35,898 nucleotides of DNA from contig WFTQ01000059.1 in assembly GCA_015485355.1 (NCBI GenBank), positions 1-35,898 of the forward strand, read 5' to 3'. The stretch comes from a bacterium (GTDB lineage: Bacteria; Calditrichota; Calditrichia; RBG-13-44-9; J042). Below are positions 1-35,898 of this stretch, one piece after another (position 1 is the stretch's first letter; each line of letters begins with the position of its first letter). A program made the position numbers and the translations under genes. The notes beneath the pieces were generated by a model. It was not told the origin of the DNA. It saw nothing but the letters and a program-made list of their open reading frames with translations, and made no database searches.

Positions 1-1685
1 ATGGGACTGGCACCCTGCACATACGCCAGCACCCCTCCGACTACACAGGCCCCCGCCAGCATCCCACTGCGCAACCCCGCCATGGGATTCTCATTAGCAG
101 GATGATTCAGGGAATCCTCCAGATGATTCAAGGCACTGGACAGGATTTGCGGCGACCGCATGACCACATCCAGCAGCTCCGGGAGTCCCCGGGCGAACTG
201 ATTCAGAATGGTTCGGGGATTGTAGTATTTTAGATAGATATGGCGAATGTGTCGATAAGACACTTCGGGGATGTTCAATTTGGGATCCAGCATAAGTCCC
301 ACGCCTTCGAAGGTTACCAGAGCCTTGACCATCAGGGTCATTTCCATGGGGAAATAGACTCGAAAGCGGGCTCCCAGGGTCAGCGATTCCAGGATCAACT
401 GCGCCAGACTGAAATTTCCATACGAGGCCTGTAACCGAAACCGCCGCAATAAATCGGCCACCGCCCGACGGAAACTGAGCGGGTCCCCTCCCTTGCCCAT
501 GCGAGCTAACGAAAGCAGATATTTGGCGGAATTTTCAATATCCCCCCGAACCAGCGAATGATAATAAAACAGGAGTTTCGTCTTTATTTTTTCATCAAAC
601 CGCCCCACCATACCCAGATCAATGAATCCGATTCGGGGACCGGGAAGGACGATCAGGTTGCCCGCGTGCAGATCGGCATGAAAGAAACCGTCTTCATATA
701 GCATTTTGATAATGGCATGGGCACCCAGGTCGATGATCTTCTCGCGATCGGACCGGCTTAAATGAAAAATTCGGGGATCATTGGGTTTAATACCTTCAAA
801 ATACTCCATACACAACACGTCCCGGGACGTATATTCCCGAAAGATGCGAGGGAAGACGATATCCGGTTCGTGGGCAAAATTCGCGGCAAAAATTTCTGCA
901 TGATCGGCTTCGTAAGTTAAATCGATCTCTTTTTCCGTATAATTACAAAATTCATCGATAATCATCTTGGGCTGATACTGTGGGATAATGAGTTGAAGAA
1001 TCTGAGACAGAATCTGAAGCAGCTTCAGATCCGAGAGGATGGCTTCCCGAATGCCGGGCTTGATCACTTTCAAGATCACCGGTTGATTATTGACCAACAC
1101 AGCCCGATGCGTCTGGGCAATGGAAGCCGATCCGACCGGCTCCAGTTCAATTTTCTGGAACAGTTCCTGAATCGGGCGTCCCAGGCTGGTTTCGATGATT
1201 TCCTGAATCACCTCGAAGGGCACTTCCGGGAGCTGATCCAGCAGGGATTTTAACTCCACGGTAATGCTTTTGGGAAGGATGTCTTCCCGAATCGCCATGA
1301 TTTGACCCAGCTTGATGTAGGTCGCCCCCAGCATTTCCAGGCGTCGCCGCAGTTGCACACTGAAGGGCTGATGCCGCAATTCCCGCATCACCAACGGACG
1401 CAAAACAAACGCCAGGAAACGACTCCCCAGGGAGCGGATGCCCTTCTTCCGGTAAGGCGGCAAAGCATTGACGTGAGCAATGAGTCCCCCCGCCAGCAGA
1501 CCGAGGAAATGCTTGTACAGCAGGAAAAAACGATTGATAACACTGCGGTACAAATCCAGGCGGTTAAAAGCACTTTTACGGCGACGGACCCGTTCCGAGG
1601 TGGACAATCCACCATTACTGGGCAGTTCCGAAGTGGGAACCATCCGGGGAGGTGTCAAATCGGTATATAGGGATGTTTTCTCCAT
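1..1685 (-). CDS. ABC1/UbiB (AarF)-family atypical kinase, 3' end off the window
   Basis: The frame read from ATG at 1685 stays open to the left edge, giving at least 561 residues. It carries the hallmarks of the ABC1/UbiB/ADCK family: a KLGQ (KxGQ) motif at about residues 125-128, HADLHAGN near residue 336, and FIDLGMVG with the metal-binding Asp. The visible C-terminus is hydrophobic (LAGACVVGGVLAYVQG), matching the C-terminal membrane helices of UbiB proteins, which are about 550 residues long. Family members are ATPases or kinases that support isoprenoid quinone synthesis or lipid handling at membranes; the substrate cannot be read here. The start at 1685 is preceded by AAAGG and lies about 17 nt from the inferred transcription start. 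It is transcribed separately from the phasin gene, whose hairpin lies upstream. Identity is firm; role and exact start are not. Confidence 0.9.
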   Translation of the reverse strand, partial: MEKTSLYTDLTPPRMVPTSELPSNGGLSTSERVRRRKSAFNRLDLYRSVINRFFLLYKHFLGLLAGGLIAHVNALPPYRKKGIRSLGSRFLAFVLRPLVMRELRHQPFSVQLRRRLEMLGATYIKLGQIMAIREDILPKSITVELKSLLDQLPEVPFEVIQEIIETSLGRPIQELFQKIELEPVGSASIAQTHRAVLVNNQPVILKVIKPGIREAILSDLKLLQILSQILQLIIPQYQPKMIIDEFCNYTEKEIDLTYEADHAEIFAANFAHEPDIVFPRIFREYTSRDVLCMEYFEGIKPNDPRIFHLSRSDREKIIDLGAHAIIKMLYEDGFFHADLHAGNLIVLPGPRIGFIDLGMVGRFDEKIKTKLLFYYHSLVRGDIENSAKYLLSLARMGKGGDPLSFRRAVADLLRRFRLQASYGNFSLAQLILESLTLGARFRVYFPMEMTLMVKALVTFEGVGLMLDPKLNIPEVSYRHIRHIYLKYYNPRTILNQFARGLPELLDVVMRSPQILSSALNHLEDSLNHPANENPMAGLRSGMLAGACVVGGVLAYVQGASP

Positions 1686-1707
1686 CGCCTTTCATAACCA
1701 TTTTCAT

Positions 1708-1735
1708 GGTATAATGTAACCGGAAATGTTAACAA
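1708..1735 (-). promoter_or_regulatory. sigma70-like promoter for the ABC1/UbiB gene
   Basis: On the minus strand TTGTTA (1730-1735) and TATACC (1708-1713) are separated by 16 bp. The inferred transcription start is only about 17 nt from the ATG at 1685. Judged by eye against the TTGACA/TATAAT consensus. Confidence 0.45.
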
Positions 1736-1818
1736 ATCAAAATGACAATCCTCAACCCCTCTGGGGCCCCTTCCGGTAAGCGATTTCACGCAGGGAATTC
1801 CATGTGACCGGGCATAAA

Positions 1819-1847
1819 GGGGGAGGGACACGGCTCCCCCCTCCCCC
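1819..1847 (-). terminator. GC-rich hairpin ending the phaR-phasin unit
   Basis: GGGGGAGGG (1819-1827) pairs perfectly with CCCTCCCCC (1839-1847) over an 11-nt loop. On the minus strand it lies 26 bp after the phasin stop codon and is followed by TTTAT. The stem is strong but the U-tract is short, so termination efficiency is uncertain. Confidence 0.6.
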
Positions 1848-1872
1848 ACACCGCATTCCGGAATCGCCGCCA

Positions 1873-2292
1873 TCAAGCCCTGGTGGCTTTGGTGCCCGAT
1901 TTGACCGACTTATCCAACTTTTCTTCAATGGCAGCCAGGCGTTCGGCCAATTTATCGACCTTTTCTTCCAGTTCCTTAATCTCGTCTCGAGAGGAAATTC
2001 CAATATTTTCCAGAGTATTTCGAATACGCGTTTCCAGGGATTTGTAAAATTCATCGAATTTCTTACTCAACTCTTCCTTTTTTTCGCTGGTAAATTCTTT
2101 GCCCTTTTTCTCCAGCGCCTCGCCCTTTTGAGTAAATTCTTTCCCTTTTTCCAGGAACTTGTTAAAAAGAGCCGTGCCCTCTTCTTCCACGGTGGCAAAC
2201 AGACCCAATCCCGCTAAAAAAATTTCCCGGGTCTTTTCCACAATTTCTTCAGGAATTCGTTTGGTGGTTTCCTGAGTCTTCGTTTCTGCCAT
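1873..2292 (-). CDS. phasin-family PHA granule-associated protein
   Basis: The 139-residue protein is highly charged. It has one amphipathic N-terminal stretch (FLAGLGLFATVEEEGTALF, residues 26-44) followed by a Lys/Glu-rich helical region and a likely coiled coil at about 103-130. This matches the PhaF/PhaI phasin family, which coats polyhydroxyalkanoate granules. There is no signal peptide, so it is cytoplasmic. AAGGAGGG lies just upstream of the ATG. It follows phaR by 39 bp on the same strand, so the pair is probably one transcript, with PhaR repressing phasin until granules form, as known in other bacteria. No PHA synthase, thiolase or reductase gene is in the window, so PHA production is inferred from this pair only. 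Confidence 0.8.
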   Translation of the reverse strand: MAETKTQETTKRIPEEIVEKTREIFLAGLGLFATVEEEGTALFNKFLEKGKEFTQKGEALEKKGKEFTSEKKEELSKKFDEFYKSLETRIRNTLENIGISSRDEIKELEEKVDKLAERLAAIEEKLDKSVKSGTKATRA

Positions 2293-2331
2293 GGTGTACC
2301 CTCCTTTTTGTGAGTTTTGGGTGAATTATGG

Positions 2332-2763
2332 TTAACGATCAGATGTTTCCTTTGGCTTTTCCTTCAACAAATCCCGGATCATCTTCTCCAGAGAATCGAT
2401 GCGGGCTTTCAATTGTTCAATTTCGTCCTCTTTTTTATGTTTCAACAATCTCGCCAGGGGTGCCGGTACCAGATGGTCCAATTGCTGACTGACCTGCTGC
2501 AAGCCATCGTCGATCAAGGTATTTCCCCAACGGATGATGCCATGCAACACTTCTTTGGATAACAGCGCCCGACCCTTTTTACCTTCTTCCAGAATGACCT
2601 GGGTCAGGGTTTGAGCGGTAATATCCTGCTCGGTATTCTTGTCCACTACTTTTACGTCAACGCCCTCACGAATGAGCCGGGCGATCTCTTCCAGAGAGAT
2701 GTACCGGCGAGCCTCGGTGTCGTACAACTTGCGGTTTTCATATCTTTTGATGATTCGCGTCAT
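2332..2763 (-). CDS. phaR: PhaR, polyhydroxyalkanoate synthesis regulator
   Basis: The N-terminus RIIKRYENRKLYDTEARRYI (residues 3-22) is the signature of the PHB/PHA accumulation regulator DNA-binding domain, which extends to about residue 63. The C-terminal part is helical and ends in a likely coiled coil (about 110-140). Known PhaR proteins bind both DNA and PHA granules and repress phasin and their own gene until polymer accumulates. The length of 143 residues is slightly short for the family but complete. GGAGG lies 4-5 nt before the ATG. A near-consensus promoter with GCA-containing spacer bases lies about 135 bp upstream. It is first in a likely two-gene unit with the phasin. Confidence 0.9.
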   Translation of the reverse strand: MTRIIKRYENRKLYDTEARRYISLEEIARLIREGVDVKVVDKNTEQDITAQTLTQVILEEGKKGRALLSKEVLHGIIRWGNTLIDDGLQQVSQQLDHLVPAPLARLLKHKKEDEIEQLKARIDSLEKMIRDLLKEKPKETSDR

Positions 2764-2899
2764 AGGACCTCCGGCAAAAATTTACGCATCGTGTCATCAT
2801 TTCTTTCCGGTTTATCCACCTACCACAGCAAACATAGCTTTAACTCCACCCAAATTCGCATCATAGGCTTCGCTTCCGCTTCTTACTTGCTGCGTCATA

Positions 2900-2928
2900 A
2901 ATATAATGCATTGCGTTGCTGATGTCAA
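2900..2928 (-). promoter_or_regulatory. strong sigma70 promoter of phaR-phasin with GCA/TGC repeats
   Basis: On the minus strand TTGACA (2923-2928) and TATATT (2900-2905) are exactly 17 bp apart. The spacer reads TCAGCAACGCAATGCAT, and a GCAGCAA run follows downstream around 2888-2894. PhaR homologues are reported to bind TGC-rich sites, so autorepression here is plausible but inferred. The predicted leader before phaR is about 130 nt. Confidence 0.65.
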
Positions 2929-3282
2929 GGGATTTTTAACGCAATGTGTCATGATGGGCCTTTTCCTTCTCGTTCTCCACCGTTTTTCCGGGACGAACAC
3001 CAAAGCTTCGAGGTGAGACCGGCCTGCCGCCGGTAAGCGCAGCGTACGCCGCTTGTTTTCAGCGGAAGCCAACGGCACCGCCCAGCCTCCCCGGGAAACC
3101 CCTCCGGCGCCCTATGATCCGCAGCCGTTCCTGAAGCCTGGATGCTTTCGGGGACTATGGCCGGCCGGCGAATCCGGCATGGGACGGCCTTTGGAGGCCG
3201 TCGGTCCGGGGGATCCGCTGGTCATGCGGCCTCTTCAGCAGGCGAATGTCGGCAAATCGAGGCCATCCGGGAAGGCCCGGAC
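2929..3282. other. non-coding gap between phaR promoter and HMG-CoA reductase
   Basis: No supported gene. Two perfect hairpins lie near the end of the reductase gene. TCCGGG-AAGG-CCCGGA (3266-3281) begins one base after its stop codon. GACGGCC with GGCCGTC (3183-3202) has a 6-nt loop. Neither has a T-run on the minus strand, so they may be weak or Rho-assisted ends. The small open frames here are low-complexity and have no recognisable product. Confidence 0.45.
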
Positions 3283-4839
3283 TTAACGATTGCGCCCATA
3301 TTTTTCGTGGCTGGAGACCCACTCCCAGGATGAAATGGCGCTGGCCAAGGAAATCTCTCCGGCTAAGGCCACCCCGGCAACAATCTCGGCCAGTTTTTTT
3401 ACCTTCCCTTTTCCATAACACCCCAGTAACTCCAAACACTCCCGTTGGGTGGGTAAACCGGTGCCCCCACCGTAGGTGGCAACGATTAACGACGGGATGG
3501 TAAGGGAAATATAGAGATCGCCCTTCGGGGTCAGCTCGGTGTAGAGTAGACCGGCCGATGACTCGGCCACATTGGCCACATCTTGTCCCGTGGCAATGAA
3601 CATGGCGGTGATGGCATTGGGGGAATGCAGCCCGTTGTTGTTGGCCCCCGAGAGAATGGAGCCTACATTGGCCACGTTGTAGTGATAGAAAAGAGCTTCC
3701 GGTTCGACCCGCATATATTGCACCAAGACATCCCGTTTGACGATCGCCTCTGCGGTGACGCGCTTACCCCGGGTACGCATCATGTTCACCTGGCTGGCCT
3801 TTTTATCCGTGGCAAAATTGGATTCCAGGTAGAAATGGCGAATCTTGGGGTAGTTTTCTTGAATCCAGCTGCAGGCGGCAAAGGTGGCGCGTCCCACCAT
3901 GTTTTGCCCTGCGGCGTCACCGGTGCGAAAATTGAATCGCAGATAGGCGAATTTGTTGCTCAAATATTTATCGATGTAAACCAGTCTGGCGACGCTGGAA
4001 GTGGCCTCCGCTTCCTCTTTAATCTGCTCAAAGTGCTCATCCACCCAGCGAACAAAATCGCGGGCCTCCCGGGCGTCATCAAACACAAATACCGGGGCCC
4101 GTTGCATGACATCGTCCACCACCGTACACTTGACCCCTCCAGACAAATTGACAACCTTTATTCCCCGATTGTAGGAGGCCACCAGAGTACCCTCCGACGT
4201 GGCCAGCGGGATTAAAAATTCTCCCTTAGCGTGTTCCCCATCGATTTTTAACGGACCCGCAATACCCAAAGGCACCTGAGCCACGCCGATGAAATTTTCG
4301 ATATTGCCCTGGGTGACGTGGGGGTCGAATGAAAAATGGGTCACGTGTTGCAGCCGACGGCCGGTCAACTTTTCGATAAATTTCCAGCGCTGCTCTATAA
4401 CCGAGCGGGAGTAATTATCGTCCTCACTGCGGGGAATCCGGGGCAGCTTAAGCTCTTCCCGGGGAATGGCATCTTCAACATCGAAATTCAAGGTACCAAA
4501 TTGCTGGGTCTCTATTTCAAAAAAGAGCTTGTGTTTGCCGATTTCCAATGGTTCCGTGCGGCAAGCGATATGCAACACCTTCCCCAGGGGAAACGGAAGC
4601 GGTTGCTCGGGAAGAATTTCCGACAACCGCAGGGTTCGACCATCTTCGAACTCGATCCGGCACTGCGATAAATTCACTTCCCGATCATCGATCCTGATCT
4701 TCCAGATTCGATGGATGGTCACATCGCTTAATCGATTCTTAATGGAAAAACGAACTCCCCCATCGGTATTGCGCAAACTGCCAAACGTATACAACCGACG
4801 CAACACCAACTTCGGCACCTTCATTTTAAAACCAAACAT
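3283..4839 (-). CDS. hmgA: class I HMG-CoA reductase with extra N-terminal domain
   Basis: This enzyme reduces HMG-CoA to mevalonate with NAD(P)H, the committed step of the mevalonate route to isoprenoids. The catalytic part starts near residue 140. It shows SEGTLVAS (Glu216), DAAGQNM, TDKK (Lys346/347), GQDVAN (Asp420), GGGTGLPTQ and a C-terminal SSHEKYGRN (His511), the four catalytic positions of the class I family. Before it lie about 135 residues (from VPKLVLRRLYTFGSLRNTDG) that look like a beta-rich domain. They are not a membrane anchor and are not part of standard bacterial or archaeal reductases of about 400-430 residues. GGGAGGATGAACCG precedes the ATG. It is divergent from the wax ester synthase gene. 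No other mevalonate-pathway gene is in the window. Confidence 0.92.
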   Translation of the reverse strand: MFGFKMKVPKLVLRRLYTFGSLRNTDGGVRFSIKNRLSDVTIHRIWKIRIDDREVNLSQCRIEFEDGRTLRLSEILPEQPLPFPLGKVLHIACRTEPLEIGKHKLFFEIETQQFGTLNFDVEDAIPREELKLPRIPRSEDDNYSRSVIEQRWKFIEKLTGRRLQHVTHFSFDPHVTQGNIENFIGVAQVPLGIAGPLKIDGEHAKGEFLIPLATSEGTLVASYNRGIKVVNLSGGVKCTVVDDVMQRAPVFVFDDAREARDFVRWVDEHFEQIKEEAEATSSVARLVYIDKYLSNKFAYLRFNFRTGDAAGQNMVGRATFAACSWIQENYPKIRHFYLESNFATDKKASQVNMMRTRGKRVTAEAIVKRDVLVQYMRVEPEALFYHYNVANVGSILSGANNNGLHSPNAITAMFIATGQDVANVAESSAGLLYTELTPKGDLYISLTIPSLIVATYGGGTGLPTQRECLELLGCYGKGKVKKLAEIVAGVALAGEISLASAISSWEWVSSHEKYGRNR

Positions 4840-5188
4840 CGGTTCATCCTCCCAATTTTCGTTGTGATTATTGCCATTGTCGCCCGCCCATCCCCCGGGC
4901 GTACCAGGAATGCTTCAAGGAGCCCCGGGCTGCAGATGGGCCCTCCGGCCGCGATTCCCCCACCCACCGCTTTCTTCTGTTCCCACCGACCATCATCCAA
5001 CGGATTCATGATTTGCAAAAAAACCGGGCAATCAATAAATTACACTCGATTAATTTAGATAAGGGATATTGTTTATCCAAATCTTTCTTTGTTCGCATCG
5101 GTGGTTCCATCGGGAAAGGCGACCCAAACCGGATAACCCGCTGAGAAGACGGTGGGTTGGATTTTACAGAAAAAAGGGGGATTTTTGG
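4840..5188. other. divergent intergenic region, hmgA / acyltransferase
   Basis: The hmgA side is GC-rich (4880-4990), with CGCCCG/CGGGCG and other short inverted repeats. The middle (5020-5085) is AT-rich and most likely holds the divergent promoters. A minus-strand TTGGAT-17-TAAATT pair can be drawn there, and GGATA-N5-TATCC forms a small dyad around 5066-5080. No gene is supported. Confidence 0.35.
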
Positions 5189-6541
5189 ATGCAGTCCAGA
5201 AGGCAGCCCATGTCGCATGTCGATACCGCCTGGCTTCGTATGGACGACCCCACCAATCGAATGATGATTTCGGGGTTGATCCTATTTAAGGAACCCGTCA
5301 TCAAAGCGGATTTGCGCCGGGTGATCGAGACCCGTCTGTTACAATACGATCGCTTCCGTCAACGGATTGTCGGATTAAACCGTTGGGCAGGAAATCCGTT
5401 CTGGGAAGACGATCCGCACTTCGACCTGAATTATCACATACAAGAGATGGCTCTACCCACTCCGGGCGATGATGATACTTTACGAAAGGTGGTGGGTCAC
5501 TTTATGAGCCAGCCCCTGGACCTATCCCGGCCATTGTGGCAGATTCATCTGTTACGAAACTACCGGAACGGATGCGCCGTTCTGGTACGCATCCATCACT
5601 GTATTGCCGACGGGATTGCCCTGGTCCGGGTTTTATTGTCTTTGACGGATCCCCAGGGTCACCCCACAATCGCTCAGCCTCCTCCGCATCCGGGGCGTTC
5701 CGATGGAACGGCCCCCGCAAACGCCGCCCACAGCCGTTCCCCCCGGAAGCATTCCCTGTTGATGGGTGCCCTGAAGCTTTATTCCCTCACCCGCCTCACG
5801 TTTCAAAAACCCGATCCCCGGACCCTCTTTAAAGGAAAGTTGGGTATCGAGAAGATACCCGCCTGGTCCGATCCCCTTCCCCTGGAGGAGGTTAAAAACA
5901 TGGGTAAGACCATCGGTGCTACGGTAAACGATGTATTATTGAGCGTGGTAAGCGGTGCCTTACGCCGATACATGATGAAACGGGTAAACGTGGTGCCTCC
6001 CCGGTTGAACATCCGGGCCGCCGTTCCTCTCAATCTGAGGCCGCCCGAACCCGACATCCGTCTGGGCAACGAATTCGGTTTATTGTTTCTTTCCCTCCCC
6101 CTGAGCATCGGCGACCCTCTGGAGCGGCTGAAAGAGGTTAAACGGCGCTCCTTAGAATTGAAACAATCGGTTCAGAGCCAGATGGTGTTCGGAGTATTAA
6201 ACCTCATCGGCATGGTTCCCCGATTCATCCAGAGGCTGATTGTGAATTTCTTTGGCACAAAGATTACGGCGGTGATGACCAATGTTCCCGGTCCTCAACA
6301 TCCGATTTTCCTGGCCGGGAAAGAAGTCCAAACCATTCTGTTCTGGGTGCCGCAGTCGGGACGCACGGGGATGGGGGTAAGCATCTTCAGCTACAACGGG
6401 CATGTTTATATTGGACTGGCCACCGATGCGGGATTGATTCCCGAACCGGCAGAGATCATTCGGGAGCTGCACTCCGAATATCACGAATTGCGGGAAGTCA
6501 CCCGGGCACTGGCACAAATGGCTTCTCCAAAAACCGGGTAA
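5189..6541 (+). CDS. wax ester synthase / diacylglycerol acyltransferase (WS/DGAT)
   Basis: The enzyme joins a fatty acyl-CoA to a fatty alcohol or diacylglycerol, making wax esters or triacylglycerol storage lipid. The 450-residue protein has the catalytic HHCIADG motif at 136-142 (HHxxxDG), SRPLWQIHL at about 113-121, a VNDVLLSVVSGALR segment and MTNVPGP near the C-terminus. All are typical of bacterial WS/DGAT, which run about 450-480 residues. The start at 5189 has AAAAAGGGGGA about 8 nt upstream. ATG at 5210, giving MSHVDTAWLRMD, is a credible alternative because many homologues begin there. It is divergent from hmgA and separate from the VanZ-like gene downstream. Acyl acceptor preference cannot be read from sequence. 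Confidence 0.92.
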   Translation: MQSRRQPMSHVDTAWLRMDDPTNRMMISGLILFKEPVIKADLRRVIETRLLQYDRFRQRIVGLNRWAGNPFWEDDPHFDLNYHIQEMALPTPGDDDTLRKVVGHFMSQPLDLSRPLWQIHLLRNYRNGCAVLVRIHHCIADGIALVRVLLSLTDPQGHPTIAQPPPHPGRSDGTAPANAAHSRSPRKHSLLMGALKLYSLTRLTFQKPDPRTLFKGKLGIEKIPAWSDPLPLEEVKNMGKTIGATVNDVLLSVVSGALRRYMMKRVNVVPPRLNIRAAVPLNLRPPEPDIRLGNEFGLLFLSLPLSIGDPLERLKEVKRRSLELKQSVQSQMVFGVLNLIGMVPRFIQRLIVNFFGTKITAVMTNVPGPQHPIFLAGKEVQTILFWVPQSGRTGMGVSIFSYNGHVYIGLATDAGLIPEPAEIIRELHSEYHELREVTRALAQMASPKTG

Positions 6542-6638
6542 AAATTTTTCCGCGTAAAGTACCGCAGAAACGGCCGATTACTATGAATGCGCGAAACAGC
6601 GATCTACGGAAACGAAACAAAAGAGATTGACCACCCCA

Positions 6639-8039
6639 ATGAATCTTCAACGAAAAATCGTTCTCTATGCTTTTTTCTTCTTTTCCTTTCTGATTGTTTA
6701 TAACACCCTTATTCCCTTCCGGTTTGAATACGGCCCCGAGGATTTACCCGAGTTGATTCATCAAATCGAATGGACTCCATTTCAGAGCCGGCGCGTGGAT
6801 ATATCGCTGACGGATATTGTGGGCAACATTTTGCTTTTTATGCCCTTTGGTTTTCTCCTGTACACTCTGCTGTTTCAGCTGGGATGGCGCCACCCTTTCG
6901 GCATTGCTTTATTGAGCGGAGCTGTATTGAGTTTCGCCATTGAATTTGTCCAACTTTTTATACCCGGACGCAACACCGCACCGCACGACCTTATCAACAA
7001 CACGGTGGGAACGGGGTTGGGTGCCCTTGCCGCCCTGATCTATTCGGTGCGCCTCTCGGCCTACCTCCGGCAACGGGGTTATTCCCTGCTGCAGCGGAAA
7101 CCCTTTTTACTGCTGTGTGTGCTCATCGGAGGCACTCAGGCCGTGGCCGCACTGATGCCCTTTACTGTATCCATCACCGTCTCGGATCTGAAAAAAAGCC
7201 TTAAATCCACAAACATCATTCCCCTGGACTACGTCTCCCTGGGAAAACTGTTCTTCAATTCCCCCAACCCCCACGATTATGCGCCTTTCGACCTGTTCGC
7301 ATTTATAGAAAACCTCTGGTTCTGGGCGGTTGTGGGCTACCTGGTGTTCATCTGTTATCGCATCTATTGGCGAAAAAAACCTTATGGTAAATTGTTGCTG
7401 GTGGGGCTGCCATTGGTATATTTTCCTCTAACCGAGTTTGCCCAATTATTTATCACCTCTCGCATTACCGATATCAACGACATTCTCAGCGGCTATGGCG
7501 GCATGGCTCTGGGCTATGCCCTATACCTGGGACTGCGTCCCATTCGTCGCAAACATTTTCAACATCACATCGACTTGCTCCGTATCCCCATCCTGATGTA
7601 TTGGGTTTTCATTCTTTTCGCCGGTTTTCAACCCTTTGACTGGACCACTTCGCTGGAGATTATTCAACGTGACCTGAAAGTGGAGAACCTGATTCCTTTC
7701 TACGCTTATTTTCGGAAAACCAGTCTCTGGAATCTATACGATTTGCTGAACTCCCTTACTTATTTCCTGCCCATCAGTTTGTACTGGACCTACCGGTTGC
7801 GCGAACGGGGCACTTCTTTCGGCTCGATTTACCGACGCACCGTTCCCCTGGGCCTGGCCGTGGGAGGCCTCATTGAGCTGAGTCAAATCCTTTCTCCCAC
7901 CCGAATTGCGGAGATCACCGATGTCCTGGCTTATGCGATGGGCGCCGCCGCCGGTGCATTTTTGCTGTACTATTACGAAACCGAAGTAAAGCCCACGCTG
8001 GATGCCATTAAAAACGGTCTTCTGGAATTCTCCTCTTAG
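6639..8039 (+). CDS. membrane protein with three tandem VanZ-like units
   Basis: The 466-residue polytopic membrane protein has a VanZ-like module repeated three times. Unit 1 (about 1-150) shows DIVGNILLFMPFGFLLY and EFVQLFIPGRNTAPHDLINN followed by GTGLGA. Unit 2 (about 155-310) shows TEFAQLFITSRITDINDILS followed by GGMALGY. Unit 3 (about 315-455) shows LIELSQILSPTRIAEITDVL followed by MGAAAGA. VanZ proteins have about 4-5 helices and 120-200 residues; VanZ itself raises teicoplanin resistance by an unknown mechanism. The role here is unknown, perhaps in the envelope. ATG at 6639 is chosen; a TTG at 6627 is in frame, and neither has a strong ribosome site. There is no obvious partner next door. 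Confidence 0.85.
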   Translation: MNLQRKIVLYAFFFFSFLIVYNTLIPFRFEYGPEDLPELIHQIEWTPFQSRRVDISLTDIVGNILLFMPFGFLLYTLLFQLGWRHPFGIALLSGAVLSFAIEFVQLFIPGRNTAPHDLINNTVGTGLGALAALIYSVRLSAYLRQRGYSLLQRKPFLLLCVLIGGTQAVAALMPFTVSITVSDLKKSLKSTNIIPLDYVSLGKLFFNSPNPHDYAPFDLFAFIENLWFWAVVGYLVFICYRIYWRKKPYGKLLLVGLPLVYFPLTEFAQLFITSRITDINDILSGYGGMALGYALYLGLRPIRRKHFQHHIDLLRIPILMYWVFILFAGFQPFDWTTSLEIIQRDLKVENLIPFYAYFRKTSLWNLYDLLNSLTYFLPISLYWTYRLRERGTSFGSIYRRTVPLGLAVGGLIELSQILSPTRIAEITDVLAYAMGAAAGAFLLYYYETEVKPTLDAIKNGLLEFSS

Positions 8040-8435
8040 CGGAAGCGTTTCACCGGCAGGAATTCCGATCGCCGGCGGTCGTCGTAGGCCCCTTTCCATG
8101 GGGGCTCCCCAGGCAGGGCTTTACACACTACCGCTTCCCTGCCGCCGGGCCGGAACCCCTGCCGAATTCCGGCTTAGGACCGTTCATCGAAAAGGAAATG
8201 CAAACGGATGGGTTTGATACCCGGTTCCGGATTTTGGGGGAATCCCCGGATGCGATTTTACATACGGCCTGGATTTACGCTTGGTAAAGGGTTTTACAGG
8301 GCCATCGCTCCGACACGGTCTTCCACGGTGCCGCAGAGCAAAAACCCATTGGGGGACGCCCGTTGCTTCGGCTTCCGGGGTCGTGCAGCACCCGAAGCGC
8401 GAGGGATCGAAAAATGCCGGGGTGATTTGGAATCA
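8040..8435. other. convergent gap, no supported gene
   Basis: 396 bp between the ends of the VanZ-like gene (plus) and the oxidoreductase gene (minus). It holds short hairpins such as GCCCC-N7-GGGGGC (about 8087-8106). On the minus strand there is a CCC-AAT-GGG-TTTTT element near 8340-8360 that could help end the kor unit. The stem is too short to call as a terminator. Confidence 0.3.
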
Positions 8436-9692
8436 TCAAATCGCCATTTTCCGTCCTTTTTCTATGGCCTGTAACAGCGTGGGAGCATACTTGCGATTTC
8501 GGCTGACTTCCTTCAGCGCTTCGATAGGAAGAACAGCCTCTTTTTTCAGCCAGTAGGCAACGGCGGCCAGCGCAGCGCTTCGTCCACCGACGGTACGGCG
8601 GAAATCGAGCCGTTCCGCGGGATGTCGCCAGTCGATCGAGAGGTGGGCATCGACGATCAACCGGGTTGCCGGTGCCAGCCGCGTTTTCACCTTGTCCCAC
8701 CCGTCTTGAGAGACGACCAAGGCCACATCGGGGACTTCGATGCCCGTGTACAGGATTTCTTCGGGAGACAGAATGACCTCGACCACCGAAAATCCGGTAC
8801 CCACCGTGATGGGATATTCTCCCTTTTTAGTACTGCATAACCCGGCGGAAATGGCCGCACTGGCCAGCAACTCACCGGCGGATTGCACTCCCTCTCCCGC
8901 CGAACCGGCAAGCAGGACGTTCACCCTCCGCCGAAGAGCGCTTTGATACCGTCCCGCAATCCCCGGCAGACGGTCCAGCAAAGAAGGGCGGGTTTCGGCA
9001 TGAATCCGTCGCACCGGTCGATGGCGACGCCACACGCCTTCCGGAAAGGGCAGCACCGCTTTTAACTCTTTCACTTTGCGAATGCCATAAGAGGGACACA
9101 TCTCCACAATTTCCACCAGAGAAAAGCCGGGCGTTTCCAGCGCTTCCCGAAGCAGTGGCTTGACATTCGGTCCCACAAGGCTCCGAGCGCTGAACACGGC
9201 TCCCGCATCGTGTACCAGCTGGACAAGATTGAACGGGGGAATCTGTCCCTCTTCCGGCAACGTCTGATGTTTGACGGGCTCCGGGGTTAACCCGCTCACC
9301 TGCCCCCCTGTCATCCCGTATACCATATTGTTCTGAACCAGCACCGTCATGTCCACATTCTGGCGTGCCGCCTCCAGCAGATGGGCCAAACCGATGGTCG
9401 CCCCGCCGTCTCCCAAAACGACCACCACTTTTTTGCGAGGGTCCTGCAATCCCAGGGAGATTCCCAGCGCCAGGGCCGCAGAACGTCCATGTAAACCGTG
9501 GACGGTATGACATCCTAAAACGCCATCCACCAGACCACAACAGCCAATGTCGCTGACCACAATAACGTCCAGGGGAGACAGTTGCAGTTCTCGAATCGCC
9601 TGATCCAATTGTTTGTTTATCACCGTGTGGCCGCAGCCTGGACAATACGGTAGGGCCTTATCCAGTAAAAGACCTTTTTCTACCACAGCCAT
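8436..9692 (-). CDS. korB: 2-oxoacid:ferredoxin oxidoreductase, fused beta-gamma subunit
   Basis: The N-terminal half (1-230) is the thiamine-diphosphate-binding beta subunit. It has YCPGCGH at 16-22, GDGGATIGLAH from residue 94 and NNMVYGMTGGQ at 121-131. The C-terminal part (about 256-410) is a gamma subunit, beginning VNVLLAGSAGEGVQSAGELL, normally a separate protein or fused to the alpha subunit. With KorA (upstream, overlapping by 13 bp) it would oxidatively decarboxylate a 2-oxoacid with CoA to acyl-CoA, CO2 and reduced ferredoxin, or run in reverse. The substrate is not decided: the GCCGLVDG and HTVHGLHGRS region is shared by several KOR/VOR-like enzymes. No delta (ferredoxin) subunit is present. 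CPGC and the GCC cysteines are the candidate cluster ligands. GGGAGG lies 8 nt before the ATG. Confidence 0.88.
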   Translation of the reverse strand: MAVVEKGLLLDKALPYCPGCGHTVINKQLDQAIRELQLSPLDVIVVSDIGCCGLVDGVLGCHTVHGLHGRSAALALGISLGLQDPRKKVVVVLGDGGATIGLAHLLEAARQNVDMTVLVQNNMVYGMTGGQVSGLTPEPVKHQTLPEEGQIPPFNLVQLVHDAGAVFSARSLVGPNVKPLLREALETPGFSLVEIVEMCPSYGIRKVKELKAVLPFPEGVWRRHRPVRRIHAETRPSLLDRLPGIAGRYQSALRRRVNVLLAGSAGEGVQSAGELLASAAISAGLCSTKKGEYPITVGTGFSVVEVILSPEEILYTGIEVPDVALVVSQDGWDKVKTRLAPATRLIVDAHLSIDWRHPAERLDFRRTVGGRSAALAAVAYWLKKEAVLPIEALKEVSRNRKYAPTLLQAIEKGRKMAI

Positions 9693-10807
9693 GATTCCAC
9701 CTCCCGGACAATTTCTTCCGGTGAAATGAGCGCCCCGATTCGATGAACGCCGTGGATTCGCCCGTCGGGGCGATGGCCGAAAATAATTTCTTTGAGCAAA
9801 CCCGACAGATTTTCTTCCACCACCACAATGCGGGAGTACTGTTGCAGGATGTTCAGCGCCTCAAGCGGCAAGGGTAACAGAGTCTTTAAAATGAGCAAAG
9901 CCATGGCCTTCCCCCGGCGGCGCAATCGGCGAACCGCTTCACGACTGGCCTCACTGGATATCCCATAACTCACCAACAAGACCTCGGCGTCGGGATCGGG
10001 CTGATATTCCAGATGGGTGAATGCGGGTAAATGGCGGACAATTTTATCGCGCAAACGGCGGGTATTGGCCAGGGCCTCGGGCGTGGCTTTCCGGATCAGG
10101 CCCGTGGCGTCGTGGGTGGAGGCATTCAGGCGCACTTGATGATGGGAATTCCCCACCGGTAAAAACGCAGGAGCCTCGGCGGTTTCGGCCGCATAGGGCA
10201 AATAGGCCTCCCGGCCGGCATACTCGCTGCGGGGCAGGGGCTCCAATCGGGGCAAACAGGATAACTCAAAACTGCGGTGGGTCATGATCATTTCCTTAGA
10301 AGTGAGCAAAATTACCGGGGTTCTCAGGGTCAGGGCCATGCGCATGGCCTCGGCGGCCAATGTCCAGCAATCCACAAAATGAGAAGGGCACAACACCGGG
10401 AGAGGATAGCCCCCCGAAATCGCCCCCCGCAACAGCAGCAAGTCCCCCTGGGCCCCGGTGGTGGCCGAACCGGTACTGGGCCCCATGCGCTGCGCCAGGA
10501 TGATCAAAAGAGGCAATTCCATCATATAGGCCATATTGACGGTTTCCAGCATTAAGGCGAACCCGGGGAAACTGGTGGCGGTAACGGGAAATTTCCCCGT
10601 GGCGGCGAATCCCGCCGCCCATTGCAAAGCCGAAATTTCGTCCGGTGCCGGCAAAAACACAGGAAAACGCTGTCGAGCGTAAGCATACAACCAGTTCGAT
10701 GGAGTAATGGGATAACCCACATAAACGTCTGCTCCACCCCGTGCCAGCGCCTCTATGATTAACCGGGAACCATCGATCAAAACCCTGCCTTGAAGTCCGC
10801 TGTCCAT
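9680..10807 (-). CDS. korA: 2-oxoacid:ferredoxin oxidoreductase, alpha subunit
   Basis: The 375-residue protein has GYPITPSN at about 35-42 and GPSTGSATTGAQGDLLLLRG around residues 109-128. These are the conserved pyrimidine-binding and substrate-loop motifs of KorA/VorB-type alpha subunits. The C-terminal domain (about 270-350, LLVSYGISSEASREAV and IVVVEEN) is the usual transketolase-C-like part. No gamma domain precedes it, consistent with gamma being fused to the downstream beta subunit. Its stop overlaps the beta-gamma start, so the two are translationally coupled. GGGAG lies 7 nt before the ATG. It works in the cytoplasm with ferredoxin as partner; the same ferredoxin pool would serve the HdrA complex encoded at 26503. 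The substrate (2-oxoglutarate, branched-chain or other oxoacid) is uncertain. Confidence 0.88.
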   Translation of the reverse strand: MDSGLQGRVLIDGSRLIIEALARGGADVYVGYPITPSNWLYAYARQRFPVFLPAPDEISALQWAAGFAATGKFPVTATSFPGFALMLETVNMAYMMELPLLIILAQRMGPSTGSATTGAQGDLLLLRGAISGGYPLPVLCPSHFVDCWTLAAEAMRMALTLRTPVILLTSKEMIMTHRSFELSCLPRLEPLPRSEYAGREAYLPYAAETAEAPAFLPVGNSHHQVRLNASTHDATGLIRKATPEALANTRRLRDKIVRHLPAFTHLEYQPDPDAEVLLVSYGISSEASREAVRRLRRRGKAMALLILKTLLPLPLEALNILQQYSRIVVVEENLSGLLKEIIFGHRPDGRIHGVHRIGALISPEEIVREVESWLW

Positions 10808-10836
10808 CGCTTTTCTCCCATTCTCATAGCACTCCC

Positions 10837-10865
10837 TTGAATTTATGCCCCGGATTGGTTAAAAT
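10837..10865 (+). promoter_or_regulatory. sigma70-like promoter for the small membrane protein gene
   Basis: TTGAAT (10837-10842) and TAAAAT (10860-10865) are 17 bp apart, in the 97-bp divergent gap before the gene at 10905. The predicted leader is about 33 nt and contains AGGAGA. Confidence 0.6.
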
Positions 10866-10904
10866 CTACGAAATTCAAATATTACCCATAACCAGGAGAA
10901 CCCC

Positions 10905-11453
10905 ATGATCCCCTTCCTGAAGTTTTTATCGCGCAAACGAACCCTTTTTATTCTTTTCGGTTTAATCGTCCTTCTGGAACTGCTTTTAATCTATGTCACC
11001 CATAAGATTGAGGTCGTTTCCGGTAGTCGCGCCCTGCTGGACACTCAATTTTCTTATACCCCCCAAGAAGCCTATCAGATACTTCAACACATGGGGGCAG
11101 CGGGACGAAGTTACTACCTGAAAGGGCTGTTGATCGATCTGATATTTCCAGCGAGTTACTCTTTGTTTATGGCGGGAATGATTTTTCGTTTCCTCTGGAA
11201 TCGGCATCTGCCGCATCAGCGGGCCGCCCGTCTTGCCTTCCTCCCTTTGTCGGCCGGATTATTCGATTACCTGGAAAACCTGAATGAATTTCGCATGGTG
11301 CTGTCTTTTCCTCAAATCCAGGAAACATGGGCGGTCTGGGGATCGCGCTTTACACTGCTCAAATGGTCCACCCTGATCATCAGCTTGATTCTTCTGCTGG
11401 TTCTGTGGCTGGGACAAATCGTGCGCGACTTAAAACGGGGAACCCTGAGTTAA
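10905..11453 (+). CDS. uncharacterised four-helix membrane protein
   Basis: I do not recognise a named family. The 182-residue protein has hydrophobic segments at about 14-31, 73-95, 106-122 and 147-168. Between the first two is a roughly 40-residue loop with TPQEAYQILQHMG. A notable acidic/Asn motif, FDYLENLNEF (about 125-134), sits at the end of the third helix. The gene has AGGAGA 5-6 nt upstream and its own promoter. It is divergent from korA and 166 bp ahead of the secernin gene. No enzyme motif is evident. Confidence 0.75.
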   Translation: MIPFLKFLSRKRTLFILFGLIVLLELLLIYVTHKIEVVSGSRALLDTQFSYTPQEAYQILQHMGAAGRSYYLKGLLIDLIFPASYSLFMAGMIFRFLWNRHLPHQRAARLAFLPLSAGLFDYLENLNEFRMVLSFPQIQETWAVWGSRFTLLKWSTLIISLILLLVLWLGQIVRDLKRGTLS

Positions 11454-11523
11454 AACTTCCGGACCCTTTGGAAGCCTGGCAAAAGGCAAGTGAACCTGAG
11501 GTCCGAAGATTCCCCGAGCCCCT

Positions 11524-11540
11524 GGGGGGAGCCCCTTTTT
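11524..11540 (+). terminator. possible weak terminator after the small membrane protein
   Basis: GGGG and CCCC around 11526-11535 can form a short stem, followed by TTTTT (11536-11540), about 70 bp after the stop codon. The stem is only 4 bp with a tiny loop, so this is tentative. Confidence 0.3.
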
Positions 11541-11619
11541 CCGGATCGACCCCCCTGAGCATTATGAACGGTTTGCTTTTACCGGATATCCACGAGGTTC
11601 CATCAACCGAGGAGCAATT

Positions 11620-12954
11620 ATGTGCGATACCGTGGTGGTAAACGCCCCTGCGAGCCATGAAGGGGTTACTTTATTCGCCAAAAATTCCGATCGGGAACCC
11701 AACGAAGCCCAATTCGTGGAACTGATTCCGCCCGCCGACCATCCGGAAGGCAGTAGGGTTCAATGCACCTACCTGGCTGTCCCTCAAGTACGGCACACCT
11801 ACGGCATGATCATCTCCCGCCCGTTCTGGATGTGGGGTGCCGAAATGGGGGTGAATGAACACGGGGTGGCCGTCGGCAATGAAGCGGTGTTTACCCGTTT
11901 GCCTTATAGGAAACAAGAGGGCCTGTTGGGAATGGACCTGTTGAGACTGGCACTGGAACGTGCCGACACGGCGGAGCGCGCCGTAGAAGTCATCACCTCC
12001 CTTTTAGAACGTTACGGTCAGGGTGGCAATTGCGGGTATGGACAACCCTTCCACTACCACAATAGTTTTCTCATTGCCGATCCCAGAGAGAGCTGGGTAC
12101 TGGAAACGGCGGACCGGGAATGGGTGGCCCGAAGAGTCCACGGCATCTATGCCCTCTCCAACGGGCTCACCATCGGCACCGAGTGGGACAGGGCTTCCGC
12201 CGATCTGATACCTATGGCACTGCGGAAGGGATGGTGCCGGGATCCGGAAGGCTTCCATTTTCGGCGCTGTTATTCCGATTGCTTTTATACCTATTTCAGT
12301 CATTGCCGATACCGGCGGGCATGCAGTCTTGGAACACTCAAGCGTCACCCGGGCCGACCGGACGTTTATACCTTGCTGACCCTGCTGAGGGATCATGGGA
12401 CGACTCCGGGGCGAGAGGATTTCCATCCCGATCGGGGTTGGCTCCGTTCCACGGTGTGCATGCACGCCGGCTTTGGGCCCGTGCGCAGGCATCAAACGAC
12501 GGCTTCTCTGGTGGCCCTTCTGCATCCGGAACGGCCTCTGGTGTTGATAACCGGTACCGCGGCGCCCTGCACGAGTATTTTCAAGCCCCTGTGGTGGGAC
12601 ACCCCGATCGGGGGACTGTTGGGCCGGCCCGCCGGCCGTGCGGACGCCCATTCTCTGTTCTGGCAACACGAACGCCTCCATCGGCTCCTTTTACAGGACT
12701 TTGCCCATCGGCTTTCTCGGATTCAGGAAGAACGCAACCATCTGGAAGCCCAATTCGTTCAGGAAGCCCTTTCCCTGAACGGCGCCGACGTTAAGGAGCG
12801 CCGGCGGCTGGCCCAATGGTGTGTCGAAGAAGCTCGGAGTCAGGAATCTCGGTGGTACCACCGCCTAATCCGGGAACCCATTCGCCGGGCTCCTTCCCGA
12901 TTCTATCTCTGGCAGTGGCGGCGATGGAATCGACAGGCAGGGCTACAGGTGTGA
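11620..12954 (+). CDS. secernin-like C69-family Ntn hydrolase
   Basis: The 444-residue protein starts MCDT, so removal of Met exposes Cys2, the N-terminal nucleophile of the secernin/peptidase C69 group. KNSDREPNEAQ (about 22-32) is the conserved KNSDR motif and GMIISRPFWMWGAEMGVNEH with GVAVGNE (about 62-90) the usual core. Dipeptidases, choloylglycine hydrolases and related amidases share this fold; substrates of secernins are largely unknown. There is no signal peptide and the protein is probably cytoplasmic. The C-terminal 90 residues are helical and charged. GAGGAGCAATT precedes the ATG. No operon partner is evident; the next gene converges. Confidence 0.85.
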   Translation: MCDTVVVNAPASHEGVTLFAKNSDREPNEAQFVELIPPADHPEGSRVQCTYLAVPQVRHTYGMIISRPFWMWGAEMGVNEHGVAVGNEAVFTRLPYRKQEGLLGMDLLRLALERADTAERAVEVITSLLERYGQGGNCGYGQPFHYHNSFLIADPRESWVLETADREWVARRVHGIYALSNGLTIGTEWDRASADLIPMALRKGWCRDPEGFHFRRCYSDCFYTYFSHCRYRRACSLGTLKRHPGRPDVYTLLTLLRDHGTTPGREDFHPDRGWLRSTVCMHAGFGPVRRHQTTASLVALLHPERPLVLITGTAAPCTSIFKPLWWDTPIGGLLGRPAGRADAHSLFWQHERLHRLLLQDFAHRLSRIQEERNHLEAQFVQEALSLNGADVKERRRLAQWCVEEARSQESRWYHRLIREPIRRAPSRFYLWQWRRWNRQAGLQV

Positions 12955-13089
12955 TCCGAGCCCTCTCCACATCGGCCTCGACAAATCCATCAATCAGAAA
13001 AAGGTCTGGGGATCCCGGGTTCCCCGGACGGATGAGCGAATCGTTTACCCGATCGACGCTGTTCGGCATCCGGGGCTCAAATCCAGGCT

Positions 13090-14133
13090 CTACTCCAACA
13101 TCATATATTTCGTTTTCCGCATATTCCACCTTTCGCGGGCGTATTGTTGCATGTCGGTGATGGTATCTTTTTCGTCCAGTATTTCAATGCCCAGAAGGGT
13201 TTCCACAATATCTTCCAGGGTTACGATGCCATCCACGCCCCCGTATTCGTCCACCACCAGGGCGATGTGTTCTTTTTTTTCCAGTAAGATTTCCCACACC
13301 TTAAACACATTACTCATGTTCGGTACCACCACAATTTCCCTCTTGATATCCTTCAGTCTCAATTCCTCCCGGTTTTCGGCCAGTTTTTCGAAAACCGTCT
13401 GGCGCAGCACATAACCGGTGACGTTCTCATGACTTCCGGCATACACGGGGATTCGAGAAAAATGCAGAAATTTTTTATTCTTAAGGAAATCTTTAAGGGT
13501 CATGGTCTCCTCTGCCATGGTAACCACCACTCTGGGCGTCATTATCTCGTGGATTTTTATGTTCTTGAGGCGGATCAGATTCTGAAGGATCACATTTTCT
13601 TTCTTGCTGAAGATTCCTTCCTCGGTACCGATGTGGGCCAGCAGGGAGATCTCCTCAATACTTACAGTTTGCCGATCCTGTTTCTTGGAAAAGCATTGTG
13701 TAATGTAAGGGAAAATGATAACCAGGGGATAGGTAATCCAGATGGTCATTTGTATGACATGGGCCGAAACCATGGCCAGTTCTTTCCAGTACGTCGCCCC
13801 GATAGTTTTCGGTATAATTTCCGAGACCACCAGGATCAAAAGGGTCAGCACCGCGGATGCAATACCAAAATAGGCATCCCCAAAAATTTTTGTTACTTGC
13901 GCGCCAACCCCTGCGGCGCCGACCGTATGAGCAATCGTATTCAAGGTCAGGATGGCCGAAAGGGGTCGATCAATATTCTGTTTTAATTTGATCAATCGTT
14001 TCGCCGAACGGCTTCCGCCCGCCTCCCGGGATCTCAGAAAAGATGGGGTGGTGGAGAGCAACACCGCTTCCATAATCGAACACATGAAGGAGACAAATAA
14101 CGCTAAAAACAGATAAAAGATCAACAGTAACAT
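13090..14133 (-). CDS. CNNM/CorC-like transporter, short form (DUF21 + CBS pair)
   Basis: The 347-residue protein has an N-terminal DUF21/CNNM membrane domain (about 1-165, with SFMCSIMEAVLLSTTPSFLR and SEIIPKTIGA). A CBS-domain pair follows (about 195-325, with IMTPRVVV, FSRIPVY, HIALVVDEYGGVDGIVTLED). CNNM/CorC proteins move or sense Mg2+ and Co2+, and the DUF21 Ser-x-x-Glu and PKT motifs are kept. The usual C-terminal CorC_HlyC domain is absent: the chain ends about 35 residues after the second CBS motif. The start at 14133 lacks a good ribosome site and lies one base after the stop of a possible short upstream frame, suggesting translational coupling. Confidence 0.85.
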   Translation of the reverse strand: MLLLIFYLFLALFVSFMCSIMEAVLLSTTPSFLRSREAGGSRSAKRLIKLKQNIDRPLSAILTLNTIAHTVGAAGVGAQVTKIFGDAYFGIASAVLTLLILVVSEIIPKTIGATYWKELAMVSAHVIQMTIWITYPLVIIFPYITQCFSKKQDRQTVSIEEISLLAHIGTEEGIFSKKENVILQNLIRLKNIKIHEIMTPRVVVTMAEETMTLKDFLKNKKFLHFSRIPVYAGSHENVTGYVLRQTVFEKLAENREELRLKDIKREIVVVPNMSNVFKVWEILLEKKEHIALVVDEYGGVDGIVTLEDIVETLLGIEILDEKDTITDMQQYARERWNMRKTKYMMLE

Positions 14134-14134
14134 T

Positions 14135-14209
14135 TTATCGACCCGAATCGAGTTTTCTTTTCCCTTTCACCGGCCGGGGAGATACCCAATTCCGTACCCG
14201 CTTCCGCAT
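14135..14209 (-). CDS. possible 24-residue basic leader peptide before the CNNM gene
   Basis: An ATG at 14209 with GAGGGTGG 4 nt upstream opens a 24-codon frame very rich in Arg and Lys and containing PRP. Its TAA ends one base before the CNNM ATG. The frame lies within the roughly 185-nt leader from the promoter at 14326. It matches no known family. It could be a coupling or regulatory peptide, or chance. Confidence 0.3.
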   Translation of the reverse strand: MRKRVRNWVSPRPVKGKRKLDSGR

Positions 14210-14325
14210 GTTTCCACCCTCGTGGGACCGAACCCGCAATCCACTCAGACGGATCCCTGCCCCCGCGGGAATACGAAAAGACTTTCCTTGACATCCCAAT
14301 AATCCCCCGGCACTCATCCAGTTGA

Positions 14326-14355
14326 AATATAGCCCATTTTATCCCCTCAAATCAA
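14326..14355 (-). promoter_or_regulatory. sigma70-like promoter for the CNNM/CorC-like gene
   Basis: On the minus strand TTGATT (14350-14355) and TATATT (14326-14331) are 18 bp apart. The inferred transcription start is near 14319, leaving a leader of about 185 nt. Confidence 0.55.
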
Positions 14356-14435
14356 ATGTATATGATTAATGATCGTATATTTATGGCGAATCAAAAGGAA
14401 GACCGACAGGCAACATAATACTCGCCATTCGAACG

Positions 14436-14463
14436 GTTCCCGGCACGCTTTGGTGCCGAGAAC
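14436..14463. repeat. inverted repeat, 11-bp arms with one mismatch
   Basis: Arms GTTCCCGGCAC and GTGCCGAGAAC flank a GCTTTG loop. There is no T-run on either side. It lies between the minus-strand hydrolase end and the CNNM promoter, and may be an operator or a transcript end. Confidence 0.4.
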
Positions 14464-14644
14464 ATCACCTTGTGCCACGACGTTTCGCCGCGCCGGCCGG
14501 GGGGAAATTTTGTCCTTCTGAAAGCTAAATGGGCGGAACTGTCTTTATGATAGGGTTAAAACCGCACGGTCAGGGCAATTTCTGCATCATTTTCTCATAA
14601 ATTCCAGGAAGGGAGCTGTTTCAACGGCTTTTAAAGGAATAGTT

Positions 14645-14677
14645 CCGGGACTTTCCCCCGGACAGGGAAAGCCCCGG
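14645..14677 (-). terminator. 13-bp stem-loop downstream of the serine hydrolase gene
   Basis: On the minus strand CCGGGGCTTTCCC pairs with GGGAAAGTCCCGG through all 13 positions, allowing one G-U, with a 7-nt loop. It starts 17 bp past the stop codon. The following bases (AACTATTCCTTT) are only moderately T-rich. Confidence 0.55.
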
Positions 14678-14693
14678 TATTTTCCCGGGAAGA

Positions 14694-17402
14694 TCAATAT
14701 TTCAATCCCTTCACGGGTACCACCCGCTTTTTCTCTGTTTTGTACCATAGGGTCGCAAACCGATGCACACCATTCACCTCGTAGCCGGTTACAAATCGGG
14801 TCAAAAAGCCTTTGTCGGTTTGTTTCTCCCATTCTTTGCCGTACTGAGTACGGCTAAGATTATGACGGGCCTTGTAGGCGCCTTTTGTCGCTGCGTTCCA
14901 GATGGCCGAAAAATACACTTTGCCGCCGTCTTCCCAGGCGTTGAGGTACACGAGTTGCCGACCGGCCTTGCGGTTTTCGTCGAACCGTTTCTGGAATTGA
15001 GCCAGGGGGATATTCGCCAGGGCCAGGAAATGTCCCACATTTTTCTTTTCATACAAGGCCGTGAATTCTGTGCGATTTCCGACCGACACGACCGAGATGT
15101 TCACCGGTCGATACCCCTGGGCCACCAGGGAATTAAAGGCCGTCTGATGGGCCTGAGGAGATTTGCCATGGTAGGCCCTCCAGGCGGGTCCACCGCGTTT
15201 AATAAAAACCACTGCATAGCGGACCTGATTGCCCTCCACATAGCTCTCCACCTGCAGGGGCCGAAAGCCCTTCTGGATCCATTTGTTGAATTCCGCCTGG
15301 TATTGCGCAGAGTTTAAACCATGTCGAGCCACCCAGGGGACACCATCGTTGGGGCGCAGGATCAGATTGAAAAAGGTTCGTCCTTTCACGCGATAAGCGT
15401 CCACCCACACCGGCCGATAGCCATGCTCGAAGACAAAGGGATACATGTCCCGGTCAATCGCATGTTGTTGCAGCTCCGGAAATCCACCCCAGATATTCCA
15501 GGATGCCGGAATATCCGAGTCGGGAACCGCTACGGCAATCTTGTTGGCCAGAGTGACCAGGGCGCTCAGGGCCTCGTTATTGCGTTCTCTGGTCGGATAG
15601 CTGGTGTTGGTGGCCAGGGCGATGTGCACCTCACTCAGGTCCTTTCCTGATTTTGATATATATCCTCCGGGAAACATCACCACATACGCCATCCCACCGG
15701 CGATAAGGCCGTTGTGAAACAAACTTTCGTAATTATTGTTTTCCCCCCCCGACCGGGAAAGCCAGCCCATGTTCTTGAGCTCCTCCACGGTGTACTTTCG
15801 GGAAAGATTTCGGGTGATCCACAACACGCTTTGCGCCGAGGCCGTCCACCCACCGGCCGCGATCCCCAGACCGGAAGGCTTATAAGGCTGCTTGACCGTG
15901 GCATTTTCCTCCTTTAAATAGGCATCGGCGTCGAGAGGATCGGGGTAAAGGGACATGGGACGGACTTTACCCGCTAAACCCATCGGCCTTAAATACCGCT
16001 CCATGGCGTACTGTTCATACGTGATGCCTCCGGTCAAAACAGGAACCAGCATTTTCCAGAGTCCAAACCCATGATTGGAATAGGATGTTAGCCTTCGATT
16101 ATTTCTCACCAGTCCCGGTGCCCAGCGCAAGGAACGGGTGCGCAAGAAATGTTTATGCACCAGAGCATAGGTCAGGGATTCTTCCGGCAGACCGAACATC
16201 ACTTCGGTACCTTTCACATCCCCACTGCGCTGGAAACCCGAGCGATGGGTCAGCAGATAGCCAAGTGTGATGCTGGACCACCATCGGGTGCGATAGAAAC
16301 GTTTGTCATCCAGGTAGATCTCCGGAAAAGAATACTCATACGGCTTTAAATATTTATCAAGATCCAGGCTCGATCCGCTGGAGACGGTGTTGTTACCATA
16401 CCAAACATATACCCGATCATTTCTGGAAATCCCGATACCCCGTATGTCGTAGCGGGAGGTTCCTCCTATTTGTTCGGACGGTGTCTTGTATTGTTGACCG
16501 GAAGAATGTTTGGCAAGATTTAAGGAACTGCCCACACTGCGGGTGCCATCATCATACCATACGTACACCCGGTCATTGGACTTGGCTATGGCAATGCCCA
16601 CAATATTTCGCATCGTCTTTCCCTTGGGAAGTGTCACCGGTGCTTTCTCTCTATCCGGTTTCTTATAACGGTCCAGATCGTCGGCGGTGCCCACGCTGCG
16701 CGTCCCATTCGCGTACCAGGTATACACCCGACCCGATTTGGATATGGCGATCGCCACGATGTCCGTCCGTTCATATCCCTGGGGGAGGCCAAAGGGTTTC
16801 CGCTTCTGGTACCGATCCAGATCTTTGCTGGTGCCCACACTATAATATCCATCCACATACCAGGTGTACACCCTATCCTTGGAAGTGATGGCCATCGCCA
16901 GAATGGGAAAGAACCGCTGATTGTTGATCTGTTGATCAAATGCAAACTGATTGCCCAACACACCGTTCTCCCCGTACAATCGTTGAGTCTGGGGATCGAT
17001 CCCTTTTTCCTGCATGAGCATGGTCGCTACCGGACCGGTCACCACGACTTTCGAGACCGAGCCGATTCGGGTCCGTAAAATGGGTAACATGGGGGCAAAT
17101 TCCAGTCCTCCCCCACTCAGAATATTGGCTTTGGCGTATCCGTAGCCTTTGCTTAAAATCAGACGTCCCTCCTTGCTGACCGCCACCGTCATCCCGACGA
17201 TATCATGCTTTTCCATGGTCTTCTTCACCCATTTGTCGACTTTTTTTTCCAGCTTAGACCAGCCGATCCCTCGGGAATCGATGTCCGACGCATGGATACC
17301 GCCGATCCCTAATAAAAGCCCCAAAAGGCTTATCCACCATGCCCTTCCGGGGACTTTACACCGCGAACCCACATTTATTCCAACGCTTCTGAGGGTGTTC
17401 AT
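14694..17402 (-). CDS. exported serine beta-lactamase-like hydrolase with two repeat arrays
   Basis: The 902-residue protein has a signal peptide (hydrophobic about 21-37, then HASD). A class C beta-lactamase/PBP-like domain follows, with SVSK at 115-118 (SxxK), YLLTHRSGF at 382-390 and a later YSNHGF (YxN). Between SxxK and YLLTHRSG is an insert (about 165-355) of four 35-50-residue repeats of the type DRVYTWYxDGxxSVGTSxDLDRY. After the hydrolase domain, about 655-900 holds five repeats of about 50 residues starting GYRPV or GFRPL, resembling the bacterial tandem repeat domain of polyglycine hydrolases. Likely periplasmic or surface-exposed, acting on a peptide or ester bond. ATG at 17402 is chosen because AGGAGG lies 7 nt upstream and the signal peptide follows; an in-frame ATG at 17480 is unlikely. 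Confidence 0.85.
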   Translation of the reverse strand: MNTLRSVGINVGSRCKVPGRAWWISLLGLLLGIGGIHASDIDSRGIGWSKLEKKVDKWVKKTMEKHDIVGMTVAVSKEGRLILSKGYGYAKANILSGGGLEFAPMLPILRTRIGSVSKVVVTGPVATMLMQEKGIDPQTQRLYGENGVLGNQFAFDQQINNQRFFPILAMAITSKDRVYTWYVDGYYSVGTSKDLDRYQKRKPFGLPQGYERTDIVAIAISKSGRVYTWYANGTRSVGTADDLDRYKKPDREKAPVTLPKGKTMRNIVGIAIAKSNDRVYVWYDDGTRSVGSSLNLAKHSSGQQYKTPSEQIGGTSRYDIRGIGISRNDRVYVWYGNNTVSSGSSLDLDKYLKPYEYSFPEIYLDDKRFYRTRWWSSITLGYLLTHRSGFQRSGDVKGTEVMFGLPEESLTYALVHKHFLRTRSLRWAPGLVRNNRRLTSYSNHGFGLWKMLVPVLTGGITYEQYAMERYLRPMGLAGKVRPMSLYPDPLDADAYLKEENATVKQPYKPSGLGIAAGGWTASAQSVLWITRNLSRKYTVEELKNMGWLSRSGGENNNYESLFHNGLIAGGMAYVVMFPGGYISKSGKDLSEVHIALATNTSYPTRERNNEALSALVTLANKIAVAVPDSDIPASWNIWGGFPELQQHAIDRDMYPFVFEHGYRPVWVDAYRVKGRTFFNLILRPNDGVPWVARHGLNSAQYQAEFNKWIQKGFRPLQVESYVEGNQVRYAVVFIKRGGPAWRAYHGKSPQAHQTAFNSLVAQGYRPVNISVVSVGNRTEFTALYEKKNVGHFLALANIPLAQFQKRFDENRKAGRQLVYLNAWEDGGKVYFSAIWNAATKGAYKARHNLSRTQYGKEWEKQTDKGFLTRFVTGYEVNGVHRFATLWYKTEKKRVVPVKGLKY

Positions 17403-17496
17403 ATCTTGCCTCCTTTTGTTAAGTGAACTGATCCTTTTTAGGAATACCTTAATCCAAAGAAGGGAACAATGTTTTAACAAAGAACCGACAGGCCGT

Positions 17497-17530
17497 CCGG
17501 GCTCGGCGTTTGCCCAATACCGCCGCCCGG
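17497..17530 (-). promoter_or_regulatory. GC-rich hairpin in the serine hydrolase leader
   Basis: On the minus strand CCGGGCGGCG pairs with CGCC-GA-GCCCGG (10 bp, 2-nt bulge) over a 12-nt loop, about 95 nt before the ATG. It may be a leader structure or a terminator-like element. No known riboswitch consensus is recognised. Confidence 0.35.
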
Positions 17531-17909
17531 CACCTTATCTTGTTCGAAATATATCGCTTTTCCATGCCGAAGGCATCCACAAATTTAAATTTTTGCTTTA
17601 CTCAATATTTCATACCATAAGCCTTATCGCGATTCCCCGGACAGCACAGGCTTCAGCCTGGAAGATGAATTGATGGGATATGGGTTCGGTGGTCATCGGT
17701 GATTTTCATTTAGCCTTCAGGTGCAGAGGACACCGTTTCGGCCCCCCGAAGGATCGTCCTGAATCCGTATCGCTACCGGAGCCTGAATCGGCGGTTCCGT
17801 CTGCAGGGCAGATTCGCTGCCGGCCGCCCCCTGCCGGAAATCCTTCCACCCAACTCTTTTTCCGAAGGGGATTTATATCGAAATGTCAAAGAAAGAATTC
17901 CTTAGACGA

Positions 17910-17932
17910 GAATACTGTAGGCCACAGTATTC
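17910..17932. repeat. perfect 9-bp inverted repeat downstream of meaB
   Basis: GAATACTGT-AGGCC-ACAGTATTC lies 24 bp after the meaB stop codon. It could be the meaB terminator stem (no clear U-tract) or a protein-binding dyad. The CTGT-ACAG spacing is 5, not the 8 of an E. coli LexA box. Confidence 0.5.
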
Positions 17933-17956
17933 GACCCGATGACAACCGATCCGTGG

Positions 17957-18901
17957 TCAGTCGTCCATCAATTCATCGATAAAGCTGTACGGCGAGACTG
18001 TATCTTCCATCCTCTCCTGGAGATACTTTTCAAATTTTTGGCGTCGTTCTTCGGTCCAGAATTTTTCTTTCAATCGTTCCGTCACCAATTCATGTATTTT
18101 ATGGATCAAGCGTGCCCGACGTCGCGCCTCGATCAACCCGTTTCGCCTGAGAAAGCGACCATGTTGTTCAATTTTCCCCAGCAGCTCATCGACCCCTTCC
18201 CCTCGGGAGGCCACCGTCAGTTGAATGGGCGGTCTCCAGCCGGCGCCTTCAGCATCAGGGCGCAGTTGGAGCATCAATTCCAGTTCCATCTTAATCCGGT
18301 CCGCTCCTTCGCGATCGGCCTTGTTTACCACAAAAATGTCGGCGATTTCCATCAGTCCCGCCTTCATGGTCTGAATTGCATCGCCACTTTCCGGCACCAG
18401 GACCACCACGGTCGTATCTGCGGCTTCGGCGATGTCCAGTTCCGTTTGCCCAACCCCCACGGTCTCGAATAGGATCACATCCTTGCCGGCGGCATCCAGA
18501 ATATCGGCCACCTCCTGGGTTCTTCGAGCCAGGCCTCCCATGCTGCCCCGGCTGGCCATGCTTCGAATAAAAACGCCCGGATCGGTGGCAAATTCGGCCA
18601 TGCGGATCCGATCTCCCAGCACCGCTCCCCCGGTAAAGGGGCTTGTGGGGTCCACCGCCACAATCCCAACCGTCTTCCCCTGCCGGCGAAATCGACGGGT
18701 TAATTGCGAGGTTAAGGTGCTCTTACCGGCTCCCGGGGGGCCGGTGACACCCACACGATAGGCCCTACCCGTTCGAGGATATAAACGATCCATGATCTCC
18801 CTGGCCTGGGGCATCTCGTTCTCCACCAGACTCATGGCCCGTGCCATGGCGGAAACATCCCCCTTGCGCACTTTCTCCACCAGGTAGGCGATTTTGTCCA
18901 T
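17957..18901 (-). CDS. meaB: MeaB/ArgK-type GTPase, methylmalonyl-CoA mutase chaperone
   Basis: The 314-residue P-loop G3E GTPase has GVTGPPGAGKST (Walker A, about 51-62), then VDPTSPFTGGAVLGDRIRM, ETVGVGQTE and NKAD (guanine-specificity) motifs. This is the full MeaB pattern. MeaB loads and protects the adenosylcobalamin cofactor of methylmalonyl-CoA or related acyl-CoA mutases. ATG at 18901 is chosen: AAGGAAG lies about 6 nt upstream and homologues start at this point; the in-frame ATG at 18958 has no site. No mutase gene is in the window. The upstream neighbour on the same strand is a glycosyltransferase 114 bp away, so the gene stands apart from its expected partner. Confidence 0.92.
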   Translation of the reverse strand: MDKIAYLVEKVRKGDVSAMARAMSLVENEMPQAREIMDRLYPRTGRAYRVGVTGPPGAGKSTLTSQLTRRFRRQGKTVGIVAVDPTSPFTGGAVLGDRIRMAEFATDPGVFIRSMASRGSMGGLARRTQEVADILDAAGKDVILFETVGVGQTELDIAEAADTTVVVLVPESGDAIQTMKAGLMEIADIFVVNKADREGADRIKMELELMLQLRPDAEGAGWRPPIQLTVASRGEGVDELLGKIEQHGRFLRRNGLIEARRRARLIHKIHELVTERLKEKFWTEERRQKFEKYLQERMEDTVSPYSFIDELMDD

Positions 18902-19015
18902 TCCACTTCCTTTCTCTTGCCGATTCCTTCTCCGGCCTTCACCGCCGATTAACGCCACGATAAGGGTCTCCCGCCCGCGAGCGCCGAAAATTAACCGATT
19001 TCCCGTGTAAAAGCA

Positions 19016-20200
19016 TCAGTTTTTCCAAATTTCCTCGAACAGTCGTTCCAGCTTCTCCAGATGACTTTCCAGCCGAAATCGAGTTTCCACGGTACGACGG
19101 GCCTCCCGCGCCAGACGGTTGCGTTTGCCGGCATCCCCGGCCAGCTTAAACATGGCCGCAGCCAGAGCCGGCGCTTGATCCGGGGGAACCAATAAACCGT
19201 TCCGATTGTGCTCAATCACTTCCGGAACGCTGCCTTCATTCACACCCACCGGAACCACTTCACAAGCCATGATTTCCAGTAGGGCCAAACAAAGTGGTTC
19301 GCTGGAAGTGGGCTGAACATACAGGTCCAGCATGTTCGCGGCTGCAAACAATTCCCGCACCGGTCCGACGAAATGCAGCCGTTCCCGGATTCCCAGTCGG
19401 TCTGCCTGGCGATTCCATCGTTTCCCATAGGCCGGTGATTGCGGCTCGCCCTGGCTCAGGATCACAAACCGCAAGTCGGGCAAGCGACGCAACAGCCGGG
19501 AAGCGGCCTCCAGAAATAAATGATGCCCAAACCGGGGATCCAAAGGACCCATCGTGCCGATCACCACTTCGCCAGAGGAAATGCCCAAATGCTCCCGCCA
19601 CACCTCCCGCAAGATCTTATTGGGATACAATTTCCGAATATCCACCCCGTAAGGATTCAGAAAAATGCGGCGGGGATCCAAAGGAAAAGAGCGTTTGGCA
19701 ACGATCTCCAGTCGCCGGGTCGGTACCACCAGCCCATCCAGTTGGTTCCAAACCCAGTGCCGGACCCAATAGGGACTCTGAACGGCCCCTTCTGTGTGCA
19801 GGCTTAAAATCACCTTTCCCGAACCCGCCAACTTTTTGGCTGCTACGGCCAAGGGAACATCCCTTAACCGATGCACATGAACGATGTCCACGTGGTGACG
19901 TCGAATCCATTGCGCCAATTGCCAGACTTTTTTGATCCCCCAAAGTCCGGGATGTCCATCCAGGGCCGTCAGGGGCATTTTCCGTTCCTCCCATTTTCCG
20001 GCCAAGGGCGTACCCGCGGGAAATCCTCCTGTCACCCGATGGCCTTTTTCCTTGAGGTATGCTCCCACACGAAGGGTGTAGATTTCCGGAAACTGAAATA
20101 CGGCGCTGGAACACAATTCCAGGATGTTCCAGCGGCAAGCGGTCCTTTTAAAAGAATCGGAGTCCCTTCGCCGGGCCTCAAGGAAAAAGCGGTTCGTCAT
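19016..20200 (-). CDS. GT4-type glycosyltransferase (GT-B fold)
   Basis: The 394-residue protein reads as a two-domain GT-B enzyme. The N-terminal half has HHVDIVHVHRLRDVPLAVAA (about 110-130). The C-terminal half has VIGTMGPLDPRFGHHLFLEA and the donor-site EPLCLALLEIMACEVVPVG followed by GSVPEVI, the E-x7-E motif of family GT4. It would transfer a sugar from a nucleotide donor to a lipid- or polysaccharide-linked acceptor at the inner face of the membrane. ATG at 20200 is chosen because AGGGA lies 7 nt upstream; an in-frame ATG at 20263 is unsupported. With the GT9 and GT2-like genes nearby it probably belongs to LPS core or capsule assembly. Confidence 0.88.
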   Translation of the reverse strand: MTNRFFLEARRRDSDSFKRTACRWNILELCSSAVFQFPEIYTLRVGAYLKEKGHRVTGGFPAGTPLAGKWEERKMPLTALDGHPGLWGIKKVWQLAQWIRRHHVDIVHVHRLRDVPLAVAAKKLAGSGKVILSLHTEGAVQSPYWVRHWVWNQLDGLVVPTRRLEIVAKRSFPLDPRRIFLNPYGVDIRKLYPNKILREVWREHLGISSGEVVIGTMGPLDPRFGHHLFLEAASRLLRRLPDLRFVILSQGEPQSPAYGKRWNRQADRLGIRERLHFVGPVRELFAAANMLDLYVQPTSSEPLCLALLEIMACEVVPVGVNEGSVPEVIEHNRNGLLVPPDQAPALAAAMFKLAGDAGKRNRLAREARRTVETRFRLESHLEKLERLFEEIWKN

Positions 20201-20598
20201 TGATATATCCCTGTTTTCGATTTTCCAGAGAACGAAACATTGCATTGACTCGGCCATGACCATCGATGCTCGCCGGTCTCCCGAATCGTTTCACGGCATT
20301 CGAATCGCACACCACCGCGTCCGTCTGCTCTGTGCCGGCATTTCTTTTAGGGAACAACCATCGATTTCGGTACCCCTTTAAAACGCCCGGGGATTTTTCC
20401 AATGGTTAAAAATACACAACTTTCGTCCATTGGAATAAGACGGGCGTCACGTTTATGAGACATGCAAGGCGCCACCGGGGAACTTTTCCGGCCTCCCATG
20501 CGGTTCCGTTTTTAGCAACATCCCCGGATCAGACCATCGGGGGTTCCTGCGGGGCACCCGCCGTTTTCATCCGGTGAAACAGGATGCTTCTTCGACGA
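20201..20598. other. 398-bp gap between the GT9 and GT4 genes
   Basis: The region separates two genes on the same strand and holds the nested inverted repeat at 20383-20447. The remaining sequence, including the GC-rich 20460-20580, has no supported gene. Confidence 0.4.
20383..20447 (-). repeat. nested inverted repeats (7-bp outer, 9-bp inner arms)
   Basis: Outer arms are ACGCCCG (20383-20389) and CGGGCGT (20441-20447). Inner arms are TTCCAATGG (20397-20405) and CCATTGGAA (20427-20435) around a 21-bp AT-rich spacer. On the minus strand the outer arm is followed by TTTTAAA. It lies about 150 bp past the GT9 stop codon and about 180 bp before the GT4 start. A transcript end, attenuator or operator are all possible. 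Confidence 0.5.
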
Positions 20599-21714
20599 TT
20601 AATCAGGGATGATCTTTCTTGACGAAAACCCGCACTCCGCAATATCCCGAGTCAACAGTTCCCTCAGGGCGCGGTTCAATTTCATACGCGTCTTTGCATC
20701 TTCTTGCCACTCGACCACAAAATGACGCACCCCATCATGATACCCGTATTGCCGGGCATTGGACTGAATGAATAGCGTCAAGGTGGGCAGTCCCAGAGCA
20801 ACAGCCAGGTGCGCCGGGCCGGTATCTCCCGAAATAAAACACCGGAACTGGGAGAAGAAGGCCGCCGTTTCCACCAAGGGCCGATTCCATATCACTGTTC
20901 GTTCCCCAATCCAGGCGGGGTATTTCGCAACCCCTTCTCGATCGGCGGGGCCACAGGCCAGTAAAACCGGCCGGGACGTGTGAGCGAGGATCTGTTCGTA
21001 CAGATACGTGAGCAGCTCCGGAGGGATGGCCTTCCTGCCCGTGGCTCCCAGCCAGAGCAATATCCCATCCAAAGGCAGATGGGCATAACGTTTCCGAACG
21101 GCAAGCCGGGTTTCCCGGGGTACCTGCAGTCCTCCCAACTCCACCCGCGCGGTTCGATCCACAACCTTCCAGAGCTCCACCATAGCCCGGGTGTAGTGAA
21201 CCTGATTGCTTACCGACACCGCAGCGTTATAAAACCTGGGACTGTTACCCCAACCCGGCCCGATCAACCAGCGGGGCCGACAGAGAATTCCCCATAAAGC
21301 CTGGGATAATGAGAAACTGTCGGGATTGTGGCAGCTGATTATGACATCATACCTTTCCCGGCGTAACCGGAACAACAATCTCATGAGCAGCCAGGGGGCG
21401 CGAAGCAACCGATGCTGTTCATAAGGCCAGATGCGGTCCACCGTCCCCGGCAGCGTTTGCTGCAACAACAGGGCCACCGGAGCATTGATCAGTAGATGCA
21501 GTTCTCCCCGGGGCAGGCTTTTTTTAATCGCTCGAAGCAACGGCACCAACATCACCCCGTTGCCCACCCGCTGATCCAGCCGAAAAACTAAAACTTTTTG
21601 AATCTGTGCTCGCTCGGGGTAATTCCGACGCCTCGGGGGCAGGAAAAGGGATAACAGAAAAGACAACACCCCCTTTCCCCAGCGCTCCATTCGTTTTAGC
21701 CATTCCCGCATCAT
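20599..21714 (-). CDS. GT9 heptosyltransferase-like glycosyltransferase
   Basis: The 371-residue protein has the GT9 (WaaC/WaaF-like) layout. KVLVFRLDQRVGNGVMLVPL (about 40-59) is the N-terminal strand and loop, DVIISCHNPDSFSLSQALWG is mid-protein, and SGDTGPAHLAVALGLPTLTLF (about 296-316) is the conserved donor-site motif. GT9 enzymes add heptose or related sugars to lipopolysaccharide core, which supports an outer membrane. ATGATG occurs at the start. A TTGACA element lies 30-35 bp upstream, so the message may have little or no leader; no ribosome site is seen. Sugar and acceptor cannot be assigned. Confidence 0.88.
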   Translation of the reverse strand: MMREWLKRMERWGKGVLSFLLSLFLPPRRRNYPERAQIQKVLVFRLDQRVGNGVMLVPLLRAIKKSLPRGELHLLINAPVALLLQQTLPGTVDRIWPYEQHRLLRAPWLLMRLLFRLRRERYDVIISCHNPDSFSLSQALWGILCRPRWLIGPGWGNSPRFYNAAVSVSNQVHYTRAMVELWKVVDRTARVELGGLQVPRETRLAVRKRYAHLPLDGILLWLGATGRKAIPPELLTYLYEQILAHTSRPVLLACGPADREGVAKYPAWIGERTVIWNRPLVETAAFFSQFRCFISGDTGPAHLAVALGLPTLTLFIQSNARQYGYHDGVRHFVVEWQEDAKTRMKLNRALRELLTRDIAECGFSSRKIIPD

Positions 21715-21719
21715 CCAAC

Positions 21720-21749
21720 AAAGTAAGACGGCGTTTCCGGAATTGTCAA
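21720..21749 (-). promoter_or_regulatory. possible promoter placing the GT9 start at the mRNA 5' end
   Basis: On the minus strand TTGACA (21744-21749) is 18 bp from TACTTT (21720-21725), and only 5 bases separate the latter from the ATG. The -10 is poor, so this is tentative. If real, the message is leaderless. Confidence 0.3.
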
Positions 21750-21871
21750 TCGGAATTAAAATCGATCCATGGGGCGAAGGGACCTCCCCCGGCCTGATAG
21801 AATGAAAATCTCATACCCTGGATGTTTGTTAGGAACTTATATTTGGGCTGACATCACGAAAAGAGTGGGGC

Positions 21872-22780
21872 ATGAAGGTCAGCGGCTTTACCTTTGTTCG
21901 AAACGGAGTGAAATTTCGTTATCCTTTTAAAGCATCGATACTGTCCATTCTTCCGATTTGTGATGAATTCATCGTCAACTGTCCCGAATCGGAAGACGAA
22001 ACCCTGAGCGAGTTGCGGACGCTACAACAGGATCATCCCAAAATCAAGATCATCGAAACGGCGTGGGATGAGAACCTTCGCCGCGGGGGGAGAATTCTGG
22101 CCCATCATACCAATCTGGCCCTTTCCCATTGCAGTGGGGACTGGTGTTTCTACCTCCAGGCGGACGAGGTGGTGCACGAAAAATATCTGGATTATATCCA
22201 CACCTGCATGAAAAAATATCACCCGGACAGGCGGGTTGAAGGACTGCTGTTTAAATACCTGCACTTTTACATGAGCTTTTCCACCTATTTCGATAAACGC
22301 CCTTTCTATCGACGAGAAATCCGCATTATTCGAAATCACAGGGGCATTTATTCTTATAAGGATGCCCAGGGTTTTCGTATCGACAATCGAAAACTCAATG
22401 TGGTATTGATCGATGCTTACATCTACCATTACGGATGGGTTCGACCGGAATCGACGATGAAGGAAAAGCAGAAACATTTTGATCGTTACTGGCATGATGA
22501 TCAGTGGGTGGAACAGCGATATCGCCATTTAAAGAAAATCTATGAACACGTGGAGGGCCTGAAATTTTTTACCGGAACGCACCCCGCAGTCATGCAATCC
22601 ATTATTGCCCAGGCAGACTGGCAAATTGTTCCCGACCCCCGGGAGGTTAAAATAACCAATCCTCTCAAAAAATGTATTCATTTTTTAGAAGATCGGGTGT
22701 TTCGGACACAAATCGGTGAGTACCGGAATTACCGGATTATTCGCAAGGATCCAGGCGCTTCATCTTCATCCACCCAATAA
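21872..22780 (+). CDS. GT2-like glycosyltransferase
   Basis: The 302-residue protein starts MKVSGFTFVRNGVKFRYPF, with the VRNG stretch typical of GT2-fold enzymes that use nucleotide sugars. DEFIVNCPESEDET (about 31-44) and WCFYLQADEVVHEKYLDYI (about 91-109) follow. QADEV occupies the metal-binding DxD-like position. The C-terminal half is rich in Tyr, His and Arg and has no membrane helix, so the protein is soluble or membrane-associated. AAGAGTGGGGC precedes the ATG. It is divergent from the GT9 gene, and its last 15 bp overlap the end of the hydrogenase protease gene on the other strand. Confidence 0.85.
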   Translation: MKVSGFTFVRNGVKFRYPFKASILSILPICDEFIVNCPESEDETLSELRTLQQDHPKIKIIETAWDENLRRGGRILAHHTNLALSHCSGDWCFYLQADEVVHEKYLDYIHTCMKKYHPDRRVEGLLFKYLHFYMSFSTYFDKRPFYRREIRIIRNHRGIYSYKDAQGFRIDNRKLNVVLIDAYIYHYGWVRPESTMKEKQKHFDRYWHDDQWVEQRYRHLKKIYEHVEGLKFFTGTHPAVMQSIIAQADWQIVPDPREVKITNPLKKCIHFLEDRVFRTQIGEYRNYRIIRKDPGASSSSTQ

Positions 22781-23239
22781 CCGCTCGATTTTCTTTTCCA
22801 CCTGCTGCATCAACAAGGGGACTTTCTTCTTAAGGGAAGGAGACAGGGTATTCCCCACACGATACGGGTCTTCAATTTCTATTCCCAGGATGTGCACCGT
22901 TTCCGGAAAAGGGATTCCCATTGTTTCGGCCAACAGGGCCATTTCCGGCAACCCCACCTGATGGCAACCACAATAAGGCAAAGCAGCAAAATCGCTCAGG
23001 TTCAGGAAATGAAGCTCCCCTTCCACCCCCTGTTCCGTTTTAACACTGTCGACAATGACAGCCGTTCGGTACCCCGAGAGGAAATCCAGCAAACGGAGAC
23101 CCATTTCCTCGGTGACCCATACATCGGCCAAGGCCTGCAAACGGTGCTGAAGTTTTTCGACAATCCATATACCGATGCCGTCATCCCCGTGCATGGTGTT
23201 GCCCAAACCCAACACGATATTTTGTTTTGGGGGATCCAT
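22766..23239 (-). CDS. NiFe hydrogenase maturation endopeptidase (HyaD/HycI family)
   Basis: The 157-residue protein begins VLGLGNTMHGDDGIG (about 9-23), the metal-binding N-terminal motif of hydrogenase maturation proteases. Asp and Glu candidates (DDGIG, VTEEMG) and VIVDSV (DxV region) follow, then CHQVGLPEMALLAE (H-x-x-x-x-P region). It removes the C-terminal extension of the large subunit after Ni insertion; the target is surely the mvhA product 121 bp upstream, which has a 31-residue tail after DPCHACGTH. GGGAGGAGG lies 1 nt from the ATG. It is the last gene of the hdr-mvh operon. Confidence 0.92.
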   Translation of the reverse strand: MDPPKQNIVLGLGNTMHGDDGIGIWIVEKLQHRLQALADVWVTEEMGLRLLDFLSGYRTAVIVDSVKTEQGVEGELHFLNLSDFAALPYCGCHQVGLPEMALLAETMGIPFPETVHILGIEIEDPYRVGNTLSPSLKKKVPLLMQQVEKKIERLLGG

Positions 23240-23360
23240 ACCTCCTCCCTTAGGGTTACGATTGTCAACCGAGAGCCGTCCGAGGCCGATCGCGGCGCTC
23301 TTATTGGGGTACGGGTTTCCTGTGGCCGTGGATTGTTACCACCGTTTGATCGTCCGTCGG

Positions 23361-24839
23361 TCAGGAGCGTTCTACGGATCCATTGCGAATCTCTTTTATC
23401 ACCTTTCCCCGGGCATCCCACAAACGTACCGAAAACGCAAAATGTCCCGGTAAGGAATGCGTCCCGCAGGCATGGCAGGGGTCATAGGCGCGAAAAGCCA
23501 TTTCCACCAGATTCAACACTTCTTCACTGACTTTTCCATCATGAATCAGATGTCGAGCCGCTTTGTCCACGCTCATGGCGATGCGGGCGGCATTATTCTG
23601 AGTAGCCACCAGCAGATTGGCTTTCTGGATCAGGCCCTTCGTATCGGTCCAGTAATGGTGGAACAGGGTGCCCCGGGGCGCCTCCACGACTCCGACTCCT
23701 TCTCCGGAAGAGGTTCGGGGAATCATCCGAATTCGTTGGGAGGTGATATCCGGGTCAGCGGCCAGTTCCAGGAAACGTTCGGCGGCGTACATGATCTCCA
23801 CTACCCGGGCCCAGTGCATGGCCAGGGTATGATGAACCGGTCGGGTTCCCAGCGCCTGGTACATCTCCTGGTAAGCGGCCTGGGCTTCTTCGGTGGCCAT
23901 GCCATCGGCCACATTCAGCCGGGCCAGCGGTGCCACCGCATAAATCCCGGAGGCTTCCCCATCCACAAACCCCTTCCATCCCACTTTTTTCAGATATAAA
24001 AATTTGATATAGGTCCAGGGCTCGACATGTTCGGCCAAATGCTGGAGATACTCCCTTGCCGGAAACCGAATATACTCCTTTCCCTGGGGATCCACCACTC
24101 GAATATCCCCATCGTAGAAATTAACCCGGTTTTGTGGATCCACCAGCCCCATGTAATAGGTTCGATGGGTGTAAGCATCGGAGGTAATGAATTCGACATA
24201 TTCGCGGTTTTTCAGGACGATTTCTCGAAACGTTTGGAGGGTAAAGCGGGCGAATTCCACCGCCTCCCGGGCCACCGTGATAAACCGCTGTTGCTGCGAT
24301 GGGTCCAATCCTCTGGTGACGCCGCCGGGCAAGGCCCACACCGGATGAATCACTTTTCCCGCTAAAAAGGTCATCAGTTCCCGCACCCGACGGCGCATGG
24401 CGATGAGCTTCTTTCCGGTGTCCAACCCCACGGTCTGAATCACCCCCACAACGTTGCGTTGCTCTTTCGGCGCACCCGGCCCCACAATGAAATCCGGCCC
24501 CCCAAGTATGTAGAAATGAAGCAAATGGTCCTCGAACATGAACATATTGTACAGCATTTCCCGGAGTTTTTTCGCCGCAACGGGAGGATCAACCTCGTAT
24601 ACATCGTCACACGCTTTTGCGGAGGCTATGTGATGGGCCGTGGGACACACCCCGCAAATGCGGGCGGTAATTTGAGGCATCATCTCCACCGGCTTTCCCC
24701 GACAAAACACTTCAAAACCTCGCAATTCCGGTATCGACAGGTAAGCCCGTTCCACCTCGCCCTTGTCATTCAAAAAAATCTCGATCTTACCATGGCCCTC
24801 CAGCCGAGTTATGGGATCGATTTCGATACGTTTGCCCAT
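23361..24839 (-). CDS. mvhA: NiFe hydrogenase large subunit, group 3c (MvhA-like)
   Basis: The 492-residue protein starts MGKRIEIDPITRLEGHGKIE, the classic hydrogenase large-subunit start. The two NiFe ligand motifs are ARICGVC (Cys62, Cys65) and DPCHACGTH (Cys455, Cys458). It would split H2 in the cytoplasm; there is no signal peptide. Beyond His461 lies a 31-residue extension, to be cut by the protease encoded next. ATG at 24839 is chosen, with GAGGAG 7 nt upstream; the frame is open upstream to 25238 but that stretch overlaps mvhG and is low in sense. The neighbours mvhG and mvhD and the hdr genes fix it as the F420-non-reducing, Hdr-linked type rather than a NAD-linked one. Confidence 0.95.
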   Translation of the reverse strand: MGKRIEIDPITRLEGHGKIEIFLNDKGEVERAYLSIPELRGFEVFCRGKPVEMMPQITARICGVCPTAHHIASAKACDDVYEVDPPVAAKKLREMLYNMFMFEDHLLHFYILGGPDFIVGPGAPKEQRNVVGVIQTVGLDTGKKLIAMRRRVRELMTFLAGKVIHPVWALPGGVTRGLDPSQQQRFITVAREAVEFARFTLQTFREIVLKNREYVEFITSDAYTHRTYYMGLVDPQNRVNFYDGDIRVVDPQGKEYIRFPAREYLQHLAEHVEPWTYIKFLYLKKVGWKGFVDGEASGIYAVAPLARLNVADGMATEEAQAAYQEMYQALGTRPVHHTLAMHWARVVEIMYAAERFLELAADPDITSQRIRMIPRTSSGEGVGVVEAPRGTLFHHYWTDTKGLIQKANLLVATQNNAARIAMSVDKAARHLIHDGKVSEEVLNLVEMAFRAYDPCHACGTHSLPGHFAFSVRLWDARGKVIKEIRNGSVERS

Positions 24840-24951
24840 GATTAGCTCCTCATCCCATTGTTTATCTCGGAAGTTTCGTGATCCTCCCTCCCTTTTGGGG
24901 ATGCTTCTCCATCCCGAGAAGCCTATCCCCAACCGGGAGTTTTCCCCTGCG

Positions 24952-25983
24952 TCACCTGGATTCGGCCTTTTCTCGGCGTGGCTCGGTACGGGCTGTGCGC
25001 CGCCCGTTTGACGGCAACACCTTTTGAAAGAGCAACGATTTGGGCAACGAATACATGTAGAAGGTGCCCAGGGGATCCGGAATGCCCTCATCCAGAATGC
25101 GTTCGATGTCGTGGGGATCGTCGGCATCGATAATCGAAGCCACAAAGGACAGGGCCGCGGCACCGAAGTCCCGAACCCCATCCAGCGGTCCGAAACACCC
25201 GGTGCAAGGCATGCGTCCCTTAATACACAGGGCTCCACAACCGCCGCGGGTCACCGGTCCCAGGCATATCAATCCTTGTACCAACAAGCAGGTGTGGGGA
25301 TCAATCTTATCCACCAGATGGGGTCGCCGAAACGCTTGGATTCGAATCCCTTCTTCGGGCTTGGTATCGTTCAACTCACATTCGTGGCACAGGGCGTGGG
25401 TGGCCGCCAGTACTGTTCCCGAGGGCGGCGGCTGATCGGACAACAGCTGCGCCAGCGCTCCCTTCACCACATTGGGGGGCGGGGCGCATCCGGGAATGTA
25501 ATAGTCCACCTCAACGACCTGATCCAGGGCGCGCACGTTTTCATAAAACCGCGGCAGATGGAAGCCATGCTCTTTCCAGGTTCTTTCCGGATCGGGGGGC
25601 ATGGGCTCCCTGGATTCCAGGGCGGGACCGTTACGGTAATAATAATCCAGGATTGCTTCTCTAGCCACCCCGTTCGCCAGACCGGGTATTCCCCCCATAT
25701 GGGAACAGGCCCCAAAGGCGACGATCACTCGGGATTTCCGCCGCAATAGTTTTACAATCTCTTCCTGCTCGGACAACCGTACGGCTCCATTGATAAAAGT
25801 GGCAAAAATTTCCCCGTCGTCCAGGCGCTCCACATCCTCGCGTTTAAAGTCCATGGCAACCGGCCAGAAAACGATATCGATCTGTTCCAGGGCGGTGAGT
25901 AAATCCTCGGCTAAATCGACCACGGCTTCTTCGCAGCCACCACAGGAGGCACACCAATAGAATCCCACTTTTTTCTTTTCCAT
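24952..25983 (-). CDS. mvhG: NiFe hydrogenase small subunit (MvhG-like)
   Basis: The 343-residue protein starts VGFYWCASCGGCEEAVVDL (Cys11, Cys14), the proximal-cluster motif of group 3 small subunits. GACSHMGGIPG, YYIPGCAPPPNVV and a later Cys-rich stretch (HTCLLVQGLICLGPVTRGGC and GRMPCTGCFGP) follow for the other Fe-S clusters. No Tat signal is present, as expected for a cytoplasmic group 3 enzyme. It carries electrons from MvhA to MvhD. The ATG follows mvhD by 2 bp and its ribosome site AGGAGGG lies inside the last mvhD codons. The C-terminal 30 residues are basic and poorly conserved-looking. Confidence 0.95.
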   Translation of the reverse strand: MEKKKVGFYWCASCGGCEEAVVDLAEDLLTALEQIDIVFWPVAMDFKREDVERLDDGEIFATFINGAVRLSEQEEIVKLLRRKSRVIVAFGACSHMGGIPGLANGVAREAILDYYYRNGPALESREPMPPDPERTWKEHGFHLPRFYENVRALDQVVEVDYYIPGCAPPPNVVKGALAQLLSDQPPPSGTVLAATHALCHECELNDTKPEEGIRIQAFRRPHLVDKIDPHTCLLVQGLICLGPVTRGGCGALCIKGRMPCTGCFGPLDGVRDFGAAALSFVASIIDADDPHDIERILDEGIPDPLGTFYMYSLPKSLLFQKVLPSNGRRTARTEPRREKAESR

Positions 25984-25985
25984 AT

Positions 25986-26468
25986 TTATCCCTCCTCCTT
26001 GGTATCGGTCGATGCGGCAACCGCTCCGGGCGCCTCTGTTCGGGCGGGACGAAAAATGGGGGTTTCCCGGGCAAAGGGGCCGATTGCCCGCAGGGTTTCG
26101 GTAAAATCGTCCACCACACGGCGCAGCTTATCCGCCTCCGAGGCCGAAATCCATTCCAGTCGCAATCGGCGTTTATCGACTCCAAACTGTTCCAACAAGC
26201 GTTTCAGCAACAAACAGCGGCGTAAGGTTTTAAAATTCCCCTCGATGTAGTGACAATCTCCCGGATGGCATCCGCCGATCAAGACCCCATCGGCACCGTT
26301 TCGAAAAGCCCAGAGAACATGCTCCGGATGAATCCGTCCGGAACACATGACCCGCACAATCCGCAAATTGGCGGCATAGGGTGTTCGGGAAACCCCCGCC
26401 AGATCGGCGGCCAAATACGTGCACCAGTTACAGAACAGGCCGATGATTTTGGGTTCGAAGTCACTCAT
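25986..26468 (-). CDS. mvhD: MvhD/FlpD-like 2Fe-2S electron transfer subunit
   Basis: The 160-residue protein has the five-Cys pattern of MvhD: CNWC (Cys13, Cys16), VMCSGR (Cys42) and GGCHPGDCHY (Cys67, Cys72). It links the hydrogenase to HdrA and carries a 2Fe-2S cluster. GVSRTPYAANLRIVRVMCSG and the C-terminal IRRxL-like helix match the family of about 140 residues; the last 20 residues are an Ala/Thr-rich tail. GAGGGGAGAAAGAGC precedes the ATG. It lies 34 bp after hdrA and 2 bp before mvhG. Confidence 0.93.
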   Translation of the reverse strand: MSDFEPKIIGLFCNWCTYLAADLAGVSRTPYAANLRIVRVMCSGRIHPEHVLWAFRNGADGVLIGGCHPGDCHYIEGNFKTLRRCLLLKRLLEQFGVDKRRLRLEWISASEADKLRRVVDDFTETLRAIGPFARETPIFRPARTEAPGAVAASTDTKEEG

Positions 26469-26502
26469 GCTCTTTCTCCCCTCATGTTTCTCGGGAAATG
26501 AG

Positions 26503-28509
26503 TTAATCCACCATTAACAAGCCTTCGATTTCCGCCAGGATCTGTTCATCTTTAAACAGTTGTTGAGAAATGGCCCGGGAAGGACAGGCACCCACACAAA
26601 CGCCGCACCCTTTGCACAAGGCTTCATTGATCCGGGCCACGTTTTCTTCTGCATGGAAGGCGATAGCGGAAAAGGGACAGAGGGCGATGCAGACGTGACA
26701 CCCGGAACATCTCCGGGCATCGATAACGGCGATGTTGGGTTCCAGCTCGATGACACCGCGGTCGACCAGGGATAATACCTCTCCGGCTGCGGCCCCGGCC
26801 TGAGCCACCGCATCGGGAATGTCCTTGGGTCCCTGGCAGGCGCCTGCAATGTACACCCCGTCGGTGTAGGTGGACACAGGAGCCAGCTTGGGATGCCTTT
26901 CCAGAAACCAGCCTTCGGCGGAACAGGAAATATGAAACAACCGGCGCAGTTCTTCGGCATCGGAACGGGGCTCTAAACCCACCGATAGAATCACCATATC
27001 CACCGGAATGCGTCGCACGACCCCGATTAACGAATCCTCCACCCGAATAACCAGTTTTCCGGCCTCCTCTGGATTGATGGTCCAATCGGTGACTTCCGCC
27101 ACCTTCCCTCGAATAAAATGCACCCCTTCGTGTAACAGTTTTTCGTAAAACTCTTCGTACCCTTTGCCGGGGGTGCGCATATCGATGTAACAGTTGTACA
27201 CTTCGGCTCCGGTTCGTTCCCGTACCAGATGGGCCAGCTTGAGCGAATACATGCAACAGACCCGGGAGCACCAGGGGTTATAATTGCGGTCCCGGGAGCC
27301 CACACAATGGATGATGGCCACCGATTGCGGTTTGCGCCCATCCCGCAGTACAATGGCTCCCCCGGTTGGACCGGATGCGTTCACCAATCGTTCGACCTCC
27401 AGGGAGGTATAAACATTGGGATAACGCCCGTAGCCGTATTCCGGAATACGCGAGGGATCGAAAATTTGAAATCCTGTGGCGATGATGACAGCCCCCACCT
27501 GAATCTCCAGGATTTCCTCTTTCTGGGTGAAATCGATCGCATCCCGTCCCACGATTTCCCGGCAAGCCTTCTGGCACTTTTTCGGACAACGGCCCGATTT
27601 GAACTCGATGCAGGTTTCAGGATCAATCACCGCTACCAAAGGCACCGCCTGCGGAAAAGGAATGTAAATGGGCTTTCTTAAACCAATGCCCTCGTCAAAT
27701 TCGGAGGGATGTTTGGGCGTTTTGTACACGCAATGCTCGATGCACACGTAACAGCCGATACAGCGATCTTCGATCACATACCGAGGCTTCTTTTTCACTT
27801 TTACCCTGAAATTGCCCACATAACCATCCACTTCCAGCACTTCCGCATAGGTCATAAGGTGAATGTTGGGGTGATCTTTTACCGTTGTCATCTTAGGCGT
27901 CAAGATACAAGAAGCACAATCCAGGGTAGGAAACGTTTTATCGAATTTAGCCATGTGCCCACCGATAGAGGATTCCCGTTCGATCAAATAGACCGTTTTT
28001 CCGGCATCCGCCAGCGTCAGGGCGGCGGTGATCCCGGCGATGCCTCCACCGACGATCAGTACATCCGGATGCACCGGTACGTGCTTGGACTCCAACGGTT
28101 CGTGAAATTGAATCCGGTAAACCGCCGCTTCCACAATCGCTTTAGCCTTTTCGGTGGCCTTTTCCGGATCCTGCGTGACCCAGGAAACGTGTTCCCGAAT
28201 GTTGGCCATGTGAAAGAGAAACGGATTCCGCCCCCCTTCTAAGGTCGCTTTACGAAAGGTGTGCTCGTGTAAATGGGGGGAACAGGAAGCGACCACCACC
28301 CGATTGATATTCAATTTCTGAATGTCTTCCTTGATCAGCATTTGTCCGGGATCGGAACACATGTACTTATATTCTCGGGCCACCACCACATTGGGTAAGG
28401 TTCGGGCAAAGGCCACCACCTCGGGCACATTCACTTGACCGCCGATGTTGGTTCCACAATGACAAACATACACGCCAATCCGCGGAATGTCTCCATTTTT
28501 GCTGGCCAT
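26503..28509 (-). CDS. hdrA: HdrA, FAD and Fe-S bifurcating subunit
   Basis: The 668-residue protein has the HdrA architecture. The N-terminal domain has Cys16, Cys18, Cys51 and Cys76. The FAD domain has VGGGIAG (153-159) and CASCILTPKM (Cys198, Cys201). An inserted ferredoxin has CIGCYVCIEHC (250-260). Two C-terminal 4Fe-4S motifs are CSGCHVCIALC (601-611) and CKGCGVCVGAC (632-642). In methanogens HdrA is where electrons from MvhD split between ferredoxin and the HdrBC disulfide site. AAGGAGG lies 6-7 nt before the ATG. Cys is used throughout; no in-frame TGA suggests selenocysteine. It sits 11 bp after hdrB. Confidence 0.95.
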   Translation of the reverse strand: MASKNGDIPRIGVYVCHCGTNIGGQVNVPEVVAFARTLPNVVVAREYKYMCSDPGQMLIKEDIQKLNINRVVVASCSPHLHEHTFRKATLEGGRNPFLFHMANIREHVSWVTQDPEKATEKAKAIVEAAVYRIQFHEPLESKHVPVHPDVLIVGGGIAGITAALTLADAGKTVYLIERESSIGGHMAKFDKTFPTLDCASCILTPKMTTVKDHPNIHLMTYAEVLEVDGYVGNFRVKVKKKPRYVIEDRCIGCYVCIEHCVYKTPKHPSEFDEGIGLRKPIYIPFPQAVPLVAVIDPETCIEFKSGRCPKKCQKACREIVGRDAIDFTQKEEILEIQVGAVIIATGFQIFDPSRIPEYGYGRYPNVYTSLEVERLVNASGPTGGAIVLRDGRKPQSVAIIHCVGSRDRNYNPWCSRVCCMYSLKLAHLVRERTGAEVYNCYIDMRTPGKGYEEFYEKLLHEGVHFIRGKVAEVTDWTINPEEAGKLVIRVEDSLIGVVRRIPVDMVILSVGLEPRSDAEELRRLFHISCSAEGWFLERHPKLAPVSTYTDGVYIAGACQGPKDIPDAVAQAGAAAGEVLSLVDRGVIELEPNIAVIDARRCSGCHVCIALCPFSAIAFHAEENVARINEALCKGCGVCVGACPSRAISQQLFKDEQILAEIEGLLMVD

Positions 28510-28520
28510 ATTTGCCTCCT

Positions 28521-29390
28521 TTATCTGACCATTTCAAAAACTTCCTGAACCGGAATAATGTGTTGCTCCAACCCTAAATGGGTATGTTGAGCACCCAGCG
28601 CATACCCCAAAAGTTGCGTAACATACATGACGGGAATGGCGAACGATTCGCTGTACATTTTCTGAACTTTCTCCTGATAGGCATCCAGGTTAAACTGGCA
28701 GAGGGGACATACCGTGGCAATGGCGTGGGAGCCCCGTTTTTTGGCCTCCTTGAGCAGAATGTAGACCAACCGCATGCCCACTTCTTCCAGGGTTCCGGTC
28801 AGGGAACCGCCACAACATTTGGTTTTCAGGGGATGATCGATGACCTCGCAACCCAGGGCTTCCAGCAACACATCCATGGAAGTCGGGTAAGTGGCATGGT
28901 CGAATCCATTTTTGGGTCGCACAATCAAACACCCGTAGTAGGGGAACACGCGCACGCCGTTCAGGGGGCGACGAACGCGCTTGCGGATTTCGTCGACTCC
29001 CACATCGGTGATCAGGACGTCTAGAGGGTGGCGGATGCGCACCGAATCCCCCCGATAGGTGAGTCCCGCTTGTTTCAAGGCCGTCAAAATCGATTCTCGT
29101 ATGTGAGCGTATTCTTTGATGTACTTCTGCGTTTTCCGAAGGACCATATAGCAGGCGCTACAAGGTGCAATAATATCCCGCCCGTTTTCCTCGGCGATGG
29201 CCAGATTGCGCGCCGCCATGGCCAAGGCCACTTTTTCGTCGATGGACATGTAGGAGGTGGCACCGCAACAATTCCAATCGGGTAACTCTTGCATCGGTAT
29301 GTCCAGAGCGGCGAAAACCGCCAGGAGGCTCTTCTCGTAGGAGGCGCCGGTGCCTTTCAGAGAACAGCCTGGATAATAAAAATACGCCAT
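28521..29390 (-). CDS. hdrB: HdrB, disulfide-reducing subunit
   Basis: The 289-residue protein has two full CCG domains: Cys9-x31-CC(41,42)-x34-C77xxC80 and Cys153-x38-CC(192,193)-x34-C228xxC231. In methanogen HdrB these bind two unusual noncubane 4Fe-4S clusters that cleave the CoM-S-S-CoB disulfide. All ten cysteines are kept, so the catalytic site looks intact. The acceptor in this bacterium is unknown; no coenzyme M/B genes are visible. The ATG is immediately next to the hdrC stop codon (TAA then ATG), and its ribosome site GGGGAGG lies within the end of hdrC. Confidence 0.95.
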   Translation of the reverse strand: MAYFYYPGCSLKGTGASYEKSLLAVFAALDIPMQELPDWNCCGATSYMSIDEKVALAMAARNLAIAEENGRDIIAPCSACYMVLRKTQKYIKEYAHIRESILTALKQAGLTYRGDSVRIRHPLDVLITDVGVDEIRKRVRRPLNGVRVFPYYGCLIVRPKNGFDHATYPTSMDVLLEALGCEVIDHPLKTKCCGGSLTGTLEEVGMRLVYILLKEAKKRGSHAIATVCPLCQFNLDAYQEKVQKMYSESFAIPVMYVTQLLGYALGAQHTHLGLEQHIIPVQEVFEMVR

Positions 29391-29969
29391 TTATACCTCC
29401 CCATTTAAATTGGAAAGAATGGTTTTCAGTTGCCGGGTATGGCGAATGCGTTCCCGGCGCAAAGGCAGTCGGCGACGGATCAACAGGCGCCAGCCCAAGG
29501 GGAACATCTTAACCAATCGCAACAGGGCCACTTTGCGCCAGACCCGAAAGACGACCCAGAATTCCGCATTGCGTCCATGGGCCTTGACGTAAGTAAAAAA
29601 GGACTTCGCCAGTTCCGGGATGGGAAAATTCCTGGGATATTTTTTCTCTTCAATCGCGTGGCGTTTCAGGGCATACATGATTTCGGTAATGTTCACGTTT
29701 TGGGGGCAATAGGCCTCGCAGGCATAACAGGAAGCACACAGCCATAGGGTCCGGGAGGAAAGGACTTCTTCACGAAAACCCTCGCGCGTCATGGCAATAA
29801 TTTTCCGGGGCGTGTAGTCCATATAAATGGAGATGGGACAGGCGGCCGAGCACAAACCGCACTGGATACAGCTCCAGATGTTTTCGCACCCCTGGGTGGC
29901 CATGATTTTTTCCCGGAAGGCGTGATCGAGGTCGGATTCGTACTTAATGGTACGCGGGATGGGAATCAT
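29391..29969 (-). CDS. hdrC: HdrC, iron-sulfur subunit
   Basis: The 192-residue protein has two 4Fe-4S motifs: CIQCGLCSAAC (Cys34, 37, 40, 44) and CASCYACEAYC (Cys78, 81, 84, 88), each followed by Pro. It passes electrons from HdrA to HdrB. The C-terminal 60 residues are basic and helical, without a membrane span, so the complex is likely soluble. GGGGAGGG lies just before ATG 29969. It is first in the operon, about 305 nt downstream of the predicted transcription start. Confidence 0.95.
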   Translation of the reverse strand: MIPIPRTIKYESDLDHAFREKIMATQGCENIWSCIQCGLCSAACPISIYMDYTPRKIIAMTREGFREEVLSSRTLWLCASCYACEAYCPQNVNITEIMYALKRHAIEEKKYPRNFPIPELAKSFFTYVKAHGRNAEFWVVFRVWRKVALLRLVKMFPLGWRLLIRRRLPLRRERIRHTRQLKTILSNLNGEV

Positions 29970-30407
29970 GGTACCCTCCCCATTTGTTATTCATTTCACT
30001 TGTCGACGAAGCCGTTCACCCCTCCCACCAATGGGAGTTCAACCCGGGCTTCCATTCATCAGGAATGCCGCCGGTGCCGTATCGGTTTCGGATTCCGCCA
30101 CCGCCTGGAGGCGCCTTTTCAGACGAGCCTATTTCCCGGCCAGCGGGCAATGCAGAAAGGTCGAAAATCGTTCAGCGAATCTGGAGTCGAATTCCGGTTC
30201 CCTGCACCTGACTGTATTTATAGTCGGCGTCCATTCACCGTCCTTGAGACTTTGATAAATATTTCACAATACCCATCCTTAAAATAGGTTCAAGCGGCTT
30301 AAAAGTCAATACCCAAATGCCATTTTTCCGAGGATCCGAAACGGATACGGTTGCTGATTTTTCCCGATACAATGCCGTCCGGAAAAGCGAGTGCCGGTAT
30401 GGCAGGG
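29970..30407. other. long hdr-mvh leader and gap after the patatin gene
   Basis: On the minus strand a promoter at 30281-30309 leaves a leader of about 305 nt before hdrC. It contains a CTCCCA-CCAA-TGGGAG hairpin (30022-30037) about 53-68 nt before the start, and other GC-rich complementarity. No open frame is convincing. It does not match a riboswitch I recognise. Confidence 0.45.
30281..30309 (-). promoter_or_regulatory. sigma70-like promoter of the hdr-mvh operon
   Basis: TTGACT (30304-30309) and TATTTT (30281-30286) on the minus strand are 17 bp apart, about 100 bp past the patatin gene end. It is the best match in the gap. Confidence 0.55.
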
Positions 30408-31331
30408 TTATTTTCGAAGAAAACCTTTGAAAAATTTGCTCACGGTCCGCCATCGTCGCATCCAGGGCGATGCGCCGAGCATTCGTTCAATAGCGGGCAA
30501 CATGCTTTCGGCGGCATCGACTCCCTTTTGAATCAACTCCTCCATGCGATCGAAATCGGCCCAGACCACATGGCCGACATGGGGACGAATAATGACATCC
30601 GCTGCATGCAACCGCTGGCGGGTTAACAGGTGAGAAGCAATTTCATCCACCCGATAGAGAATGTTCAACGCATTATCCAGTTTGCCGATGCGATGAATAT
30701 CTTTGGAAACATCCACGGCGATTACGCCGTCGGCACCCAGATTGCGCACTTCCAGGGCGGGCACGGTGTTGGTGCTGCTGCCATCCACCAGCAAACGTTG
30801 ATCCTTTTTCAGGGGCGGAAACACACCGGGGATGGCGGAGCTGGCCCGGACGGCATCCCGCAGGGGACCTTTCTGGATCAACACCTCTTCGGCGGCGATC
30901 AAGTCCGTGGCTACAGCGGCGAATCGAATGGGAAAGCCCTCGATGCGGGCTGTGCTGATGAAACGGAACAGCTCGTCGACCAGCTCGGGATCAAAAAAAT
31001 AGGGCCGATTAAAGACCTTGATCAAGGAAAAATGAAATTTCAAATAGTTGAAAATGTCTTCGATTCCCGCATCCTTCGGCAGACGCAACCCTTCTTCACT
31101 CATGAAATCCAATCCCATCTTCTCCACCGCCTCGCTCTTCAGCATGCGGGCGGCAACCTCCTTCACGGCCGCAATGCTACGGGTCTGGGCATATACCCCT
31201 CCAATCAGCGCACCAATGCTGCAGCCCACAATAATATGAATCGGAATCCGTTCCCTCTCTAACACTTGAAGCACCCCGATATGGGCCAATCCCCTGGCAG
31301 CGCCGCCTCCCAGCGCCAAACCGATTTTCAT
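30408..31331 (-). CDS. patatin-like phospholipase
   Basis: The 307-residue protein starts MKIGLALGGGAARGLAHIGV: GGGAARG is the oxyanion hole, GCSIG holds the nucleophile Ser38, and VDGSS holds Asp183 of the Ser-Asp dyad. It belongs to the bacterial RssA/YchK-type patatin group of about 300 residues, lipid acyl hydrolases. There is no signal peptide. The C-terminal 50 residues are helical and basic (MRRWRTVSKFFKGFLRK), possibly for membrane contact. ATG at 31331 is preferred because GGGGA lies about 9 nt upstream and family members start MKIGLALGGG; ATG at 31340 is possible. Confidence 0.9.
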   Translation of the reverse strand: MKIGLALGGGAARGLAHIGVLQVLERERIPIHIIVGCSIGALIGGVYAQTRSIAAVKEVAARMLKSEAVEKMGLDFMSEEGLRLPKDAGIEDIFNYLKFHFSLIKVFNRPYFFDPELVDELFRFISTARIEGFPIRFAAVATDLIAAEEVLIQKGPLRDAVRASSAIPGVFPPLKKDQRLLVDGSSTNTVPALEVRNLGADGVIAVDVSKDIHRIGKLDNALNILYRVDEIASHLLTRQRLHAADVIIRPHVGHVVWADFDRMEELIQKGVDAAESMLPAIERMLGASPWMRRWRTVSKFFKGFLRK

Positions 31332-31452
31332 GCCCGGCATTCCCCGTGTTTGCCTTACGGAAACAATTTACCCCGCCGGTTCAGGATATCCAATGCCTTT
31401 CCCGAAACGTTTTCAGATATTTCACTTTTCTTTCAAATGCCGGTTTTGTAAT

Positions 31453-31482
31453 TTGAGTTTTGCAGAAAAAACCGACCATAAT
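31453..31482 (+). promoter_or_regulatory. sigma70-like promoter for the YtxJ-like gene
   Basis: TTGAGT (31453-31458) and CATAAT (31477-31482) are 18 bp apart. The -10 sits mostly in the loop of the ACCGACC/GGTCGGT dyad. The transcription start would be about 70 nt before the ATG at 31557. Confidence 0.45.
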
Positions 31483-31490
31483 CGGTCGGT
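31465..31490 (-). terminator. inverted repeat and T-run: minus-strand terminator or operator
   Basis: ACCGACC (31471-31477) and GGTCGGT (31484-31490) form a perfect 7-bp stem with a 6-nt loop. Read on the minus strand the stem is followed by six Ts, a good intrinsic-terminator shape. It would block antisense reading from the right before the patatin gene. The same dyad covers the -10 of the plus-strand promoter. Confidence 0.55.
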
Positions 31491-31556
31491 CGCTCCAGGG
31501 CATCCGGGTGCTCCGATGTTCAAAGCGGCATCCCATCGAAGCCGGGGAGAGGGTGG

Positions 31557-31910
31557 ATGAGGAGCTGGAAACCGTGTCAACAAAGGGAACATATTGAACG
31601 CATTTACGCCGACAGCCGCCGACAACCCACGTTCCTTTTTAAATTTTCCCCCCACTGCCCCCTTTCGGCCTACATGTGGGAGGTTTTCCAGGAATTCCTG
31701 AAAGCCCACTCGGTATATCCCTGCTGGAGGGTCGACGTGATTCAGCACCGAGAGGTTTCCCAGGAAATCGCTCGTCGGACCGGTATTCGTCACGAATCGC
31801 CTCAGGTGCTTCTGTTTTACCGGGATCGGGTCGTTTGGCACGGATCCCACTGGGAAATCGACGAGGAAGCCATCCGGGAGGCTTTACATTCTCTTTCCGA
31901 ATCCCCTTGA
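31557..31910 (+). CDS. ytxJ: YtxJ/BrxC-like monothiol bacilliredoxin
   Basis: The 117-residue protein has a thioredoxin-like fold. FLFKFSPHCPLSAYMWEVF (about 26-44) holds a single active Cys34 in HCPLS, compared with TCPIS in YtxJ of Bacillus. VDVIQHREVSQEIARRTGI and the cis-Pro SPQVLLF follow in the usual order. YtxJ family proteins reduce mixed disulfides of proteins with bacillithiol. That suggests this organism may use bacillithiol or a related thiol, but no bsh gene is in the window to confirm it. GAGAGGGTGG lies close upstream of the ATG. Confidence 0.8.
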   Translation: MRSWKPCQQREHIERIYADSRRQPTFLFKFSPHCPLSAYMWEVFQEFLKAHSVYPCWRVDVIQHREVSQEIARRTGIRHESPQVLLFYRDRVVWHGSHWEIDEEAIREALHSLSESP

Positions 31911-32435
31911 GGTCTCTTCTCACGAGGCAAGCAGGCCGTGGAGGCGGACACCATCGATCCTCACCCCCTCCAGGAGATCCAGATTCTCCCGCTTCTGTTT
32001 TCGGGTAAGCCCCCGATGTTGACGGGACGACGGGTGGACCCCTCGCACCTGCCGGGCAATGGCAGGGCATCAATCGTCCACCCACACACTCCCCATTATC
32101 CGCTACAATGCTCGATTTACAGCGGGCAACTCCCCTTGCGGATACGGTTTCGGTAAGCCCTCTCTCCCGGAAGAAGGTTCGCGGTTTTCTCCGCCGCATC
32201 CGCGGTCTCCAAGCCCACCCGTTCCAGAACATCCAGGGAAAATCCCCTGCCGTTCTCATTCAGAAATCCGATCTTTCTGTTACCACACTCCACCGACAAA
32301 ACAGGATCGGCATGCTCGGTGGGCGAGGCCATATCCTCTTTCTTGTGGTGTGGTATAGGCCGATCTCCGGGGCGACCGGTGCATGAAAGGTTCTACTCCC
32401 CCCCATGCGTATGGGTTATCGGGGTTGAAAGCGCT
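31911..32435. other. 525-bp gap, no supported gene
   Basis: The GC-rich region lies between two convergent genes. A minus-strand frame at 32117-32332 (71 codons) has some protein-like composition but no good ribosome site and no family. It could be a decayed gene fragment. No terminator is clear. Confidence 0.35.
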
Positions 32436-33221
32436 TTATTTACCGGGGTCGGTGGCCTTTAAAAAATAACGGACCGCCTGGGTGAAGACCCCGGGCTGGT
32501 CGGCATGGACCCAATGGGTGGCCCGATGAATCGTAACGAAATAGGCCCGGGGAAATTGCTCCCGAATACATCCGAAATCTTCGGACTGAATGTAATCCGA
32601 ATTCTCGCCCCGGACAAAAAGGGTGGGCTTCTGGAATTTGCCTGGTTGTTCCGGCCAATCCAGAATATGAGGTAAATTTTGGACGATGGCCTGGAGATGT
32701 ATCCGCCAGTTAAACCGTTTGTGCCGCTCCCGCACCAGATTTTTCAGTAGAAATCGGCGTATGCGGGTCTCGGGAATGTATTGCGCCAAAAAGGCGTCGG
32801 CTTCTTCCCTTCGGCGAATGCGGGTAACATCCAGCTGGAGCAGGGCTTGCAGGATCGCGGGGTGAAAGGCGGCGTATTTTTTCGGAGCGATATCCACCAC
32901 TACCAGACGGGAAATGAGATCGGCCCGATGCAAGGCCAGCCACATGGCTACTTTTCCTCCCATGGAATGCCCCATCACCGCCGCCCCTTCTAACTTTTGA
33001 CCCTGTAAGAAGGCCCGCACATCTTCCGCCATGGAGGAATAGGTCATCTCCTCGCTGTGGGGCGAACGTCCGTGATTGCGCAAATCCAGCAGGTAAACCG
33101 AAAAATCTTCTCCCAATTGCTTGGCAATGGTCAACCAGTTTTCCGAGGCGCCGAAAACCCCGTGTAAAACGACCAGGGGGGCTCCCTGTCCCACTTTTCG
33201 ATAAAACAAGTCCATCTTCAT
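32436..33221 (-). CDS. alpha/beta hydrolase (YbfF-like esterase)
   Basis: The 261-residue protein has LVVLHGVFGASENW (oxyanion region, about 16-29), DLRNHGRSPHS (46-56), the nucleophile elbow GHSMGG (Ser86), and a C-terminal THWVHADQP with the catalytic His. This is the YbfF/menH-related acyl esterase group. It is cytoplasmic with no signal peptide. ATG at 33221 is taken; 33215 is also possible; the upstream frame to 33296 is unsupported. It is likely last in a unit with DUF2203, 128 bp upstream. The substrate is unknown; esterases of this shape often cut short acyl esters or thioesters. Confidence 0.85.
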   Translation of the reverse strand: MKMDLFYRKVGQGAPLVVLHGVFGASENWLTIAKQLGEDFSVYLLDLRNHGRSPHSEEMTYSSMAEDVRAFLQGQKLEGAAVMGHSMGGKVAMWLALHRADLISRLVVVDIAPKKYAAFHPAILQALLQLDVTRIRRREEADAFLAQYIPETRIRRFLLKNLVRERHKRFNWRIHLQAIVQNLPHILDWPEQPGKFQKPTLFVRGENSDYIQSEDFGCIREQFPRAYFVTIHRATHWVHADQPGVFTQAVRYFLKATDPGK

Positions 33222-33349
33222 CCGCTCTCGAAACGTCTTGCCCTGTTCCCTACGCCACGGTTGCGCCGCGCAGATAGGCCCACGGATAAACCACACGGGA
33301 TCATCCCTTTACCATACCCCTTCCACCCCCAACGGGTCTCCGATCCCCA

Positions 33350-33736
33350 TCACCGGGAAGGTAAATACTCCGGTGGAATGGGTCTTCGTTGATCATACCC
33401 TTCCTGAAGAGCGTGGTAATACCGAATATGCTCCTCTCTCCTATCCCAACACAAATACACCTCTTCCCCATCGATAACGGCGGGAAAGTCCACCACTCCC
33501 CGCTCAAAACTCCAATCCTTAAAATAGCACCCTATTGCTTCCAGCTCCCGGAAATACCCTTCAATTTCCTGCAGCCTGGCCTGAATGGCGGGATGGGACT
33601 CGGGATCGCCTTCCAGGGTCAGGCCGATTTCCCGGGCTTCCCCGGCGGTGTGTAAAATATCGTCTACAATTCGCTTCACCAAAGGCAGGGTTCGCTGGGC
33701 CTCTTCGGGTGTAAAATATCGGCCATGATCTCTCAT
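33350..33736 (-). CDS. DUF2203 family protein
   Basis: The 128-residue protein has the family's layout: YFTPEEAQRTLPLVKRIVDD at the N-terminus, a helical middle (LEGDPESHPAIQARLQEIEG), and a C-terminal GVVDFPAVIDGEEVYLCWDR then EEHIRYYH. The function of DUF2203 is unknown. It is soluble and acidic. ATG at 33736 has GGGGTG 3 nt upstream; an ATG at 33778 extends the frame without a site. It lies between the M23-like gene and the hydrolase on one strand. Confidence 0.85.
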   Translation of the reverse strand: MRDHGRYFTPEEAQRTLPLVKRIVDDILHTAGEAREIGLTLEGDPESHPAIQARLQEIEGYFRELEAIGCYFKDWSFERGVVDFPAVIDGEEVYLCWDRREEHIRYYHALQEGYDQRRPIPPEYLPSR

Positions 33737-33869
33737 ATCACCCCATCCCGTTATAAGTTTCTTCGAAAATACAACCATGTTTTCGGAAACCCGGAAACCG
33801 GTGACGCTTTTCCCTTCTCCATCAAGGCGACCGTCTTCTTTTCGTTTTCATGATCGCTCACCCCTTGCC

Positions 33870-34790
33870 TCAGGGCATCACAAAACGATCGTTTCGTACC
33901 AGGAATCGATCGTGAAATCGCACAGGCACCCCGGGCTGGGTTAAAATATCCGAGGGTTCCCCTATCTCCGCATGAATGTGGAGTACCGGTTCGTTGGTGG
34001 CTCCGGAGTTTCCCACCCGGCCAATGGGCTGCCCTGCATCGACGGTGTCCCCGACCTGCACCCGAATGCTTCCCTGTTGCAGGTGGGCCAGAAAGATGTT
34101 CACGGTCCCAGACCGAATGCCCACATAATTTCCCGCAATGTGGGAGGTATCGACTTGGGTAAGGGCGAGGTCGGGGAAGCGGTCTTGCACCACAAAAACC
34201 CGCCCCTTGCAGGGACTAAACACCGTATCTCCAAAAATGTAATACTGTTCCAGTTCCTGGGGATACACCCCTCGGGCCCGGCGGCCCCAGCCTTCCAGCC
34301 GGGTGATGTCCAGCGCAAAGCGCGGGGATTCGCTCAAATGATGATAATTCAAAACGGCACTATTCCCTCCATGGGCGATGTAAAACGTCCCATGCTTCAG
34401 AGGAAAGCTCAGGGACACCGCTTCCGCCGGGGCTCGGGTGCCTTGATAGGCAAAAAATGCCAATGCTCCGAAAAGAATAATCACCAAAGTCTGAATAAAG
34501 TAGATAAAATTCCAGGCGGGCATCCGGGGAATGAAAAACGGAACGCCCCGGTTCCACCGGAAAGACCGCACCAGGCTGATGGCAAACAATACCGGAATAA
34601 CATACCGGATCGGGTACCCCAACCAGTCCCAGCGACCGGAAAAGTAGATATAAACGGTATAGGACAACGAGATGAGCATCAGAAAAATCCAGTCGATTTT
34701 CGTTCGAAAACGCGCCCGCCATAACACCAAATACATGGAAAACGGAATAACCAAGTGCGTGACAATGTGCCCTATAATCTGTCCCAGCAT
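33870..34790 (-). CDS. membrane-anchored M23 (LytM)-like protein
   Basis: The 306-residue protein has four hydrophobic segments in its first 115 residues (about 8-24, 32-49, 62-75 and 94-112), then an extracytoplasmic M23 peptidase domain. NIFLAHLQQGS, DTVDAGQPIGRVGNSGATNE and LHIHAEI (HxH zinc motif) are kept. The first zinc motif HxxxD appears as RFALD: Asp is kept and His is Arg, although a nearby HH at NYHH could substitute. It may therefore be an active endopeptidase of odd type or a catalytically weak regulator. AAAGGAA lies 6 nt before the ATG. It follows the DUF423 gene by 49 bp on the same strand. Confidence 0.85.
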   Translation of the reverse strand: MLGQIIGHIVTHLVIPFSMYLVLWRARFRTKIDWIFLMLISLSYTVYIYFSGRWDWLGYPIRYVIPVLFAISLVRSFRWNRGVPFFIPRMPAWNFIYFIQTLVIILFGALAFFAYQGTRAPAEAVSLSFPLKHGTFYIAHGGNSAVLNYHHLSESPRFALDITRLEGWGRRARGVYPQELEQYYIFGDTVFSPCKGRVFVVQDRFPDLALTQVDTSHIAGNYVGIRSGTVNIFLAHLQQGSIRVQVGDTVDAGQPIGRVGNSGATNEPVLHIHAEIGEPSDILTQPGVPVRFHDRFLVRNDRFVMP

Positions 34791-34839
34791 GCCGTTTCCT
34801 TTCCTGACCTGTCTGTCTTACCCCAATTACTCGATCCAT

Positions 34840-35214
34840 CTATCCCTTGCGAATGACTGCAATGGCCAGCAACAACCAGGAAAGCATAAAGGAAATGCCG
34901 CCCAGCGGTGCCACGGCTCCCCAGGCCCGAACCCCGGTAAACGTAATGAGGTACAAGCTGCCCGAGAAGAGCACGATGCCCAGCAGCATGATCCCGCCGG
35001 AGATATGGAGCAACGAAGAACGTTCGAACCCGTGCAGCAAAAGCCCCACGATGATTAATCCCAGTGCATGGATCAAGTGATAGCGGGTACCCGTTTCGAA
35101 TGTATGGAATAATTCCGGGGTTAAACGGCCCTTCAACCCATGAGCCCCAAAAGCCCCCAGTGCAATGGCAATCGTTGCATTTATTCCGCCTAAAAACATG
35201 AAAATGCGTTCCAT
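34840..35214 (-). CDS. DUF423 family membrane protein (YgdD-like)
   Basis: The 124-residue protein has four hydrophobic helices (about 5-22, 45-62, 69-88 and 97-120) and the DUF423 signature GAFGAHGLKGRL (20-31), with FETGTRYHLIHALGL (39-53) after it. The role is unknown; it is a small inner-membrane protein. AAGGGAG lies 9 nt before the ATG at 35214. It is first of the minus-strand series reading toward the M23-like gene. Confidence 0.88.
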   Translation of the reverse strand: MERIFMFLGGINATIAIALGAFGAHGLKGRLTPELFHTFETGTRYHLIHALGLIIVGLLLHGFERSSLLHISGGIMLLGIVLFSGSLYLITFTGVRAWGAVAPLGGISFMLSWLLLAIAVIRKG

Positions 35215-35660
35215 GAAAATTCTCCCTTCTTTATTCCATCCCTTTCGGCTCCGGAACGGTAAGTTAACGGCAAATGGAGGCGGATTGCAAGGTGGGGAAA
35301 TTTATCTTTTCCAATCCGAGCACATGGCGGAAGCATTTTACAATGATGTGAGGTCCTCTCCGAGCGGACTATCCCGAACCGGACGCCGCGGGAAGGCAAG
35401 GAAAGTTTGAACCGACATTCCCGGTCCCAAAACAACGGCTACGAGGAGCGGAATGGGAGCACTCACCCGGATACCATCGCGGGGGTAAGGACGGGTTTTA
35501 TACCCGAAAGGAAACCATCACCATCAAAATGAAGCTAACCACACGGTGGACGGGGAAATGTCGGAGACCCTTCGGCCGGTACCCCGTTACCCAAAGAAGC
35601 TGAAAAATCCCATTGCATCTTACAACGATTTTCAATATTATAAAATCAAAAACCCATTCT
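35215..35660. other. 446-bp gap between DUF423 and the lipoprotein gene
   Basis: It contains a 7-bp inverted repeat CGGATTG/CAATCCG (35281-35318), a CGGGT-TTTAT-ACCCG hairpin (35492-35506) and the plus-strand promoter. A frame at 35546 overlaps the lipoprotein gene and is not believed. Confidence 0.4.
35613..35641 (+). promoter_or_regulatory. sigma70-like promoter for the lipoprotein gene
   Basis: TTGCAT (35613-35618) and TATTAT (35636-35641) are 17 bp apart. The predicted leader is only about 13 nt, and no ribosome site is visible before the ATG at 35661. Confidence 0.45.
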
Positions 35661-35898
35661 ATGAAACGGATCAAGGGGTTATTCTGGTGCATGCTGCCGC
35701 TCCTGCTCGCCTTTTGCCAGAAAAGGCCGGCCGGTCCCCCAGTGGACACCACACCCCCCCAAATCACGCTCACCCACCCAGAAAGCGGCGCCGTTTCGGT
35801 GAGCGTGCGCTGTTCCGTCTATGTGGAGTTTGACGAGCCCGTGCAGGCAAACAGCCTGCGTCTGCGGGTGGCAAATGGCGCACAAGAGGTCTCTGGCA
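35661..35898 (+). CDS. lipoprotein with Ig-like (Big_5) domain, 3' end off the window
   Basis: The frame starts MKRIKGLFWCMLPLLLAFCQ, a lipoprotein signal peptide with the lipobox LAFC at 16-19 and Cys19 as the lipid-modified residue. A Pro-rich linker (RPAGPPVDTTPP) follows. The next stretch, PPQITLTHPESGAVSVSV and VEFDEPVQANSLRLRV, has the pattern of the bacterial Ig-like domain 5 (PP.I....P.dG..V......i.F.ePv). The remainder of the protein runs past the right edge. It is likely anchored in an envelope membrane. Confidence 0.7.
   Translation, partial: MKRIKGLFWCMLPLLLAFCQKRPAGPPVDTTPPQITLTHPESGAVSVSVRCSVYVEFDEPVQANSLRLRVANGAQEVSG

Follow-up and report, generated by a model that had tools for sequence, protein, structure and literature searches.

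The window, i.e., the whole stretch of 35,898 nucleotides analysed here, carries on its minus strand an open reading frame for a protein of 902 amino acids (14694-17402, with ATG at 17402 and the stop codon at 14694-14696); an in-frame TTG upstream, at 17480, is a possible alternative start. The gene occurs in one full copy in the source genome. Its product is a serine hydrolase of the beta-lactamase/S12 fold which is split by an insert and followed by BTRD1 repeats. The Pfam family PF00144 matches it in two pieces (3.7e-18; 66.2 bits against a cut-off of 27) and PF17660 (BTRD1) matches it in five stretches (6e-56). An earlier note on this DNA had proposed a beta-lactamase-fold hydrolase with SxxK and YxN motifs, and these are found at S115xxK118 and Y441xN443. 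The four-repeat insert that it had seen between SxxK and YLLTHRSG is also borne out: 198 residues, 164-361, lie between S115-V-S-K118 and Y382LLTHRSG. The third motif of the serine beta-lactamase/PBP fold, [HK]xG, is present as H563xG565, and the class C beta-lactamase models stay far short of their cut-offs (18.6 bits for NF033085, which requires 415). The coordinates of all features are collected in Table 1.

In what follows, the window hydrolase is called P0001, its Calditrichota relative P0002, the hydrolase of a Methylothermaceae MAG P0004, and two hydrolases from genomes sampled within the class to which an Anaerolineae MAG belongs P0005 and L172. The hydrolase is probably exported, judging from an N-terminal signal sequence with a possible cleavage after A38, read by eye from the translation; a hydrophobic leader also starts P0002, P0004 and P0005. 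The genes around the hydrolase (a secernin-like C69 peptidase, a CNNM transporter, MeaB and glycosyltransferases) give no functional clue. No peptidoglycan gene is seen among the ten neighbours scanned, and the substrate proposed below is therefore a guess. The gene adjoining the G002 copy differs, by eye, from that at the window locus. The C69 peptidase gene occupies 11620-12954 on the opposite strand. Elsewhere in the window, two genes at 8436-10807 encode a 2-oxoacid:ferredoxin oxidoreductase (POR_N, TPP_enzyme_C), and 23361-25238 encodes a NiFe-hydrogenase large-subunit-type protein (PF00374, 2.6e-34, two matched stretches). The terminator-like hairpin 3' of the stop codon is graded weak, because the consensus scan finds 8 such hairpins in the region when 4.9 are expected from shuffles.

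Table 1. Features of the hydrolase gene, in window coordinates.
Feature	Position	Strand	Basis or remark
Putative N-terminal signal sequence, residues 1-39	17286..17402	(-)	By eye from translation; hydrophobic core ~22-36
Catalytic domain piece 1, with nucleophile helix, residues 40-143	16974..17285	(-)	PF00144 profile 1-75 at 16992-17240
SxxK, S115-V-S-K118	17049..17060	(-)	S and K in 86/86 aligned catalytic domains
Entry linker after Y143 (YGxxGxL...), residues 144-163	16914..16973	(-)	Conserved in alignment of four insert-bearing members
Inserted four-bladed beta-propeller (predicted), residues 164-361	16320..16913	(-)	AlphaFold2, VIA-align, blade counts
Propeller blades	16764-16913, 16608-16763, 16449-16607, 16320-16448	(-)	
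Catalytic domain piece 2, residues 378-626	15525..16271	(-)	PF00144 profile 84-321 at residues 365-611
YxN, Y441-S-N443	16074..16082	(-)	Y in 86/86, N in 45/86 aligned catalytic domains
HxG, H563-N-G565	15708..15716	(-)	H in 53/86, G in 51/86 aligned catalytic domains
Five BTRD1 repeats, C-terminal, residues about 641-890	14733..15482	(-)	PF17660; each strand-helix-strand-strand
Terminator-like hairpin 3' of stop	14644..14662	(-)	Consensus scan; weak

Fold of the insert and of the C-terminal array

When the insert is matched to itself, the best ungapped off-diagonal score is 115, whereas 300 shuffles reach at most 43, and from this follows that its internal repeats are not due to chance. A single-blade HMM, the seeds of which include the four blades of this very insert, finds exactly four blades in it (167-209, 214-261, 266-314 and 319-361), with 74-84 bits each. 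AlphaFold2, applied to the insert alone with twelve rows of relatives, some of which are overlapping stretches of one protein, predicts one contiguous folded domain, in agreement with the earlier note: the mean pLDDT is 83.5 and the pTM 0.80, with pLDDT above 90 in most blade residues and four sets of strands. When this model is compared with 973 chains by VIA-align, rows 1-14 are all hemopexin-like four-bladed propellers (Z 10.5-13.0), headed by an MMP-1 chain at its hemopexin-like domain (Z 13.0, 169 residues, 3.5 A), and the first row of another kind is a glutaminyl cyclase (Z 7.7). The Foldseek ranking differs, with WD40-type and other chains first and TM-scores below 0.5. The fold predicted for the insert is a four-bladed propeller of the hemopexin-like type.

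The blade counts obtained with the one-blade HMM are independent of the structural model, and they are four in P0001, P0002, the insert of P0004, P0005 and L004, and eight in the stand-alone protein L040; L172 also has four blades. In P0005, blades 3 and 4 are weak (11.7 and 13.0 bits), i.e., no better than the stray matches to generic propellers, which reach 11.3 bits. The same HMM reads the N-terminal array of P0004, and that of L041, as half a blade, three blades and half a blade, as expected if the two ends of the array come together to close the ring. The full-protein model, made from two sequences, is too poor (mean pLDDT 42.7), and in it the insert is best matched, in alignments that run across it, by five- and six-bladed propellers, e.g., tachylectin-2 with Z 11.3; these alignments also include low-confidence residues of the catalytic domain from 67 on. 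The five- or six-bladed reading was set aside, as the extra blade would consist of catalytic-domain strands at pLDDT below 50; the insert-only model lacks those strands and cannot by itself exclude that reading.

Pfam gives no hemopexin match, either to the whole window protein (searched up to E 1) or to its insert (up to E 10), the insert repeats of the window protein have no above-cut-off match in Pfam or NCBIfam, and the propeller repeats of P0002, P0004 and P0005 have none in Pfam. RCC1-type matches to the insert are weak (E 5.4e-4 and 9.8e-4) and all below the curated cut-offs, with 19.3 bits against 22 for RCC1_2 and 19.8 bits against 150 for WD40_RLD. L040 matches several unrelated Pfam families, some above cut-off; these matches were taken as artefacts, because the protein is highly repetitive and no single stretch passes alone.

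The C-terminal array scores 159 against itself, compared with 49 in shuffles. In the full-protein model, residues 688-892 align with residues 13-216 of 7tpu_A, i.e., the fungal polyglycine hydrolase Fvan-cmp, with Z 17.4 over 199 residues. The N-domain of Fvan-cmp is, in the available passages of its description, a barrel of five strand-helix-strand-strand repeats (PMC9912923), so that the five-repeat kinship claimed by the earlier note stands, as does the hydrolase-first order, opposite to that of the polyglycine hydrolases, since the barrel lies behind the catalytic domain. BTRD1 is a Calditrichota add-on to the insert-bearing hydrolase, and the barrel falls outside the core enzyme because some relatives with the propeller lack it. 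Ten of 40 Calditrichota genomes have BTRD1; the other arrays stand alone or ahead of a DPBB_1 domain, which Pfam describes as a lytic transglycolase. There is a hint here that the barrel may bind the cell envelope. In L013 and L014 (also in L007 and L024, by eye) five BTRD1 repeats precede an RlpA-type DPBB, with three matched stretches in L014. Plasmid arrays of Acaryochloris, Cupriavidus and Nonomuraea have, by eye, about five repeats.

Occurrence and origin of the insertion

A search for the same architecture finds the insertion also in hydrolases of other Calditrichota, of the Methylothermaceae MAG and of the Anaerolineae group, so that the carriers are P0001, P0002, P0004, P0005 and L172. 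The lineages named are those given in record titles or those of the group searched. P0002, from a genome of the same genus (Calditrichota MAG contig JAADJD010000018.1), has an intact gene and is 57% identical to P0001 over the full length, with 63% in the propeller, 62% and 60% in the catalytic pieces and 53% in BTRD1. In a third genome of the family the last 366 residues occur alone, in a gene cut by the contig end, and in a fourth the hydrolase is not matched. P0004 has a second, N-terminal propeller besides its insert, while P0005 and L172 have a Thr/Pro-rich tail, and all three lack BTRD1. Each of the four aligned bearers keeps SxxK, YxN and HxG, and so does L172.

Profiles of the insert reach E 0.001 or better in 8 of the 385 genomes sampled (3 of them strong); they also match 1 genome among 251 from the order to which the Methylothermaceae MAG belongs, and 11 among 396 from the class that includes the Anaerolineae MAG (2 of them strong). 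At E 1e-6 they match 1 of 289 genomes in the class of a Mesorhizobium MAG, and 2 of 56 and 1 of 154 in two orders around the Anaerolineae-group genomes. Whichever genomes gave rise to a search are themselves part of its count. From these low numbers follows that the propeller module is rare. Weak matches at 15 other loci, with at most 11.3 bits per stretch in the single-blade model, were not counted as members; two of these proteins look FG-GAP-type and RCC1-type by eye. A scan of genome contigs with the window protein finds no close relative, and viral contigs hold no relative by the window protein or by two alignments. Among plasmids, the window protein matches three records, all on the BTRD1 part; the Methylothermaceae protein has S12-type matches in 161 records, and among the matches listed (20) none covers 80% of the query. 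L040 has no match in plasmids or phages by BLAST, which masks simple repeats.

Blades also occur outside the hydrolases. L040 (4020-5300, Anaerolineae MAG JAIOHN010000619.1) is a stand-alone protein with a hydrophobic leader and eight near-identical blades of 49 residues, an array which looks like a recent amplification. L041 (3615-5900, Mesorhizobium MAG) combines a HELAHQ zinc-peptidase-like motif, seen by eye, with its array, which may form a separately closed four-blade ring. L004 (613-2076, from the class of the window genome) has four C-terminal blades and, by eye, an RHG motif; its N-terminal part has no above-cut-off Pfam match.

The insertion site is identical in the four aligned proteins, which share the YGxxGxL entry linker and an LLxHxSGxxRSG motif after the exit, and L172 has the same spacing. 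From the nucleophilic serine to the tyrosine of YxN there are 326, 330, 320 and 330 residues in the four bearers, compared with 88-131 in 82 other S12 domains. These comparators remain from 88 catalytic domains after removal of L091 (in-frame stop) and of L164, L149, L151, L166 and L168 (lacking an open frame with SxxK at the expected place); they are a part of the PF00144 matches listed as single pieces, so that other split domains could escape. When a tree is made of 86 catalytic domains minus the insert, a branch with SH-aLRT 100 sets the four tested bearers apart from all others; the tree is a quick search without bootstraps, and some of the other rows have long branches. Since the bearers group together when the insert is left out, a single origin of the insertion fits the data. 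When blades are matched by position, four of four correspond between P0001 and P0002, and only some between lineages.

Proposed mechanism, rival readings and known systems

The proposed explanation is that an ancestral S12 catalytic domain was split once by a four-bladed propeller, and that a Calditrichota lineage also has the five-repeat BTRD1 barrel at its C-terminus. In the enzyme, which is probably exported, S115 is the likely nucleophile: activated by K118 and Y441, it would attack an amide or an ester, while H563-N-G565 would hold the substrate in place. The propeller, both ends of which are held in the catalytic domain, would most likely select substrates, as a binding or gating device built into the enzyme, and the barrel would most likely anchor the enzyme to a cell-envelope polymer or to the substrate. 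What the analysis establishes are the domain order, the motifs, the conservation, the joint branch of the insert-bearing catalytic domains and, by prediction, the propeller fold; export, chemistry, substrate and BTRD1 anchoring are inferred, as is the probable gating, the basis of which is the insertion point. Taken as a whole, the explanation has about an even chance of being right.

Alternatively, both repeat domains may serve only to anchor or oligomerise the enzyme, without touching the substrate. This is how the lipocalin of Pab87 works, in so far as the available passages on that enzyme describe it: Pab87 is an S12 peptidase specific for D-amino-acid peptides, with motifs SxxK/YxN/HxG, and its added barrel domain builds an octamer and walls off the active sites (PMC2651629). 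The eight blades of L040, standing alone, suggest a general binding module as well. However, an internal insertion that is kept in three lineages would be a costly means of anchoring, when an N-terminal propeller as in P0004 would suffice, and this alternative appears unlikely, if far from negligible. The propeller could also be a built-in inhibitor, i.e., a BLIP-II in cis, which docks and holds the enzyme inactive until a ligand or partner removes it. It is located behind the nucleophile helix and ahead of the ITLxxLLTHRSG segment, at a point that may correspond to the docking site of BLIP-II, a presumed correspondence which weakens the case. BLIP-II is described, in the parts available, as a seven-bladed propeller that binds a protruding loop-helix beside the class A active site (PMC9146315, PMC6121496), the insert weakly resembles RCC1, and a propeller survey places RCC1 and BLIP-II in one superfamily in its accessible text (PMC3797127). 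The insert has four blades, not seven, and an inhibitor need not be conserved as well as the catalytic core, and so a pure inhibitor is quite improbable. A broader version, in which a second family of four-bladed propellers, distinct from hemopexin in sequence and mobile in bacteria, was once inserted into an S12 peptidase and is now a gate or inhibitor at the BLIP-II-type docking side, is improbable.

A bacterial polyglycine hydrolase, i.e., an endoprotease on glycine-rich linkers whose BTRD1 barrel recognises the target protein, would have the same pair of folds, S12 plus five-repeat barrel, as its fungal counterpart (PMC9912923, available passages), but the domain order is reversed, some propeller-bearing relatives lack BTRD1, and the HxG that is intact here is missing from Fvan-cmp, which disfavours that chemistry; the reading is very improbable. 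The earlier note's interpretation is partly supported: the hydrolase fold with its motifs, the contiguous insert and the kinship and order of the C-terminal repeats hold, while the insert may, as that note suggested, cover the active site. That the protein is dead or decayed, or its insert an intein-like invader, is hardly credible. The PF00144 score of 3.7e-18 is indeed low, compared with 1e-60 or better for the best match in many genomes of the phylum, but the three motifs are kept in five proteins, there is no stop codon, the insert is conserved like the core, and blades recur as modules in other proteins.

No published account of a propeller inserted in such hydrolases was found in open PMC papers, the scope of the search, with subscription papers outside it, and the four-bladed cluster named in the accessible text of the propeller survey is hemopexin (PMC3797127). 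A bacterial four-bladed module of distinct sequence, occurring alone, doubled, or on other probably exported proteins, would be of use in testing how the number of blades evolves. The insertion of this module into an enzyme of the penicillin-target type, found in three lineages, is a natural experiment on the gain of substrates or switches, and the system bears on the function of the BTRD1 barrel and on the role of D-peptidase-like enzymes in environmental bacteria.

Among known systems, Pab87/CubicO (PDB 2qmi) has the same three motifs and also joins an S12 domain to an extra beta-rich C-terminal domain, which is a lipocalin there and five BTRD1 repeats here; its serine and tyrosine (59 and 160) are, by the available description, 101 residues apart, compared with 326 here, where the propeller lies between. 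The HxG motif is shared with the D-peptidase/DD-peptidase subgroup (Pab87, DAP, R61). In Fvan-cmp (PDB 7tpu), as far as its published description is available, the same two domains occur with the barrel N-terminal (PMC9912923) instead of C-terminal, and the third motif, HNG here, is absent, with Phe at the glycine position. S343 and Y447 are 104 residues apart in Fvan-cmp, which leaves no room for a propeller. Because the motif set is Pab87-like and Fvan-cmp lacks the third motif, a D-stereospecific peptidase, a DD-carboxypeptidase or an esterase is favoured by the motifs over a beta-lactamase or polyglycine hydrolase. With RCC1/BLIP-II the insert shares a weak RCC1 sequence match, and the BLIP-II propeller binds beta-lactamase-fold enzymes, but as a separate protein. 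Prolyl oligopeptidase (family S9) is a serine peptidase with a substrate-filtering propeller, of alpha/beta-hydrolase fold and with seven blades. By VIA-align, the hemopexin-like propellers of MMP-1, MMP-2, vitronectin and hemopexin are closest and have four blades, at 8-13% identity and with no Pfam hemopexin match. A disulphide between blades 1 and 4 is a hemopexin signature; here the insert has no cysteine, and since C15 is the only cysteine of the window protein there can be no such bond. In the MMPs, too, the propeller is attached to a hydrolase, but there the hemopexin-like domain is reportedly appended, whereas here it is inserted.
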